Origin: Polycladomyces abyssicola
GTDB taxonomy: Bacteria > Bacillota > Bacilli > Thermoactinomycetales > JIR-001
Direction: 5' to 3'
Assembly: GCF_018326425.1 (NCBI RefSeq)
Contig: NZ_AP024601.1
Location: forward strand, 1,352,001-1,416,000
Length of the DNA: 64,000 nt
In this document: positions 1 to 64,000 of the stretch, piece after piece
Layout of the letters: the number at the start of each line of letters is the position of its first letter
How positions within the stretch are numbered: position 1 is the first letter of the stretch
Translations under genes and position numbers: made by a program
Notes under the pieces: generated by a model
Seen by the model: the letters and a program-made list of their open reading frames with translations, nothing else
Database searches by the model: none
What the model was told of the DNA's origin: nothing

Positions 1-1160
<1,160 letters not shown>

Positions 1161-1204
1161 ACCCGCCGCTTGTGACAAGTTAATACACGGTGGAGACGGG
1201 AGAC

Positions 1205-1251
1205 AGCCACAAGACCTTATGTGAGGGCATAAGGGATTGTGGCTTTTTTTG
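1205..1251 (+). terminator. terminator hairpin in glpK-glpD gap, probable GlpP-controlled attenuator
   Basis: AGCCACAA (1205-1212) pairs with TTGTGGCT (1237-1244), with an inner CCTTATG/CATAAGG stem, followed by a run of seven T. It ends about 30 bases before glpD. In Bacillus subtilis glpD is controlled by a leader terminator that the GlpP antiterminator overrides, and a GlpP homologue lies downstream here. The antitermination role is inferred from that parallel; the hairpin itself is plain in the sequence. Confidence 0.8.
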
Positions 1252-1280
1252 TCATACAATAGAAAAAAGGTGGGGTTGGT

Positions 1281-2939
1281 ATGGGTCAATCGTTTTCTGC
1301 ACGGGAACGTTCCCGTGATGTACAGACGTTATCGGAGCAGGAATGGGACTTGTTGGTGATCGGCGGAGGCATTACCGGAGCGGGAATTGCGTTGGATGCG
1401 CAAACCCGCGGCATCAAAACAGCGCTGATCGAGATGCAGGATTTTGCCGCTGGTACGTCCAGTCGGTCCACCAAATTGGTACATGGTGGTTTGCGCTATC
1501 TCAAACAATTGGAATTCGGATTGGTTGCCGAAGTGGGACGGGAACGTACCATTGTTTACGAAAACGCCCCGCATGTGACCACGCCGGAGTGGATGTTGCT
1601 CCCGATCGTCCGGGGAGGTACTTACGGCAAATGGGCCGCTTCCTTCGGTGTCTACCTCTACGACTGGCTGGCCGGCGTGAAAAAAAGTGAGCGACGAAAA
1701 ATGTTGAACGCAGAGGAGACGTTGGCCAAGGAACCCCTTCTGCGCAAGGCGGGATTGAAAGGATCCTGTATTTATGTCGAATACCGCACCGACGATGCTC
1801 GTTTGACGCTGGAGGTGTTGAAGGAAGCAGTGGCGCAGGGGGCTTTGGCGGTCAACTATGTCAAGGCGACCGATTTCCTGTATCGGGACGGAAAGTTGGT
1901 CGGTGTCAAAGCGATGGATCTGCTCCATCGCCGCGAGGTAGAGATCACCGCCAAAAAAATCGTCAATGCGGCAGGTCCCTGGGTAGATTTTTTGCGTGAA
2001 AAGGACGGTTCCAAACAGGGGAAAACGCTGCACTGGACTAAAGGCGTACACATCGTGGTGGATCAGTCTCGTTTTCCGTTACGCCATGCCGTCTACTTCG
2101 ATACGTCGGACGGACGGATGGTATTTGCCATCCCCCGGGACGGGAAAACGTACATCGGTACGACGGATACTGACTATCATGAGGATCTGAAGCATCCGCG
2201 CATTACAGTGGAGGATCGGGATTATCTGTTGCGGGCGGTCAATAGGATGTTCCCCAGTCTAGGGTTGACTCCCAACGATATCGAGTCCGGCTGGGCGGGG
2301 ATCCGACCGTTGATCCACGAGGAAGGAAAGGCGCCGTCGGAGATTTCTCGCAAGGATGAGTTGTTCCGTTCGGATTCCGGGCTCATCACCATCGCTGGCG
2401 GGAAGCTGACGGGATATCGGAAAATGGCGCAAAAAGTGGTTGACCTTGTCGCTTCTGAACTGGCTGCGGAAACCAAACGGGATTTCGGTCCGTGCCGGAC
2501 GGCTGATCTCCCCTTGTCCGGTGGCAAATTCGGAGGGTCTGCCCATTATCCCGTATTTCTAAAGGAACAAACGCGTGTGGGCATGAAGTTGGGGCTTGCC
2601 AGGGAAGAGGCGGAGAAATTGGTTCGCCGATACGGTTCCAATGTGGGTCTGGTGTATAATATTGTGGAACATCGAAGCGAGGAAGCTGCTTCATTCGGAC
2701 TCCCGCCGGAGGTGTTCGCTGCCCTGGTATACGGTGTGGAACATGAAATGACCGCTACCCCGAGTGATTTCTTCATCCGTCGCACCAGTGCGATGTTCTT
2801 CGATATCGACTGGGTTCGCAGGTGGAAAGAACCGGTGACGACGGCGATGGCACATCTGTTGGGATGGGATGAAGAAACAACAGAACAACATCGTCGAGAT
2901 CTGGAGCAACGATTGACCGAGGCGACGGAAGTGGTGTGA
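1281..2939 (+). CDS. glpD: aerobic glycerol-3-phosphate dehydrogenase
   Basis: FAD-dependent, membrane-associated dehydrogenase that oxidises glycerol 3-phosphate to dihydroxyacetone phosphate and passes electrons to the quinone pool. The N-terminal region has the FAD-binding motif VIGGGITGAGIALDA (about residues 26-40), followed by the SSRSTKLVHGGLRYL segment and a C-terminal cap domain. The length of 552 residues is normal for the family. The start is ATG with AAGGTGG upstream. It follows the leader hairpin at 1205 and precedes glpP. Confidence 0.97.
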   Translation: MGQSFSARERSRDVQTLSEQEWDLLVIGGGITGAGIALDAQTRGIKTALIEMQDFAAGTSSRSTKLVHGGLRYLKQLEFGLVAEVGRERTIVYENAPHVTTPEWMLLPIVRGGTYGKWAASFGVYLYDWLAGVKKSERRKMLNAEETLAKEPLLRKAGLKGSCIYVEYRTDDARLTLEVLKEAVAQGALAVNYVKATDFLYRDGKLVGVKAMDLLHRREVEITAKKIVNAAGPWVDFLREKDGSKQGKTLHWTKGVHIVVDQSRFPLRHAVYFDTSDGRMVFAIPRDGKTYIGTTDTDYHEDLKHPRITVEDRDYLLRAVNRMFPSLGLTPNDIESGWAGIRPLIHEEGKAPSEISRKDELFRSDSGLITIAGGKLTGYRKMAQKVVDLVASELAAETKRDFGPCRTADLPLSGGKFGGSAHYPVFLKEQTRVGMKLGLAREEAEKLVRRYGSNVGLVYNIVEHRSEEAASFGLPPEVFAALVYGVEHEMTATPSDFFIRRTSAMFFDIDWVRRWKEPVTTAMAHLLGWDEETTEQHRRDLEQRLTEATEVV

Positions 2940-3033
2940 ATGCTTCGCAGGAATATTGGCCATTTATCAAAACGAGCGAATGCGACTATTTGTAAACACA
3001 CCTGCCCCATTTGGAAGCGATGGGAGGAGGACC

Positions 3034-3588
3034 ATGCATTTTCATCAACAGAAAATCCTGCCTGCTGCCAAAAGCATCAAGGATTTTGAAGCACTAATGG
3101 ACAGTACGTATCAATACATCATCCTGCTGGACTGTCATGTTGCACAATTGAAAGCGTTGATCCAATTGGCCAACCGCCACAGCAAAAAAGTATTGCTCCA
3201 TGTCGATCTGATCCAAGGACTCAGAAACGATGAACATGCCGCTGAATTTCTGTGTCAGCAAATTAAGCCCGCAGGGTTGATTTCGACCCGAACTCAGGTA
3301 GTGCACGTGGCGAAGAAAAAGAAACTGATCGGCATCCAGCGGATTTTCCTGCTGGATACCCATGCGTTGGAAACCAGTTACCGTCTGTTGGAGACGTCTC
3401 GTCCGGATTATATCGAAGTGCTACCCGGAATTATCCCACACATGATCCGGGAAGTTCATGAACGAACCGGGATTCCGGTGTTGGCGGGTGGTTTGATCCG
3501 TACACCCGAAGAAGTAGAACAAGCCCTCTACGCGGGTGCCGTCGCTGTGACTACCTCCAATCGTTCTCTCTGGAAACTGCGCTCATAA
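3034..3588 (+). CDS. glpP: glycerol operon antiterminator GlpP
   Basis: A 184-residue TIM-barrel RNA-binding regulator. With glycerol 3-phosphate bound, proteins of this family prevent termination in glp leaders. Recognisable segments are LLHVDLIQGL, CQQIKPAGLISTR, LLDTHALE, DYIEVLPGIIPHMI and the C-terminal AVTTSNRSLWKL. I chose ATG 3034, which follows GGGAGGAGG and matches the usual N terminus; an in-frame start at 2956 would add 26 unlike residues. The likely target is the hairpin at 1205-1251. Confidence 0.95.
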   Translation: MHFHQQKILPAAKSIKDFEALMDSTYQYIILLDCHVAQLKALIQLANRHSKKVLLHVDLIQGLRNDEHAAEFLCQQIKPAGLISTRTQVVHVAKKKKLIGIQRIFLLDTHALETSYRLLETSRPDYIEVLPGIIPHMIREVHERTGIPVLAGGLIRTPEEVEQALYAGAVAVTTSNRSLWKLRS

Positions 3589-3627
3589 AATCGAAAACGA
3601 AAAGCGTCCCGTCAAAACGGGGGTGTG

Positions 3628-3664
3628 AGACTGCTGACCAGGTAGCAGGGCAGCAGTCTTTTTA
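3628..3664 (+). terminator. terminator after glpP
   Basis: AGACTGCTG (3628-3636) pairs with CAGCAGTCT (3651-3659) and is followed by TTTTT. It closes the glycerol block. The rest of the gap to 3931 shows no gene or clear signal. Confidence 0.85.
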
Positions 3665-3931
3665 TGTCGAAATAAAAAGATACCATCAAAGGAAAAAAGC
3701 GGAATCGACCAACAGGAGCGGTGGATTGCATCAGAATATAACAGCAGATCTGACAATGCGACTTTCCTGAGTTCAATGGGCATACGATTGAGGCAAGGGA
3801 TTGTCTCATGTGTGCCAGGTGGCAAATCAACAGGATGTGTCCGGATCCAGTGGGTAAATAGCGATTTCTGTCTCATTTAAGGACGTGATGTGAGATTTGT
3901 CTGAGTCAAGTCATAGAAGAGGTGAACTGAT

Positions 3932-4702
3932 TTGAGACTGCAAAACAAAGTGGCTCTGATTACCGGGGCGGGCTCCGGAATTGGGAAAAGCACGGCGTTG
4001 TTGTTTACACGGGAAGGCGCCAAGGTGATTGTCAATGATGTTGCTGAGCATGGCGCTGAGACAGTGGCAGCAATTCGCCGGCAGGGTGGAGAGGCGATTT
4101 TTGTCCGGGCAGATGTGACGCGGGCGTCTGAAGTGGAAGACATGGTGCAACAGGTGCTGGCTCAATATGGGCAGATTGATGTCCTGTTTAACAATGCGGG
4201 GATTTCCGGGGTCGGGGCACTGCATGAGACGAGCGAAGAACAGTGGGATCGGGTCGTGAACGTCAACATCAAAGGCGTATTTTTGCCAAGTAAGTATGTG
4301 ATTCCTCATATGATGGAACGCAAGCAAGGCGCGATCATCAACATGTCTTCCTGCATCGCGGAAATCGGACTGATGCGTAGGGCAGTCTATTCCGCCACGA
4401 AAGGAGCGGTGCTGGCGCTGACCAAGTCGATGCAGGTTGACTATGCCCCGTACAATATCCGGGTAAACGCGTTACTTCCGGGTACGATTCTAACTCCGTT
4501 TGTGGAAAATTACCTGCGTACGTCATACGACAATCCGGAAGAAGCGTTACATACCATTCGCCAAAGACAGTTAAGCGGAGACTTGGGACGACCTGAAGAT
4601 GCTGCGAAAGCAGCTTTGTTCCTCGCATCCGATGAATCGAAGTTTATGATGGGCTCACCGCTTTATGTCGACGGCGGCGTCACGTTTGGAAAAATGGCGT
4701 AA
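3932..4702 (+). CDS. short-chain dehydrogenase/reductase (SDR)
   Basis: A classical SDR of 256 residues. It has the cofactor motif TGAGSGIG near the N terminus, NNAG at the fold centre, a conserved NMSS serine and the catalytic YSATKGA (YxxxK), and it ends in the typical YVDGGVTFG. The start is TTG with AGAGGTGA upstream. It forms a two-gene unit with the FAH-family hydrolase 24 bases downstream. In the L-rhamnonate diketo-hydrolase pathway an SDR oxidises a 2-keto-3-deoxy acid at C4 and an FAH protein cleaves the product, so that role is a reasonable inference here. The substrate is not shown by sequence alone. Confidence 0.9.
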   Translation: MRLQNKVALITGAGSGIGKSTALLFTREGAKVIVNDVAEHGAETVAAIRRQGGEAIFVRADVTRASEVEDMVQQVLAQYGQIDVLFNNAGISGVGALHETSEEQWDRVVNVNIKGVFLPSKYVIPHMMERKQGAIINMSSCIAEIGLMRRAVYSATKGAVLALTKSMQVDYAPYNIRVNALLPGTILTPFVENYLRTSYDNPEEALHTIRQRQLSGDLGRPEDAAKAALFLASDESKFMMGSPLYVDGGVTFGKMA

Positions 4703-4726
4703 ACCAATTCAGGGGAGGTTTTTCCA

Positions 4727-5587
4727 TTGAAACTGTTGACATTTCGGACAGAAGACGGTTTGCAATCAGGAGTTCTCACAGAAAAAGGGGTTTTACAGAT
4801 CCCTGTCACGATCGAACAGGTGCTGAATGGCGGTTCGGAAGCGTTAGTTGATCTCGCAACCTATGTCAAGCAGGCGCTGGAAAAAGAAAGCGATCACCAG
4901 TTTCTGAAAGAAGAAGAATTGCAATTCGGGCCTTGTCTACCGAATCTGGGAAAAATCATCTGTGTCGGTCTCAACTACCGCAAACATGCGGAAGAGTCGA
5001 ATATGCCGATCCCTGAATACCCCATCTTGTTTAACAAGTTTCATAATACGATTGCCGCCCACCAGGATGTCATCCTGTTACCGTTTCATGCACAACAGGT
5101 GGACTATGAGGCAGAATTGGGCATCGTCATCGGCAAAACAGCAAAACGGGTAACAAAGGAAGAGGCGCTTACGTATGTGTTTGGATACTGTGCCGCAAAC
5201 GATTTGTCAGCTCGCGATTTACAGTTCCGTACAAACCAATGGTTATTGGGGAAATGCTGTGACGGATTTTGTCCGGTCGGACCTTATCTGGTGACAGCCG
5301 ATGAAGTCGAGAATCCTAACGCTTTGGGAATTCGCACCTACGTGAACGGGGAAATCCGGCAAGATTCCAATACGGCCGATATGATATTCCATTGCGATGA
5401 ATTGGTCAGCTATATTTCCCAATACATGACGCTCCAACCAGGTGATATCATTCTGACGGGTACGCCGGAAGGCGTAATTTTCGGCTATCCAAAAGAACGA
5501 CAGGTCTGGCTGAAAGACGGGGATGAGTTAACAGTTGAAATCGATCAATTGGGACGTCTTACGAACAGGATGAAACAAGAGGTATAA
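4727..5587 (+). CDS. fumarylacetoacetate hydrolase (FAH) family protein
   Basis: A 286-residue FAH-fold enzyme with the family core VGLNYRKHAEE, metal-ligand motif DYEAELGIVIGK, the DLSARDLQ segment and LTGTPEGVIFGY. Such proteins hydrolyse or decarboxylate acylpyruvates and related diketo acids with a divalent metal. It is adjacent to an SDR, which suggests 2,4-diketo-3-deoxy-aldonate hydrolysis to pyruvate plus a hydroxyacid (inference). The start is TTG after GGGGAGG. It belongs to a different subfamily from the KdaD-like FAH protein at 20861. Confidence 0.9.
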   Translation: MKLLTFRTEDGLQSGVLTEKGVLQIPVTIEQVLNGGSEALVDLATYVKQALEKESDHQFLKEEELQFGPCLPNLGKIICVGLNYRKHAEESNMPIPEYPILFNKFHNTIAAHQDVILLPFHAQQVDYEAELGIVIGKTAKRVTKEEALTYVFGYCAANDLSARDLQFRTNQWLLGKCCDGFCPVGPYLVTADEVENPNALGIRTYVNGEIRQDSNTADMIFHCDELVSYISQYMTLQPGDIILTGTPEGVIFGYPKERQVWLKDGDELTVEIDQLGRLTNRMKQEV

Positions 5588-5659
5588 AAGGATGTAAGCC
5601 GGGATGAAATCGGTCGGCTACCGGCGGATTGATCCTCCTCGAGAGATTGTGAACTTTTA

Positions 5660-5688
5660 TTGACAACATGAACACGGTTTAGTAATAT
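5660..5688 (+). promoter_or_regulatory. sigma-A promoter of the MFS gene
   Basis: TTGACA at 5660-5665, exactly 17 bases, then TAATAT at 5683-5688. The same arrangement is kept in the second copy at 7327-7355. Transcription should start near 5695, giving a leader of about 255 bases. Confidence 0.85.
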
Positions 5689-5738
5689 GAATTTTGAAAA
5701 GAGATAAACTATAAAGATAAAATTGAATTTTACATTAT

Positions 5739-5767
5739 CAAACCACCGGTGATTCCCGGTTTTTTTG
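5739..5767 (+). terminator. terminator-like attenuator hairpin in leader copy 1
   Basis: ACCGG (5745-5749) can pair with CCGGT (5756-5760), followed by seven T, about 50 bases after the predicted transcription start. The equivalent element in copy 2 (7408-7434) pairs AAACCG with CGGTTT. Its place between promoter and gene suggests conditional termination. The stem is short, so it may be weak on its own. Confidence 0.5.
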
Positions 5768-5788
5768 AAAGCGCCAAATGAAAACTGG

Positions 5789-5805
5789 GTTTTACAGTGT
5801 AAAAC
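5789..5805 (+). promoter_or_regulatory. palindromic operator candidate in leader copy 1
   Basis: GTTTTACAGTGTAAAAC is a perfect 8-1-8 palindrome. Copy 2 has GTTTTACAATATAAAAC at 7457-7473. The size and symmetry fit a dimeric regulator; the IclR protein encoded at 20055 is the natural candidate, but this is inference. It lies about 95 bases downstream of the promoter start, which would imply a roadblock or a second, unseen promoter. Confidence 0.55.
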
Positions 5806-5952
5806 TCGATAGGAGTTGATCTTCGCGGAAGGTAGAAGTGACGAGAGAGTGGGACATCCAGATTCAAATGAATCCGGTTTCAAATATTCGCATCTAGCTG
5901 AAACGATAACAACTCAAAATCTAACTCATGCGTTTGGAAGGGAAATGATACG

Positions 5953-7257
5953 ATGAACCAAAGAACAAGAGTCAGATGGATCATAGCGCTGTTAATGTGG
6001 GCTGCCATTGCAATCAACTACTTGGACCGGACCATCCTCTCTGCTGCGGCGCCAACTCTGATGAAGGAATTTCACATTTCCCCTATAGAGATGGGTGTCG
6101 TGATGTCCGCCTTTTTCTGGACGTATATGCTTTTTCAGATACCGGCCGGTTGGTTTGCAGATCGGGTGGGGCAACGACTTTCACTTGGACTGGCAGTTAC
6201 CTGGTGGTCGATCGCCACTGCTTTGACGGTAGTGTGCCGGGGCGTTACATCGCTTGTTTTCGTCCGTGTTTTATTGGGGATTGGAGAATCGGGAGCTTAT
6301 CCGAGCAATGCTGGGGTTACGGCCAAATGGTTTCCCGACAAGGAACGGGCTCGGGTTTCCGCTATTTTTGACAGCGGTTCCAAAGTGGGGACGGCACTGG
6401 CGATGCCGCTGGTGGTGTGGATGCTAACCGCTTTTGGCTGGGAGACGCCGTTTATCGTTGCCGGATTAATCGGTTTGGTTTGGGTGGTTATATGGTGGGC
6501 ATATTACCGCGATCCTGAGAAACACAAATACGTCAATCAGGAAGAATTGAATTACATTCGTGAAGGACAGACGAAAAAAGAAGGCATTGACAATGTACAG
6601 CCCATGAAGTGGTACGAGCTGCTGAAATACCGCAACATCCAAGCCATGTGCGTCGGATTTTTCATGCTGAATTACGCCATCTACTTTTTCATAACTTGGT
6701 TCCCCACTTATCTGGTGGAAGAGCGCGGCATGCAGCTGATGAAAATGGGCTATGTCTCGATGATTCCCCCCTTGGCAGGCTTGGTGGCGGAATTGTTTGC
6801 CGGTTGGTTCTCAGACTATTTGTATATGAAAGGACTTTCGTTGACACTGGCCCGGAAGATCAACCTGGTCGGTGGTATGCTACTGGCAACCTCGATTGCG
6901 TTTGCGGGTTTGGTGGATTCCGCTGTCTGGTCGGTCGTTTTACTGTCGGTTTCCTATGCGGGTCTGACTTTTGCGGCGTGCGCGATCTGGTCGCTGCCAG
7001 GGGATGTGGCACCGCGCAACATGACATCAGTGGTGGGGGGGATACAAAACTGCGTCTCCAATATGGGGGGCATTCTTGGTCCGATCGTCACAGGATTCCT
7101 CATTTCCACCACTCATTCGTTTATTCCAGCACTGTTGGTATCAGGCGCAGCCACACTAATCGGAGCTTTGACGTATGCATTCTGGCTGGGCAAGATAGAG
7201 CCGATCAATCCCACCGGTCCGCATGTAAACCGTTTGTCTTCCACTGCGAAAGCATAA
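5953..7257 (+). CDS. MFS transporter, anion:cation symporter family (sugar-acid uptake)
   Basis: A 434-residue, 12-helix major facilitator protein. The N-terminal INYLDRTILSAAAPTL segment and PAGWFADRVGQR loop are typical of the ACS family (hexuronate, glucarate and galactonate permeases). It probably imports an aldonate, uronate or aldarate by proton symport. It is preceded by the duplicated promoter-leader and followed by the second copy of that leader, so it is likely transcribed on its own. A related MFS gene lies at 27053. The exact substrate is unknown. Confidence 0.92.
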   Translation: MNQRTRVRWIIALLMWAAIAINYLDRTILSAAAPTLMKEFHISPIEMGVVMSAFFWTYMLFQIPAGWFADRVGQRLSLGLAVTWWSIATALTVVCRGVTSLVFVRVLLGIGESGAYPSNAGVTAKWFPDKERARVSAIFDSGSKVGTALAMPLVVWMLTAFGWETPFIVAGLIGLVWVVIWWAYYRDPEKHKYVNQEELNYIREGQTKKEGIDNVQPMKWYELLKYRNIQAMCVGFFMLNYAIYFFITWFPTYLVEERGMQLMKMGYVSMIPPLAGLVAELFAGWFSDYLYMKGLSLTLARKINLVGGMLLATSIAFAGLVDSAVWSVVLLSVSYAGLTFAACAIWSLPGDVAPRNMTSVVGGIQNCVSNMGGILGPIVTGFLISTTHSFIPALLVSGAATLIGALTYAFWLGKIEPINPTGPHVNRLSSTAKA

Positions 7258-7326
7258 AATCGCTCGCAGGATTTCGAACCGAGGTTAACGGCGTATTGAA
7301 TCCCCTCTAGATATTGTGAACTTTTG

Positions 7327-7355
7327 TTGACAATATGAACGCGGTTTTGTAATAT
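7327..7355 (+). promoter_or_regulatory. sigma-A promoter of the TRAP operon
   Basis: TTGACA (7327-7332), 17 bases, TAATAT (7350-7355), identical in both hexamers and in spacing to the promoter at 5660. Confidence 0.85.
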
Positions 7356-7407
7356 GAATTTTTGAAAAAAGATATACTATAAAGATAAAATTGAATTTTA
7401 CATTATC

Positions 7408-7434
7408 AAACCGCCGGTTATTTCCGGTTTTTTT
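7408..7434 (+). terminator. terminator-like attenuator hairpin in leader copy 2
   Basis: AAACCG and CGGTTT flank a short loop and run into seven T, at the same position relative to the promoter as in copy 1. Confidence 0.5.
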
Positions 7435-7456
7435 GAATGGCCCAAATGAAAACTGG

Positions 7457-7473
7457 GTTTTACAATATAAAAC
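7457..7473 (+). promoter_or_regulatory. palindromic operator candidate in leader copy 2
   Basis: GTTTTACAATATAAAAC, with one mismatched pair relative to the perfect palindrome at 5789. Its conservation inside the duplicated leader argues for function. Confidence 0.5.
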
Positions 7474-7588
7474 TCAATCTGGGTTCATCTTCGCGGAGAT
7501 GGAGGTGACGAAAGAAGGGGATTCCAATTCCGAATGAATCCGTTTTCAAAAAAATAGCAAACTCGGCAATCTGTCAATGGGGGTTACA

Positions 7589-8609
7589 ATGATGAAAAAG
7601 GGGATTGCCATACTTTCTAGCCTTGTATTGGCAACATCCGTTTTTGCTGCAGGATGCGGCAGCAAAATATCCTCTTCGGAAGCCAAAGCGTACACGATCA
7701 AGGTGGCCAACTATTTTGCCGAAAACCATCCGCAAAACATCGCTCTCCGGGAAAAGTTTAAGCCGATGGTCGAGAAAAACTCGAACGGCACTCTAAAGGT
7801 CGAGATCTATGAAAACAGCAAGCTGGGAGCTGAAAAGGAATTCTACGACGGCGTGCGAAACGGCATGATCGAAATGGGAATTCCCGGCATGATCATGCAG
7901 GCTGACATTCCGAAGATGGCCATTCCGGAACTCCCCTTTCTGTTTAAAGACTGGAAACATGCCAAGAGCGTGTTGACCGGTCCTTTGGGTAAAGAAATTG
8001 CGGCAGACGTAGAAGCGAAACACGGCGTAAAGGTTCTGGCTTGGAGCGCCAATGGGTTCCGGATGGTGTCCAGTAACAGGCCAATTGTCAAAATGGAGGA
8101 TTTTCATGGATTCCGTCTTCGGATGCCGAACATTCCCAACTATATCGCCCTCGGCAAATCGTGGGGAGCGAATATAACGCCGCTGCCGATCTCGGAAGTC
8201 TTCACCGCTCTGGAACAAAAAGTGGTGGAGGGACAGGAAAATCCGATTGCAACCCTGCGCGCCTCGGGATGGTATGAAGTGCAAAAGTACGTCCTCGAAT
8301 CCCGTCACATGTTCAGCCCGAATGTGTATATCATCAACAGTAATTTTTGGAATAAACTGACGCGCGAGCAGCAAAAAGCGGTGGAAGAAGCGGCAAAAGC
8401 AGCAGCCGACTATGAGTGGGAACTGCTTGAGCAGAGCGGAAGCGGCCAACAAGAAATGGCTACAAGACAAAGGATTACAGTTTACCAGTCCGGACGATCA
8501 ATTCAAGAAACAGATGTCTCATGCAGCGCAACCGATTTATGAGGAGTTTTACAAGAGAAATCCCTCTTTGAAAGAACTAGTCGAGAAGATCAAGTCCGGA
8601 GCAAAGTAA
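7589..8609 (+). pseudogene. TRAP substrate-binding protein DctP, frameshifted near 8438
   Basis: Extracytoplasmic solute receptor of a TRAP transporter, made as a lipoprotein: a signal peptide runs to a lipobox ending AAGC at about residue 20. The frame stays DctP-like up to ...LLEQS. It continues only in the +1 frame as EAANKKWLQDKG to the end at 8609. One extra G in the GG at 8438-8439 explains it; removing it restores about 339 residues. As read, the protein would end at 8542 with an unrelated tail. It could be a true mutation or a sequence error, since the partner genes dctQ and dctM are intact. The start was chosen at ATG 7589 (7592 also possible) after GGGGG. Confidence 0.85.
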
Positions 8610-8624
8610 CAGGAGGAACATTTG

Positions 8625-9155
8625 ATGCGAGCAATTTCCAAATTAATAACAAAATTTTTAAATTTCGTGATTGTCTTTTGTCTGGGGACAATGTCGATTC
8701 TGGTTTTCACAAACGTTGTGTTGCGCTACGGTTTCAACTCCGGCATTACCTGGTCAGAAGAGATGGCGCGCTTCCTGTTTATCTGGTTGACATTTTTGGG
8801 CGGTATCGCTGCTTTGAAAGATAACGAGCATTTGGGAGTCGACACACTGATCAAAAGACTGCCGCGAAGTCTGAAAAAGCTGGCGTATATCCTCAGTAAT
8901 TTGATTATGTTGTGGGTCATGTACCTCGTGCTCGATGGTAGCTTGAAAATGACTGAATTGAATATCGACAGCAAGGCCCCGGCTACTGGATTGCCCCTCG
9001 CGTTTATTTATGGAATCGGGGTCGTTGTAGGCGTTTGTATGGGTGTCATCATCCTCATCAATTTGTATCGTGTGATATTCAATAAAACGACAGATGCAGA
9101 TTTGATTATGACACGCGAGTCGGAAGACGAATTGCTGGAATCAACGGGCCGGTAG
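8625..9155 (+). CDS. TRAP transporter small permease DctQ
   Basis: A 176-residue, four-helix small membrane subunit. The segment FNSGITWSEEMARFLFIWLTF is characteristic of DctQ, followed by KDNEHLGVDTL. It works with DctM (9178) and a periplasmic-type binding protein to import a carboxylate using a sodium gradient. The start at ATG 8625 lies 8 bases after AGGAGG; a TTG at 8622 is possible. Confidence 0.93.
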   Translation: MRAISKLITKFLNFVIVFCLGTMSILVFTNVVLRYGFNSGITWSEEMARFLFIWLTFLGGIAALKDNEHLGVDTLIKRLPRSLKKLAYILSNLIMLWVMYLVLDGSLKMTELNIDSKAPATGLPLAFIYGIGVVVGVCMGVIILINLYRVIFNKTTDADLIMTRESEDELLESTGR

Positions 9156-9177
9156 CGGACACATTGGGGGGAAGAGC

Positions 9178-10461
9178 ATGGTATTGACAACTTTTGTATT
9201 GTCGCTGCTGGGGGCCATGGCGCTTGGGGTACCCATTGCAATCGCGCTTTTATTTTGTGGCGTCTGTCTCATGATTGTGATGGGAAACTTCGACAGTCAA
9301 ATCATTGCGCAAAACCTGATAAACGGAGCGGACAACTTTCCGCTGATGGCTATTCCGTTTTTCATTCTTGCCGGGGAATTCATGAATGCAGGGGGAATTT
9401 CGAAACGGATCGTTAATTTCGCTATGGCACTGGTCGGCCATATCAAGGGTGGACTTGGATATGTGGCCATTATTGGCAGTGTGATTTTTGCCGGTCTTTC
9501 CGGTTCTGCTGTTGCCGATACCGCTGCGCTGGGCGCACTCTTGATTCCGATGATGAGAGATGCGGGTTATGCCACGAACAGATCTGCAGGTTTACTTGCT
9601 GCAGGAGGAATTATTGCTCCGATTATTCCGCCAAGCATTCCGATGATTTTGTTCGGGGTGGCGGCTAACGTCTCCATTACCAAGTTGTTTATGGCTGGAA
9701 TTGTACCCGGGCTGTTGATCGGCCTGGCGTTGGTTACTACTTGGTGGTGGGTCGTGAGAAAAGATGACCTTCAGGTGCAACCACGCAAATCGGTGAAAGA
9801 GATATGGATTGCCACACGTAAAGCGTTTTGGGCATTGATTTTACCGATCTTGATTATCGCCGGTTTGCGCGGGGGCGTGTTCACCCCGACAGAAGCAGCC
9901 GTTGTCGCCGCTTTCTATGCGTTTTTTGTCGGGATACTGATTTATCGCGAATTGAAAATCAAGGATTTGTACCGGGTGTTATTGCAGGCCGGAAAAACCA
10001 CCAGTGTCGTCATGTTTCTGGCAGCCGCAGCGATGGTGTCCGCTTGGTTGACCACTGTAGCGAATATTCCGAATGAAGTCACGACCTTATTGGGGCCGTT
10101 GATCGACCATCCGATCCTGCTGATGATTGCGATTAACATCATCGTTTTGATTGTCGGTACCGCCGTCGACCTGACGCCAACTGTCCTGATCCTGACCCCG
10201 GTGCTCATGCCGATCATCCAGAAAGCAGGAATCGATCCGATCTATTTTGGCGTGATTTTTATCCTGAACAACTGTATCGGATTGCTGACGCCACCCGTCG
10301 GCACGGTACTGAATGTCGCTTGCGGCATAGCGCGAATCGCGATGGACGACATCATGAAAGGAGTCTGGCCGTTTTTGTTGGTGGAATGTCTTGTTCTGTT
10401 GATACTCACTCTTTTCCCGGATCTCACATTGGTTCCGTTGCATTGGTTCTATGACAAATAG
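9178..10461 (+). CDS. TRAP transporter large permease DctM
   Basis: A 427-residue membrane protein with about 12 helices and DctM signatures: PLMAIPFFILAGEFMNAGGI, GLSGSAVADTAALG, and IIPPSIPMILFG. It forms the sodium-driven translocation channel with DctQ. It follows dctQ by 22 bases in the operon begun by the promoter at 7327. Confidence 0.95.
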   Translation: MVLTTFVLSLLGAMALGVPIAIALLFCGVCLMIVMGNFDSQIIAQNLINGADNFPLMAIPFFILAGEFMNAGGISKRIVNFAMALVGHIKGGLGYVAIIGSVIFAGLSGSAVADTAALGALLIPMMRDAGYATNRSAGLLAAGGIIAPIIPPSIPMILFGVAANVSITKLFMAGIVPGLLIGLALVTTWWWVVRKDDLQVQPRKSVKEIWIATRKAFWALILPILIIAGLRGGVFTPTEAAVVAAFYAFFVGILIYRELKIKDLYRVLLQAGKTTSVVMFLAAAAMVSAWLTTVANIPNEVTTLLGPLIDHPILLMIAINIIVLIVGTAVDLTPTVLILTPVLMPIIQKAGIDPIYFGVIFILNNCIGLLTPPVGTVLNVACGIARIAMDDIMKGVWPFLLVECLVLLILTLFPDLTLVPLHWFYDK

Positions 10462-10473
10462 GGGGAGTGAACG

Positions 10474-11538
10474 TTGCATAAATGGAAGGTGGTTGTGACT
10501 GACTGGGAGTATACGGATCTTCGGTATGAAGAGCGCGTTTTTCGGCATGAGGATATCGAGCTGGTGCCTTCCCAGTGTCGGACGGAAGCAGAGGTAATCG
10601 ACGCTTGCCGGGACGCTGATGCAATCATCAACCAGTATGCGCCGATCAGCCGCAAGGTGGTCGAGTCGCTTGAAAAGTGCAAGGTGATTACCCGGTATGG
10701 AGTCGGTGTCGACACCATTGATCTGAACGCTGCAACCGAAAAGGGAATTTGCGTTGCCAACGTGCCGGATTACTGCATGGACGAGGTAGCCGACCATGCC
10801 TTGGCGTTGCTGCTTGATGTGACACGGAAGGTGAGCCTGGCCAACCATTATGTAAAAAACGGAAAATGGGATTTCAAAGTGACACAGCCGATTTACCGCT
10901 TGCGTGGACGGACGCTCGGGATGGTCGGGTTCGGAAAAATCCCGCAGGTACTGGCGGAAAAAGTAAAACCGTTGGGGCTTCGAGTGATCGCATACGATCC
11001 ATATGTTCCGGAAACGGTTGCAAAGGAAAAAGGTGTGTCGCTGGTTGCGCTGGATGATTTGTGTCGGCAGGCGGACATCATCTCGGTGCATGCTCCATTG
11101 ACACAGTTGACCAGAGGGATGCTTGGTAAAAAGCAGTTTGCGCTGATGAAAAAGGGTGCGTTTGTAATCAACGCATCCCGCGGACCGGTGATCGATGAGG
11201 AGGCTCTTGTGGAAGCATTGCGGGAAGGCAAAATCGCCGGCGCGGGTCTCGATGTGGTGGAGATGGAGCCCATTTGCCCCGATCATCCGCTGCTTCAGAT
11301 GGAAAATGTGGTGCTGACGCCGCATGTCGCATGGTATTCGGAAGAGGCGGCGGCCGAAATGCGGACGAAAGCCGCTCTTGGTGTGGTTGATGTGCTGTTG
11401 CATGGGGAATACCCGAAGTACTTGGTCAATTGGCAGGTGAAAGAAAAGGTGAACCTGCAAGAGAACTCGGGTAGTAAGAGATATACGCCTGAGCAATTTC
11501 TTCTGTTAGCCGGTGAAAAAGCGATCAAACCGGTGTGA
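10474..11538 (+). CDS. D-isomer-specific 2-hydroxyacid dehydrogenase
   Basis: NAD(P)-dependent reductase or dehydrogenase of 354 residues, of the family that includes phosphoglycerate dehydrogenase and glyoxylate/hydroxypyruvate reductases. The Rossmann motif is GMVGFGKIP. The catalytic Arg is in NASRGPVIDEEAL, Glu in the DVVEMEP stretch and His in LTPHVAW. It starts at TTG 10474, 13 bases after dctM, so it is in the TRAP operon. It may interconvert a 2-keto and a D-2-hydroxy acid in sugar-acid catabolism; the substrate is unknown. Compare 25168, where the catalytic Arg is missing. Confidence 0.9.
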   Translation: MHKWKVVVTDWEYTDLRYEERVFRHEDIELVPSQCRTEAEVIDACRDADAIINQYAPISRKVVESLEKCKVITRYGVGVDTIDLNAATEKGICVANVPDYCMDEVADHALALLLDVTRKVSLANHYVKNGKWDFKVTQPIYRLRGRTLGMVGFGKIPQVLAEKVKPLGLRVIAYDPYVPETVAKEKGVSLVALDDLCRQADIISVHAPLTQLTRGMLGKKQFALMKKGAFVINASRGPVIDEEALVEALREGKIAGAGLDVVEMEPICPDHPLLQMENVVLTPHVAWYSEEAAAEMRTKAALGVVDVLLHGEYPKYLVNWQVKEKVNLQENSGSKRYTPEQFLLLAGEKAIKPV

Positions 11539-11575
11539 ACCGGCGATAAGTGATCATATGGAAAGGAGTTTCATC

Positions 11576-12628
11576 ATGAAAAAATGGGTCAAAAATCTGG
11601 CGGTAAGTCTACTCATCCCCGGCCTTCTGTTCATGGTAGCAGGCTGCGGCCTGATAGGAACCGCGCAACCGGCGTCACCCGCCAAAGGGATCCAGGTGCG
11701 CATGATCAAGGCTGGGATCGGATTGAACGAGGATCACCCGCAAGGGCAAGGGCTCAAAAAATTCAAGGAAATCGTCGAGCGGAAAACCGGTGGCAAATGG
11801 AAAGTGCAAACCTATTTCAGCGCGCAGTTGGGGGATGACCTGAAAATGACGGAAGCGCTGAAAGGGGGTCTGCAGGAAATCACCATTCCTTCCACCTCGC
11901 CGCTGGTTGGCACCGTCAAGGAATTCGGGATTTTCGACTTCCCGTTTGTGTTCAATGATCCGAAGGAAGCAGACGCGGTGCTGGACGGTCCGCTTGGGCA
12001 AAAACTATTGCAAAAGCTTCCGCAGCACGGTCTGATCGGTCTCGCCTACTGGGAGAACGGGTTCCGCAATCTGACCAACAGCAAGCATCCGGTTGCAACC
12101 GTGGCGGATTTCAGAGGATTGAAAATCCGGACGATGCAAAATGAGGTTCATATCAACGCGTTTAAGGCGCTGGGTGTAAACCCGACACCGATGGCGTTTT
12201 CCGAAGTGTTCAGCGCGCTTGAGAGCAAAACGGTCGATGGACAAGAAAATCCGCTGGCGACAATCGAATCAAACAAATTTAACGAAGTCCAAAAATATCT
12301 GAGCCTGACCAACCATGTGTATACACCGTTCGTGTTCTTGGTCAGCAAAAAATTCTGGGATCAACTGTCGGATGAAGAAAAGAAAATTCTGACGGATGCG
12401 GCCATCGAAGCGGGCAAGTACGAACGTGAGCTGAACCGCCAACAAAACAAGAAATCGCTTGAAAACCTGAAGCGAAAAGGGATGCAGGTGAACGAGTTCA
12501 GTCCGGAAGAAAAGAAAAAAGCACAGGAGATCATCAAGCCGGTTATCGACAAGTATTCGAAGGAGTTTGGTGAGGATCTGGTCAAGCAAATGTATGACGA
12601 AGTGAACAAAGTGCGCGGTCAAAAGTAA
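11576..12628 (+). CDS. second TRAP substrate-binding lipoprotein (DctP family)
   Basis: A 350-residue solute receptor with a lipoprotein signal (lipobox VAGC about residue 24). It has family segments AYWENGFRNLTNSKHPV and VDGQENPLATIE. The start at ATG 11576 follows AAAGGAG. No dctQ/dctM lies next to it, so it may share the permease at 8625-10461, possibly with a different ligand, or replace the frameshifted DctP at 7589. Its sequence differs clearly from that first DctP. Confidence 0.92.
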   Translation: MKKWVKNLAVSLLIPGLLFMVAGCGLIGTAQPASPAKGIQVRMIKAGIGLNEDHPQGQGLKKFKEIVERKTGGKWKVQTYFSAQLGDDLKMTEALKGGLQEITIPSTSPLVGTVKEFGIFDFPFVFNDPKEADAVLDGPLGQKLLQKLPQHGLIGLAYWENGFRNLTNSKHPVATVADFRGLKIRTMQNEVHINAFKALGVNPTPMAFSEVFSALESKTVDGQENPLATIESNKFNEVQKYLSLTNHVYTPFVFLVSKKFWDQLSDEEKKILTDAAIEAGKYERELNRQQNKKSLENLKRKGMQVNEFSPEEKKKAQEIIKPVIDKYSKEFGEDLVKQMYDEVNKVRGQK

Positions 12629-12629
12629 T

Positions 12630-12650
12630 CCTCATCGCCTGATGAGGAGG
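12630..12650 (+). promoter_or_regulatory. hairpin overlapping the ribosome-binding site of the LarA-like gene
   Basis: CCTCATC (12630-12636) pairs with GATGAGG (12641-12647), and the right arm overlaps the GAGGAGG Shine-Dalgarno of the next gene. Folding would hide part of the ribosome-binding site unless ribosomes finishing dctP open it, which suggests translational coupling. Confidence 0.45.
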
Positions 12651-12658
12651 AGATGACG

Positions 12659-13921
12659 ATGAAAATCATTGAGGAATTACTCCAAGATGTTTCTCTCCCC
12701 CGACTGGTGAAAGTCCGTCAGAAGTTTGATGCACCGGAAGTGCCCGACGTGGCGGCTGCCGTCCATGAAACCATCCGTGAGGCGGGCGTCCTGTCCCGGA
12801 TTTCCCATGGCGACCGGGTCGCCATCGCGGTGGGAAGCCGCGGGGTGGCGGATATCCCGATTTTGACGAGGGAAGTGGTGAATGCGGTCAAATCAGCCGG
12901 CGGACAACCGTTTATTGTGCCAGCGATGGGAAGCCATGGCGGCGCAACCGCTGAAGGACAAATCGATGTTTTGAAGCAATTGGGGGTCACCGAAGCGACG
13001 GTTGGGGCTCCGATCCTCTCAAGTATGGAAGTGGTGGAGGTGGGAAGGCTGGCCAATGGCCTTCCCGTCTACATCGACAAGCATGCGTACGGGGCAGATA
13101 AGGTGATCGTCATCAACCGCATTAAACCGCACACTGCTTTCAGAGGGCCGGTGGAAAGCGGATTGATGAAAATGATCACGATCGGGCTCGGCAAGCAAAA
13201 AGGGGCAGAAGCTGCCCATGCCTACAGCTTCAAATACATGGCGGAACACGTGCTGGCCATGGCGAAAATCACCATGAGCAAAGTGCCGATTATCTTTGGG
13301 TTGGGCACGATTGAAAACGCCTATGACCGACCGGCAAAAATCGTGGCAGTTCCAGCGGAAAAGATTGAAGAGGTGGAACCGCAGCTACTGATCGAAGCAA
13401 AGGCGCTGATGCCCCGTATCTTGTTTGATCCGATTGACGTCTTGGTGGTGAATGAAATTGGAAAGGACATTTCCGGCGACGGGATGGATCCCAATATCAC
13501 CGGTCGCTATGCGACCCCATATGCCAGCGGCGGACCCGATGTCACCCGGATCGTTGTGATCGGATTGACAGTTAAAACGCACGGCAACGCCAACGGGATC
13601 GGTTTGGCCGATATCACAACCCGCAAAGCGTTTGAAGCGATCCAATGGGAAAAGGGGTATGCCAACGCATTGACGAGCACAGTGGTTAATACCGTAAAAC
13701 TGCCGATGTTTTTGGAAACGGAGGAACTGGCGGTGAAAGCGGCGGTTAAAACGTGTAATGCGTTTGATCTGACAAAGGTGCGCTTGGTCTGGATCCGCAA
13801 CACGCTGGAATTGAAGGAAATCTGGATCTCGGAAAGCCTGCTGGAGGAAGCACGGCAACGGAAGGATGTCGAGATTTTGACGGAACCGGCATCTGTCGAT
13901 TTCTCCGTTTGGCCGGAATGA
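12659..13921 (+). CDS. LarA-family nickel-pincer cofactor-dependent isomerase-like protein
   Basis: About 420 residues, related to the lactate racemase LarA (DUF2088 fold). Motifs include [14 protein letters not shown] near residue 100 and [20 protein letters not shown] near 155. A second half includes [14 protein letters not shown]. LarA enzymes racemise or epimerise 2-hydroxyacids using a covalently bound nickel pincer nucleotide. Placed between a TRAP receptor and a galactonate-type dehydratase, it may epimerise an aldonate or aldarate (inference). The cofactor genes larB, larC and larE are not in this window. ATG 12659 has better spacing from GGAGG than ATG 12653. Confidence 0.8.
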
Positions 13922-13946
13922 CTTTTGCCAGAGGAGATTGGATGAT

Positions 13947-15095
13947 ATGAAAATCACCGGCTTCAGACTCTATAAAGTTCCTCCCCGCTGGTTGTTTCTG
14001 AAGGTGGAAACGGACGCCGGCATTGCGGGCTGGGGGGAACCGATCGTGGAAGGGCGGGCCGACACAGTGGCCGCCTGTGTCAAGGAATTGAGTGATTATT
14101 TAATAGGAAAGGATCCGCTTCGGATTGAAGATCACTGGCAGGTGTTGTATCGTGGAGGATTTTATCGGGGTGGTCCGATCCTGACCAGCGCTTTGTCCGG
14201 TATTGAGCAGGCGTTGTGGGATATCAAGGGCAAATATTACCACCTTCCGGTCTACCAAATGCTGGGCGGTGCTGCTCGCGACAAAATCCGTGTCTACTCT
14301 TGGATCGGCGGCGATCGGCCGCAGGACGTGGGAGCGGCTGCGAAAGAAAAAGTGGAGGCGGGATTTACCGCTGTCAAGATGAATGCGACAGAGGAGATGA
14401 ATTATATCGATTCTATTTCCAAGGTGGAAGCGGTGGTCAGTCGGATTGCGGCCATCCGGGAAGCGGTTGGCAAGGACATTGGCATCGGCATCGATTTTCA
14501 CGGCCGGGTGCACAAGGCGATGGCAAAAATCTTGGCAAAAGAGCTGGAGCCTTATCGTCCGATGTTTTTGGAAGAGCCGGTTCTCCCGGAAAACAACGAG
14601 GCGCTCCGGGAAATTGCCCGTCACACCACCACTCCCATTGCAACCGGAGAACGGCAATATACTCGCTGGGGGTTTAAGCAGATTTTGCTGGAAGGGTATG
14701 TGGATATCATCCAGCCGGATCTGTCGCATGCCGGCGGGATTCTCGAAGTGAAGAAAATTGCGGCGATGGCCGAAACGCTCGATGTGGCGGTGGCCCCGCA
14801 CTGTCCACTGGGATCGATCGCGCTGGCTGCTTCGTTGCAAGTGGATGCTTGCACGCCGAATGTGATCATCCAAGAACAAAGTCTTGGCATCCATTACAAC
14901 CAGGGCAGTGACTTGCTGGATTACCTCGTGGACCCGACGGTATTTCAATACGTGGATGGTTTTGTGGAGATTCCGCAGGGACCGGGCCTTGGTATCGACA
15001 TCAATGAGGAGCGGGTCAGGGAAGCGGCAGAACAAGGCCACAACTGGAAGAATCCGGTTTGGAGGAACGAGGACGGAACAGTTGCGGAATGGTAA
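13947..15095 (+). CDS. dgoD: D-galactonate dehydratase-like enolase-superfamily protein
   Basis: A 382-residue member of the mandelate racemase/muconate lactonizing group. It closely resembles E. coli DgoD: a PPRW segment near the N terminus, [10 protein letters not shown]-like [14 protein letters not shown], the metal-ligand GIDFHGRV segment, [28 protein letters not shown] and the catalytic-type [13 protein letters not shown], ending [14 protein letters not shown]. It should dehydrate an aldonate (D-galactonate or an epimer) to a 2-keto-3-deoxy acid for KdgK/KDPG aldolase downstream. The start ATG 13947 follows GAGGAG. Confidence 0.88.
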
Positions 15096-15186
15096 CACTT
15101 CCCTTTCAAAGTGACGTGAAGCTTCGTGGGGATTGGGGACAGGAAGATCAACCCGCTAAGCAGCTGGGTTGTACGGAGGGAGACGA

Positions 15187-17385
15187 ATGTCCGTTCAGTA
15201 TCCGACAATCGATAACCCGGTGAATCCTTACCGGGACAATGTGCAGGGAAAAGCCAATGAACCGATTTGCGTAGCGGGATTACTGGATCGAGCCAAGCAG
15301 ATTCTCGGGCCGACGTATGATGGACCGGCGCCTGACTGGACACTGGAATCGATCTATGACCGCCTCGAAAGCAATGCACCGCGAATTGCTATAATCGGCG
15401 GCTCCGCGGATCATCCAGCCCATATCATGGATTTTCAAACATCGGCCCGGGCGGCGGTGCGCATCTGGCAGAACGGCGGGGTACCATTTTATTTTTCCAC
15501 TCCCGTCATGTGTGATGGAACAGCGCAAAGCAACCAAGGAATGAGCTACTCCCTGCAAAGCCGCAACGCCGTGGCGCAAATGGTGGTCAATCAAATCGAA
15601 GCCCACAGCTATCACGGCGCATTTGTGATTCAGGGATGCGACAAGCAGCCCCTCGGTGTGGTCAGCGCGTTGGCGCATGTGGATCGGATCCGCCGGCTGC
15701 GGGGGGAAGCCCCATTCTTTGCCACGTTCGCGCCGGCACACGTACTGAAAGGTGAGACGATTCCGCCTGACCTGTATGAGGAGCTGGAAGAAGTGGCAAA
15801 GCGGGCGGAAGATCAGGGGGCAACCGATATCGCTTACGATTTGCGGGATACAATGTCATATATTTTGCAGTGTTCGTCGAACACCGCTTTCCAAGGAGTG
15901 CTCGAAAGGGCGAGAGAACGCGGGATCATTACGAAAGCGGAGCACAAGGATTATGAAAAGCGGTTGGCGGTGGCGACTTGCGACGGCAAAGGCGGCGTTT
16001 GCGCGTTTAACGGCACGGGAAACAGTTCACGCCATCTGGTGGCGGGCTTCGGCCTTGTACATCCGGCGCTGGAACTGTTGACGGAACCTCCAAGCCAAGA
16101 AGCGGTAAACCAAGCGCTCGACAGTTTGGCGACGATGATCAACGACCCGATGTTTGGGGTGTCGAACATCATGGCCGCCAACATCCGGAACGCGATTCGC
16201 ATCCACAGCGCTTCTGGCGGATCGACGAACCTGATGATGCATATGGTGGCTGCGATGCTGTATGGTGGCTACAAGTTCAGTTTGTGGGACATCAACCGAA
16301 TTCACCACGAGCACCCGGTGCCGGATCTGTTCGATTACAGCCTGACGGAAGGACGCGACATTTTCGTGTTGGCCATGCAGTGCTGCAACGGAAAGATTCG
16401 CGGCATGGAAACATTGTTCCATGAACTTTTGGAAAACGGGGTGCCGATGGATCTGGATGCCCCGACTGTTACCGGCACCACATGGCGGGAACGACTGGCG
16501 AACCAAGAGCGTCTGTCCGCGAAACATGCTGACAATCCGATCATCTTGTCTACGCCCCGGCGTCCTTTCAGTGGGGTGGATGTGCTCACAGGCAACTTTT
16601 TTGAAAGTGCGGTGGTCAAAATCAGCGGCATGCCGACTTCCCAGCTGGACGAGTTTGACAAGAAGGTTGCCTTCGTTCTCTACTACGAAAACGAGGATGA
16701 TGCCAACCGTAGGCTGCTGGACCTCGGTTTGCTGGAAAAATTGAAGCGGGAACGCTGCTTCAACCATCAGAGTTTGCTGGCGGTGCTGAGACATAATGCG
16801 CCGGACCGTTATGATGAGTGGGAGGGTCTGGACTATGACAGCCTGTTTGATCGGTTGGTGGAAAACAATGTGCTGAAAGTCGCGGTTGTGATATCCGGAC
16901 AGGGACCGATCGCATTCGGTATGCCGGAAATGTTTACCCCGATGCAGCATATCAATGCCAACCGGAAGCTGAAACGGTTGGTGACAGTCATCAGCGACGG
17001 CCGCTATTCTGGTGTGACGTATGGTGCGGCGATCGGCCACATGACGCCGGAAGCGCTGCAAGGCGGTGGTATCCTGTACCTGAAAACGGGTGACCTTTTG
17101 TATCTAGACTTACGGGGGCGGCAGATTCAGTTCCTGGATGAAGTCGCATTCCAAAGAGGGGACCTGCGGTTTGAATTCGACTCCGTACGCGCTTCCCGAC
17201 AGGAACTGGCCGATCAGCGGCTTGCCCGTATCCGCCAGCGGCAACGCCTGGTGGCGGCAGGCAACCGGTTGTATGCCCATACTGACGCGGCGCACGGGGT
17301 GGTTCCGCTGGCAGTGGCAGAAGAGGCTGAACTGGATTATCAAACGGACATCATTTTGCCCAAAAACAACCGAGTGACACAGTAA
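15187..17385 (+). CDS. IlvD/Edd-family dehydratase, YjhG/YagF (xylonate dehydratase) type
   Basis: A 732-residue Fe-S dehydratase. The family features are CDGTAQSNQGM, the cluster-binding GCDKQPLGV, ASGGSTNLMMHMVAAM and SDGRYSGVTYGAAIGHMTPE. The pattern is closest in memory to the E. coli YjhG/YagF D-xylonate dehydratases rather than to dihydroxyacid dehydratase of branched-chain synthesis. Expected product: a 2-keto-3-deoxy-pentonate or hexonate. ATG 15187 follows GGAGGGAGAC. It is longer than YjhG (about 655), with extra C-terminal sequence. Confidence 0.85.
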   Translation: MSVQYPTIDNPVNPYRDNVQGKANEPICVAGLLDRAKQILGPTYDGPAPDWTLESIYDRLESNAPRIAIIGGSADHPAHIMDFQTSARAAVRIWQNGGVPFYFSTPVMCDGTAQSNQGMSYSLQSRNAVAQMVVNQIEAHSYHGAFVIQGCDKQPLGVVSALAHVDRIRRLRGEAPFFATFAPAHVLKGETIPPDLYEELEEVAKRAEDQGATDIAYDLRDTMSYILQCSSNTAFQGVLERARERGIITKAEHKDYEKRLAVATCDGKGGVCAFNGTGNSSRHLVAGFGLVHPALELLTEPPSQEAVNQALDSLATMINDPMFGVSNIMAANIRNAIRIHSASGGSTNLMMHMVAAMLYGGYKFSLWDINRIHHEHPVPDLFDYSLTEGRDIFVLAMQCCNGKIRGMETLFHELLENGVPMDLDAPTVTGTTWRERLANQERLSAKHADNPIILSTPRRPFSGVDVLTGNFFESAVVKISGMPTSQLDEFDKKVAFVLYYENEDDANRRLLDLGLLEKLKRERCFNHQSLLAVLRHNAPDRYDEWEGLDYDSLFDRLVENNVLKVAVVISGQGPIAFGMPEMFTPMQHINANRKLKRLVTVISDGRYSGVTYGAAIGHMTPEALQGGGILYLKTGDLLYLDLRGRQIQFLDEVAFQRGDLRFEFDSVRASRQELADQRLARIRQRQRLVAAGNRLYAHTDAAHGVVPLAVAEEAELDYQTDIILPKNNRVTQ

Positions 17386-17475
17386 TGTGAACAGAATCGC
17401 CCAGTGTCTGAAGTGTAAAAGATGCACGGCTGGCGGTTACCACCGTTTTTGTTGAATGGAAAGGAGCATCAAGTT

Positions 17476-18411
17476 TTGAACCAAACGAGAGAAACGTTTC
17501 GCAAACTTGGCTTTCCCGAGGGAGATTGCCATGACTTGCCCACATCCGGCAAGACGTTTCCGGACGGTGCCCAGTACCGGGTGGAAATTCCCAGCGTTGA
17601 AGGGCCAGCTTCGCTGGAAGCGGTCATCCAGGCCTGCAAGGACTACGATGTGACGATTCACCGGATTTCACAAGGTAGTGGCATCATGTTGCTGACAGAC
17701 GAGGAATTGCGGCAGATGGCGGAAATCGGTCGCCACGAACAATTGGAAATCAGCTTGTTTGTGGGTCCACGGGGAACTTGGGACATCACTTCGATGTCGT
17801 GGGCGAGCGCCGGCAAAATTGCCGGGCTGCGCGTCCAAGGAATGGATCAGCTGGCCTATTCGATCGAAGATATCAAACGGGCTTGCAGCATGGGCATACG
17901 CAGCATTTTGGTAGCGGATGAAGGGCTTTTATGGTTAGTTAATGAATTGAATAAAATGAGAGAGTTACCCAACGATCTGTTGGTCAAAGTATCGGTGCAA
18001 ATGGCCCATTCGAATCCGGTCTCGATCCGCCTGATGGAACAAATCGGCGCCGGTACCTACAATGTGCCGACCGATCTTACCCTAGCCCGCCTGGCGGCAA
18101 TTCGGCAGGCGGTTGACATTCCGATCGACATTTATGTTGAGGTTCCCGATGATGTGGGTGGCTTTATCCGCCACTATGAGATTCCCGAAATCATCCGGGT
18201 GGCAGCTCCCGTTTACATCAAGTTCGGCTTGCGCAATGCGCCCAACCTCTATCCTTCGGGAACCCATTTGGAAGCGACCTCGATCGCATTAAGCCGGGAG
18301 CGGGTACGGCGGGCGCGTATCGGTCTTGACATGATCAAACGTTATGCGCCGCATTTGAAAACGTCGGCAAGGGGAGCGGCGGGATTGGCGGTCCCCGTGG
18401 AAGCAAAATGA
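17476..18411 (+). CDS. conserved TIM-barrel-like protein, resembling peptidase U32 domains
   Basis: A 311-residue cytoplasmic protein without signal peptide. I recognise only a general resemblance to U32-type TIM-barrel domains (VKVSVQMAHSNPVSIRL, GAGTYNVPTDLTL, APVYIKFGLRNAPNLYPSG). Function is not known. It sits between a dehydratase and KDG kinase and overlaps the latter by 4 bases (ATGA), so it is translationally coupled to sugar-acid catabolism. The start TTG 17476 lies 9 bases after AAGGAG; an upstream in-frame start at 17422 lacks such a site. Confidence 0.7.
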   Translation: MNQTRETFRKLGFPEGDCHDLPTSGKTFPDGAQYRVEIPSVEGPASLEAVIQACKDYDVTIHRISQGSGIMLLTDEELRQMAEIGRHEQLEISLFVGPRGTWDITSMSWASAGKIAGLRVQGMDQLAYSIEDIKRACSMGIRSILVADEGLLWLVNELNKMRELPNDLLVKVSVQMAHSNPVSIRLMEQIGAGTYNVPTDLTLARLAAIRQAVDIPIDIYVEVPDDVGGFIRHYEIPEIIRVAAPVYIKFGLRNAPNLYPSGTHLEATSIALSRERVRRARIGLDMIKRYAPHLKTSARGAAGLAVPVEAK

Positions 18412-19358
18412 AGTTGGACGTTGTGACGCTCGGGGAAACGATGGTGCTGTTGGTGCCTACTTCGGTTGGACCGCTCCGGTATGCCGGCCAATTCGAAAAG
18501 ACGATTGGCGGCGCCGAGTCGAACATGGCGATCGGCCTCGCCCGGCTGGGCCATCAAGTTGGCTGGATCAGCCGGTTGGGCAATGATGAGTTTGGGTTGT
18601 ATGTGCGCAATTTCATTCGTGGGGAAGGCGTCGACACGTCTCGTGTGATATTTGACGATTTGCATCCAACGGCGGTGTTTTTCAAAGAACGGCAGCTGGG
18701 GCAGGAACCGAGGATTTACTATTATCGGAAAGGTTCCGCGGCCAGTTGCATGACGCCTGAAGATCTGGATGAGTCGTATATCACGCAGGCTCAATTTTTG
18801 TATATTACCGGGATTACGCCCGCTTTAAGCGCAAGCTGTGAAGCCACCGTTGACCGGGCGATCGAGTTGGCAAGGCGAAACGGGCTGACGGTGGTGTTTG
18901 ACCCGAATATCCGGTTGAAGTTGTGGTCGAAAGAAGAAGCCCGGCGAGTGCTGATAGATGTGGCGAGCCGCTGTGACATTGTCATGCCGGGGTTTGAAGA
19001 AGGCGAAATATTGACGGGTGAGCAGACACCGGAAAAAATCGCCGCATGCTTGCTGGCAAACGGTGCCCGTGTGGTTGTGGTGAAGCTTGGCGAGCGGGGT
19101 GCTTATTTTGCCACCCCGGAACAGTCGGAGTATGTGGAGGGATTCCCAGTCAAACAGATTGTCGATCCGATCGGCGCGGGAGATGCATTTGCCGCCGGAT
19201 TTCTGTCCGGACTGCTTCGCGGGTGGACGTATCGGGAAGCGGTCCGTTTGGGCAACCGTACCGGTGCCTATGCACTGACGGTGGCCGGCGATGTGGAAGG
19301 TCTTCCTTTCTGGTCGCAGATCGAACCGCAGAAGTCGGGAAATCAAGTGACACGCTAG
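18408..19358 (+). CDS. kdgK: 2-keto-3-deoxygluconate kinase (PfkB family)
   Basis: A 316-residue ribokinase-family sugar kinase. The N-terminal GGAESNMAIGLARLG and the C-terminal anion-hole/catalytic motif DPIGAGDAFAAGF are clear. With the KDPG aldolase gene next to it, phosphorylation of 2-keto-3-deoxy-gluconate (or galactonate) by ATP is the expected reaction. It overlaps the preceding gene by ATGA. Confidence 0.92.
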   Translation: MKLDVVTLGETMVLLVPTSVGPLRYAGQFEKTIGGAESNMAIGLARLGHQVGWISRLGNDEFGLYVRNFIRGEGVDTSRVIFDDLHPTAVFFKERQLGQEPRIYYYRKGSAASCMTPEDLDESYITQAQFLYITGITPALSASCEATVDRAIELARRNGLTVVFDPNIRLKLWSKEEARRVLIDVASRCDIVMPGFEEGEILTGEQTPEKIAACLLANGARVVVVKLGERGAYFATPEQSEYVEGFPVKQIVDPIGAGDAFAAGFLSGLLRGWTYREAVRLGNRTGAYALTVAGDVEGLPFWSQIEPQKSGNQVTR

Positions 19359-19401
19359 CATTACTCCCGCAGTCAGTTTCTTTGGAGAGGTGAGCCTTCC
19401 C

Positions 19402-20049
19402 GTGATTCAAAAAATGTTTCTGATACAAAAATTGACGGAAAGTGGTGTCATTGCAGTAATCCGGCGGTTGCCGGAGGCTTCTGTTGAAAAGGTGGCGGAA
19501 AGTCTGGTGGCTGGCGGCATCACTGCGCTGGAAGTGACGGTGGACAGCCCGGGTGCATTTACTGTCATCCGCAAACTGGCTGAAAAGTTCAAAGATCATG
19601 CGATTGTCGGCGCGGGGACGGTACTGGACGCCGAATCAGCGCGGCTTGCCATTGACAGCGGCGCGGAATTTCTGCTAAGCCCCAGTCTCCACCGGGATGT
19701 GATCCAAACGGCTCTCCGCTACGGAAAAATTGCAGTGCCGGGTGTGCTGACCCCGACTGAAATGATTACTGCGGTGGAGTGGGGGGCAGACCTGGTGAAA
19801 CTATTCCCCGCATCGGTTATGGGAGCCCAATATATGAAGGAGATAAAAGCGCCGTTTCCGCACATTCCAGTGATTCCGACGGGCGGGATTCACCTCGATA
19901 ACCTGACCTCCTTCATTAAGGCGGGCGCTGCTGCTGTCGGGATCGGCGGAAATCTATTGGATCGCAAGGTAATCGAAGCGGGCGACTTTTCAACAATCAC
20001 GGCCATTGCAAGGCGATACGTAACTGCTGTGCAGCAGGCCAGGGGGTGA
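19402..20049 (+). CDS. eda: KDPG/KHG aldolase
   Basis: A 215-residue class I aldolase that splits 2-keto-3-deoxy-6-phosphogluconate into pyruvate and glyceraldehyde 3-phosphate. It shows SGVIAVIRR, ALEVTVDSPGA with the catalytic Glu, GAGTVLDAESA, the Schiff-base Lys in LVKLFPAS, and IPTGGI. GTG 19402 lies after GGAGAGGTGA; GTG 19390 is inside that ribosome-binding site. It completes the Entner-Doudoroff-type branch begun by kdgK. Confidence 0.95.
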   Translation: MIQKMFLIQKLTESGVIAVIRRLPEASVEKVAESLVAGGITALEVTVDSPGAFTVIRKLAEKFKDHAIVGAGTVLDAESARLAIDSGAEFLLSPSLHRDVIQTALRYGKIAVPGVLTPTEMITAVEWGADLVKLFPASVMGAQYMKEIKAPFPHIPVIPTGGIHLDNLTSFIKAGAAAVGIGGNLLDRKVIEAGDFSTITAIARRYVTAVQQARG

Positions 20050-20054
20050 GAGGG

Positions 20055-20840
20055 TTGCCAATCATTCAAGCTGTTGACCGTGCCCTCCGGATTCTCGATT
20101 TGTTTGATGAACACAATACCGAACTGAAAATTACCGACATCAGCGACCGCATGGGACTGCACAAAAGCACGGTCCACTCGCTGCTAAAAACGCTGAAGGC
20201 GCATGGTTACATCGAGCAGAATCCGGAAAACGGCAAATACAAGCTGGGTCTCAAACTGGTAGAACGGGGCAATTTTGTGCTGAATTCGCTGGATATCCGT
20301 ACGATCGCCAAGCGGCATCTGATTGATTTGTCGCATAAAACCGGGTTGACTGTACACTTGGTCATCCTTGACGGAAAAGAAGGCGTGTATATCGATAAAG
20401 TGGAGGGTACCTCCGGGATTGTCATGTACTCGCGGATCGGCAGGCGGGTGCCGATTCATTCCAGCGCCGTCGGAAAAGTGCTGGTGGCGTTTCAGAGTCA
20501 GGAGGTGATACAGAAAATTCTAGATGGATATGATTATGTGCCGCATACTTCCAATACCATCACCAATGAGCAGGATTTTCTGAAGGAACTGGAAAAAGTA
20601 CGAAAGTTGGGATTTGCGATCGACAATCAGGAAAACGAGCCGGGTGTACAGTGTGTGGCCGTGCCGGTTCGCGATCACCTTGGCCAGGTGGTGGCTGCCA
20701 TAAGCATGTCTTCTCCGATTGCGGGGATTCAGGAAGAAACGTTGGAAAATATGATTGTCCTGTTAAAACAGACAGCAGATGAAGTGTCCCAACAATTGGG
20801 ATATGGTATTCATCAACAAAAACTCGGTTTGACAATATAA
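20055..20840 (+). CDS. IclR-family transcriptional regulator
   Basis: A 261-residue regulator with an N-terminal winged helix (ALRILDLFDEHN, ISDRMGLHKSTVHSLLKTL, residues about 8-60) and an IclR effector domain (GRRVPIHSSAVGKVLVAF, PGVQCVAVPVRDHLGQVVAA). Family members such as KdgR respond to 2-keto-3-deoxygluconate or related acids. TTG 20055 is preferred because the GGGGGTGAGAGG before it serves as ribosome-binding site. The palindromes at 5789 and 7457 are candidate operators. Confidence 0.93.
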   Translation: MPIIQAVDRALRILDLFDEHNTELKITDISDRMGLHKSTVHSLLKTLKAHGYIEQNPENGKYKLGLKLVERGNFVLNSLDIRTIAKRHLIDLSHKTGLTVHLVILDGKEGVYIDKVEGTSGIVMYSRIGRRVPIHSSAVGKVLVAFQSQEVIQKILDGYDYVPHTSNTITNEQDFLKELEKVRKLGFAIDNQENEPGVQCVAVPVRDHLGQVVAAISMSSPIAGIQEETLENMIVLLKQTADEVSQQLGYGIHQQKLGLTI

Positions 20841-20843
20841 AAT
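20826..20843 (+). promoter_or_regulatory. possible third operator, upstream of kdaD-like gene
   Basis: GGTTTGACAATATAAAAT resembles the palindrome of leader copy 2 (GGTTTTACAATATAAAAC) at all but two positions. It lies at the IclR 3' end, 18 bases before the next gene. Low confidence because part of it is coding sequence. Confidence 0.3.
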
Positions 20844-20860
20844 GGCTGGAGGCTATTGCG

Positions 20861-21763
20861 ATGCGCATCATCCGTTTTTTTAATAAACAAAACATTCCCG
20901 CGCTTGCCGCTGTGACCGAAGATCAGCAAGTTTATCCGTTGCCGTATACCGATTTTCTGGACCTGGTACGGACGGCGGACCGTCAAGGGGCGGTGCCGCT
21001 GGCGCTGGTGCAAAATGAGATGGCTTCATCCCAACCACTAGAGAAATCGTATCAGGAACTGGACTTACTGGTGCCGATCGAGGCACCTGAAGTGTGGGCG
21101 TGCGGTGTCACCTACGAACGCAGCCGGGATGCCCGAAACTATGAATCAAGCGGTGTCAAGACGGATGAGATTACTTTCTATGACAAGGTGTATGTAGCGG
21201 AAAGGCCGGAAATATTCTTCAAATCTACCGCAGCTCGAACAGTGGGTCCCAATCAGCCGGTTTTTTTGCGCAGTGATTCCAACTGGCAGATTCCGGAGCC
21301 GGAATTGGGCTTGGTGATTGACCAAACCGGCCGAATCCTCGGTTACACGGTGGGAAACGACATGAGTTCGCGCGACATCGAAGGGGAGAACCCCCTGTAT
21401 TTGCCGCAGGCTAAAATTTGGAAACATTCCTGCTCGATCGGACCGGCGATCCGTCTGGCGGAAACGGTGGAAAATCCGTATCAGTTCGAGATTATTTGCC
21501 GCATTTACCGCGGTGGACAGAAAGTGTTCGAGGGATCGGCGACGACCGGCCAGTTGAAGCGGAAATTTGATGAGTTGGTGTCTTTCCTGATCCGGGACAA
21601 TCAGATTTTTGACGGAACGGTACTTTTGACCGGAACCTGCATCGTCCCACCCAATGAATTTACCTTGTTAGATGGCGATCGGATCGAAATTGAAATTCCC
21701 GGCATCGGCACGTTGACCAATCCCGTCAAGGCGCAGATTCCAACGGCACAAAAGGTTTCGTGA
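20861..21763 (+). CDS. 2-keto-3-deoxy-pentonate (KdaD-type) dehydratase, FAH family
   Basis: A 300-residue FAH-fold protein of the KdaD subfamily: WACGVTYERSRDAR, metal-ligand PEPELGLVI, and SSRDIEGENPLYLPQAKIW, which is diagnostic in memory for 2-keto-3-deoxy-D-arabinonate dehydratases. The product would be 2-oxoglutarate semialdehyde, which the aldehyde dehydrogenase at 23350 could oxidise to 2-oxoglutarate, a Weimberg-type branch. The start is ATG; it follows iclR by 20 bases. Confidence 0.85.
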   Translation: MRIIRFFNKQNIPALAAVTEDQQVYPLPYTDFLDLVRTADRQGAVPLALVQNEMASSQPLEKSYQELDLLVPIEAPEVWACGVTYERSRDARNYESSGVKTDEITFYDKVYVAERPEIFFKSTAARTVGPNQPVFLRSDSNWQIPEPELGLVIDQTGRILGYTVGNDMSSRDIEGENPLYLPQAKIWKHSCSIGPAIRLAETVENPYQFEIICRIYRGGQKVFEGSATTGQLKRKFDELVSFLIRDNQIFDGTVLLTGTCIVPPNEFTLLDGDRIEIEIPGIGTLTNPVKAQIPTAQKVS

Positions 21764-21820
21764 TTCTCAGGGTGAGCGTCCGGTGAGCAACGTTCGATCT
21801 GGTCAAGAAGGAGGTCCAAA

Positions 21821-22135
21821 ATGGAAACGGGCTATCAGACGGTGATGATGAAACCGGAGGATTCGGTTGCTGTTGCGCTGTCGGAAATTCCTGCGGGGAC
21901 TACCGTGAAGGTCATGTGTCAGGATCAGACGTTTGTGGTTCAATTGCAAGACAATATCGATTTTGGCCACAAATTTGCAGTTGTCCCGATCAAACAAGGG
22001 CAGGATGTGCTGAAATATGGCGAGGTGATCGGTGTAGCGTCCCGTGACATCGACGTTGGAGAACACGTTCATGTCCATAATGTGGAAGGGAAGCGGGGAA
22101 GGGGTGATAAGGTTGAGTACGCAAAACAATCCTGA
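21821..22135 (+). CDS. UxaA-family dehydratase, small SAF-domain subunit
   Basis: A 104-residue protein equal to the N-terminal SAF domain of altronate/galactarate dehydratases, with GTTVKVMC and VPIKQGQDVLKYGEVIG motifs. It acts with the large subunit encoded by the overlapping gene at 22113. The ATG follows AAGGAGG. In E. coli both parts are one polypeptide; here they are separate. Confidence 0.88.
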   Translation: METGYQTVMMKPEDSVAVALSEIPAGTTVKVMCQDQTFVVQLQDNIDFGHKFAVVPIKQGQDVLKYGEVIGVASRDIDVGEHVHVHNVEGKRGRGDKVEYAKQS

Positions 22136-23288
22136 ATTCTGGGGTTACAGACGGCCGGACGGCCGGGTGGGCGTCCGTAACCATGTTCTGATTCTGCCCA
22201 CCATCACCTGCGCGACGCAGGCAGCCAAACAGGTGACGGAGCTGGTCCACGGTACCGTGTCGTTTATTCATCAGCATGGATGTGCACAGGTGGGCGTCGA
22301 TTATGAACAAACATTTCGTACCTATGTAGGGATGGGCACAAATCCCAACGTGTATGGTGTCGTCGTGATGGGGCTGGGTTGTGAAACCCATCAAGCCAGA
22401 AGTGTCGCCGGTGAAATTGCAAAGAGCGGAAAACCGGTAGAAGTGGTATCAATCCAGGATCATGGGGGGACGCTTGGCGCAATCGCGCAGGCAGCCCGAA
22501 TCGCCGCCCAAATGGTGCAGGATGCATCGGCTCTGTCCCGCGAGCCGTTCGATTTCAGCGAACTGATCGTAGGAACTGAATGTGGTGGCTCAGACGCTTG
22601 TTCCGGACTGTCCGCCAACCCGGCTGTCGGTGTTGTCAGTGATATGATTGTCGACCATGGAGGAACGGCGATTTTAGCAGAGACCACCGAACTGATCGGC
22701 GCCGAACATCTGCTGGCCAACCGGGCAGTTGACGATCGGGTCGCGAAGCGGGTGTATGAGGTGATCCAAGCGATGGAAAACCGGGCGATCGCAATGGGTG
22801 TCGACATCCGAACCGGTAATCCGAGCCCCGGTAATATTCGTGGCGGCCTCACCACACTGGAGGAAAAATCGCTGGGGGCGGCGGCGAAAGCAGGGACCCG
22901 CCCGTTGCAGGAATTGGTGGAATACGCGCAACGGCCGACAAAAAAAGGACTCGTCTGGATGGATACGCCAGGCCATGACATCGAACAGTTGACCGGCATG
23001 GTGGCCGGCGGGGCACAGGTGGTGCTGTTCACCAGCGGTCGCGGGACGCCGACCGGATCGCCGATCGCGCCGGTGATCAAAATCGCTACCAACACCCTGA
23101 TGTTTGAGCGAATGAAAGACAACATGGACATCAATGCCGGCACGATCATCGACGGCAAAGAATCGATCGAATCGGTCGGACAACGAATATTTAACGAAAT
23201 CGCGCTGGTTTGTTCCGGCAAGCTAACCAAAGCAGAAATCCTGAAACAGCATGATTTCGGAATTTGGCGAATCGGTCCCACATTTTAA
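22113..23288 (+). CDS. UxaA-family altronate/galactarate-type dehydratase, large subunit
   Basis: A 391-residue catalytic part: [31 protein letters not shown] and the signature [20 protein letters not shown], whose cysteines fit an iron-dependent dehydratase. It should remove water from altronate, galactarate or a related acid. TTG 22113 follows GGGGTGATAAGG and overlaps the SAF subunit by 23 bases; an upstream in-frame start at 22044 would lie deep inside that gene. Confidence 0.9.
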
Positions 23289-23349
23289 AATGATGCTGCG
23301 GTATCGTTCTGGCATTACCATAAAAAATGAAAAGGCAGGTGCAGTTTCT

Positions 23350-24816
23350 GTGTCTGTGGAAACGATGGTCAAAACCTATCTCAACTACATTGACGGTGAA
23401 TGGGTGTCCGCTTCCACCAACGAAGTGGAGCCGAGCATCAATCCGGCGAAAAAATACGAAATTGTCGGTTATGTGCAAAAATCCAGTAAGAAAGATTTGG
23501 ACAAAGCGGTAGCCGCCGCGAAAAAAGCCAAACAGCAGTGGCGGAAATTGTCCGGTCCCGCCAGGGGTGAATACCTGTTCAAAATCGCCAACGCGATGGA
23601 ACGACGGATCGATGAGATCGCGGAAACAATGACCCGCGAAATGGGTAAAACGTTTCCGGAAGCGAAAGGGGAAACGGCCCGCGGAATCGCCATCCTTCGC
23701 TACTATGCGGGCGAAGGTATGCGCAAAGTGGGCGATGTGATTCCTTCCACCGACAGTGAGGGACTGATGTTCACCACACGCGTGCCGCTTGGTGTGGTCG
23801 GGGTGATTACTCCATGGAACTTTCCGGTGGCCATTCCCATTTGGAAAATGGCGCCGGCGCTGGTATTCGGGAATACGGTGGTATTTAAACCGGCGCAGGA
23901 AACGGCAGTGACCGCGGCAAAAGTCGTCGAGTGCATGGATGAAGCGGGCTTGCCGTCTGGAGTCGTCAACATGGTGACAGGTAGCGGATCGGTCATCGGA
24001 CAGGGTATCGTTGACCACCCGGACATCAACGGCATCACCTTCACCGGATCAAACCAGGTCGGGAAACAGATTGGTCAGGGAGCACTCGCTCGGGGTGCCA
24101 AATACCAACTGGAAATGGGCGGCAAAAACCCCGTGATCGTGCTGGAGGATGCCGACCTGGATTTGGCGGTGGACGCAACGATCAGTGGTGGTCTGCGTTC
24201 GACCGGTCAAAAATGTACAGCCACCAGCCGGGTGTTCGTCCAAAGCACTGTGTATGACCAATTTAAGGAAAATCTGCTGGCCAAAGTGAAGCAAATCAAG
24301 GTTGGCGATAGCATGGATCCGGAAACTTGGATGGGGCCGCTGGCCAGCGAAAAACAGCTGCAAACCGTTCTTTCGTATATCCGGAAGGGAATTGAGGAAG
24401 GGGCAACTCTGCTTTACGGCGGCCGTCGGCTGGAAGAAAGGGAACTGAAAAACGGATTTTTCGTGGAACCCACCGTGTTTGAAAACGTATCACCGAAAAT
24501 GACGATCGCGCAGGAGGAGATTTTTGGGCCGGTGCTGGCGTTGATCAAGGTGGATACTCTGGAAGAGGCGTTGATATTGGCAAACGACGTGCAGTACGGA
24601 CTGAGCGCTTCGATTTTCACCAAGGATATTGGCAGTATGCTGTCGTTCATCAATGAAATCGAAGCAGGTCTTGTCCGGATCAACGCGGAAAGCGCCGGCG
24701 TCGAACTGCAGGCGCCTTTTGGTGGTATGAAGCAGTCCAGTTCCCATTCGCGCGAACAAGGCCAGGCCGCGATTGAATTCTTCACCGCTATCAAGACGGT
24801 GTTTGTAAAAGCGTAA
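23350..24816 (+). CDS. aldehyde dehydrogenase, probable 2-oxoglutarate semialdehyde dehydrogenase
   Basis: An NAD(P)-dependent aldehyde dehydrogenase of about 488 residues. Catalytic Glu is in LEMGGKNPV (about 255) and catalytic Cys in TGQKCTATS (about 289); [11 protein letters not shown] is the cofactor segment. Neighbouring KdaD-like dehydratase points to oxidation of 2-oxoglutarate semialdehyde. I chose GTG 23350, 10 bases after AGGTG; ATG 23365 is also plausible. The longer in-frame start at 23251 would overlap the UxaA gene. Confidence 0.88.
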
Positions 24817-25167
24817 CACGGATTTCGCTCATACAGAGTTCATTGTTCTCCTGCTGTTGACCGGAGGGGTGCTGTACAATTTCTCGATGCACCCCTCTAT
24901 CAGCGGAGAATGGCACCAAATTCGGTCGTTAATGACATGAATGATAGGGAATGACGAAAGGGCTGTTGCTGTTTGGGTAGAGTATGGCTCAATGTCTCCT
25001 GGGAGCGGATCATATGGATTTGCGGCAGAAAAACCAACGGTTGGGCGAAATTGATTTTCGGTCAAGGCGAGACCTTGAGAAGGAAAATGGCAGCAGCAAC
25101 AGGTATTTCCCGGGCAAGAGATATGACCGATAGCTGAATGCCATCAGAAGTGAAGGAAGGGATATAC
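24817..25167. other. 350-base gap with a dyad
   Basis: No gene is seen. GAGGGGTGC (24864-24872) and GCACCCCTC (24889-24897) form a 9-base dyad with a 16-base loop and no T-run, so it is either a weak terminator or a binding site. The gap separates the large operon from the 25168-28363 unit. Confidence 0.5.
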
Positions 25168-26154
25168 TTGCGAAAGTTTTCCGTTGTGGTTACCGAAAAG
25201 ATGTTGCCTTCCATTTCAGACAAGCTGCAGGAACGATGCCATGTCAGGGAGTGGGATCGAACGGATCCGATTCCCCGGGAACTTCTGCTCAAATGGTTGG
25301 CTGATGCGGAAGGGTTGTTTTGTTCAGGGGACGTCCAAGTGGATGATGAACTCTTATCGTGTGCTCCCAAGCTTCGCGTCATCGTCAAGTCGGCTGTTGG
25401 GTACGACAACATCGACATTGAAGCGTGCACCCGCAGGGGGATCCCGGTGGGGTATACACCGGGAGTGCTGGTGGAGGCAACGGCGGATTTGACGTTTGGT
25501 CTCCTTCTTACCGTTGCCCGCCGGCTACACGAGGGGTGGGACCGAGTTCGGGCCGGAAAGTGGGAAAACAATACGGAGATACCCTTTGGGATTGACTTGT
25601 ACGGCAAAAAGCTGGGGATTGTCGGGATGGGACAAATCGGCGCTGCGGTAGCCAAAAGGGCACAGGCCAGCGGGATGATTGTCTTGTATACCAACCGACG
25701 TCGTCGCCGGGATGAAGAAAAGATTCAAGCAACTTACGTCAAACTGGACAAATTATTAGAAGAATCAGATTTTGTTGTTGTGTTGACCCCTTTGACCAAA
25801 GAAACGCGGGGGATGTTTGGAGCTGAGCAGTTCTCGAAGATGAAGCGGACCGCCTATTTTATCAATGCGGCTCCCGGAGCGATCGTCGATACGGATTCCT
25901 TGGTTCAAGCGTTGAAGGATGGACAGATCGCTTATGCGGCATTGGATGTGACGGATCCGGAACCGCTTCCCCCCGATCATCCGTTGCTGACGTTACCCAA
26001 CGTCTTCATCACTCCCCATATGGGCAGTGCAACCATTGAGACACGGAACCGCATGGCCTTGCTGGCTGTGGATAACCTGCTGGCCGGTTTGGAGGGGAAG
26101 CGTCTACCGACCTGTGTGAATGAATCCGTCAACTACTCATCAGAAACTGATTAG
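25168..26154 (+). CDS. D-isomer-specific 2-hydroxyacid dehydrogenase with substituted catalytic Arg
   Basis: A 328-residue glyoxylate/2-ketogluconate-reductase-like protein. Cofactor motif GIVGMGQIGAA and the catalytic His region ITPHMGSAT are present, but the family signature N-x-x-R-G reads NAAPGAIVDTDSL, so Pro (codon CCC) replaces the catalytic Arg. Activity may be lost or changed. TTG 25168 lies after GGAAGGG; an ATG at 25138 would add 10 residues. It is followed by an HpcH aldolase and an MFS transporter in the same direction. Confidence 0.85.
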   Translation: MRKFSVVVTEKMLPSISDKLQERCHVREWDRTDPIPRELLLKWLADAEGLFCSGDVQVDDELLSCAPKLRVIVKSAVGYDNIDIEACTRRGIPVGYTPGVLVEATADLTFGLLLTVARRLHEGWDRVRAGKWENNTEIPFGIDLYGKKLGIVGMGQIGAAVAKRAQASGMIVLYTNRRRRRDEEKIQATYVKLDKLLEESDFVVVLTPLTKETRGMFGAEQFSKMKRTAYFINAAPGAIVDTDSLVQALKDGQIAYAALDVTDPEPLPPDHPLLTLPNVFITPHMGSATIETRNRMALLAVDNLLAGLEGKRLPTCVNESVNYSSETD

Positions 26155-26174
26155 AGGAGAGGATGGGCTAGTAC

Positions 26175-26942
26175 ATGTTAAAAGAACGATTAGCCGCAGG
26201 GGAAACGGTGTATGGGACCTGGCTTCGGATCCCGCATCCGACTGTGATGGAAGTACTGGCGAAAAGTGGTTTCGATTTTATCCACGTGGATTTGGAGCAC
26301 GGCCCAATCGGGACTGAGTCATTGGACCACCTGCTGCTCGCCGCCAAAGCGGGCGGCGTTCCCGCAGTTGTGCGGGTGCCGGGGCTGGATGCGACAAAGA
26401 TCGGCAGTGCTCTGGACATGGGGGCGAAAGGGGTGATTGTTCCCCAAGTAAACAGCAGAGAGGAAGCTGAACTAGCGATACGTGCATCTCGCTTTTATCC
26501 CCAAGGGTTACGCGGGATAGCGGGAGACTGCCGGGCGGACGGTTTCGGTGCCGGCTATTTTACCGATTTCGCGGCAGAAGCCAACCGAGAAACCCTTCTC
26601 GCTCTGCAGATCGAATCGAAAGAAGCGGTAGAGAGGCTGGATGAGATATTGGAAGTCTCTCGGGAATCCGTTGATGTTCTGTTTGTCGGGCCGGCAGACC
26701 TGTCCCAGTCCCTAGGTGTCCCTTGTCAGTTTGACAATCCCCTGCTGCTGGATACGATCTGTCAGGTGACCGAACAGATCCGTTCCTTTGGCAAAGCGGT
26801 AGGAATCCACGCCCCCACCATCGAGCTGGCCCGAGAATTCTCCGGAATGGGGATCCAGTACATCACAACTTCATTTGATATCAGATTCCTGTTAGCCGGG
26901 GCGAAGGATTGTATCCAAAAGTTAAGAGATAAGAGTGAGTAG
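26175..26942 (+). CDS. HpcH/HpaI-family aldolase
   Basis: A 255-residue class II pyruvate aldolase of the 2-dehydro-3-deoxyglucarate/HpaI type. Motifs: DFIHVDLEHGPIG, VRVPGLDATKIGSALDMGAKGVIVPQV, LLALQIESKEA and VLFVGPADLSQSLGVP, which provide the metal and pyruvate ligands. It would split a 2-keto-3-deoxy acid without phosphorylation into pyruvate and an aldehyde, giving a further route in this cluster. The gene begins 20 bases after the dehydrogenase. Confidence 0.92.
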   Translation: MLKERLAAGETVYGTWLRIPHPTVMEVLAKSGFDFIHVDLEHGPIGTESLDHLLLAAKAGGVPAVVRVPGLDATKIGSALDMGAKGVIVPQVNSREEAELAIRASRFYPQGLRGIAGDCRADGFGAGYFTDFAAEANRETLLALQIESKEAVERLDEILEVSRESVDVLFVGPADLSQSLGVPCQFDNPLLLDTICQVTEQIRSFGKAVGIHAPTIELAREFSGMGIQYITTSFDIRFLLAGAKDCIQKLRDKSE

Positions 26943-27052
26943 AGCTGAGTTCGATCCTGGGTCCGTTTGAGTATGGGGAATACGGGATAAGGTCTAGCCT
27001 GTAAAGCACAAATAAAAGCGTTGTCAAAATATTTTTTAATGGAGGCCATCGG

Positions 27053-28363
27053 ATGAGCAACTTACAGATGGAAACAAAGAGGTCGCAGCTGCCCCTGGAG
27101 TCGAAAGGCAAAGTCCGTTGGACTGTTGTGTTTTGGCTGTTGGTCGGAGGAATGATCAACTATTTCGATCGGGCTAACTTGGCCATCGCCGCGCCGGAAA
27201 TGATGAAGGAGCTAAACCTGACCAACACCGATATTGGATTGCTGGGTACTGTTTTCTCCTGGACTTATGCCATGATGCAGTTGCCTTCCGGTTGGTTGAT
27301 TGACCGTTTCGGTACCAAAAGAGTGTATTCCATTGCTGTGACATGGTGGAGTATAGCCACCTTTTTGACAGGGGCCTGCAACAAGATGTCCACCTTAATT
27401 GCGACCCGAGTTCTGTTAGGCATCGGGGAGGCACCTTGTTTTCCCACCTCTGCCAAAGTAACCTCATATTGGTTTCCGAAAAAGGAACGAGGTTTGGCGA
27501 CGGGAATCTGGGATTCGTCTTCCAAATGGGGGCCTGCACTCGCTCCACCCTTATTGACGATGATCATGCTTGCCTATGGCTGGCGTGCCCTCTTTTACGT
27601 GACAGGTGCGATTGGAATCGTGTTTGTCCTGTTCTTCCTTGTTTATTACCGCAACCCCGAGAAAAGTCGCAGACTGTCCAAAGAGGAAATGGAGTACATC
27701 CGGTCCGATGGTGCCGGGGCTGAGCATAACATTCGGGACTCCAAGGTGAAGTGGCGGGATTTGTTTAAATATCGATCTGTGTGGGGTATGATCCTGGGCT
27801 TTTTCTGCACGATCTGGACCTGGAATATCTTTTTAACCTTTCTTCCTCTCTATCTAAAAGAAACCCAGCACATCACCTTGGCACAAATGGGGATCTACTC
27901 GAGCATTCCCTGGATCGGCGGGATTATTGGAAATATTACTGGCGGATATATCACCAAAAAGATGGCGGATAAAGGGCTCGCCTCGCCCATTGCCGCGAAG
28001 CGGGCTGTGATCTGTACCAGTGCCATCCTGGCCGCCATATCGATCGTATTTGTCCCCTTTGTCAACAGCCTGGGCATTACGGTGGCCCTTTTGACGATGG
28101 CGCTTGGCTTCATCTCCGCCATCACCGGCAGCGCGTGGGCATTGGCGGGGGATATCGCTCCCGCCTCCATGGTGGCTTCTGTCGGTGCCATCCAGAACTT
28201 CGGCGGTTATTTCGGCGGTGCGTTTTCCCCTCTGGCAACGGGTATGATCGCGGATGCCACTGGTTCCTACGCCCTTGCGTTCATTTCGGGTGGAATCATC
28301 GCCGGGTGCGCGGCCCTCTGCTACGGATTCATCGTGAAAGAACCGATTGAAGAACCGCGTTAA
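27053..28363 (+). CDS. MFS transporter, ACS family (second sugar-acid permease)
   Basis: A 436-residue, 12-helix permease with INYFDRANLAIAAPEMM and PSGWLIDRFGTKRVY, related to but clearly different from the protein at 5953. It probably imports hexuronate, glucarate or a similar acid. It follows the HpcH aldolase by 110 bases, with GGAGG upstream of ATG, and ends at a strong terminator. Confidence 0.92.
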   Translation: MSNLQMETKRSQLPLESKGKVRWTVVFWLLVGGMINYFDRANLAIAAPEMMKELNLTNTDIGLLGTVFSWTYAMMQLPSGWLIDRFGTKRVYSIAVTWWSIATFLTGACNKMSTLIATRVLLGIGEAPCFPTSAKVTSYWFPKKERGLATGIWDSSSKWGPALAPPLLTMIMLAYGWRALFYVTGAIGIVFVLFFLVYYRNPEKSRRLSKEEMEYIRSDGAGAEHNIRDSKVKWRDLFKYRSVWGMILGFFCTIWTWNIFLTFLPLYLKETQHITLAQMGIYSSIPWIGGIIGNITGGYITKKMADKGLASPIAAKRAVICTSAILAAISIVFVPFVNSLGITVALLTMALGFISAITGSAWALAGDIAPASMVASVGAIQNFGGYFGGAFSPLATGMIADATGSYALAFISGGIIAGCAALCYGFIVKEPIEEPR

Positions 28364-28393
28364 AGATTTGGTGTTCGGGGGATTTTATCGGAT

Positions 28394-28428
28394 AAAAGAG
28401 GCGATAACAAGCAGTTATTGCCTCTTTT
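28394..28428. terminator. bidirectional terminator between MFS gene and ohrR-like gene
   Basis: AAAAGAGGC (28394-28402) pairs with GCCTCTTTT (28420-28428), with an inner ATAAC/GTTAT stem. The flanking A and T runs make it usable in both directions for the convergent genes. Confidence 0.9.
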
Positions 28429-28474
28429 GTAATTTGCACCAGGGGGCGTATTTAACCCAACACCTCCCGGTATC

Positions 28475-28927
28475 TCATTCCTCCGGATGGTTTAGTTGAT
28501 GTATTCGTTGCAATAGGGATTTGAACCGGGACAGAAGCTCTCGGAATTCTTCTTCCGAAATCCCGCTCTGTTCCAACAGGACTCTGGGGATGCAATAAGC
28601 TTCTTCCTTCAACATGTCTCCACGTTCGGTGAGGCGAATGATCACCTTGCGTTCATCATCGGCGGACCGTTGCCGTCGGATGAGACCAGCGGCTTCCATC
28701 CGCTTCAACATGGGAGTCAATGTGCCGGAATCCAAGTAGAGCCGTTCTCCCAGTTCTTTGACGGTCATTTCACGGTGCTCCCACAAGACCAGAAGGGTGA
28801 GATATTGGGGGTAGGTGATGCCCAATTTGTCGAGCAGGGGGCGGTATATGCGGCTGATTTCTCTGGAACAGGCATAAATGGTGAAGCAAAGTTGATTATC
28901 CAACTTTAAGATTTGGGGGTCTTCCAT
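28475..28927 (-). CDS. ohrR: MarR-family organic-peroxide sensor-like regulator (OhrR type)
   Basis: A 150-residue winged-helix repressor close to B. subtilis OhrR: N-terminal KLDNQLCFTIYACSREI, where Cys14 corresponds to the peroxide-sensing Cys, YRPLLDKLGITYPQYL, the recognition region LYLDSGTLTPMLKRMEAAGL and the wing RSADDERKVII. It is divergent from the pirin gene, and no ohr peroxidase gene is in the window, so pirin is the likely target. Confidence 0.9.
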   Translation of the reverse strand: MEDPQILKLDNQLCFTIYACSREISRIYRPLLDKLGITYPQYLTLLVLWEHREMTVKELGERLYLDSGTLTPMLKRMEAAGLIRRQRSADDERKVIIRLTERGDMLKEEAYCIPRVLLEQSGISEEEFRELLSRFKSLLQRIHQLNHPEE

Positions 28928-28945
28928 CTTTCACACCTTATTTCC

Positions 28946-28957
28946 ATTTGATCAAAT
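28946..28957. promoter_or_regulatory. palindrome in the ohrR-pirin intergenic region
   Basis: ATTTGATCAAAT is a perfect 12-base palindrome about 20 bases upstream of ohrR; a related ATCAAATTTG lies at 28970-28979. It may be an operator for autoregulation. Confidence 0.45.
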
Positions 28958-29012
28958 TGAATTGCAGAAAATCAAATTTGGTCGGAAATCAATATAACGA
29001 ATGCATCGTGAT

Positions 29013-29044
29013 TTGTCAAACAACACTATTATACTTAATTTAAG
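29013..29044 (+). promoter_or_regulatory. candidate promoter and operator of the pirin gene
   Basis: TTGTCA (29013-29018), 17 bases, TAATTT (29036-29041); the -10 lies inside the dyad CTTAATTTAAG (29034-29044). A repressor bound there would block transcription. Confidence 0.4.
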
Positions 29045-29138
29045 ATCGGGTGATATGGAGCCATGCATGGAGCAGCAGAGAATAATCCTCTCCGATAATA
29101 TAAAAATGTTAATCAGGTATTTGAAAGGGGAGCAAACA

Positions 29139-29912
29139 ATGAACATCAAAGTATATCCACCAGATCAACAAGGAACAGGCGCATTTGATGGTGGGAAAAT
29201 AATCGAGCAAAAACCGATTGGATTTCCTCATGAGTATTCTGCGGTGAAACGTATAGGACCTTTATTTTACTGGTCATGGTTTTTTGCCAAAAATGAAGGG
29301 ATGATTGGAGCGCATCCGCATCAAGGATTTGAGACTATCACTTATGTGATTCAGGGTACAGCGGAACACGGAGATTCATTGGGAACGAAAAGTATAGTAG
29401 GGTCCGGAGGGGCACAAGTGATGCAGACGGGTTCCGGTGTGTATCACGAAGAACGATTTATCGGCCCCGATATGGAGGGTTTTCAAATATGGTTTGAACC
29501 GTTTCTTCCTGAAGCCATTAAAAGAAAACCCACCTATAACCAATATGAAAATGAAGTATTTCCCGTTATGATACAGGATGGCCTTCAAATCAAGACCCTG
29601 ATCGGGGAAGGTTCACCTATTCATTTGACGACGGATGTCAAGATGTGGGATGTCCAAGTACAACCAGGAAGTGAATATAAGCACACGATTCCCTCTGGTT
29701 ATTCTTTGGCTACGCTGGCCGTTAGAGGCGATGGGGTATGGGAAAATGAAAAAGAGGAAAGTGTGTTTGCTGCGTTCCGGCATAAAGACTTTATTGTTTT
29801 GGAAACTGACTCCCAAGCAGACGTTCAACTGATATCAGAACAAGATGACGATTTACGTATGATCATCATTCAGGTACCTACACAAGTAGACTACCCTCTC
29901 TATCGAAAATAA
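29139..29912 (+). CDS. pirin-family cupin protein
   Basis: A 257-residue bicupin of the pirin family. The first cupin has the metal-binding motif GAHPHQGFETITYVIQG followed by HGDSLG and GSGVYHEE. Some bacterial pirins are quercetin dioxygenases or redox sensors; the role here is unknown. ATG 29139 follows AAAGGGGAGC. It is divergent from the OhrR-like regulator, which suggests an oxidative-stress link. Confidence 0.92.
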   Translation: MNIKVYPPDQQGTGAFDGGKIIEQKPIGFPHEYSAVKRIGPLFYWSWFFAKNEGMIGAHPHQGFETITYVIQGTAEHGDSLGTKSIVGSGGAQVMQTGSGVYHEERFIGPDMEGFQIWFEPFLPEAIKRKPTYNQYENEVFPVMIQDGLQIKTLIGEGSPIHLTTDVKMWDVQVQPGSEYKHTIPSGYSLATLAVRGDGVWENEKEESVFAAFRHKDFIVLETDSQADVQLISEQDDDLRMIIIQVPTQVDYPLYRK

Positions 29913-29949
29913 TGGGTGTGCTCTTTAACCGGGCCGGGAGTAAATGAAA

Positions 29950-29986
29950 CCGCCTTTCCTCCCACGGTGTATGGGATGAAAGGCGG
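29950..29986. terminator. hairpin between pirin and the convergent desaturase gene
   Basis: CCGCCTTTC (29950-29958) pairs with GAAAGGCGG (29978-29986), with inner CCCA/TGGG pairing. There is no strong T-run, so terminator function is likely but not certain. Confidence 0.6.
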
Positions 29987-30039
29987 CGTTGTTCAGCCCC
30001 CCTAGAGGGAGTGCTGCTGGTGTTTCAGCGTGTGGAGGG

Positions 30040-30972
30040 TCAAATGTCCTCTCTGGTCCTTGACATTTTGACCCTTCCATAACGGTCACGGATTCTTTTC
30101 AGCTTTGCATGATATTCTAAAATTTGGATTCTGGCTTTTTCAGCCATTGGTGCCATTGGACGTAAATCGCGTAATCCCCAATAATCGACGACCACATCGA
30201 GAACCTGGTCAAAATATTGAAGCGGACCGTAATTGGCTTCCCTTGCAATAATGCCCATCCGGTTTTCAAAATCGGGCATGACGGCACCTGGCATTTTAAA
30301 ATTGATGATGACATTTGCAATGTGGTAGCAATAATTTGGTTCCAGTTCGAGATGTGTACGAATGACATCTCTGTAAAAGGCGTAATGAAGTGTTTCATCT
30401 TTGGCAAGGCGACGTAATAAAGTAGCAAGGTCTCTATCATGTTCACCTGCTATTTTTGCAACATTATTATAAAAAACCATTGTAGCAAGTTCCTGCAAAG
30501 TCGTATATGCCATCGCTTCGATCGGTGTATGGAAATCAGGTTCGAATCCACCTTCAACTACCTGTTTTCTTAATTCGTGCAACCGATCAGGGTTGACATT
30601 GCGAGTCAGTAAGAGATAAGTTTCCAATAAATTGGAGTGTTGATCCTCTTCTGATGTCCATGTATGAATAAAATCTGTGATGACGGAGAGAGAGCCCTTA
30701 AATGTTTCCGATAGGTACGTTGTAAACCAGGGTAAATTGACTTCAGTCAACAGAGCAGTTTCGATCGCAGTAATCACTCCGGAAGGCAACGTAACCTGGC
30801 TTTGATCCCATGGGACACGTTTGAAATCGATCCCTTTATCCCAAGGCAAAAACTCATGATAGCTCCAGTCGATCTTTTTGGCTCGTTCCCGATGTTGTTC
30901 ATACAATTCTTTCAAACGCGGTTCTAAACGGAAATCCAAATCATGGGTTAACATACTTTTTACATCACTCAC
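30040..30972 (-). CDS. acyl-ACP desaturase (ferritin-like diiron)
   Basis: A 310-residue soluble diiron protein of the stearoyl-ACP desaturase (FA_desaturase_2) family. Iron-ligand helices carry SEEDQHSNLLETYLL and KDETLHYAFYRD (E/DExxH pairs). It would place a double bond in an acyl-ACP with ferredoxin and oxygen. Such soluble desaturases are common in actinobacteria and plants and unusual in Bacillales, where membrane-bound Des is typical. The gene is AT-richer than its neighbours, consistent with transfer. The 316-base gap to the nitrilase gene has no further gene. Confidence 0.87.
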   Translation of the reverse strand: MSDVKSMLTHDLDFRLEPRLKELYEQHRERAKKIDWSYHEFLPWDKGIDFKRVPWDQSQVTLPSGVITAIETALLTEVNLPWFTTYLSETFKGSLSVITDFIHTWTSEEDQHSNLLETYLLLTRNVNPDRLHELRKQVVEGGFEPDFHTPIEAMAYTTLQELATMVFYNNVAKIAGEHDRDLATLLRRLAKDETLHYAFYRDVIRTHLELEPNYCYHIANVIINFKMPGAVMPDFENRMGIIAREANYGPLQYFDQVLDVVVDYWGLRDLRPMAPMAEKARIQILEYHAKLKRIRDRYGRVKMSRTREDI

Positions 30973-31288
30973 TTTAAGTTTGTTTTCACTGTGATGATAT
31001 CCAGGCTTTTGCCGGTTTTCATCAGCAGTATGTCATCTTCCACCACTGCAGCTTACTTTACTATTCTATGTTAATCCATTCTTTTCCTCTGTATGCATCA
31101 TCAAAGGCGTTGATTTTATGGTAACAGCTTTACGAGGCAGGGTGATGACGCTCCACTCTGGGCCTGGGCGACGAACTGAGGACTCTAACCATACAAGGAT
31201 TCAAGCGACAAATGAGCGTGTTTGTGGCTGTTTGGAGTTTCATTTATCATAACAATCATACTTATCGTTAAAAAGGGGAGAAGGAAAA

Positions 31289-32245
31289 ATGACCAATCAA
31301 CAGCATACTGTACGAGTGGCTGTCATCCAAGCCGCTTCTGTCATCATGGATCGGGAAGCAAGTACGGAAAAGGCGATTTCGTTAACGCTTCAAGCGGCAG
31401 AACAAGGAGCGAACATTGTTGTATTTCCTGAAGCTTTTATTCCTGCCTACCCACGAGGGCTCACTTTTGGGACGAGAATCGGGAGTCGTTCTCCGGAAGG
31501 CCGAAAAGACTGGCTTCGCTACTGGGAAAATGCGGTTCCCGTCCCGAGTAAAACGACTGAAATGTTGGGAGAAGCAGCACGTAAGGCGGGTGTCTATCTT
31601 GTTATCGGCGTGATTGAAAGAGACAACGAGTTTAGCGGCGGTACCTTATACTGCACGGTTCTATTTTTTGGACCGGATGGAACATTACTTGGGAAGCATC
31701 GAAAATTAAAACCGACAGCTTCAGAGCGAATCATCTGGGGGGAGGGAGATGGAAGCACTTTACCGGTTATTGATACGCCGTTTGGCAAAATAGGGGCGTT
31801 GATTTGTTGGGAGAATTACATGCCGTTAGTCAGAACGGCCATGTACGCCAAAGGGGTTCAAATCTATATCGCTCCTACGGCAGATGCCCGAGAAGTGTGG
31901 CAATCTACTATACGCCATATTGCAGTGGAAGGAAGATGCTTTGTTTTATCCTGCAATCAGTATGTTACGAAGGATATGTATCCTGCTGATTTGGCCTGCT
32001 ATGACGAACTCGCATCTTCCCCACATGAGATGTGCACGGGTGGCAGTGCGATTGTCGGTCCTTTGGGTGACTATATAATAGGACCTGTTTTTGGGAAGGA
32101 AGATATCCTCATAGCTGATCTTGATTTGCGTTGTATCGCTTACAGTCAATTTGATTTTGATGTGGTAGGTCACTATTCAAGACCTGATGTGTTGCAACTC
32201 ATTGTGAATGAGGAGAAAAAAGAGAACGTGAAATGGGTAAAATAA
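31289..32245 (+). CDS. nitrilase / carbon-nitrogen hydrolase
   Basis: A 318-residue member of the nitrilase superfamily, branch 1. The catalytic triad is visible: Glu48 in VVFPEAFIPAYPRG, Lys139 in GKHRKLKPT and Cys173 in LICWENYMPL. It likely hydrolyses an organic nitrile to acid and ammonia. ATG 31289 follows GGGGAGAAGG. It stands alone between genes on the opposite strand; the substrate is unknown. Confidence 0.92.
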   Translation: MTNQQHTVRVAVIQAASVIMDREASTEKAISLTLQAAEQGANIVVFPEAFIPAYPRGLTFGTRIGSRSPEGRKDWLRYWENAVPVPSKTTEMLGEAARKAGVYLVIGVIERDNEFSGGTLYCTVLFFGPDGTLLGKHRKLKPTASERIIWGEGDGSTLPVIDTPFGKIGALICWENYMPLVRTAMYAKGVQIYIAPTADAREVWQSTIRHIAVEGRCFVLSCNQYVTKDMYPADLACYDELASSPHEMCTGGSAIVGPLGDYIIGPVFGKEDILIADLDLRCIAYSQFDFDVVGHYSRPDVLQLIVNEEKKENVKWVK

Positions 32246-32276
32246 TCAAATTTTGATGACCTTTCATTCAGCACAA

Positions 32277-32316
32277 AACCACGAATGGTTTGCCGCCTTC
32301 CTCTCCATTCGTGGTT
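32277..32316. terminator. 12-base-pair hairpin between nitrilase and ZIP genes
   Basis: AACCACGAATGG (32277-32288) pairs with CCATTCGTGGTT (32305-32316). Read on the minus strand it runs into TTTT, so it mainly serves the ZIP gene, and perhaps both convergent genes. Confidence 0.75.
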
Positions 32317-32351
32317 TAGATGTCTGGTAGAACCGAGAATTCGCTTGCTAC

Positions 32352-33491
32352 TCATTCATTTTCAACCACTATGGCGGTATCTTCAATTTTCTCGTCGTGA
32401 TGGGCATAAGGGGCATGCTGATTGGTAAAGAGTTCTACTCGTATTTCATGCTTTCCCGGTCCAAGATGATCCAAGTGGTACCACGGCCCATATATACGAG
32501 CGACTTTTTTGCCGTCCACAAAGAGATGCGCATGACCTTCCCCGATCCGGTTGGGTCCATTGATCAGTTCAGGCGTAAACCGAAAATGTGTCGTTTGTAC
32601 ATGGAGGTTCCAACCGGATTCCGAATCCCTGCGAACTAGAAGATGTACAGTGGGGACCGGCATTCCCTTCGGAATTTCAACCGGTTGCAGATGATGGTGA
32701 CTGGTGTCATGGGTGTGAACAGGGTTCGCTAATACTTCATGATGTTGATGGATGGGGGCAATCAGCATGCTTCCCCACCCAAGCAAGTAATAAAGTAAAA
32801 TGCCGGATAAGAAACACAACACAGTTTGGTAATTTTCCACCCGGTTGATGACCGGCCATAATTCTGTTCCCGCTACGTAAAGCAGAATCCCGGCCGAGAA
32901 TAAGAGCGCAATTCCAGCCAATTGACCTTGCATCCAAGGAAGATCCGCTATCCATAAAGCGGTTATGGTACCTAAAACCGTGCAAATCCCCAGAATCCCG
33001 GCTGCTCCCATGGCTTTTTTTCGTTCCTGGAAACCGGCCATCGTCAGGGTGGAAATAGCTACTCCTTCCGGGATTTTATGCAACACGAGTGCAAGTAACA
33101 CCGCGATTCCAAAGCGGGGATCGACATGGAAACCGGCACCAATGGCAAACCCTTCAAAATAGGCATGAATCCCCATCCCGGATAACACACTCCAGACGGC
33201 ACCTTGGTGTTTTTCCATTTCATTTTTGGAAGATAAGCGATGCTTCGTATGCCACCTCTGAAAGGCGAAAGCGGCCAACATACCGACCAAGAGCCAGGGG
33301 GCTTGTGACGGCGTTTCGGATAAACCGTGTGGTAGCATACCGCCAATGGATACAGCTAACAGCAGGCCGGTACTGAGTGCCACCAGCATGGTCAAACCTT
33401 GAGACGACCAATTTTTTTTGAACCAAACGATGCTCCCTCCCACTACATAACCCAAGGCGGCTAGTATGGTCCATCCCAAAGCTCCTGCCAC
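32352..33491 (-). CDS. ZIP-family metal transporter fused to an extracytoplasmic domain
   Basis: A 379-residue protein. Residues 1 to about 245 form a ZIP fold of about eight helices, with GIHAYFEGFAIGAGFH and LALVLHKIPEGVAIS metal-site helices. Then comes a His-rich linker (HQHHEVLANPVHTHDTSHHH, about 247-266) and a roughly 105-residue C-terminal domain with GEGHAHLFVDGKKVARIYG and FTNQHAPYAHHDE. The domain looks like a secreted beta-rich, possibly metal-binding module. The fusion is uncommon. GTG 33491 follows GGAGG. Zinc, iron or manganese uptake is inferred. Confidence 0.85.
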   Translation of the reverse strand: MAGALGWTILAALGYVVGGSIVWFKKNWSSQGLTMLVALSTGLLLAVSIGGMLPHGLSETPSQAPWLLVGMLAAFAFQRWHTKHRLSSKNEMEKHQGAVWSVLSGMGIHAYFEGFAIGAGFHVDPRFGIAVLLALVLHKIPEGVAISTLTMAGFQERKKAMGAAGILGICTVLGTITALWIADLPWMQGQLAGIALLFSAGILLYVAGTELWPVINRVENYQTVLCFLSGILLYYLLGWGSMLIAPIHQHHEVLANPVHTHDTSHHHLQPVEIPKGMPVPTVHLLVRRDSESGWNLHVQTTHFRFTPELINGPNRIGEGHAHLFVDGKKVARIYGPWYHLDHLGPGKHEIRVELFTNQHAPYAHHDEKIEDTAIVVENE

Positions 33492-34033
33492 TTCTATTTC
33501 CTCCTTATCTCAAAGTTGACTACATTGATGATATATATGTGAATATTTCAAAAAACAACATGGCATTTTCTTCGTCAAGATGGTAGCCGATTCTGAATCC
33601 GCTTTGTGGAATCCCGCCAAACGAAGGGGTGTGTCGTCATCCCGAGTGATGAAGTTCGACAGCGACGCTGCATGTACCTGCAAGAGTGGCGGACCTGTTT
33701 CCGGTACGCTGCAGCTATTGACAAAGTCCACGGGCGGGCGCTGAGTTGTTCAACCACTTTGTACTTAACCAGTACGCTGGTTACTCTGTTCTCACTTTGT
33801 TCACTACTCTCTGTGAAGGGGTCACGGTTAAAGCTGTCTTTCATCTTACGATTTGTTTTTTGGTATCATTCGAGGTAGAAAAGGGTTTTTCTTTTCCTCT
33901 TTCGGTCAAAATGTAGAAGAGATGTTATACGAATAATGGGTTAAGGACTGGCCAAGCCGAGCAAAAAACATTATGATAAAACCGTCCCGTCCGATGTGCT
34001 TCGGAATTTTGCTGAATGGGAGGATATAGTATT
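33492..34033. other. 540-base gap upstream of accB, no gene recognised
   Basis: Short open frames here have no recognisable motifs. A small hairpin AACCAG/CTGGTT lies at 33767-33782. A TATGAT at 33972-33977 could be the -10 of the accB operon promoter, but the best -35 (TTAAGG) is only 15 bases away. In B. subtilis the spoIIIA operon lies here; it is absent at this position. Confidence 0.5.
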
Positions 34034-34555
34034 ATGCAATTTCGTGTACATGAATTTCGCGAACTCATCAAGCTGATTCACGAAACCGACATCGAACTCT
34101 TTGAGTTTGAGAAAGACGGAAACAAATTGGTGATCAAAAAAGGGCCGAAAGGTCAAACGACTGTGGTGAACCAACCGGCTGCGGGGCAACCGGAACCGAT
34201 TGTGTCGACGCCGTCTCCAGCTCCGCAAGCACTGACCCCGGCTCCGCAACCCGTGGCGGAACAACCTGCTCCCGCACAGCCTGAGCAGAAGCCGGTTGAA
34301 GAAGAGGATGCCAACTTACATAAAATCGTGTCGCCCATGGTGGGTACGTTCTACCGTGCACCGGCTCCGGATGCGGATCCGTATGTCAAAGAAGGGGACC
34401 AAGTGGAAGAAAATACGGTCGTCTGCATTGTCGAAGCGATGAAACTGATGAACGAGATCGAAGCAGAGGTTCGCGGCACCATTGTCAAAGTATTGGTAGA
34501 GAACGGACAGCTGGTTGAATACGGACAACCGCTGTTTTTGGTGAAGACAACCTGA
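34034..34555 (+). CDS. accB: biotin carboxyl carrier protein of acetyl-CoA carboxylase
   Basis: A 173-residue subunit of acetyl-CoA carboxylase, the first step of fatty-acid synthesis. It has an N-terminal helical region, a Pro/Ala-rich linker (about 50-90) and the biotinyl domain with the modified Lys137 in [13 protein letters not shown] 34034 follows GGGAGG. accC follows 23 bases later. Confidence 0.97.
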
Positions 34556-34578
34556 AACAGCGGGAGGGGAAACAGAAC

Positions 34579-35949
34579 ATGTTTCAAAAAGTCTTGATCG
34601 CGAACCGCGCAGAAATCGCCGTCCGCGTGATTCGCGCATGCCGCGAACTCGGAATTCAAACGGTGGCCGTCTATTCGGAGGCGGACAAAGATGCGCTGCA
34701 CGTCAAATTGGCGGATGAGGCGTATTGCATTGGTCCCGCTCCGTCGAGAGACAGTTACCTCAACATGACAAACCTGATGAGTACCGCAACATTGATCGGG
34801 GCGGACGCCATCCATCCGGGATACGGATTCCTGGCAGAAAACGCCGATTTTGCCGAGCTGTGCGCCGCTTGCGGGATCACTTTCATCGGTCCCCATCCAT
34901 CGGCCATCACCAAAATGGGGGACAAGACCACCGCACGGGAAACGATGAAAGAGGCCGGGGTACCGACCGTTCCGGGAACAGAGGGGATTATCGAGGATAT
35001 CGATGAAGCGGTGACCGTAGCCCGGGAAATCGGCTTTCCTGTCATTGTCAAGGCGACTGCTGGCGGTGGCGGAAAAGGAATGCGTGTGGTTCACAGCGAA
35101 GAAGAATTGAAACGGGCAATCCGCATGGCCCAGCAGGAAGCGGAAGCCAACTTTGGCAACCCGGGTGTGTATCTGGAAAAATTCCTCATCGAACCGCGCC
35201 ACATCGAGATTCAGGTGTTGGCGGACAACCATGGCAATGTCATCCACTTGGGCGAGCGGGATTGTTCGATCCAGCGTCGATACCAAAAACTGGTGGAGGA
35301 AGCGCCTTCCCCGGCATTGACCCCCGAATTGCGGGAGCGTATGGGGCAGGCGGCAGTGGCCGCGGCCAAGGCGGTCAATTACTCCGGAGCGGGAACAGTG
35401 GAGTTCCTTCTGGACAAAGAAGGAAACTTCTACTTCATGGAGATGAACACCCGTATCCAGGTGGAGCACCCCGTCACGGAGCTGGTGACCGGGATCGACC
35501 TGGTGAAGGAACAGATACGTATCGCGGCAGGTGAACCACTGTCCGTCAAGCAGGAGGACGTCCGTTTTGACGGGTGGTCCATCGAATGCCGGATCAACGC
35601 GGAAGATCCGGATCGGAACTTCATCCCTTCTCCTGGCGAAATCCAGTTTTACTTGCCGCCGGGCGGTCCGGGCGTACGCGTCGACAGTGCCGCTTATACA
35701 GGGTATCGGATTCCTCCATACTACGACTCCATGATCGCCAAGTTGATCGTCTGGGGCAAGGACCGGGAAGAGGCGATAAACCGCATGCGGCGGGCATTGC
35801 AGGAGTTTGCGATTGACGGGGTGAAAACGACGATCCCGTTCCATCTGAAGCTGATGCAGCACCCACAGTTTGTCAGTGGAGATTTCCATATTCAGTTTCT
35901 TGAAAAAAACAATTTGAACGAGGGGCGTTCGAAAGATGACGAATCATAA
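34579..35949 (+). CDS. accC: biotin carboxylase subunit of acetyl-CoA carboxylase
   Basis: A 456-residue ATP-grasp enzyme that carboxylates biotin on AccB. The glycine-rich ATP loop is [14 protein letters not shown], followed by [28 protein letters not shown] and [14 protein letters not shown]. The length is typical. It overlaps the next gene by 14 bases. Confidence 0.98.
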
Positions 35950-36346
35950 CCCGATCGACCATGTCGATTACCAAGTGAATGAGTTGGGAAAAATTGAGAT
36001 CGCGCCGGAAGTGATCCAAATCATTTCCGGTCTGGCCGCCCAACAGGTGGAAGGCGTGGCGGGTCTCAGCGGTGGAGTGGTCGGTGATCTGACCCAACTC
36101 CTGGGACGAAAAAATTTGCGTCAGGGCGTCCGCGTCGAAGTGGGTGACGAGACGAAAATCGAAGTGTCGCTCGTCATTGCGTTCGGCTACCATATCCCGG
36201 AAGTGGGTCGGAACGTCCAGGAAGCGGTTAAGTCGGCAGTGGAAAACATGACCGGTTTGAGCGTGAGCGAAGTGGTCGTCAAAGTGGAAGCAGTCAAATT
36301 TTCCAACGACAAACAAACAGACATCGAATCCCAGCGTGTGAAGTAA
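35936..36346 (+). CDS. Asp23/Gls24-family envelope stress protein (YqhY type)
   Basis: A 136-residue Asp23 domain protein: [30 protein letters not shown], then [25 protein letters not shown]. In B. subtilis yqhY is linked to accBC and affects acetyl-CoA carboxylase activity. Overlap with accC suggests coupling; the AmaP anchor follows. Confidence 0.93.
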
Positions 36347-36389
36347 AAACGAACTGGGTACTGTCAGTTTCCCGGAGGAGGGTAGGGGC

Positions 36390-36950
36390 GTGAAGCTACT
36401 GGACCGTGTGCTTGTGTTTTTTCTCAGCCTTTTTGTGACTGTCGCCTCCGCTCTCGGTGTGTGGTTCTTTTCGGGTTTGGGGTTTTCCAAGCACGACACC
36501 GTCCGTTTCGTTGAGGCGTTGTATGCGTACCCGGCCCGGCAATGGACGGCTATCAGTCTTAGTTTGTTGTTGATGCTGATCGGTCTCAGACTTCTGGTGG
36601 CAACCGTTCATCGCCCCGGAGCTGACCGCGGTGTGGACCGGTTGACAGAAATCGGGTATATTCGCATTTCACTGGACACATTGGAGAGTTTGGCTGTCAA
36701 AGCTGCCAGAAGGGTGCGGGGAATTCGCGACTTGACCGCCCGTGTCCGGATGAGTGGCAATAACGCCTCCGTGGGCGTGGGGTTGAAATTGACCGTGGAC
36801 GGGGAAACGCCGATTCAGACATTGTCCGAAGATCTCCAGCGTGTCGTCAAAACACATATCGAGGAAATTGCCGGGGTGACGGTCGATCAAATTTCCGTCT
36901 ACGTCACCGACACGGTTCAGCCTGATCGCACGCGGATTCGCGTCGAATAA
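36390..36950 (+). CDS. amaP: alkaline-shock membrane anchor AmaP-like protein
   Basis: A 186-residue protein with two N-terminal membrane helices (about 8-30 and 55-75), then a cytoplasmic Asp23-related domain (GIRDLTARVRMSG, DGETPIQTLSEDLQRVV). In Staphylococcus AmaP anchors Asp23 at the membrane; the Asp23 gene here is immediately upstream. GTG start after GGAGGG. Confidence 0.88.
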   Translation: MKLLDRVLVFFLSLFVTVASALGVWFFSGLGFSKHDTVRFVEALYAYPARQWTAISLSLLLMLIGLRLLVATVHRPGADRGVDRLTEIGYIRISLDTLESLAVKAARRVRGIRDLTARVRMSGNNASVGVGLKLTVDGETPIQTLSEDLQRVVKTHIEEIAGVTVDQISVYVTDTVQPDRTRIRVE

Positions 36951-36964
36951 GGCGGTGACCGATA

Positions 36965-37195
36965 ATGGATTGGAAATGGTTGGAGTTTTTGTGGGTGCAC
37001 TACCGCGGGCGCCTGATCGGAACGTTGGCCGGATTGTTTTTGGGTATCGTCTATTTGATTGTCGGCTTGTGGAAAACCATCGTGTTTATGCTGATCGTGG
37101 GCATCGGTTATTTTGCCGGGAGAGAATGGGATGGGCGAAAAGACTTGCGTCAGGTGTTGGAAGATTGGTTTCCTGATCGTTGGATGAGAAAATAA
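36965..37195 (+). CDS. DUF2273 small membrane protein
   Basis: A 76-residue protein with a two-helix membrane hairpin (LIGTLAGLFLGIVYLIVGLW and TIVFMLIVGIGYFAG) and the REWDG(R)KD motif typical of DUF2273. This family occurs with AmaP and Asp23, and the same trio is seen here. Confidence 0.88.
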   Translation: MDWKWLEFLWVHYRGRLIGTLAGLFLGIVYLIVGLWKTIVFMLIVGIGYFAGREWDGRKDLRQVLEDWFPDRWMRK

Positions 37196-37197
37196 CC

Positions 37198-37230
37198 AAA
37201 CCCGGCCGGCGAACGGCGCGGGTTTTTTTT
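37198..37230 (+). terminator. intrinsic terminator directly before nusB
   Basis: AAACCCG and CGGGTTT close a GC stem with inner GCC/GGC, followed by eight T at 37223-37230. The T-run touches the GGAGG ribosome-binding site of nusB, so any transcript from the acc operon must read through it to express nusB. Confidence 0.88.
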
Positions 37231-37242
37231 GGAGGATGGAAT

Positions 37243-37677
37243 ATGGGCAGGAGACAGGTACGTGAAAAAATTTTGCAGACGTTGTATCAGTTGGATCTCA
37301 ATCCCGAACCGGCCGAAAAAGTGATCGAGCGGGTGAAAAAGAGCTTGCCCGAAGACGAACGGGCATTTTTCGGTCGCGTGGTCGGGGGCGTCCTTTCTCG
37401 GATGGACCGGTTGGATGCGGTTCTCGGTGATTTTTTAAAAAAGGGTTGGAGCCTCTACCGGTTGGCGATCGTCGATCGGGCGGTATTGCGGATGGCGCTG
37501 TATGAGTTGATGTTTGAAGAAGAGATTCCGCCGGGTGTCACCTTGAACGAAGCGGTTGAATTGGCCAAAGCGTATAGCACCGAAGAATCGGGGAAATTTG
37601 TCAATGGTGTGCTGGGGGCGATCGTAGAGAGACAGGAGGAAATCCGAGAGCGCCTGACGAAGGAGGAGCTGGAATGA
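37243..37677 (+). CDS. nusB: transcription antitermination factor NusB
   Basis: A 144-residue all-helical RNA-binding protein that joins NusE (S10) at boxA in rRNA antitermination. Motifs: RRQVREKILQTLYQLD, WSLYRLAIVDRAVLRMALYE and NEAVELAKAYSTEESGKFVNGVLG. ATG 37243 follows GGAGG; the longer frame from 37180 would overlap the terminator. It overlaps the next gene by ATGA. Confidence 0.96.
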   Translation: MGRRQVREKILQTLYQLDLNPEPAEKVIERVKKSLPEDERAFFGRVVGGVLSRMDRLDAVLGDFLKKGWSLYRLAIVDRAVLRMALYELMFEEEIPPGVTLNEAVELAKAYSTEESGKFVNGVLGAIVERQEEIRERLTKEELE

Positions 37678-38639
37678 GCACGTCCCGCGCGGTGTTGGGC
37701 GTGGATACGAGCAATTATTGCACGTCGATGTGCCTCGTCGATGATGAGGGAAACCGTTTGGCGGAAGAGCGGCAATGGTTGGATGTGCCACAGGGCGAGC
37801 GGGGGCTTCAACAGTCCCGCGCCGTGTTTCAACACGTGCGCCGTTTGCCGGAGCTGTTCCTTCGTCTGCCACTTGACCAAGTAAAGGTGGCGGCCGTCGC
37901 GGTCAGTACAGCGCCCAGACCGCAAGCAGGCTCCTATATGCCCGTTTTTCAGGTGGGGACGTCCTGGGCCCAATCCTTGGCCCATGCCTGGGGCGTTCCG
38001 TTGATCGAGACGACGCACCAGGAAGGGCACATCGCCGCCGGTGAGGCAACAGCCGACCGAACATGGGATGCTGATCGCTTCCTGGCGGTTCATTTGTCCG
38101 GCGGAACCACGGATCTGTTGAATGTCAGCCGACGGGGAGCAGGATACGACATTGAGATGATTGGCGGGTCCAGTGATTTGCATGCCGGGCAATTGGTCGA
38201 CCGGATCGGAGTGGCGATGGGGTTGCCGTTTCCCTCGGGACGACATGTGGAAGAATTGGCTTTGCGATATGACGGCCGGGAACAAGTCACCATCCCGTCG
38301 TCAGTAGACGGGTTGACCTGTTCATTTTCCGGGCCGCAGACAGCTTTGCTGCGGTTGTGGGAAAAACGAGCCGCATCCAAGGAAGCGCTGTCGTTTGCCG
38401 CATTGCGCTGTGTGGCCAACACGGTGGAAAAATTGCTTCAGCATGCGTTTGATCAAGGTTATCCGAAAAAAGTGCTGATCGTCGGGGGAGTGGCCGCCAA
38501 CAGCCTGATTCGGGAGCGCTTGCGCAAACGATTGGAGCACCCTGCCGTCCGAGCCCGGTTGATATTTGCTGATCCGCGTTATTCAGGGGATAACGCCTAC
38601 GGAGTGGCTCGAATCGGCCTTCGGGTGTTGAAGGGTTGA
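37674..38639 (+). CDS. Kae1/TsaD-like domain protein (paralogue of tRNA t6A enzyme)
   Basis: A 321-residue ASKHA-fold protein. It has VLGVDTSNYCTSMCLVD at the N terminus, metal-type histidines in THQEGHIAAG, HLSGGTTDLL, IGGSSDLHAGQLVDRIG and VGGVAANSLIRERL. It is shorter and more divergent than authentic TsaD, so it is likely a paralogue with unknown role, located in nusB operons of several Firmicutes. Coupled to nusB by a 4-base overlap. Confidence 0.85.
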   Translation: MSTSRAVLGVDTSNYCTSMCLVDDEGNRLAEERQWLDVPQGERGLQQSRAVFQHVRRLPELFLRLPLDQVKVAAVAVSTAPRPQAGSYMPVFQVGTSWAQSLAHAWGVPLIETTHQEGHIAAGEATADRTWDADRFLAVHLSGGTTDLLNVSRRGAGYDIEMIGGSSDLHAGQLVDRIGVAMGLPFPSGRHVEELALRYDGREQVTIPSSVDGLTCSFSGPQTALLRLWEKRAASKEALSFAALRCVANTVEKLLQHAFDQGYPKKVLIVGGVAANSLIRERLRKRLEHPAVRARLIFADPRYSGDNAYGVARIGLRVLKG

Positions 38640-39201
38640 CACGGTCGATGGTTGGATCCATGTAGCGGACGGGTGTGTTGGCCTGTCCGTTTTTGTTATG
38701 GAAGAGGGGAATTATCGGTTCTGCTCAGGATTTCCAGCCCTCTCGCACGTCCGATAGAAATTTTGGTACAATCATTCCGTGGAGTGCAAAAACACTTAAA
38801 ACGACTATGCGAGTAAAAAAGGCCTTCTTGGATGGTTGCGGGTTACCACTCCGAATGCGGTGCTTGAGCCGTGTGGAGCAAGTCACATGGTTTAAGACGA
38901 GTGTGTGATTATGTTATCACCGGCTCGGTGAGATTCTAAAAGCTGGAGCTTGTCTCGCGGGCTTGGTCAACAGGGATGGCAATACTGATTGACGAAAAAT
39001 AGGATGTCAGGTTGATTACAGGAAAAAGCGGAAACTTATTTTCCGAACAAATCGACGGATGATTTAAGAGAATGTCCATAAATACCAAAAGATAACCGCT
39101 TTTCCTATGGAGGAAAGTTCGTCATTCTCTTTACATGAAGAGGTCGAAGCGCTACACTGGGGAACGTAAAAGCTATCGTGGAAAAAGGGGAGGCACCAAA
39201 G
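38640..39201 (+). other. 560-base gap with a possible degenerate group II intron domain V
   Basis: No gene is seen. GAGCCGTGTG (38866-38875) can pair with CACATGGTTT (38884-38893), allowing G-U pairs, around an 8-base loop. This looks like domain V of bacterial group II introns (GAGCCG...CGGTTC), but the distal stem and tetraloop are missing. No reverse-transcriptase gene is near. Confidence 0.3.
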
Positions 39202-40059
39202 TTGACAAAATCAGCGATCCTCATTGACGGAAAAGCGGTGGCGGCGTCGATTCGCCAAGAGTTGAAGGAACAGGTAAGCCGCATGAAAGAGCAGGGGGTT
39301 CATCCCGGATTGGCCGTGATTCTGGTCGGGAATGATCCCGCTTCTGAAACGTATGTGCGCGGCAAAGTGCGGGCCTGTGGAGAAGTGGGCATTCACTCCG
39401 AGCTGATCTGTTTGCCGGAATCGGTATCGGAGCAGGAATTGTTGGAACATGTGCAACGGTTGAACGTGGATGAGCGCATTCATGGCATATTGGTGCAGCT
39501 GCCGTTGCCGAAGCATATTTCGGAAGAAAAAGTGATCGACGCGATTGTGCCGGAAAAGGATGTAGATGGATTCCACCCGATCAGTGTCGGTAACTTGGTC
39601 ATCGGCAAGCCGGGGTTTTTGCCCTGCACGCCGCATGGGATTATGGAATTGCTGCGGCGTTACGAGATTCCGCTCGCAGGGAAGCATGCGGTGGTGATCG
39701 GCCGCAGTAACATTGTGGGCAAACCGGTTTCATTGCTGTTGCAGCGAGAAAATGCCACGGTGACGATGTGCCATTCCAAAACGGTGGATCTGCCTTCTGT
39801 CGCACGCCAGGCTGACATCCTGATCGCCGCTGTGGGTAAACCGCAACTGGTCACGCGGGAGTATGTCAAACCGGGGGCGGTGGTGATCGACGTGGGCATC
39901 AACCGTACACCGGAAGGGAAATTGGTTGGAGATGTCCACTTTGATGAGGTGCGTGAAGTCGCCTCGTATATCACCCCGGTTCCGGGCGGCGTAGGTCCGA
40001 TGACGATCGCGATGCTCTTGGTCAACACGGTGCAATCTGCCCAACGATTGTTGAGTTGA
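39202..40059 (+). CDS. folD: bifunctional methylenetetrahydrofolate dehydrogenase/cyclohydrolase
   Basis: A 285-residue one-carbon enzyme that interconverts 5,10-methylene-THF and 10-formyl-THF. Motifs: [57 protein letters not shown] and [18 protein letters not shown] 39202 follows GGGGAGG; a GTG at 39178 would add eight residues. Confidence 0.96.
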
Positions 40060-40413
40060 AATTACGATCTCGATCGTGTCAGATGATATGATATGGAGAG
40101 CGATGGCCTAGGGAGTGTCTGGTAATTCCGTGAGGGAGCAAATGCTTTCCCATGTGAGCGAAGACCTAAGCCTTGTCGAGCAATGACACAGAAAGCGCTG
40201 GAAAAAATCGCGGGCAAGTTTCTCTAAGCGAAGTACTTTGCCCGCGTCCTGCGCTCCGGGGCGGTACGGAAGACCAGCTTCGAGGGCGCAGGTGGAACGG
40301 GCCGGGAAAGCAATTGGCCAGTTTTCACCGGACACTGCTCCTAAATCCAGCGAGGAACGAGAGAAGTTCAACAGAATCGGACAGACCACGGTCTGAAGAA
40401 AGAGGGATGCGGT
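40060..40413 (+). other. structured leader region of the xseA operon
   Basis: No standard gene, but several helices: CGCGGGCAA (40209-40217) with TTGCCCGCG (40238-40246); CCTGCGC (40248-40254) with GCGCAGG (40286-40292); and a CAGACC-AC-GGTCTG dyad at 40382-40395. A possible 14-codon frame (ATG 40142 to TGA 40185) follows GAGGGAG but is only weakly supported. It does not match any riboswitch I recognise. Confidence 0.45.
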
Positions 40414-41796
40414 ATGCTGGAGTTGCTGGAAGAAAACGAGCGCCCCATTTTTTCGGTGTCCGATCTGGTCGGATATTTGCGGATGCACGTGGAAGAAGAT
40501 CCTGTGCTTTCCCAAGTGTGGGTCCGGGGCGAGATTTCCAACTTCCATCACCACCACCGGGGCCATATGTATTTTACGTTGAAAGACGAGGGCAGCAAAA
40601 TCCGGGCGGTTATGTTTGCCGGAAACAACCGCCGCCTTCGTTTTGTGCCGAAGGACGGGGACGACGTACTTGTTCGCGGGTATTTGTCCGTGTACGAACG
40701 GGACGGACAAGTACAGCTGTATGTACAGGAGATGCAGCCCAACGGGGTGGGCGAGCTGTACGTGGCATTCCAGCAACTGAAAGACCGCTTGGAACAGGAA
40801 GGCCTGTTCGATCCTGCACACAAGAAACCGCTTCCTTTTTACCCGCGACGGGTGGGGGTGGTCACTGCTCCAGGCGGCGCGGTCATCCGGGATATCATCA
40901 CCACGATCCGGCGTCGCTCCCCCAATATTCACATCTTGCTCCATCCCGTCCCCGTGCAGGGGGATGTAGCGGCCCGGAAGATTGCAGCTGCCATCGACCA
41001 TTTCAATGAATGCGGAGAAGTTGACGTGATCATTGTTGGCCGAGGAGGCGGGTCGCTGGAGGAGTTGTGGGCATTCAATGAAGAAGTGGTGGCACGGAGC
41101 ATTTTCCGTTCCCGGATTCCTGTCGTATCCGCAGTGGGGCATGAGACCGATGTGACCATCGCAGATTTTGTCGCCGATGTCCGGGCAGCGACACCCACTG
41201 CGGCGGCTGAACTCGTTTCTCCGCGGTGGGAGGAATTGCGCGATCGTCTCGCCACCTGCCAACAACGTCTGGTGAACGCGATGCATCGGCGGCTCCATTT
41301 CAGCAGGGACCGATTGGAGAGGCTGAAAAAACGGTCGGGTCTTCGTCAACCGGGCTCCCGTCTGATCCAATACGAACAGCGTCTGGACGATCTGGTTCAC
41401 GACTTGCTTCGGGCGATGGCATCGCGTATGCGGGACGGACGGCGCGACCTGGAACAGCAGGCATACCGATTGTGGGTTCACCGACCGGCCGAGCGGGTCC
41501 GCGAATATCGCGCCCAATTGCAACAATGGAAAAAGAATTGCATCTCCCACATGCAACAACGCTGTCGCGTATACCGGGGCAATTGGGAGCGGTTGGTGGA
41601 TCAATTGGATGCACTCAGTCCGTTGCGGGTAATGCGGCGCGGATATTCGCTGGTTTATCGTTACCGCGGGGAGGAGCTGATCCGAAGCGTGAGACAAGTG
41701 GAGCCGGGCGATTTGCTCGATGTGCGCGTCGCAGACGGTCGATTACAGTGCCAAGTATGGAAAAAGGAGGAGTCGGCTGATGGCGGAGACGAATGA
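40414..41796 (+). CDS. xseA: exodeoxyribonuclease VII large subunit
   Basis: A 460-residue large subunit of exonuclease VII, which degrades single-stranded DNA. N-terminal OB fold with VWVRGEISNFHHH and HMYFTLKDEGSKIRAVMF, catalytic domain with RVGVVTAPGGAVIRDI, IIVGRGGGSLEELWAFN and VSAVGHETDVTIADFVAD, then a coiled-coil C-terminal region. It overlaps xseB by 17 bases. Confidence 0.97.
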   Translation: MLELLEENERPIFSVSDLVGYLRMHVEEDPVLSQVWVRGEISNFHHHHRGHMYFTLKDEGSKIRAVMFAGNNRRLRFVPKDGDDVLVRGYLSVYERDGQVQLYVQEMQPNGVGELYVAFQQLKDRLEQEGLFDPAHKKPLPFYPRRVGVVTAPGGAVIRDIITTIRRRSPNIHILLHPVPVQGDVAARKIAAAIDHFNECGEVDVIIVGRGGGSLEELWAFNEEVVARSIFRSRIPVVSAVGHETDVTIADFVADVRAATPTAAAELVSPRWEELRDRLATCQQRLVNAMHRRLHFSRDRLERLKKRSGLRQPGSRLIQYEQRLDDLVHDLLRAMASRMRDGRRDLEQQAYRLWVHRPAERVREYRAQLQQWKKNCISHMQQRCRVYRGNWERLVDQLDALSPLRVMRRGYSLVYRYRGEELIRSVRQVEPGDLLDVRVADGRLQCQVWKKEESADGGDE

Positions 41797-42043
41797 AGCG
41801 CGTCAGTCTGTTGAATCCCTGCCTTTCGAGGAAGCGATGAAACGGCTGGAAACGGTGGTGGAACAGCTGGAGAGTGGAGAAGTACCGCTGGAAGAAGCGA
41901 TCCGGCTATTTGAGGAAGGGATGCGACTTGCCAACCATTGCGGCAAGACATTGGATCGAGTGGAACAACAAGTTGAAATGCTGGTGCGTGAAAACGGTGA
42001 TTGGGTGAAAAAGCCTTTCGGGACGGAGGAGGACATGGACTGA
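41780..42043 (+). CDS. xseB: exodeoxyribonuclease VII small subunit
   Basis: An 87-residue helical subunit with FEEAMKRLETVVEQLESGE and PLEEAIRLFEEGMRLA, typical of XseB. ATG 41780 follows AAAGGAGG inside the end of xseA. Confidence 0.95.
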   Translation: MAETNEARQSVESLPFEEAMKRLETVVEQLESGEVPLEEAIRLFEEGMRLANHCGKTLDRVEQQVEMLVRENGDWVKKPFGTEEDMD

Positions 42044-42044
42044 G

Positions 42045-42941
42045 GTGGAAACCGCGGAACAATACTTACAGGAAAAGGCCGGCATGGTGAACGATCGGCT
42101 GGCTCAATATGTTGAATCGTGGAATGATATTCCAAAGCAGTTGAAAGAATCCGTAGCGTATTCGCTGCTGGCCGGCGGCAAGCGTTTGCGGCCGGTTTTG
42201 GTGTTGGCGACGGCGGAATCGCTCGGAACGGAAGCGGAGCGGGCGCTTCCTTTTGCATGTGCGTTGGAGATGATTCATACGTACTCTCTGATTCACGATG
42301 ATCTTCCGGCGATGGATGATGACGACTATCGGCGGGGGCGGCTGACCAACCACAAGGTATACGGGGAAGCGATGGCGATTTTGGCCGGAGATGCGTTGCT
42401 GACCAAAGCTTTCGGTTTGATGGCGGAAGGAGCGCTGGCGATCGGACTGCCGGGTGATACCGCTCTGAAACTGATCGCGGAAGCTTCCCGCCGTGCCGGA
42501 GCGGAAGGTATGGTGGGCGGTCAGGTGGATGACATCCTGCACGAGAATCAATCGGTCACTCTGGAAACCCTCCAATCGATTCACCGCCGCAAAACAGGCG
42601 ACCTGATCACGTTCTCTGTCCGATTGGGCGGCATGGTGGCAGGAGCCAATGAAATACAATTGGAGAAGCTGACTCGTTTTGCCGAGGGATTGGGATTGGC
42701 GTTTCAGATTCAAGACGACATTCTGGATGTCATTGGTGACCGCGAGAAATTGGGGAAAGAGACCGGCAGCGACGAAGCGAGAAACAAAGCGACGTATCCT
42801 TCCTTGCTGGGTTTGTCCGCTTCGAAGGAACACCTTCGGAAAACGATTGAGGAAGCAAAAAGCTGGATTGAGGGAGAAACGTGGTTGAATACCCATACAC
42901 TGCTGGGATTGGCTGATTTTTTGACGACACGCGACCGTTGA
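42045..42941 (+). CDS. ispA: farnesyl diphosphate synthase
   Basis: A 298-residue polyprenyl synthase that condenses isopentenyl and allyl diphosphates to farnesyl diphosphate. First Asp-rich motif DDLPAMDDDDYRRG, second DDILDVIGD, plus LLAGGKRLRPVLV. GTG start, one base after the xseB stop codon. dxs, the first step of isoprenoid synthesis, follows beyond the OLE RNA. Confidence 0.96.
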   Translation: METAEQYLQEKAGMVNDRLAQYVESWNDIPKQLKESVAYSLLAGGKRLRPVLVLATAESLGTEAERALPFACALEMIHTYSLIHDDLPAMDDDDYRRGRLTNHKVYGEAMAILAGDALLTKAFGLMAEGALAIGLPGDTALKLIAEASRRAGAEGMVGGQVDDILHENQSVTLETLQSIHRRKTGDLITFSVRLGGMVAGANEIQLEKLTRFAEGLGLAFQIQDDILDVIGDREKLGKETGSDEARNKATYPSLLGLSASKEHLRKTIEEAKSWIEGETWLNTHTLLGLADFLTTRDR

Positions 42942-42956
42942 TCGCCAGCGGCTTCA

Positions 42957-42986
42957 TTGTCGGTCATCAGCGGATTATGTTATAAT
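42957..42986 (+). promoter_or_regulatory. promoter of the OLE RNA
   Basis: TTGTCG (42957-42962), 18 bases, and a consensus TATAAT (42981-42986). Transcription would begin near 42993, just before the first closing helix of the RNA. Confidence 0.75.
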
Positions 42987-42992
42987 GGCCGT

Positions 42993-43580
42993 AAAACAGG
43001 AGTGGTGCAGTATTCTAGTCAGCCCACCTCCCCTGAAGGCGGGGCTAAAAATCCGCTAAAGGGCACATCGATGAAGTTCCTGGTGTTGGCTTTCGACGCC
43101 CAGTCGGGGGTTGATGCTGGGAGTTAAGGTTGAAGGGCGATCCACAAAGGCATGTGGGCGTTGACCCTTCTTCCGCGGAGGCCCAAGTGCGTGGCTCAAC
43201 CGAAAGGAAGAGCGACGGCTTGGGGGATGAACCTACATGCGGGCACAACCACCTGTATGTAGCGTAGCCTGCCTTGAGTGACGTGCCGGGGATACGGCGT
43301 TTTGCCACCGCCGTTGAAAGGTGCGTTGCAAAAGAGGCTAGGGGGACGGCTCGGGCTGTTGAGGAAAACTCCTAGACTGTTTGCGGGATCGCAAGGCTAC
43401 CCGGGGATTGAAGTGCGGACTAAGTGGCAATCCAGTCCGGCGATTGGCGACAACGCCGAAAAAGGTTGAAAGGGAAACCACCTGGTCGGCGACGACCGGG
43501 ATACCTTTTTGGGAAATCCTACTGGACCTAAGCCGCAGGATTTACCCGGGTAGTCACCACTCCTTAGGCACTTTTTTGTT
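42993..43580 (+). ncRNA. ole: OLE RNA (ornate, large, extremophilic)
   Basis: A non-coding block of about 590 bases between ispA and oapA/dxs, the known genomic position of OLE RNA in Bacillus halodurans and relatives. The ends close into a perfect 10-base helix, AGGAGTGGTG (42998-43007) with CACCACTCCT (43555-43564). The interior is GC-rich and unsuitable for coding. A TATAAT promoter precedes it and TTTTTT (43572-43577) ends it. OLE forms a ribonucleoprotein with OapA at the membrane and is linked to alcohol and cold stress and to metabolic adaptation. Identification rests on position, size, closing stem and the oapA neighbour. Confidence 0.88.
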
Positions 43581-43657
43581 TTAGCTGATGAAAATGATCA
43601 AACTCGGCCATAGGCGGTCCGGGCAGATGTCATCTGCACCGGTCAAGCCGGAAAATC

Positions 43658-43684
43658 TGCCGGCCCGTAAGTGGCCGGCATTTT
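43658..43684 (+). terminator. terminator-like hairpin between OLE and oapA
   Basis: TGCCGGCC (43658-43665) pairs with GGCCGGCA (43673-43680), followed by TTTT. It could end read-through OLE transcripts or limit oapA expression. Confidence 0.75.
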
Positions 43685-43718
43685 ACTGTGATGGGAAGCG
43701 AGGGAATCAAACGTCTCG

Positions 43719-44339
43719 ATGCGAACGGTGTTGAAACAATCCTTGCGCTGGGCAGCCACCATCAGTTTGGTGAGCGCATTGATGGCAATGGCACTCTCGG
43801 CTTCGTCCAACACGTTACTGCGGGGAGTGTCCTGGAGCGGCGGACTGTTGGTGGTACTTTTGATCATCGCCATTGGTGTGGTGTTTGATATGCTGGGCAT
43901 CGCGGCAACGGCGGCTCGCGAAGCGCCGTTCCATTCGATGGCGGCCAAAAAAGTTCCAGGAGCTCGACATGCGATTGGGATTATTCGTCGTGCTGATCAG
44001 TTCTCCAACTTCTGTAACGACGTGGTGGGGGATATCAGCGGAATTTTGAGTGGTGCGGCGGCTTTTACAGTGATTACGGGACTCATTGTCACTTTTCATC
44101 TGGATGAAAGCCGCTGGTGGGTGGAAATGTTGATGGTGGCGACCATCTCGGCCCTCACAGTGGGGGGCAAGGCGTTGGGGAAAACTGTCTCCATCCGTTA
44201 TGCCAACGACATCATTTTCCGGGTGGGGCAATTGTTTTACTTTCTGGAAACGCGATTTCATATCCGGTTGTTTGATGTGAAGAATAATAAGAAAAGAAAG
44301 CGAAAGCGAGGGGTTATTCATGCACCTCGATCAAATTGA
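43719..44339 (+). CDS. oapA: OLE-associated protein OapA
   Basis: A 206-residue membrane protein with about four helices (around residues 8-28, 40-65, 105-125 and 133-150), the loop [20 protein letters not shown], and a very basic C-terminal tail ([10 protein letters not shown]). OapA binds OLE RNA and brings it to the cell membrane; the basic tail fits RNA contact. It follows the OLE RNA and overlaps dxs by 20 bases. The ATG has only a distant GAGGGA, so the start is less certain than the identity. Confidence 0.88.
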
Positions 44340-46215
44340 TTCACCGAAAAAACTGAAAGAGCTTCCCGTGGATCAATTACCGAAGTTGGCTGAAGAGATC
44401 CGTCAGTTTCTAATCGAAAGCCTGTCCAAGACCGGCGGCCATTTGGCGCCCAACCTGGGTGTGGTCGAGCTGACGCTGGCGCTTCATTACTTGTTCGACA
44501 GCCCCAAAGATAAGATCATCTGGGATGTGGGGCACCAGGCTTATGTGCACAAAATTTTGACCGGACGGAAAGACTTGTTCCCCACATTGCGCCAATATAA
44601 GGGATTATGCGGTTTTCCGAAGATGAGCGAAAGTGAACACGATGTATGGGAAACCGGTCACAGCAGTACCTCGCTTTCAGCGGCGATGGGGATGGCGGCA
44701 GCCCGCGATCTCAAAGGAGAAGACCATAAGGTGATCGCCGTCATCGGTGACGGGGCACTGACCGGCGGTATGGCCCTGGAAGCGATGAACCATATCGGTA
44801 ACGAGAAAAAGGATTTGATTGTGGTTCTCAATGACAATGAGATGTCCATCTCACCCAACGTGGGTGCACTGCACAATTATTTGGGTCGGTTGCGCACCTA
44901 TAAAGGGTACAAAAAAGCGAAGGAACTGGTGGAATACTGGCTGGAGAAAATGCCGTCCGGCGATACGTTCGCCAAGACGCTGGAACGCGTCAAGGACAGC
45001 ATCAAATATTTGGTTGTCTCCGGAGTATTGTTTGAAAAGCTTGGCTTTACCTATCTCGGCCCGGTCGATGGCCACAAAATGGATGAATTGATGGAATGCC
45101 TGAGGCAGGCCGCCAAAACCAGTGGCCCTGTTTTGGTGCACGTCATTACCAAAAAGGGATACGGTTACAAACCGGCAGAAGAAAACTCGGTTGCCTACCA
45201 CGGTGTAGGGGCATACAAAATCGAATCGGGCGAGTTCATGAAAAAAGCGGGCAAAGGACCTGATTACGCCAAAGTTTTTGGCAGTACGTTGGTCAAATTG
45301 GCTGAAAACGATCCGCGAATCGTGGCCATTACGCCGGCGATGCTGACCGGTTCCAAATTGGACGCATTTGCCGAGCGGTTCCCGGATCGTTGTTTCGACG
45401 TGGGTATCGCAGAGCAACATGCGACCACGTTTGCGGGAGGGTTGGCCACACAGGGAATGAAGCCCGTTTTGGCCATTTACTCCACGTTTTTGCAACGGGG
45501 GTACGATCAACTCATTCACGATGTGTGCCGTCAAAACCTGAACGTGGTAATCGCGGTGGACCGTGCCGGTTTGGTCGGTGCCGACGGTGAGACGCATCAG
45601 GGTGTGTACGATATCGCTTACATGCGCAGTGTACCGAATATTGTCATCATGATGCCCAAAGATGAGAATGAACTGCAACACATGTTGTATACAGCCGTAC
45701 AGTATGATGCGGGCCCGATCGCGGTACGATTCCCTCGCGGCACCGGGATGGGTGTACCGATGGACACGACGTTCCGCACCATTCCGATCGGCCAGTCTGA
45801 AGTGGTGCGTGATGGGAACGACGTGGCACTGCTGGCCTTTGGCCCGATGGTGGCGCTGGCCGAGGAAGCGGCTGAGCAGTTGAAGCGGGAAGGAATCTCT
45901 GCCAAGGTGATCAATGCTCGGTTCGCCAAACCGCTGGACGAGACGATGCTGTTGGAGCTGAGTCGCACAGGGATGCCCGTCATCACAATTGAAGAAGGGG
46001 CGCGCATGGGCGGATTCGGCAGTGCGGTGTTGGAGTTTTACGCGGATCGAAACATTCATGGCATGGTGATCAAAAACATCGCGATTCCGGACTACTTCGT
46101 CGAACATGGAAGTGTGGAAGAACAGCGGCAGGAAGTCGGTCTCACAGTGGAAAACATTGTGCAGACAGTGCGCAGTGTGGCACCGGCGATGCCGCGAAAG
46201 CGACAACGGGCGTAG
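44320..46215 (+). CDS. dxs: 1-deoxy-D-xylulose-5-phosphate synthase
   Basis: A 631-residue thiamine-diphosphate enzyme that joins pyruvate and glyceraldehyde 3-phosphate in the MEP isoprenoid pathway. Motifs: [16 protein letters not shown], the ThDP site [18 protein letters not shown] with [13 protein letters not shown], and the catalytic Glu in [17 protein letters not shown] 44320 follows GAGGGG and overlaps oapA. Confidence 0.98.
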
Positions 46216-46225
46216 GAGGTTCGTG

Positions 46226-47041
46226 TTGAGCAAGCAAAGGCTGGATGTACTATTGGTGGAAAAAGGATATTTTGAAAGCAGGCAACAAGCGCAGCGGGCT
46301 ATTATGGCCGGTTTGGTTCGTGTCAATCAGGAACGGGTAGACAAGCCGGGGGCCAAGATTCCTGCGGATGCCGTGCTGGAAGTGACCGGTCAAGTGCATC
46401 CCTTCGTCAGTCGTGGCGGCCTGAAACTGCTGGAGGCGATTCGGGCTTTCCAACTGGATCTCACGGAACGCGTGGTGATCGATATCGGGGCTTCTACCGG
46501 CGGTTTCACGGATTGTGCTCTGCAACACGGTGCCAAACGCGTCTATGCCGTCGATGTCGGCTACGGACAGCTTGCTTGGAAATTGCGACAAGATCCACGT
46601 GTCGTCGTGATGGAACGAACCAATTTTCGCTATATGAAACCGGAGGATTTGCCAGGCGAGCAACCGGATTTGGCGACCATTGACGTTTCCTTCATCTCAT
46701 TGAGTCATATTCTGCCGCCACTTTACCCGATATTGCGAACGGGCGGGGATGTAATCGCACTGATTAAACCGCAATTTGAAGCGGGTAAGGAACAAGTGGG
46801 TAAAAAAGGGATCGTGCGCGATCCCGCCATTCACCGGCAGGTGATCCGAGCTGTGTTGGACATGGCTGCATCCTGCGGTTTTCAACCGATGGGCGTTATC
46901 CCTTCTCCCATAACGGGTGGGGAAGGCAACATCGAGTTTTTGTCTCGTTTGACCAAAAGCGATACAAGTTCTTCCTCAGGGATCGTGACGGATGAAGCCA
47001 TCACGGAAGCCGTAGCGGAAGCGCACCGGCGTCATGCATAG
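46226..47041 (+). CDS. tlyA: TlyA-family rRNA methyltransferase (YqxC)
   Basis: A 271-residue protein with an N-terminal S4 RNA-binding domain (RLDVLLVEKGYFESRQQAQR) and an FtsJ-like methyltransferase fold (VIDIGASTGGFTDCALQHGA, VDVGYGQLAWKLR, LIKPQFEAG). It probably 2'-O-methylates rRNA. TTG 46226 or GTG 46223 follows GTAGGAGG. Confidence 0.93.
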   Translation: MSKQRLDVLLVEKGYFESRQQAQRAIMAGLVRVNQERVDKPGAKIPADAVLEVTGQVHPFVSRGGLKLLEAIRAFQLDLTERVVIDIGASTGGFTDCALQHGAKRVYAVDVGYGQLAWKLRQDPRVVVMERTNFRYMKPEDLPGEQPDLATIDVSFISLSHILPPLYPILRTGGDVIALIKPQFEAGKEQVGKKGIVRDPAIHRQVIRAVLDMAASCGFQPMGVIPSPITGGEGNIEFLSRLTKSDTSSSSGIVTDEAITEAVAEAHRRHA

Positions 47042-47102
47042 GAAAATGAGAGGATTTACTGAACCCCTCTTCGAATTAAGTAGGAAAAAGGAGGGAGAAC
47101 TG

Positions 47103-47630
47103 TTGCTTCATCCCGGGGACCTGTTGGTCCTGTTCCTACTGATCGGAGCGGGGTTGTGGTTGTTGGCGCACAAATGGCGTAAACGTGATCGGTCCGTCAC
47201 TGCCACATGGCAATGGACCGATTCAAGTTCTGCCATTCGGGGCGAAGTACCCGACATGTTGCGAGAGGAAGGGTATGACGTGGTGGCGGCCAAGCAAAAG
47301 CTTCCCGTCTATGTGCATGTGGGCTCACAATCGTTTGAAAGCCGGTTATATGTGGACTATGTGGCCAAACAGGGTTCAGACGTATACCTGGTGATGATTG
47401 CGCGACCGAAAAAACCGCTGTCTATGACCGGTGCCGCAATTCGGGATCGTTTTTTATCCCTTTTTTTGGCGTTGCATCCTACAGGGATTTTATATGTTGA
47501 TCCGGAACGGGCGCATATTCACCGCATTCATTTTGATATTGCAGGGATCCGGTTTCCCGGACGCCGCTCGTGGGTATCCTATCTGATAACCATGGTTCTG
47601 GGCATGCTCTTGGCATTCTTCATCCGGTAA
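47103..47630 (+). CDS. hypothetical protein with terminal membrane helices
   Basis: About 175 residues. There is an N-terminal hydrophobic helix (about 4-22), a soluble middle with a possible VRR-nuclease-like or ribonuclease-H-like look that I cannot assign (EEGYDVVAAKQKLPVYVHVG, SRLYVDYVAKQGSDVYLV), and a C-terminal helix. I do not recognise the family. It lies between tlyA and nadK. TTG 47103 follows AAGGAGGG. Confidence 0.75.
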   Translation: MLHPGDLLVLFLLIGAGLWLLAHKWRKRDRSVTATWQWTDSSSAIRGEVPDMLREEGYDVVAAKQKLPVYVHVGSQSFESRLYVDYVAKQGSDVYLVMIARPKKPLSMTGAAIRDRFLSLFLALHPTGILYVDPERAHIHRIHFDIAGIRFPGRRSWVSYLITMVLGMLLAFFIR

Positions 47631-47655
47631 CCCATGGATCACCGAGGTGAAGTCA

Positions 47656-48540
47656 TTGACAACGATTGGCATATCCGTCAACAAAGGAAAACCCAAGACA
47701 CGGATCGTCACGCGTGAATTGGTGCGATTGTTGGAAGAGAGAAATGCCGGTGTGGTACTGGAGCCGGATATCGCACAGGAGATCGGTCGTCCCGACCTCG
47801 GTCTCCCGTTGGAACGTTTTCCCGAACGTGCCAACATCCTGTTCGTCTTGGGTGGAGACGGCACCCTGTTGGGGTTTGCGCGCCGGTTTGCGCAGCATTC
47901 GTTGCCGATATTGGGGTTCAATCTGGGTAACCTCGGATTTCTCTCCGAAGCGGAACCGGACAATCTCGCTGATGCAGTTGACCGTGTGATCGCAGGGGAC
48001 TATTACATAGAAGAACGATTGATGCTGGATGCGGAGGTGGTGAGGGACGGGCAGGTGCTGGAACGGAGTGTGGCATTGAATGACGTGGGCATCGCCAAAG
48101 GATCGTTCAGCCGAATGATCACTTGTTCAGTGTGGATGGACGATTCGTATTTGGGCACCTATTCGGGGGACGGTGTCATCGTCTCCACTCCGACCGGTTC
48201 CACTGCTTATTCGTTATCGTGCGGCGGGCCGATCGTATGGCCCGGACTACAAACGATATTGCTCACCCCGATCTGTCCGCACACGCTGACCGCCCGGCCA
48301 ATGGTGCTGCCGGCTGAAAGCGTGTTGGAAGTGCGGGTCAGTGCCACGCATCAAGATATCGGTTTGACCATTGACGGTCAACTGGGGTTTCGGTTAAATG
48401 TGGATGATGTGATCCGTATACGCCGGTCTCCGTACAATACCTTGCTGATCAAATGGCAGGAACGCTCCTTTTTTGAAGTCGTGAGAAAAAAGCTTCAGGG
48501 AGATACGGATGAGGATCCTGGGTTGGAGGGCAAACGATGA
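47656..48540 (+). CDS. nadK: NAD kinase
   Basis: A 294-residue ATP-NAD kinase that makes NADP. Signatures: [39 protein letters not shown] and [20 protein letters not shown] 47656 follows GAGGTGA. It overlaps argR by ATGA. Confidence 0.96.
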
Positions 48541-48983
48541 AAGCTCAGCGTCACATCAAGATTCGTGAGATTATCGCAAGCAAGGATATCGAAACACAAG
48601 AGGAATTGGTTGATGAACTGAAAAAAGCGGGATTCAATGTGACCCAAGCCACGGTGTCCCGCGACATTAAAGAATTGCATCTCGTCAAGGTAGCGACGAA
48701 CAATGGACGTTACAAATATTCGTTGCCTGCTGACAGACGCTTCAATCCGTTGCAAAAACTGAAACGCATGTTGGTTGAGTCGTTTGTCGGTGTGGATCAC
48801 AGCGAGAACCTCATCGTCATGAAAACCCTGCCGGGTAATGCGCATGCATGTGCAGCATTGATCGACCATTTGGATTGGCCGGAGATTATCGGCACGATTG
48901 CGGGGGACGACACGATCCTGATGATCTGCCGCAATAAAGAAGTCGTCCCGGAGGTAGTGAAACGTTTTCTCGACATGCTGTAG
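48537..48983 (+). CDS. argR: arginine repressor ArgR/AhrC
   Basis: A 148-residue hexameric arginine-dependent regulator. N-terminal winged helix ([38 protein letters not shown]) and C-terminal arginine-binding domain ([28 protein letters not shown] has the GTIAGDDT core). Confidence 0.97.
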
Positions 48984-49002
48984 GTTGTGGGAGTGGATAG
49001 GG

Positions 49003-50697
49003 ATGCTTCGGGAAATGTCCATCCGCCATTTTGCCATCATCGACCATGTCCGTCTGACGTTTGACAACGGATTTCATGTGCTGACCGGGGAGACCGGCGC
49101 AGGAAAATCAATCCTGATCGATGCTATCGGTCTTTTGGTTGGGGGACGTGGTTCCGCCGATTTTGTACGTCACGGGAAAGGGAAGGCGGAAATTGAAGGA
49201 TTGTTTGAGGTGCCGGCCGAACACCCCGTAAGAGACGTTTTGTCCGAATTGGGCATCGAACCGGAAGAGGATGTCCTTATCATCCGTCGGGAAATCGCGG
49301 CGAGCGGAAAAAGCACCTGCCGGATCAACGGACGCATGGTGACCTTGGCCATGTTGAAACAAGTGGGCGAACGATTGCTGGACATCCACGGTCAGCATGA
49401 GCATCAATCCCTGCTCAAACCGGAAGAGCACGTAGAATGGCTGGATGCGTTCGGCGGCGAAACGGTTTTGGCCAAACGCAGGGAGTACGAGGTTGTCTAC
49501 CGAAAATACCGTGATCTTGAACGTGAATGGCAACGCTTAACGGTGGACGAGAAAGAGATGGCGCAACGGATCGATCTACTTCGCTTTCAACAGGAGGAAA
49601 TCGCCGCTGCAAAGTTGACGGAGGGCGAAGAAGAGGAACTGGAGTTGGAGCGCAAACGGTTGGCGCATGCCGAGAAAATCGTTCAAAACGCCTCGGAAGC
49701 ATATGAGGCGTTGTACGGGGAACGGCGCGGATTGGAACACCTGCATGACGCGTTGCAAGCGCTGGAAGAGATTGCACAGGTGGACGAGTCGATCCGATCC
49801 GTGTGGGAAATGGTTCAAAGCGCATACTATCAGTTGGAGGAAGCTGCGCGGGAGCTTGGAACATATCGTGACCAACTTGAATTTGACCCCGACCGGCTGG
49901 TCGAGGTGGAAGACCGTCTCCACCTGATTCACCAACTGAAACGAAAATATGGCGATTCGATCCGCGACATTTTGTCATTTGGTGAGCGCGTACAGGAAGA
50001 GCTGGAGCGATTGTTGAACCGTGATGAAAACAAGGAAGCGCTGGAAGCGGAAATGAGGAAGCTTCGCGCGGAATTGGATCAAAAGGCGGACGAACTGACC
50101 GCTTTGCGGAAACAAGCGGCCAGGCGTCTGGAGGAACGGGTGGAAAAAGAGCTGGCCGATCTCAATATGGGCGCTACCACGTTTCATGTTGCCTTTTATT
50201 CTTCTGAAACACCGAACGGATTGACGCCGACCGGCAAGGATCGTATCGAGTTTCAAATTGCGCCCAACCCTGGCGAACCGCTCAGACCATTGGCTAAAAT
50301 TGCATCTGGCGGGGAATTATCCCGGATTATGCTGGCATTGAAAACCCTGTTTGCCGATGTGGACCACATCCCTACCCTGATTTTTGATGAGATCGACACG
50401 GGGGTCAGCGGACGCGCTGCCCAGGCGATTGCCGAGAAAATGGTCGCATTGGGACGAAAAAGCCAAGTCTTGTGCATCACACATTTGCCGCAAGTGGCAT
50501 GTATGGCGGACACGCATTTTTACATTTACAAAGAAGCAGAATCAGGACATACCCAAACCCATGTCGAAAAGCTGGACAGGCAGGGAAGAACGTTGGAGCT
50601 GGCCCGGATGCTGGGCGGTGTGGAAGTGACGGATACCACACGCGAACATGCGCAGGAGATGCTTCAAATGGCCGAACAGATGAAAAAAGCGATCTGA
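49003..50697 (+). CDS. recN: DNA repair protein RecN
   Basis: A 564-residue SMC-like ATPase for double-strand-break repair. Walker A GETGAGKSILIDAIG, long coiled coils (about 160-360), the ABC signature ASGGELSRIMLALK and Walker B LIFDEIDTGVSG. ATG 49003 gives the usual MLREMSIRHFAII start. Confidence 0.97.
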   Translation: MLREMSIRHFAIIDHVRLTFDNGFHVLTGETGAGKSILIDAIGLLVGGRGSADFVRHGKGKAEIEGLFEVPAEHPVRDVLSELGIEPEEDVLIIRREIAASGKSTCRINGRMVTLAMLKQVGERLLDIHGQHEHQSLLKPEEHVEWLDAFGGETVLAKRREYEVVYRKYRDLEREWQRLTVDEKEMAQRIDLLRFQQEEIAAAKLTEGEEEELELERKRLAHAEKIVQNASEAYEALYGERRGLEHLHDALQALEEIAQVDESIRSVWEMVQSAYYQLEEAARELGTYRDQLEFDPDRLVEVEDRLHLIHQLKRKYGDSIRDILSFGERVQEELERLLNRDENKEALEAEMRKLRAELDQKADELTALRKQAARRLEERVEKELADLNMGATTFHVAFYSSETPNGLTPTGKDRIEFQIAPNPGEPLRPLAKIASGGELSRIMLALKTLFADVDHIPTLIFDEIDTGVSGRAAQAIAEKMVALGRKSQVLCITHLPQVACMADTHFYIYKEAESGHTQTHVEKLDRQGRTLELARMLGGVEVTDTTREHAQEMLQMAEQMKKAI

Positions 50698-50709
50698 AAA
50701 AGAAGTAGC

Positions 50710-50752
50710 AAGCCGTTTTTGGGAGTCTCGTTCCCAAAGGCGGCTTTTCTTT
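50710..50752 (+). terminator. terminator after recN
   Basis: AAGCCG (50710-50715) pairs with CGGCTT (50741-50746), with an inner TTGGGA/TCCCAA stem, followed by a T-rich tract. Confidence 0.88.
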
Positions 50753-50905
50753 TCCGTACTGCTCAAGTCAGTGTCATTCGGATTGTCAGGAATCATTTGT
50801 GTAACATAAAAGGCCCGAGCCGCGGGCAATGTAACAGTACCGACGGTCAACACTGGGTATCAACGCGATGGAGGTGCAGGCAGGAGCGCGGGAGTGTGAT
50901 CCGTT

Positions 50906-52228
50906 TTGCGGGAAAAACAGAAAAGAAAATGGTGGGGTATTGTACTGGTTGGCTTCCTTATCTGGGCCAGCATGACGCCGACATTTCAACAGTTCACTTC
51001 GTTCCCCCGGGAATTGCGCTTGATTTCCGGTGATCAGGAACAACTTCGACTCACAATGCCGGCCACCGTGATGGCCGACATTGCTGATCCGCACGTAGCG
51101 GCGATTAACGGGAAAAGCCGTGCGCAACTGGATTTGCATCATCCGTTTACCGTCATGACGAAACATCGTGGACAGACGCGGTTGACCCTCCGATTGTTTG
51201 GACGCATTCCGATCAAGACCTTGCAAGTGCGGGTTTTGCCGGAAATCCGCGTGATTCCGGGCGGACAATCGATCGGTGTCAAACTGCAATCAGCCGGGGT
51301 GATGGTCGTCGGTCATCATCTGGTATCGCAGGGAGATGAGGCGATTTCACCCGGGGAAAAAGCGGATATCCGCGTCGGTGATTATATCGTGCGCATCAAC
51401 GATCAACCCATCCAAAACGTCAACCAAGTGTCAACCATTGTCCGGAAGACATTTGGTCAACCGCTAAAAGTGACGGTGGTACGAGGTGACCGTGAGCGGG
51501 AGACGACATTGACACCGGTCTTTAACAAACGGGAGGGCATCTATCGTATCGGCCTGTATATCCGTGATTCCGCTGCGGGAGTGGGCACATTGACGTTTTA
51601 CGATCCGGTTCGAAAAGTGTATGGTGCGTTGGGGCACGTCATATCCGATATGGATACCGGTCAGCCGATTCGAGTCGGAGGGGGGACGATCATTCATTCC
51701 AGCGTCACCTCCATCCAAAAAGGAGAGTCGGGTGAACCCGGGGAAAAACGCGCGATTTTTTTCCAAGAGCATCACGTTCTCGGTTCCATTCGACGCAATA
51801 CGCCGTTCGGGATCTTCGGCAAAATGGAACGATCGCCCGACAAGGGCCTGTATAATCGAACGGTTCCTGTAGCGTTGGCAGAAGAGGTGAAAGAAGGACC
51901 GGCCCAAATTCTGACGGTAGTGGAAGGGCAAAAAGTGGAGCGGTACAACATTGAGATTGTACATGTGGTTCATCAAAAATATCCAGCGACTAAAGGGATG
52001 ATCATCAAAATTACCGACCCGAGGTTGTTAAAGAGTACGGGTGGGATCGTTCAAGGAATGAGCGGCAGTCCCATCTTGCAAAACGGCAAGCTGATCGGAG
52101 CAGTGACACACGTTTTTGTCAACGATCCCACTTCCGGGTACGGCACACTGATTGAATGGATGTTGCAGGATGCGGGGGTACTACAGGTGGCGGGTCTCCA
52201 AGAGACCCGTTCTCTTTTTTATCATTAA
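50906..52228 (+). CDS. spoIVB: SpoIVB peptidase
   Basis: A 440-residue sporulation serine peptidase made in the forespore that signals activation of sigma-K in the mother cell. N-terminal signal anchor (about 8-25), PDZ domain (ADIRVGDYIVRINDQPIQNV) and S55 peptidase domain with ALGHVISDMDTGQ and the Ser motif GMSGSPILQNGKLIGAVTHV. TTG start; an upstream in-frame stop lies 9 bases before it. Confidence 0.96.
   Translation: MREKQKRKWWGIVLVGFLIWASMTPTFQQFTSFPRELRLISGDQEQLRLTMPATVMADIADPHVAAINGKSRAQLDLHHPFTVMTKHRGQTRLTLRLFGRIPIKTLQVRVLPEIRVIPGGQSIGVKLQSAGVMVVGHHLVSQGDEAISPGEKADIRVGDYIVRINDQPIQNVNQVSTIVRKTFGQPLKVTVVRGDRERETTLTPVFNKREGIYRIGLYIRDSAAGVGTLTFYDPVRKVYGALGHVISDMDTGQPIRVGGGTIIHSSVTSIQKGESGEPGEKRAIFFQEHHVLGSIRRNTPFGIFGKMERSPDKGLYNRTVPVALAEEVKEGPAQILTVVEGQKVERYNIEIVHVVHQKYPATKGMIIKITDPRLLKSTGGIVQGMSGSPILQNGKLIGAVTHVFVNDPTSGYGTLIEWMLQDAGVLQVAGLQETRSLFYH
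52191..52220 (+). terminator. terminator inside the 3' end of spoIVB
   Basis: CGGGTCTC (52191-52198) and GAGACCCG (52202-52209) with a 3-base loop, then TTTTTT at 52215-52220. The whole signal lies within the last 12 codons of spoIVB. Confidence 0.88.
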
Positions 52229-52260
52229 AGGAAAAGTATGGTTGTGCTTTGAACCAAAAG

Positions 52261-52290
52261 CAGGAATGACCCTTGGAAATGTCGAAAAAC
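52261..52290 (+). promoter_or_regulatory. 0A box and possible sigma-H promoter upstream of spo0A
   Basis: TGTCGAA at 52280-52286 is an exact 0A box. CAGGAAT at 52261-52267 upstream resembles a sigma-H -35. Together they fit the autoregulated sporulation promoter known from B. subtilis. The sigma-H match is weaker than the 0A box. Confidence 0.5.
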
Positions 52291-52330
52291 TCCTTGACAC
52301 AATCAAAGAAGCGGACAGGGGGACATTGCC

Positions 52331-53110
52331 TTGAACAAAATCCGCGTTTTGTTGGCCGACGACAATCGGGAGTTTGCCGAATTGTTACGGGAATATCTTG
52401 CTTCCCAGGACGACATGGACGTGATCGGTGTTGCCTACAATGGTAATGAAGTGTTGGAAAAATTGGAGAAAGATGTGCCGGATGTTTTGGTGCTGGACAT
52501 CATCATGCCACACTTGGACGGATTGGGTGTGTTGGAACAAATCCAAGAACGGGGAATCAAACCGGTTCCTAAAATCATGATGTTAACTGCTTTCGGACAG
52601 GAAAACATCACCCAGCGCGCGGTGGAATTGGGAGCGGCCTATTACATACTCAAACCATTTGACATGGATGTATTGGCGCATCGGATCCGTCAAATGAAAG
52701 GACAACCGGGTGCTCCGACCACGATGAAGTCAATGAATCCGCAGTCGAATCGAACCAATAATCTGGACGCCAACATCACGAATGTGATCCACGAAATCGG
52801 CGTACCGGCACATATTAAAGGGTATTTGTACCTCCGGGAAGCCATTACGATGGTTTATAACGAAGTGGAGTTACTCGGCGCCATTACCAAAACGTTGTAT
52901 CCGCGGATCGCGGAGAAGTACAACACCACTCCCAGCCGAGTTGAACGGGCGATCCGTCATGCGATCGAGGTGGCTTGGAGCCGGGGCAACATGGAATCCA
53001 TACGCAACCTGTTCGGATACACCATCAACGTGACCAAGGCAAAACCTACCAACAGCGAATTTATCGCGATGGTGGCGGACAAACTGCGTATCGAACACAA
53101 AGTGGGTTGA
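52331..53110 (+). CDS. spo0A: sporulation master regulator Spo0A
   Basis: A 259-residue response regulator. The receiver domain has acidic residues in LLADDNREF, the phospho-acceptor Asp56 in [11 protein letters not shown] and Lys108 in ILKPFD. After a linker, the Spo0A DNA-binding domain has [19 protein letters not shown] and [23 protein letters not shown] start after AGGGGGAC. Confidence 0.98.
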
Positions 53111-53178
53111 TACGTCAGATAAAGCGAGAAGTCCAAGGTGGAGCAAGTCACTGAGTGTCGATGGCACACTTCATGATT

Positions 53179-53232
53179 GGCTGGTATTTCGGTTGGATTA
53201 TTCCATCCGGATACCAGCCATTTCTGTTTTTT
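53179..53232 (+). terminator. terminator after spo0A
   Basis: GGCTGGTAT (53179-53187) pairs with ATACCAGCC (53211-53219), with inner pairing, followed by TTTTTT at 53226-53232. Confidence 0.85.
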
Positions 53233-53281
53233 GGATAATCTTGCGGACGGTGCGAAAGAAGGCTGTGGTAAAAAAAGAGCA

Positions 53282-53310
53282 TTGCCAATTCCGTTATTAC
53301 TGATTATAAT
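53282..53310 (+). promoter_or_regulatory. promoter of the lipoprotein-cytochrome operon
   Basis: TTGCCA (53282-53287), 17 bases, TATAAT (53305-53310), a strong sigma-A type. The first Fur-like box covers its -10. Confidence 0.8.
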
Positions 53311-53338
53311 TCTCATTGGTAATCGATAATCATTTTCA
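53301..53338. promoter_or_regulatory. two Fur-box-like sites
   Basis: TGATTATAATTCTCA (53301-53315) and CGATAATCATTTTCA (53324-53338) each match the Bacillus 7-1-7 Fur box TGATAATNATTATCA with two differences. The first overlaps the -10 and the second the start region, so iron-dependent repression is likely. Confidence 0.7.
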
Positions 53339-53360
53339 ATTGAGTGAAGAGGTGCTGTTA

Positions 53361-55427
53361 ATGCATAAACGAAAAGCAGCATGGACTGCACTGACGGGAT
53401 TGCTCAGCTTGTCTCTCACGCTGACCGCTTGTACACCGGAAGCCGTGAAGCATTCAGCACGATCGGAACACAAATTTTCGGTTCCGGTGACGGACTATAC
53501 GTTTGACACCGCAGGTAACATGCTGGCCTACAGTGAGTTCGAACTGTCTGGAGAGCCGATGGTAGAAGGGCTCGGGCTCAACCTGGACCTGCTCGACCCG
53601 GCCAAGCCGGACAAACCGTCCAAGTTTGATTACACGGCGGGAATCGAGTCATATGAGTATTCGGAAGAAGCCATGTATGAAGTGGTGGAAAAATCAGGGC
53701 TGGGGCTTCATCTGACGCACGGGCCTGTCATCCGCAAGATGGCGGAGTCGTCAAAAAAACAGTCCAACGAAATATTGGCGGGACGCTTTTACAAACTGGC
53801 CGACGCGGTGGGGTATCCGCGTGACCAGATCTTCCGGAACATGTACCCGACGATGATCGAGTACGCCAAAGGAGATCCGCACTACATACAAAAGGTGGAC
53901 ACCTCCAAATTCGGTGACGGTGAAAACGGCAGCTACACGCCTGCATATCAAGTCGACTTTGCTACCCTGCGCTGGGACAGGGGAAAAATGGACAAAACAC
54001 TCACACCTTCCGCCTTTGGAGGAGTGTTTCTGAAACAGGCCCTGTGGACGGCCGATTTCCTCGGTGGCATGCATACAGTGGACAAAGATGAAGAAGTGGA
54101 AGCGAAAAGCGCGAAAGATGACCAGGATCCAAACATTGCGCTGGGTGTCAGCTCGGCGGATGGCATGCAGGGCATGATCCTGGCGGAAGAAATCTGGAAC
54201 AAACTGGCCTTCATCCGTGAAAATCTGTTCTACAACCCGGCTACAGGTAAGTTGGAACCCGGCAAGGGTAGTGGGTATGACCCGTCCAAAGGTCTCCAGT
54301 ATCTGCCCCACGCCGTCCAAGTGACGGAGAAGGAAGAAGCGGGTGGAGCTGCACCGGCTTCACTGAAAGTGACCGACGCGAAGAGCTATTTGCAGGACCA
54401 ATGGCTGATGCTCTGGCCGGCTGCTGAATTTTATGGAGTGACGGACCAGCGTCCGGAAAGCAAAAACGTGAATCCCGCTTTTCGTGCTTTGACTGACGGT
54501 GACCCGTTCCCGGCTGCGCCCGCGGCAAACCTGGATAAAAACCAGGGCAATGACGTGCGCTCGGATGACCCGTATTCGCTGAACCGCGACATTTTGCTGC
54601 AAGTGTTCAAAAACATCCGGGCCATGCATTGGAACGACCAAGAAGGTGCGTTTGTCACCGTGCATAACGGCAAACAGCAAGGCGATCGTGTGGACACTTT
54701 CCAAGCAGGTTACACAATGGAAGCCCTGAGGATCTTCCAGCGGGCGGTCGACGGTTTGCCTGTCGGCTACGCCAGCGGTGAAGACGCTCAAGGCCTGAAC
54801 ACACCGGAAGGTAAGCTGGCGGTGGACATGATTCGTAGACAGGCGGACTTCATCATCGGGAAGCTGATGGACAAAAACGGTCTCGTGTTAAACGGCTGGA
54901 TCGTTGGTAAAGGCAAGGATTCTTCCGCTCCGACGCTCCAGTCCCAACTCGGAGCCATCCGCGGCCTGACGGCAGCGTACCTAGCCACCAAGGACGCCAA
55001 GTATCGCGATGCTGCCCGTAAGGTGTACGCGGCGATGGACAAAACGTTCTGGGATGAGTCGGTCAAAGCGTACAAGACTGAAGCCAACGCTTACCGGTAT
55101 GATGCCTTCCTGGCTGGTGCGGTGAGCGGGGGATTGAGAAACGCAATCCAGACGCTGTATAACACTCCGCAGGATCGGGAGAAACCGGCGTCTTTGGACC
55201 GGAAGACGATCATCTCCCGGTACGTGGACTTCTATGACCGCATCATTGACGGTCCGAATCTGCCGGATGGCATGCAGGTCAGCGAATTCTGGGATACGGG
55301 AGACTTGTACAAGGAGAACGACAAGTCAGGCAACACCGATCGCGACAATGTGCCGCAAATCCAGGCAGGACACGGAAAGTACGGCATCTCCCCAGTGCTG
55401 CTGCCAGTGGAATTGAAGAAAAAATAA
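53361..55427 (+). CDS. all-helical lipoprotein of unknown function, probably iron-regulated
   Basis: A 688-residue predicted lipoprotein: signal peptide with lipobox LTAC (Cys about 22). The mature part is rich in alternating helices with segments such as LQDQWLMLWPAAEFYGV, DTFQAGYTMEALRIFQRAVDG and LQSQLGAIRGLTAAYLATKD, which suggest an alpha/alpha-toroid fold like six-hairpin glycosidases. I do not recognise the family. It is transcribed with the diheme cytochrome downstream from a promoter with Fur-like boxes, so a role in iron or redox at the cell surface is inferred. ATG 53361 follows AGAGGTG. Confidence 0.75.
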   Translation: MHKRKAAWTALTGLLSLSLTLTACTPEAVKHSARSEHKFSVPVTDYTFDTAGNMLAYSEFELSGEPMVEGLGLNLDLLDPAKPDKPSKFDYTAGIESYEYSEEAMYEVVEKSGLGLHLTHGPVIRKMAESSKKQSNEILAGRFYKLADAVGYPRDQIFRNMYPTMIEYAKGDPHYIQKVDTSKFGDGENGSYTPAYQVDFATLRWDRGKMDKTLTPSAFGGVFLKQALWTADFLGGMHTVDKDEEVEAKSAKDDQDPNIALGVSSADGMQGMILAEEIWNKLAFIRENLFYNPATGKLEPGKGSGYDPSKGLQYLPHAVQVTEKEEAGGAAPASLKVTDAKSYLQDQWLMLWPAAEFYGVTDQRPESKNVNPAFRALTDGDPFPAAPAANLDKNQGNDVRSDDPYSLNRDILLQVFKNIRAMHWNDQEGAFVTVHNGKQQGDRVDTFQAGYTMEALRIFQRAVDGLPVGYASGEDAQGLNTPEGKLAVDMIRRQADFIIGKLMDKNGLVLNGWIVGKGKDSSAPTLQSQLGAIRGLTAAYLATKDAKYRDAARKVYAAMDKTFWDESVKAYKTEANAYRYDAFLAGAVSGGLRNAIQTLYNTPQDREKPASLDRKTIISRYVDFYDRIIDGPNLPDGMQVSEFWDTGDLYKENDKSGNTDRDNVPQIQAGHGKYGISPVLLPVELKKK

Positions 55428-55482
55428 ACAAGGAGAGGAGAGAAAGCACGTTTCCCGTACACGGGGAACGTGCTGCCTTGCT

Positions 55483-57444
55483 ATGGGTAAGAGAAAGCGG
55501 TTGCTGTGGTTGGCTGTGCTGCTCATGGGCGCCGCTGTCTGGGCCGGCTGTGAAACAGAGGCCGATCCGGTTCGGCATGAAGCGGTATCCACCCGCAACG
55601 TGATCATGAATAGAGATGGCTCCACATTATATGTCGCCAACATCGATGTCCCTACGATCACGGTGGTCAACGCCAAAACGCGCAAAGTGGTCAAAGAGAT
55701 CCCGGTGTGCAAGGATCCGGCCACGCTGGCGCTCAGTCCGGATGAATCCAAGTTGGCGGTCGCCTGTACGGGAGCGGATCGCGTCGACGTAATCGATGTG
55801 GAAGAAGGCGAAGTCGAACAGCAATTGAAGGTCAAGGGAGAGCCCTATGGCGTGCTGTTCAGCCCTGATGGCAATCGGCTGTATGTTTCGGCTTACCGGG
55901 CGGACCAAGTGGATGTGGTCGACACTGATACCTGGCAGATCACGAAACAGATTCCGGTCTCTGATGGTCCGCGGGCCATGGCACTTACCGCCGACGGAGG
56001 CAAATTGTACACGGTTCACTACTTGTCCGGCAAAATCAGTGTGATCGACACCCGGAGTGAACAGGCTCGCAAAGTGGTGGCCTTGTCTCCTTCGCCGGAT
56101 AAGTCCGATCGCAAGAAAAGCCAAGGGGTGCCGAACACCCTGGAAGCGATCACGATTTCCCCGGACGGGAAGAGAGCGTGGGTTGCCCATCTGCTGACCA
56201 ACATAGACACGCCCATCAAGTTTGACGAGACGATCTTTCCTGCTATCTCCGTGCTGGATTTGACCCGGGATGAAGAGATTCCGGACGAGCGGAAAGAGTT
56301 GTTTGAAGAGATTAACGTGAAGGACACCAACAATGTTACCATGATCGTCTCCAACCCATCCGACATCGTCTTTCATCCGGACGGCAAGAAAGTGTATGTC
56401 TTGATGGGCGGCAGCGAAGACCTGGTAGTCTTTGATCTGGACCGGGGCGGTAACGCCACATCGATTTTGCGCCGGGTTCCTGGCGACAACCCGCGGGGAC
56501 TGGCGATCAGCCGGGATGGAGCGCGGCTTTACGTGCACAATGCCATGAGCCTTGATATGGCATTTATTGACACCAACGCCGCCGACCCGTACAGTGGGCC
56601 TTCGGTGAACGGTTCCAATCTGCGGCTGGTAAAAAAGGACTCGCTCAGCCCGGTTGTGCGACAGGGCAAGCGGCTCTTTTTCAGTGCCAACAGTGACGAA
56701 TACGCCGCGGACATCACCAAGGATAACTGGATGAGCTGCGCGTCGTGCCATGCAAACGGAGAAACGAACGGCCTTACCATGATGACGCCCAAAGGTCCCA
56801 GGAACACTCCTTCCAACGTATTGGCGATGGAGACAGGCCGTTTCTTGTGGGATGGCAGCCGGGACGACTTTGAGGATTACATCCTTACCGTGCAGGGCGA
56901 GATGGGCGGAATGCTGAAGTACGACCCGGGAAAGCCGCTTCCGCCCAAAGTGAAGGAAATGTACCGGGCATTGGCCGAATACCTGAAAACCATCCCGGTA
57001 CCGAAAAATCCGGATATCCCGGACAACGTGGAGCAAACGGCAGAGTGGAAGCGGGGCAAGGAAATCTTTGAAGGCAAGGGCCGGTGCATCCAGTGCCATG
57101 CAGGTCGTAACTTCACCGACAGCGCCATGGCCGTGGACGCAAACGGCAAGCTGACCGTATTTACGCTGTCCCATCTGTATGATGTGGGCACCAAAAACCC
57201 GTTGGACCGAGGAAATCCGGGCGATCCACGCGCCGGAATGAAGAACCCTCGTCCTCCGTATCTGTTTGACGTACCCACGTTGAGGGGAGTGTTTGCAACT
57301 CCGCCGTACCTGCACGACGGCTCCGCTCAGACGATCCGGGACGTGCTGGTCACGCGCAACGGACAGGGCAAACACGGCAATGTCTCCGGTTTGTCCGAAG
57401 CTGACCTGCGGGCGCTGACCCTGTATTTGGAATCGCTGGATTAA
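55483..57444 (+). CDS. beta-propeller and diheme cytochrome c lipoprotein (CcP/MauG-like)
   Basis: A 653-residue predicted lipoprotein (lipobox WAGC, Cys about 22). Residues 40 to about 390 are YVTN-type propeller repeats (DGSTLYVANIDVPTITVVN, SPDESKLAVAC, SPDGNRLYVSAYRADQVDVV). The C-terminal half has two haem-c sites, CASCH at 419 and CIQCH at 535, and the GVFATPPYLHDGSAQT segment common in cytochrome c peroxidase/MauG proteins. It probably transfers electrons or oxidises a substrate outside the membrane, with the upstream lipoprotein as partner. Confidence 0.85.
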   Translation: MGKRKRLLWLAVLLMGAAVWAGCETEADPVRHEAVSTRNVIMNRDGSTLYVANIDVPTITVVNAKTRKVVKEIPVCKDPATLALSPDESKLAVACTGADRVDVIDVEEGEVEQQLKVKGEPYGVLFSPDGNRLYVSAYRADQVDVVDTDTWQITKQIPVSDGPRAMALTADGGKLYTVHYLSGKISVIDTRSEQARKVVALSPSPDKSDRKKSQGVPNTLEAITISPDGKRAWVAHLLTNIDTPIKFDETIFPAISVLDLTRDEEIPDERKELFEEINVKDTNNVTMIVSNPSDIVFHPDGKKVYVLMGGSEDLVVFDLDRGGNATSILRRVPGDNPRGLAISRDGARLYVHNAMSLDMAFIDTNAADPYSGPSVNGSNLRLVKKDSLSPVVRQGKRLFFSANSDEYAADITKDNWMSCASCHANGETNGLTMMTPKGPRNTPSNVLAMETGRFLWDGSRDDFEDYILTVQGEMGGMLKYDPGKPLPPKVKEMYRALAEYLKTIPVPKNPDIPDNVEQTAEWKRGKEIFEGKGRCIQCHAGRNFTDSAMAVDANGKLTVFTLSHLYDVGTKNPLDRGNPGDPRAGMKNPRPPYLFDVPTLRGVFATPPYLHDGSAQTIRDVLVTRNGQGKHGNVSGLSEADLRALTLYLESLD

Positions 57445-57450
57445 GGAAAA

Positions 57451-57490
57451 AGCCTCCGGAATCTGAAATCAATTCCGGAGGCTGTTTGCG
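57451..57490 (+). terminator. terminator after the cytochrome gene
   Basis: AGCCTCCGGAAT (57451-57462) pairs with ATTCCGGAGGCT (57472-57483), a 12-base stem, followed by a T-rich tract. The remaining gap to 57758 shows no gene. Confidence 0.88.
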
Positions 57491-57758
57491 TTTTTTACGC
57501 AGGTGTGAAATTCGTTGACGAAAAACCGGGATGTCCGATCTAACGAAAGACCAATGAATATTTGGGAGTGTGGATCGATGTTAGCCACCGTTTCCGTTTG
57601 ACGGAATGACCGGGTTCGGAGGAATACACACGAATCCGGGAATGACTCTTTGCTGCGCATCTCTGGCATCAACGGTGAACAGTCACCCGACGGGTTGATT
57701 TTTTGCTAAAATAAAAATGATTTATGCCGGATGAACAGTCGTGAGGGGCAGAAATAGG

Positions 57759-58292
57759 ATGACGCAGAAGAATCCATCACAAGGCAAATCAATGTCAGAA
57801 CAAGAACTGTACGAGTTGATGAAAGAAATGTATGACAAAGAGATGACGCGAAAAGAAACGATGGAAATGCGCATTCAGATACCGATTGCCATGATCACGG
57901 CGATGATGGGCGGATTTTATTACTTGGCCAAAAAACTGGTATCCGCCATTTCCATGACTTCCCCTTTTACATCCGGCATTTTGTTGTTTTTATTGGGTGG
58001 TTCATTTTTGTCGATCTGTGTGAGTATGGTCTTTTTCTCCAAATTTTTGTGGCCGGTCAACTATGAGTGGATGCCCCGGGCGTGGGATATCCAAGCGCAA
58101 TATCCCGAAAAACAAGCGGTTTTGAGAAAGGCATTGATCAAAAAGTACGCCAAGTGCGCGGATATCAACTCGCGGATCAACGACCGCAGAGCCGATGATT
58201 TCGCCCATGGCATGCAGGCACTCATCATTGCGCTGGCGCTGGCCGTTCTGGCTTGTCTGCCGTACGGTTGGTTCTTGTTCATTTCCAGATGA
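57759..58292 (+). CDS. hypothetical membrane protein
   Basis: A 177-residue protein with an N-terminal helical stretch (SEQELYELMKEMYDKEMTRK), two adjacent membrane helices (about 45-62 and 70-95), a soluble central segment of about 50 residues and a C-terminal helix. The layout recalls small 2TM/SLATT-type membrane modules, but no motif proves it. ATG 57759 follows GAGGGG. The small gene at 58312 follows. Confidence 0.7.
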   Translation: MTQKNPSQGKSMSEQELYELMKEMYDKEMTRKETMEMRIQIPIAMITAMMGGFYYLAKKLVSAISMTSPFTSGILLFLLGGSFLSICVSMVFFSKFLWPVNYEWMPRAWDIQAQYPEKQAVLRKALIKKYAKCADINSRINDRRADDFAHGMQALIIALALAVLACLPYGWFLFISR

Positions 58293-58311
58293 ATCACGGG
58301 AGGAATCGGGA

Positions 58312-58512
58312 ATGTCCGAACGCAACAATCAATACGACGACGAATACGAATGGCTGGAAACCCGCTCGCAAAAAGGACGTGTGAAAAAGGAGAAGCTTCG
58401 GGAAGAAGCGATCATTTTTCGGGAGGCGCCGGCAAGATTGTTTCGTAAAGTCGGAAACATACGCAAAGAAAAGGAACCGGACCACCACAAAAACGACGAC
58501 CGGGATACATAA
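58312..58512 (+). CDS. small highly charged hypothetical protein
   Basis: 66 residues, no membrane helix, rich in Lys, Arg, Glu and Asp. ATG follows GGGAGG and the gene starts 20 bases after its neighbour, so it is likely co-transcribed. Function unknown. Confidence 0.6.
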   Translation: MSERNNQYDDEYEWLETRSQKGRVKKEKLREEAIIFREAPARLFRKVGNIRKEKEPDHHKNDDRDT

Positions 58513-58559
58513 TATCTGTCCCAATGGAGGGCCCGATTTTCCGTCACATATGTATGGAA

Positions 58560-58590
58560 GGCCGATCGACGGACGATCGGTCCTTTTTTC
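58560..58590. terminator. terminator between small gene and sodF
   Basis: GGCCGATCG and CGATCGGTCC form a nine-pair stem (one G-U) around ACGGA, then TTTTTT at 58584-58589. It overlaps the very 3' end of the convergent sodF. Confidence 0.85.
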
Positions 58591-59581
58591 AATATGGTCG
58601 CCATCGAATCGTTTGCGCCCGGACAAAACGGTGGTTGACCGCCGGCCAGTTGACGACGTGCCACCAGGCTTCGATGTAGTCCTTCCGTTTGTTGGGGTAT
58701 TTCAAATAATAGGCGTGTTCCCACACATCCAAAGGCAAGAGCGGAATCACGTCCCATTGTGACAGGTTTTGGTGTTTTTCCGCCTGCAGGATCTCCAACC
58801 GTTGGGCGCGCGGCGCCCAGACGAGAATCGCCCAGCCTCCTCCTTCCACTTTTTCGGCGGCTTGCGAGAAATGCTTCTTGAAGGCTTGGAAACTACCGAA
58901 ATCCCGTTCGATTTGCTTTCGAATCGGACCTTTGGGTTTTCCACCGGCATGCGGAGCCATCGTTTCCCAAAACAAGGTGTGCAGATAATGACCGGCCCCA
59001 TTGAAGGCTGCTTCCCGCTCCCAATGTTTGATCAGATCGAAGTTGCCGGTTTTCCTCGCTTGTACCATCATCAATTCCGCTTTGTTCAATCCGTCGACAT
59101 AACTTTTGTGGTGCTCGTCATGGTGCAGGTGCATCGTTTTTTCGTCGATGTACGGTTCCAACGCGTTATAAGGATAGGGGAGCGGCGGCAGCGTGTGTTT
59201 TCCCGGGGGGACGGGGTTGGATTGGGTTTCGGTTTCGGAAGTGGTATCGGAGGATGTCTCCCTATCGTCGGATGGTTCGTCGGGCAAAGTGTGAACAGAT
59301 GCGGGATGGGGTGGATAATGGAACAGAACCGTCAGCAATTGCTGATGGGTATGATGCGCTTGATGCATCGCCTCATACAACTGATCTGCAGTGCAATGCG
59401 GATCGGTGGCCAACTGTTCCAATGATTGAAATGCCCGATCAAGTTGGTCCAGTCGTTTCAACAGGGAGGGATTACGGGTGGAGGGATGAACGGAAGCGAT
59501 TTTTTGCCGTCCTTGCCGGGTGAGGGACAAAATTTGGTGACGAAGGGAAGTAGTCCAGTAACGATTGTACGAAGCTGACAT
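58589..59581 (-). CDS. sodF: Fe/Mn superoxide dismutase with N-terminal extension (SodF type)
   Basis: 330 residues. The C-terminal 200 are a Fe/Mn SOD: LPYPYNALEPYID, HLHHDEHHKSYVDGLN, FNGAGHYLHTLFWETM and the metal-ligand region DVWEHAYYLKYPN. The first 130 residues form a helical region plus an acidic Ser/Thr linker (DDRETSSDTTSETETQ), as in B. subtilis SodF, whose extension has no known role. The ATG at 59581 (minus strand) follows GAGGAACG. Confidence 0.92.
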   Translation of the reverse strand: MSASYNRYWTTSLRHQILSLTRQGRQKIASVHPSTRNPSLLKRLDQLDRAFQSLEQLATDPHCTADQLYEAMHQAHHTHQQLLTVLFHYPPHPASVHTLPDEPSDDRETSSDTTSETETQSNPVPPGKHTLPPLPYPYNALEPYIDEKTMHLHHDEHHKSYVDGLNKAELMMVQARKTGNFDLIKHWEREAAFNGAGHYLHTLFWETMAPHAGGKPKGPIRKQIERDFGSFQAFKKHFSQAAEKVEGGGWAILVWAPRAQRLEILQAEKHQNLSQWDVIPLLPLDVWEHAYYLKYPNKRKDYIEAWWHVVNWPAVNHRFVRAQTIRWRPY

Positions 59582-59771
59582 GCACGTTCCTCCTCGGGTA
59601 TGGGCTATGATCACAAGATATGTGATCTTTCGGGGAGGTGTGCCTCGTCTCCCGGCAAACCGCTTCGCTAGATCTGCTTACAATCCATCAAGCGGGGGAT
59701 GCGAGCCAAGAGTTCTTTGCTTAAGAGGAGATGGCCCGCAACGAAATCCCCACGCTCGAAGGACCCGCCTA

Positions 59772-60373
59772 CTATTTTTTTACAATGGGAATCCAAACCT
59801 CGCACCGATAGTCTTCCGCCATTGTATCCCCCGGAGGATATACCTCCAGCTCGGGCGCTCCGGAGTGTTCATATCCTGTGGCGGGAAACCACTCTTGAAA
59901 TATTCGGCCAAACACGCTCTGTATGGATCCGGGGAGCGGACCGACACAGGTAAATATAGCCCAAGTGGAAGCAGGGATCGTACTCACGGAGAATCCTTTC
60001 GCCGATGATGTTAGATCGGCTTGAGTTACAATCATATAAGTAAAATCTCCCTTACCCGGCTGCATATCCAAGATGATCCCAAGCAAGTTCTCACCAGTTC
60101 CGATGGAGGTTAGCTTGGCAATGGCGCCATCTGACATTTCTCCCAGAAATTCGGGATTTGTCGCGTGTGTTCTCCATCCTCACACGTAACTTGAATAGAC
60201 TTGCCGATGACCGTAAAGGCTTCTTTCTCCACAATTCGATAATCCATTTCTTTGTCTCCCTTCAGTGACAGATGAAAGGTGATGCGGGGAAAAGCTTTCA
60301 GGCTAACGCCCGGATTACGAGCCTCTGAAGGCGCAATGCCATGGATTTTGCTTATTTTGGTTCGAGCTTCCAC
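59772..60373 (-). pseudogene. broken AraC-family regulator remnant with GyrI-like domain
   Basis: The upstream frame (60373 down) encodes the tail of an AraC DNA-binding domain (KIHGIAPSEARNPG, LKAFPRI) and the start of a GyrI-like effector domain (MDYRIVEKEAFTVIGKSI, IPNFWEK). The rest (MSDGAIAKL..., WFPATGYEHSG, GDTMAEDYRCEVWIPI) is in another frame from 60137. A missing base in the AAA at about 60138-60141 explains the break. The helix-turn-helix itself is absent, so the gene is truncated as well as frameshifted. Confidence 0.8.
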
Positions 60374-60518
60374 TGCTTTTGGTAAATCAGAACTTGGTTG
60401 TGATGGCGGGGAAGATCAATCCTCTGTTTTACGAGAGGTGGTCTAATCTTGCGTGGCGAGAGTGCCTGATGTGCGGCCGTTGCCGTGTGCTGAAAATATT
60501 CATCACAATTTTAAGACC

Positions 60519-60545
60519 AATCCCCCACCGAAATAGTGGGGGATT
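60519..60545 (-). terminator. hairpin downstream of yqzF
   Basis: AATCCCCCAC (60519-60528) pairs perfectly with GTGGGGGATT (60536-60545), just past the stop codon of the minus-strand gene. The following tract on the minus strand is only partly T-rich. Confidence 0.65.
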
Positions 60546-60551
60546 CCATAT

Positions 60552-60803
60552 TTATTTTCTCTCAAGCCATTTCCGCAGTTTGGGTTGGATTTGGTTTCGT
60601 TTGAGGTCGCGGTAGAAAATGAAACCGGCGAGAAAACACAATCCAAACAAAAACAGCGCCAGTCCCCCCATAAAAGGGAGCCACGCAAAACGCCCACTGG
60701 CAAAATAATTGAAGAAAACATCACGCATGATCGTCCAGCCGTAAACACCCAGCGCTCCGGGGATGCACAGTACGACGATGGCGAGCAATCGTTGGTACAA
60801 CAT
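60552..60803 (-). CDS. yqzF: DUF2627 membrane protein (YqzF-like)
   Basis: An 83-residue protein with two membrane helices (LLAIVVLCIPGALGVYGW and LPFMGGLALFLFGLCFLAGF) and a basic C terminus. The same small gene lies beside bkdR in B. subtilis. The ATG follows GGAAGGCGG; it is divergent from bkdR. Confidence 0.85.
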   Translation of the reverse strand: MLYQRLLAIVVLCIPGALGVYGWTIMRDVFFNYFASGRFAWLPFMGGLALFLFGLCFLAGFIFYRDLKRNQIQPKLRKWLERK

Positions 60804-60945
60804 GTCCAAACCGCCTTCCTTTCCTCTCTCCATAATGGTATCTTAATTCATGTCTGTTTTCCACGGTTTGGTCTTACATGAAAATCTTCCGGTTATGGTA
60901 AGATGATACCGGATTGACACCTCACACCACAAAAGGGGGGAGAAC

Positions 60946-63015
60946 GTGAAACGGTTTCTGATTGTGGGTGGGGGAAAGGGAGGAACGGCACTTCTTCGAA
61001 CCTTGTCCGAAATGGACCGAGTGGCGGTGATGGGTGTGGTCGATGTGAACGATCAGGCTCCCGCCATTCGTTTGGCACGGGAAAAGGGGATTCCGACCGG
61101 TACGGATGTGACTCCCTTTCTGCGCGAGCGGCCCGATGTCATCTTAGAGGTGACCGGAGACCCGGCCGTTTACGACCGTTTGTGTCGTCTCACGGAGCAG
61201 GGAACCCTCGTGATCTCGGGTGCCGTCGCCAATCTCATGTTGCAGTTGATCGAAGAGAAAGAAACGTGGTTTGAGGCATGGCGGTCCCGGCAACGGGAAT
61301 TGGACGCGATCCTCAATTCCACGCATGACGGGATGATCGCCGTCAACAAACAGGGGAAAATCACGCTGTTTAACCGGGCGGCTGAACGATTGATGAAAAT
61401 GAGCATGTCCGACGTGATGGGCAAACCTGTAACGGAGACGATCCCCAATACCCGTCTGGATTATGTGCTGAAAACCGGCAAACGGGAGCTGAACCGCCAA
61501 CAGACATTGCCCGACGGTACGCGAATCGTGACCAACCGCGTGCCGGTGACAGACCGTAATGGCAATGTGATCGGCGCCGTGGCCGTTTTTCGGGACATCA
61601 CGGAAGTGGCCTCCCTCAGTCAGCAAGTGACCAACCTGGAAAGCATGAAAAGTTTGCTACAAGCCATTATCGACTCCTCCGACGATGCCATCTCCGTCGT
61701 GGATGCGCAGGGGATCGGCATTCTGATCAACCCCGCCTATACCCGGTTGACCGGCCTGAAGCCGGAGGAGGTGATCGGGAAGCCGGCTGACACCGACATC
61801 TCCGAAGGGGAAAGCATGCACATGAAGGTGCTGAAGACACGGCAACCGGTTCGCGGGGTGCCGATGAAAGTGGGTCCGCACCGCAAGGATGTCGTCGTCA
61901 ATGTTGCCCCGATTATCGTCGATGGGGAATTGAAGGGCAGTGTCGGCATTTTGCACGATATGTCCGAGATCCAAAAGCTGAATCAGGAGTTGGAGCGGGC
62001 CCGGCGGATCATCCGCACACTGGAGGCGAAGTATACGTTCGACGACATCATCGGCCGAAGCGAGGCGTTTACCTATGCGGTCGAACAAGCCCGACAAGCG
62101 GCGAAAACACGGGCGACGGTTCTGTTGCGGGGGGAATCCGGTACCGGAAAAGAGCTGTTCGCTCATGCGATCCACAATGACAGCGACCGGAAATACCATC
62201 AGTTCGTCCGTGTCAACTGTGCGGCCATTTCCGAATCGCTGTTGGAAAGCGAGCTGTTTGGATATGTCGAGGGGGCGTTCACCGGGGCGCGTCGCGGCGG
62301 CAAAAAGGGATTGTTTGAGGAGGCGAGTGGGGGCACCATTTTTTTGGATGAAATCGGAGAGTTGGCCCCCAACATTCAAGCCAAACTCTTGCGTGTCCTG
62401 CAGGAGAAGGAGGTACTCCGTGTCGGGGGAACCAAACCAATCCCCGTCGATGTGCGGGTAATTGCCGCCACCAATGTCGATTTAGAAAAGGCGATCCGGG
62501 AAAAACGCTTCCGGGAAGATTTGTACTACCGGCTCAATGTCTTGCCGATCCACATTCCGCCCTTGCGTCAACGAAAAGAGGATTTACCTGACTTGGCCCT
62601 GCATGTGATCAAGCGGTTCAACCTAGAATACGGGCGCAATGTGGAGACGATCGATCCGCGGGCGCTTCAGGCCTTGCAATCCTATTCATGGCCCGGGAAT
62701 GTGCGGGAGCTGGAGAACGTGTTGGGTCGGGCGATGATTAACATGGGTTATCACGAACGAACGATGCGGTTAGAGCATTTGCCGCCGTTGGAAGCGAAGT
62801 CCCGTGCGGTGTTCCCGGACATGGAGAATGGGACGGAAGGGGAAACGCTCCAGGAAGTGTTGGCCCGCGTCGAAAAGGAGACCATCCTCCGCACCTATCG
62901 TCAATGTGGCGGCAACAAGACGGAAACGGCCCGGCGGTTGGGCATCTCCGTGCGCAATCTCTATTACAAGTTGGAGCGTTATCAGTTGGATTCGGATCCG
63001 GAGATGGATATGTAG
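60946..63015 (+). CDS. bkdR: sigma-54-dependent activator BkdR
   Basis: A 689-residue enhancer-binding protein controlling branched-chain keto acid breakdown. N-terminal NAD-binding-like segment ([17 protein letters not shown]), PAS domains at about 115-225 and 235-350, AAA+ domain with Walker A GESGTGKE at 396 and the sigma-54 contact loop GAFTGA at 443, and a C-terminal Fis helix-turn-helix ([14 protein letters not shown]). GTG start after GGGGGG. Its targets include the promoter before ptb. Confidence 0.95.
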
Positions 63016-63017
63016 TT

Positions 63018-63067
63018 CTGCAATTTTTTGCAGGAAAGATCCATCATATGCATGCAAAAAATTGCAG
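63018..63067. promoter_or_regulatory. paired inverted repeats, probable BkdR enhancer sites
   Basis: CTGCAATTTTTTGCA (63018-63032) and its exact complement TGCAAAAAATTGCAG (63053-63067) form a 15-base inverted repeat. Each arm is itself nearly palindromic (CTGCAA-N4-TTGCAG), so two binding sites about 35 bases apart lie upstream of the -24/-12 promoter. Confidence 0.75.
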
Positions 63068-63155
63068 AGATATTCTTGGCTCTCTTTTGTCGAGTTTCAC
63101 GGATCGAAGCGGAAAATCAATTTTTTTCCGCAGTTGTCCATCTGATGACATGGAT

Positions 63156-63171
63156 TGGCACGGGATTTGCA
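63156..63171 (+). promoter_or_regulatory. sigma-54 promoter of the ptb (bkd) operon
   Basis: TGGCACGGGATTTGCA matches the sigma-54 consensus with GG (63157-63158) and GC (63169-63170) separated by exactly 10 bases. The start should be near 63182. Confidence 0.9.
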
Positions 63172-63260
63172 CTTAACTGCATGAGGGCCGACCATTTCGA
63201 GAACAATATGGAGCAAAGATCCAGCAAAAAAAGACAAGGTCGGAAAAAAGAGGTGGAATC

Positions 63261-64000
63261 ATGGAAGCTATTCGTACTTTTTCTGAAATCTTGGCGAAAG
63301 CTGAAGCACTGGAACCTGTTACTGTCGCGGTAGCCGCAGCGGATGACCGGGAGGTGCTGGAAGCAGTCGCCGACGCGAAAAAACGGCAAATCGCCGATTT
63401 CCGCCTGTTCGGTGATCGGAACAAAATCCGGGCGATTGCGGATGAAATTGGTTTGTCGCTGAACCCGGACATGGTGACCGATCAACCGAACCCTGCTCTC
63501 GCGAGTCGGGAAGCGGTTCAGGCTGTTCGCGAAGGACAAGCGGATGTAGTGATGAAGGGGATGGTCCAAACCGCAGACTTCCTGCGGGCAGTACTCAACA
63601 AAGAGGCGGGCTTGCGTGGTTCCGGCGTGCTGAGCCACGTGGCGACGTTTGAGGTACCGGGGTACGACCGGTTGATTCACGTAACCGACCCGGCGCTCAA
63701 TATCGCTCCGTCACTTCAGGAGAAAGTGCAAATCGTGCAAAACGTCGTCCGGTTGTGTCATTCGCTGGACCTTGCCGAACCCAAAGTGGCCGTACTCGGA
63801 GCGGTGGAAGTAGTCAATCCCAACATGCAACCTACACTGGATGCGGCGGCACTCGCACAAATGAACCGTCGTGGACAAATCAAGGGGGCTGTCGTCGACG
63901 GTCCGTTTGCGCTGGACAATGCCGTATCGGTGGAAGCAGCCGAGCACAAAGGAATTAAAAGCCCGGTGGCGGGTCGTGCCGATGTGCTTTTGGTCCCCGA
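63261..64000 (+). CDS. ptb: phosphate butyryltransferase, N-terminal part (runs off window)
   Basis: At least 246 residues of a phosphate acyltransferase. Segments KGMVQTADFLRAVLN and LSHVATFEVPGYDRL near the middle and VDGPFALDNAVSVEAAEHKG further on are typical of Ptb. It converts butyryl- or isovaleryl-CoA to acyl phosphate in branched-chain acid metabolism. ATG 63261 follows AGAGGTGG. It is controlled by the sigma-54 promoter upstream; its 3' end lies outside the window. Confidence 0.95.
   Translation, partial: MEAIRTFSEILAKAEALEPVTVAVAAADDREVLEAVADAKKRQIADFRLFGDRNKIRAIADEIGLSLNPDMVTDQPNPALASREAVQAVREGQADVVMKGMVQTADFLRAVLNKEAGLRGSGVLSHVATFEVPGYDRLIHVTDPALNIAPSLQEKVQIVQNVVRLCHSLDLAEPKVAVLGAVEVVNPNMQPTLDAAALAQMNRRGQIKGAVVDGPFALDNAVSVEAAEHKGIKSPVAGRADVLLVP

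Follow-up and report, generated by a model that had tools for sequence, protein, structure and literature searches.

Gene cluster and duplicated leader sequences

The window (the whole 64-kb stretch of DNA analysed here) contains a gene cluster in the following order: SDR, FAH-family hydrolase, leader 1, MFS carrier, leader 2, TRAP transporter (dctP-dctQ-dctM), 2-hydroxyacid dehydrogenase, a second dctP, nickel-pincer isomerase, galactonate dehydratase, IlvD/Edd-type dehydratase, U32-type protein, KDG-kinase-like protein, KDPG/KHG aldolase, IclR-family regulator, FAH2 (the fumarylacetoacetate-hydrolase-family hydrolase directly behind iclR), galactarate-dehydratase-like protein, and ketoglutaric semialdehyde dehydrogenase. 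All genes from dctP to FAH2 are on one strand with intergenic gaps of -26 to 79 bases, and this close spacing suggests that iclR, which is located 12-14 kb downstream of the leaders, probably belongs to the leader 2 operon. The dctP gene of the TRAP operon is apparently frameshifted near its 3' end (8421-8608), with a stop of the frame at 8542 and a family-like C-terminus in another frame; either a sequencing error or a real break is possible.

Pairwise alignment revealed that the two leader copies were alignable over ~5638-5885 and ~7305-7550. A search of the leader against its own genome gave 85% identity over 251 bases (E 2.1e-75), and no third copy was found there, the three remaining hits reaching only E 0.48-0.90. 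Outside the leader, the identity between the copies was 51% immediately upstream and 35% immediately downstream. These results bear out a duplicated promoter-leader in front of the MFS and TRAP genes, which an earlier note on this DNA had proposed, and its TTGACA-17-TAATAT promoter was present in both copies with identical hexamers (Table 1). The operators (described below) and the promoter hexamers together differed between the copies at 2 of 66 columns, against 35 of 183 in the rest of 5638-5885 (p 0.001); when the operators alone were compared with the remainder of 5638-5805, the differences were 2/54 and 15/103, respectively (p 0.056).

Table 1. Positions of the leader elements, the genes behind them, and the putative regulator in the window
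Feature	Position	Strand	Remarks
Copy 1 promoter, TTGACA-17-TAATAT	5660..5688	+	10/12 consensus match; hexamers unchanged between copies
Copy 1 operator O1, ATAAAAT-TGA-ATTTTAC-ATT-ATCAAAC	5717..5743	+	24.2 bits, rank 3 in the window; 0/27 differences between copies
Copy 1 terminator-like hairpin and T-run, between O1 and O2	5745..5766	+	-6.9 kcal/mol; T-run ends 12 nt before O2
Copy 1 operator O2, TGAAAAC-TGG-GTTTTAC-AGT-GTAAAAC, including the 17-base palindrome	5779..5805	+	23.7 bits; exact match to the strict pattern
Copy 1 degenerate CcpA (cre)-like site, ATGAATCCGGTTTCAA	5868..5883	+	1 mismatch to TGNNANCGNTNNCA; 1/50 shuffles as good
MFS transporter, D-galactonate transporter-like; presumed target of copy 1	5953..7257	+	TIGR00893, E 4e-103, 345 bits, below the cut-off of 395
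Copy 2 promoter, TTGACA-17-TAATAT	7327..7355	+	Pattern scan
Copy 2 operator O1	7385..7411	+	21.4 bits
Copy 2 terminator-like hairpin and T-run	7413..7434	+	-7.8 kcal/mol; T-run ends 12 nt before O2
Copy 2 operator O2, TGAAAAC-TGG-GTTTTAC-AAT-ATAAAAC	7447..7473	+	36.9 bits, best in the window; exact match to the strict pattern
Copy 2 degenerate CcpA (cre)-like site, ATGAATCCGTTTTCAA	7534..7549	+	1 mismatch to TGNNANCGNTNNCA; 5/50 shuffles as good
TRAP transporter dctP-dctQ-dctM, first genes behind copy 2	7577..10461	+	TIGR00787 and TIGR00786 above cut-offs; NF007374 below
IclR-family regulator, KdgR-like; predicted operator binder	20046..20840	+	PF01614, E 1.9e-56; PF09339, E 7.6e-20
Further operator overlapping the iclR stop, before the FAH2 gene	20817..20843	+	26.4 bits; 0/500 shuffles reach its box-consensus score

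Predicted three-box operators

The 17-base palindrome of the earlier note is perfect in copy 1 (5789-5805), while one pair is broken in copy 2 (7457-7473). It falls within O2 and corresponds to one box pair of a longer element, in which GTAAAAC-like and GTTTTAC-like boxes alternate in 10-bp steps. Each leader contains two such 27-bp elements with three alternating boxes, O1 and O2, downstream of the promoter. The palindrome GTT-N11-AAC is found in O2 of both copies, and O1 matches it only roughly (ATT-N11-AAC).

A two-box scan of 32 sequence stretches gave 65 matches, compared with 17 in the reversed sequence. The 160 bases behind iclR were also searched at 31 loci, from 29 genomes, that carry a close orthologue of this gene: 18 had a three-box site there (no more than 2/200 shuffles as good); this number rose to 21 when up to 10/200 shuffles were allowed, and the other 10 had no site at p 0.05. 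A site model of 35 positions was trained on the sites behind iclR of 18 relatives without any window sequence; since the box consensus used to choose these sites was derived from the window and one relative (G009), the model is independent in sequences, not in design. When both strands of the 64-kb window were scored, the top five sites started at 7447, 20817, 5717, 5779, and 7385 (36.9, 26.4, 24.2, 23.7, and 21.4 bits, respectively), i.e., O1 and O2 of both leaders plus one site at the end of the iclR gene; the next scores were 15.8 and 14.4 bits. The 15.8-bit match (7334-7360, + strand) is a weak three-box match overlapping the copy 2 promoter, and is possibly a third operator. Outside the cluster, a single match to the operator model (18 bits) was observed (L062 position 1527; own genome near 1334204).

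Sites consisting of three boxes of alternating direction are described for the IclR-family proteins PcaU, PobR, and HmgR in passages of Suvorova and Gelfand 2021 (PMC8222616), which also describe the GTT-N11-AAC type as over-represented in Firmicutes and often associated with sugar-acid genes or regulons. The alternating boxes and the central GTT-N11-AAC palindrome place the window sites among those of a known kind. On the other hand, the spacings described there for tandem sites are mostly 18-22 nt, and those of three and four turns are in excess too, though less so, whereas the two sites in each leader of the window are 62 bp apart.

The best NCBIfam model for the IclR protein was KdgR (NF011671). 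It shares with KdgR, an IclR-family protein of gamma-proteobacteria, the sequence family and a sugar-acid context containing KDG-kinase-like and KDPG-aldolase genes, but its score of 230.3 bits was below the curated equivalog cut-off (275). The KdgR motif given in passages of PMC8222616 is a single palindrome, RWWGAAACGNCGTTTCAKKA, unlike the three-box sites of the window.

Co-occurrence of the operator with the IclR-family protein

The operator site co-occurs with the IclR-family gene and its orthologues. A strict three-box pattern (AAAC-N3-GTTTTAY-N2-TRTAAAAC) was found in 20 of 398 genomes of the class, and its backwards control in none. All 20 were among the 30 genomes (own included) with an IclR match of at least 60% identity, at most six candidates per genome having been scored, and none was among the other 368 (Fisher 1e-26); the IclR match of the next-best genome was 51% identical. 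Ten of these 30 genomes had no exact match to the strict pattern. Since the pattern was composed after sites in some of the same genomes had been viewed, the proportion of 20/30 is not independent, and the informative part is 0/368. In a phylum sample of 398 genomes, the strict pattern was detected in the own genome and in three further genomes outside the class (L153, L154, and L155), one of which (L154) has two sites 191 bp apart.

Operator pairs in relatives and probable history of the duplication

Of the 29 relatives that carry a close orthologue, 19 have an O1/O2 pair before transporter or catabolic genes; both sites point the same way as the gene behind them and are 60-147 bp apart, the pairs having been hand-picked from site lists (two of three sites were used in G052). 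The spacing in one relative (G011) is 62 bp, the same as in the window leaders. Ten relatives had no clear pair in the stretches examined, among them G033, G170, G219, G203, and G009 with one clear site, and family and order searches provided no additional genomes with operator pairs. The best promoter-like match ended 18-50 nt before O1 in 15 of the 19 relatives with a pair (raw count), and the position of the operators downstream of the promoter argues for repression. DNA looping between O1 and O2 was considered and rejected: the spacings of 60-147 bp have no common helical phase (by eye).

A BLASTN comparison of both leader copies with the relatives' loci assembled at that stage, an alignment that the earlier note had suggested as a check, gave operator matches of 23-34 bp and otherwise only short AT-rich matches. 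The operator was therefore the only non-trivial sequence found in common between the window leader and the paired-site leaders of relatives, and the view of the 240-base leader as a conserved unit was not upheld. No homologous leader was found in 60 relatives, where six genomes besides the own matched, each over only 25-42 AT-rich bases.

Among 21 MFS orthologue loci in named genomes, five contained a two-box match at the threshold (L098, L102, L106, L108, and L117), two of them operator-like (Paenibacillus sp. P25 and Thermoactinomyces daqus); none of these matches was located directly before the MFS gene. The MFS orthologue of G009 has a single three-box site upstream and no leader. In T. 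daqus (L106, apparently the same as G033), the SDR, FAH, MFS, and dehydrogenase genes are in the order of the window; there is no leader before the MFS gene, and one operator is located before the dehydrogenase gene, the position occupied by leader 2 and the TRAP genes in the window. This operator position and the single site of G009 suggest that leader 2 probably holds the older position and that leader 1 is the copy. The MFS orthologue of T. daqus (L014/L106) is apparently split over two frames.

Proposed regulation by the IclR-family protein

These observations make it quite probable that the leaders are repressor-controlled promoter regions, and that the IclR-family protein of the cluster binds O1 and O2 and represses both transporters; this assignment was made with IclR as the one regulator of the own genome considered, and with an O1-O2 spacing that varies among genomes. 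The repressor binding suggested in the earlier note is supported at the level of candidate sites, extended to two IclR-type operators per copy with the likely regulator encoded in the cluster itself, as is its regulatory cassette, which should place both carriers under one signal.

The protein would bind beyond the promoter, at two 27-bp operators: O1 lies ~20 bp past the expected start of transcription, and O2 62 bp further. When bound, it may block either the start or the elongation of transcription, and ligand binding would turn on both transporters; our guess for the ligand is a 2-keto-3-deoxy sugar acid or its phosphate. Copy 1 would serve the MFS carrier, and copy 2 the TRAP operon, probably together with the catabolic genes and iclR, so that the duplication would place two carriers under one signal. 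By releasing polymerase that has stalled at O2, the weak terminator in front of this site may make the roadblock more effective, and the degenerate CcpA site may add catabolite control. Regulation by IclR would explain why the same leader is found on two unrelated transporters, and we propose a regulator, operators, and regulon for a sugar-acid cluster present in many genomes of the class.

Terminator-like hairpin between O1 and O2

The terminator-like hairpin of the earlier note was present in both copies, though weak. The stems are ACCGG/CCGGT in copy 1 (5745-5760; seven T at 5760-5766) and GCCGG/CCGGT in copy 2 (7413-7428; seven T at 7428-7434), and the single stem change between the copies keeps the pairing (A-T to G-T). 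A GC-rich stem of 5 pairs (4 GC) and a run of 7 T are features of an intrinsic terminator, a function that is predicted for this weak stem. The hairpin alone is not unusual: 11 terminator-like patterns were found in 3500-8600 (5.1 kb), compared with 5.6 in shuffles, and 28% of shuffled leaders held a hairpin at least as stable. For the 35-base spacer alone, the share of shuffles with one as stable was only 4% and 11%.

It appears to us evenly balanced whether the operators are the sole functional part, with the hairpin and the remaining sequence as neutral leftovers of the duplication or a weak obstacle to transcription reading in from upstream genes. Under a strict rule, the hairpin between O1 and O2 was found in 3 of 21 paired leaders (0.53 expected), two of which were the window copies, and its conservation between the copies was not significant (1/17 vs 34/166 hand-counted columns, p 0.20). 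A looser energy rule from O1 to the start codon gave terminators in 13 of 25 leaders, poor hairpins included (4.6 expected). Against this explanation, terminator-like hairpins are placed non-randomly before O2. The placement test sought a hairpin of -6 kcal/mol or better with a T-run whose end lay 8-15 nt before the site, in 25 leaders (the 21 paired leaders, G033, G170, G219, and the MFS site of G009) and in 200 shuffles. The combination preceded O2 in 8/25 leaders (shuffle mean 0.61) and, without the window, in 6/23 (G209, G160, G380, G372, G060, and G033; shuffle mean 0.55), with 0/200 shuffles as high in either case; the distance range had been picked post hoc, after T-runs ending 9-12 nt before O2 had been noticed in these sequences. 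The remaining distance bins before O2 contained 1, 1, 1, and 0 of 25 leaders, and the combination was found before O1 in 0/21 leaders.

Such placement would suit a terminator timed by the roadblock, an addition to the IclR model that we regard as tentative and on balance unlikely: IclR bound to O2 would stall RNA polymerase over the T-run, the weak hairpin would then terminate transcription, and the polymerase would read through without IclR. O2 starts 12 nt after the T-run, so that in a polymerase halted by a protein on O2 the active centre would lie roughly at the T-run, provided that the front edge of the enzyme extends some 15-18 bp ahead. The enrichment before O2, the nearly empty other distance bins, the lack of the combination before O1, and the stem change that preserves the pair are all consistent with this mechanism. 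On the other side stand the 17 of 23 other leaders without the hairpin, the retrospective choice of the distance range, and the weakness of the window hairpin relative to shuffled leaders; furthermore, G380 and G372 share a genus, and the hairpin of G160 partly uses operator bases. A similar placement was also observed at 3/20 sites behind iclR (shuffle mean 0.29), where the hairpin may be a simple end of the iclR operon. Attenuation, as suggested in the earlier note, is therefore weakly supported: a weak hairpin exists in both copies and its O2-proximal placement exceeds shuffles in a minority of relatives, while most other leaders lack it.

If the roadblock-timed mechanism is true, O1-bound IclR would block the promoter region, and O2-bound IclR would convert an escaped polymerase into a terminated one. 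The switch would need neither an RNA ligand nor an antiterminator, would recur around a single IclR regulon in several of the class's lineages, and would offer a testable route by which a DNA-bound repressor turns on an intrinsic terminator. Repressor roadblocks are described for PurR, GalR, ArsR, CcpA, and CodY in passages of a review (PMC10310618), and passages of PMC4132739 deal with the LacI roadblock and the release of stalled polymerase by Mfd or Rho. The arrangement in the window resembles these in the (predicted) repressor position downstream of the promoter, in the path of the polymerase, and differs from what these passages describe in the intrinsic-terminator-like hairpin about where the polymerase would stall. 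No description of a duplicated two-site leader with a terminator before the second site was found among the papers listed from the open-licence literature on IclR operators or regulons, Bacillus IclR regulons, IclR attenuation, and roadblocks with intrinsic terminators, while the orthologue group may already stand in the supplement of PMC8222616. The window variant differs from the described sites in its two operators per leader 62 bp apart, their duplication before two unrelated carriers, and a terminator-like element before the second operator.

Less likely explanations: riboswitch, leader peptide, and mobile element

The earlier note had recognized no known riboswitch in the leader, and this was confirmed: at the Rfam gathering score, the leader was unmatched and the sole match in the 64-kb window was OLE RNA (Ornate Large Extremophilic RNA), a full-length match at 42986-43576 (+ strand, 515 bits). 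A T-box was rejected together with a riboswitch, on the lack of an Rfam match, of a folding signal, and of a homologous leader in relatives. A ligand-sensing RNA or novel riboswitch would fit the length of the leader, the terminator-like hairpin, and a possible pairing between arms of O1 and O2, but such alternative pairings arise because the operator boxes are inverted. The leader RNA folded no better than shuffles (z -0.91 and -0.79), no leader homologue beyond the operators was found outside the genome, the 60 relatives included, and the two copies carry too little variation for covariation. We found no sign of a ligand-binding RNA in the leader and consider this explanation highly improbable.

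A leader peptide was also tentatively set aside: two short frames, at 5778 (ATG) and near 5838 (GTG), start at corresponding positions in both copies, and their lengths and sequences differ (by eye). A small mobile or repeated element with no regulatory role, which the two copies with fairly sharp ends might suggest, is just as improbable as a riboswitch, because the genome has just two copies, both are directly before transporter genes, and both contain sites that relatives also have ahead of genes of the same kinds.

Terminal region and a candidate CcpA site

The terminal hairpin claimed in the earlier note is the least secure of its leader elements. It can be folded in both copies; its 5' arms are unalignable between them, and the shared piece is a 16-mer, ATGAATCCGKTTTCAA, which is common to 5868-5883 and 7534-7549 with one difference, amid a stretch otherwise ~75% identical. 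The consensus of the CcpA-binding site (cre) is WTGNNARCGNWWWCAW. The 16-mer has two mismatches to this consensus (by eye) and one to the core TGNNANCGNTNNCA (shuffle counts in Table 1), and may be a degenerate cre site. In 9 of 19 relatives, an exact match to the cre core was found in the operator pair or no more than 80 bases away from it. Sites resembling cre with 0 or 1 core mismatch were also observed between the two IclR operators in relatives (L121, L123, L124, L125, L130, and L132), and in G333, G380, and G372 they overlap the stem of a terminator-like hairpin.
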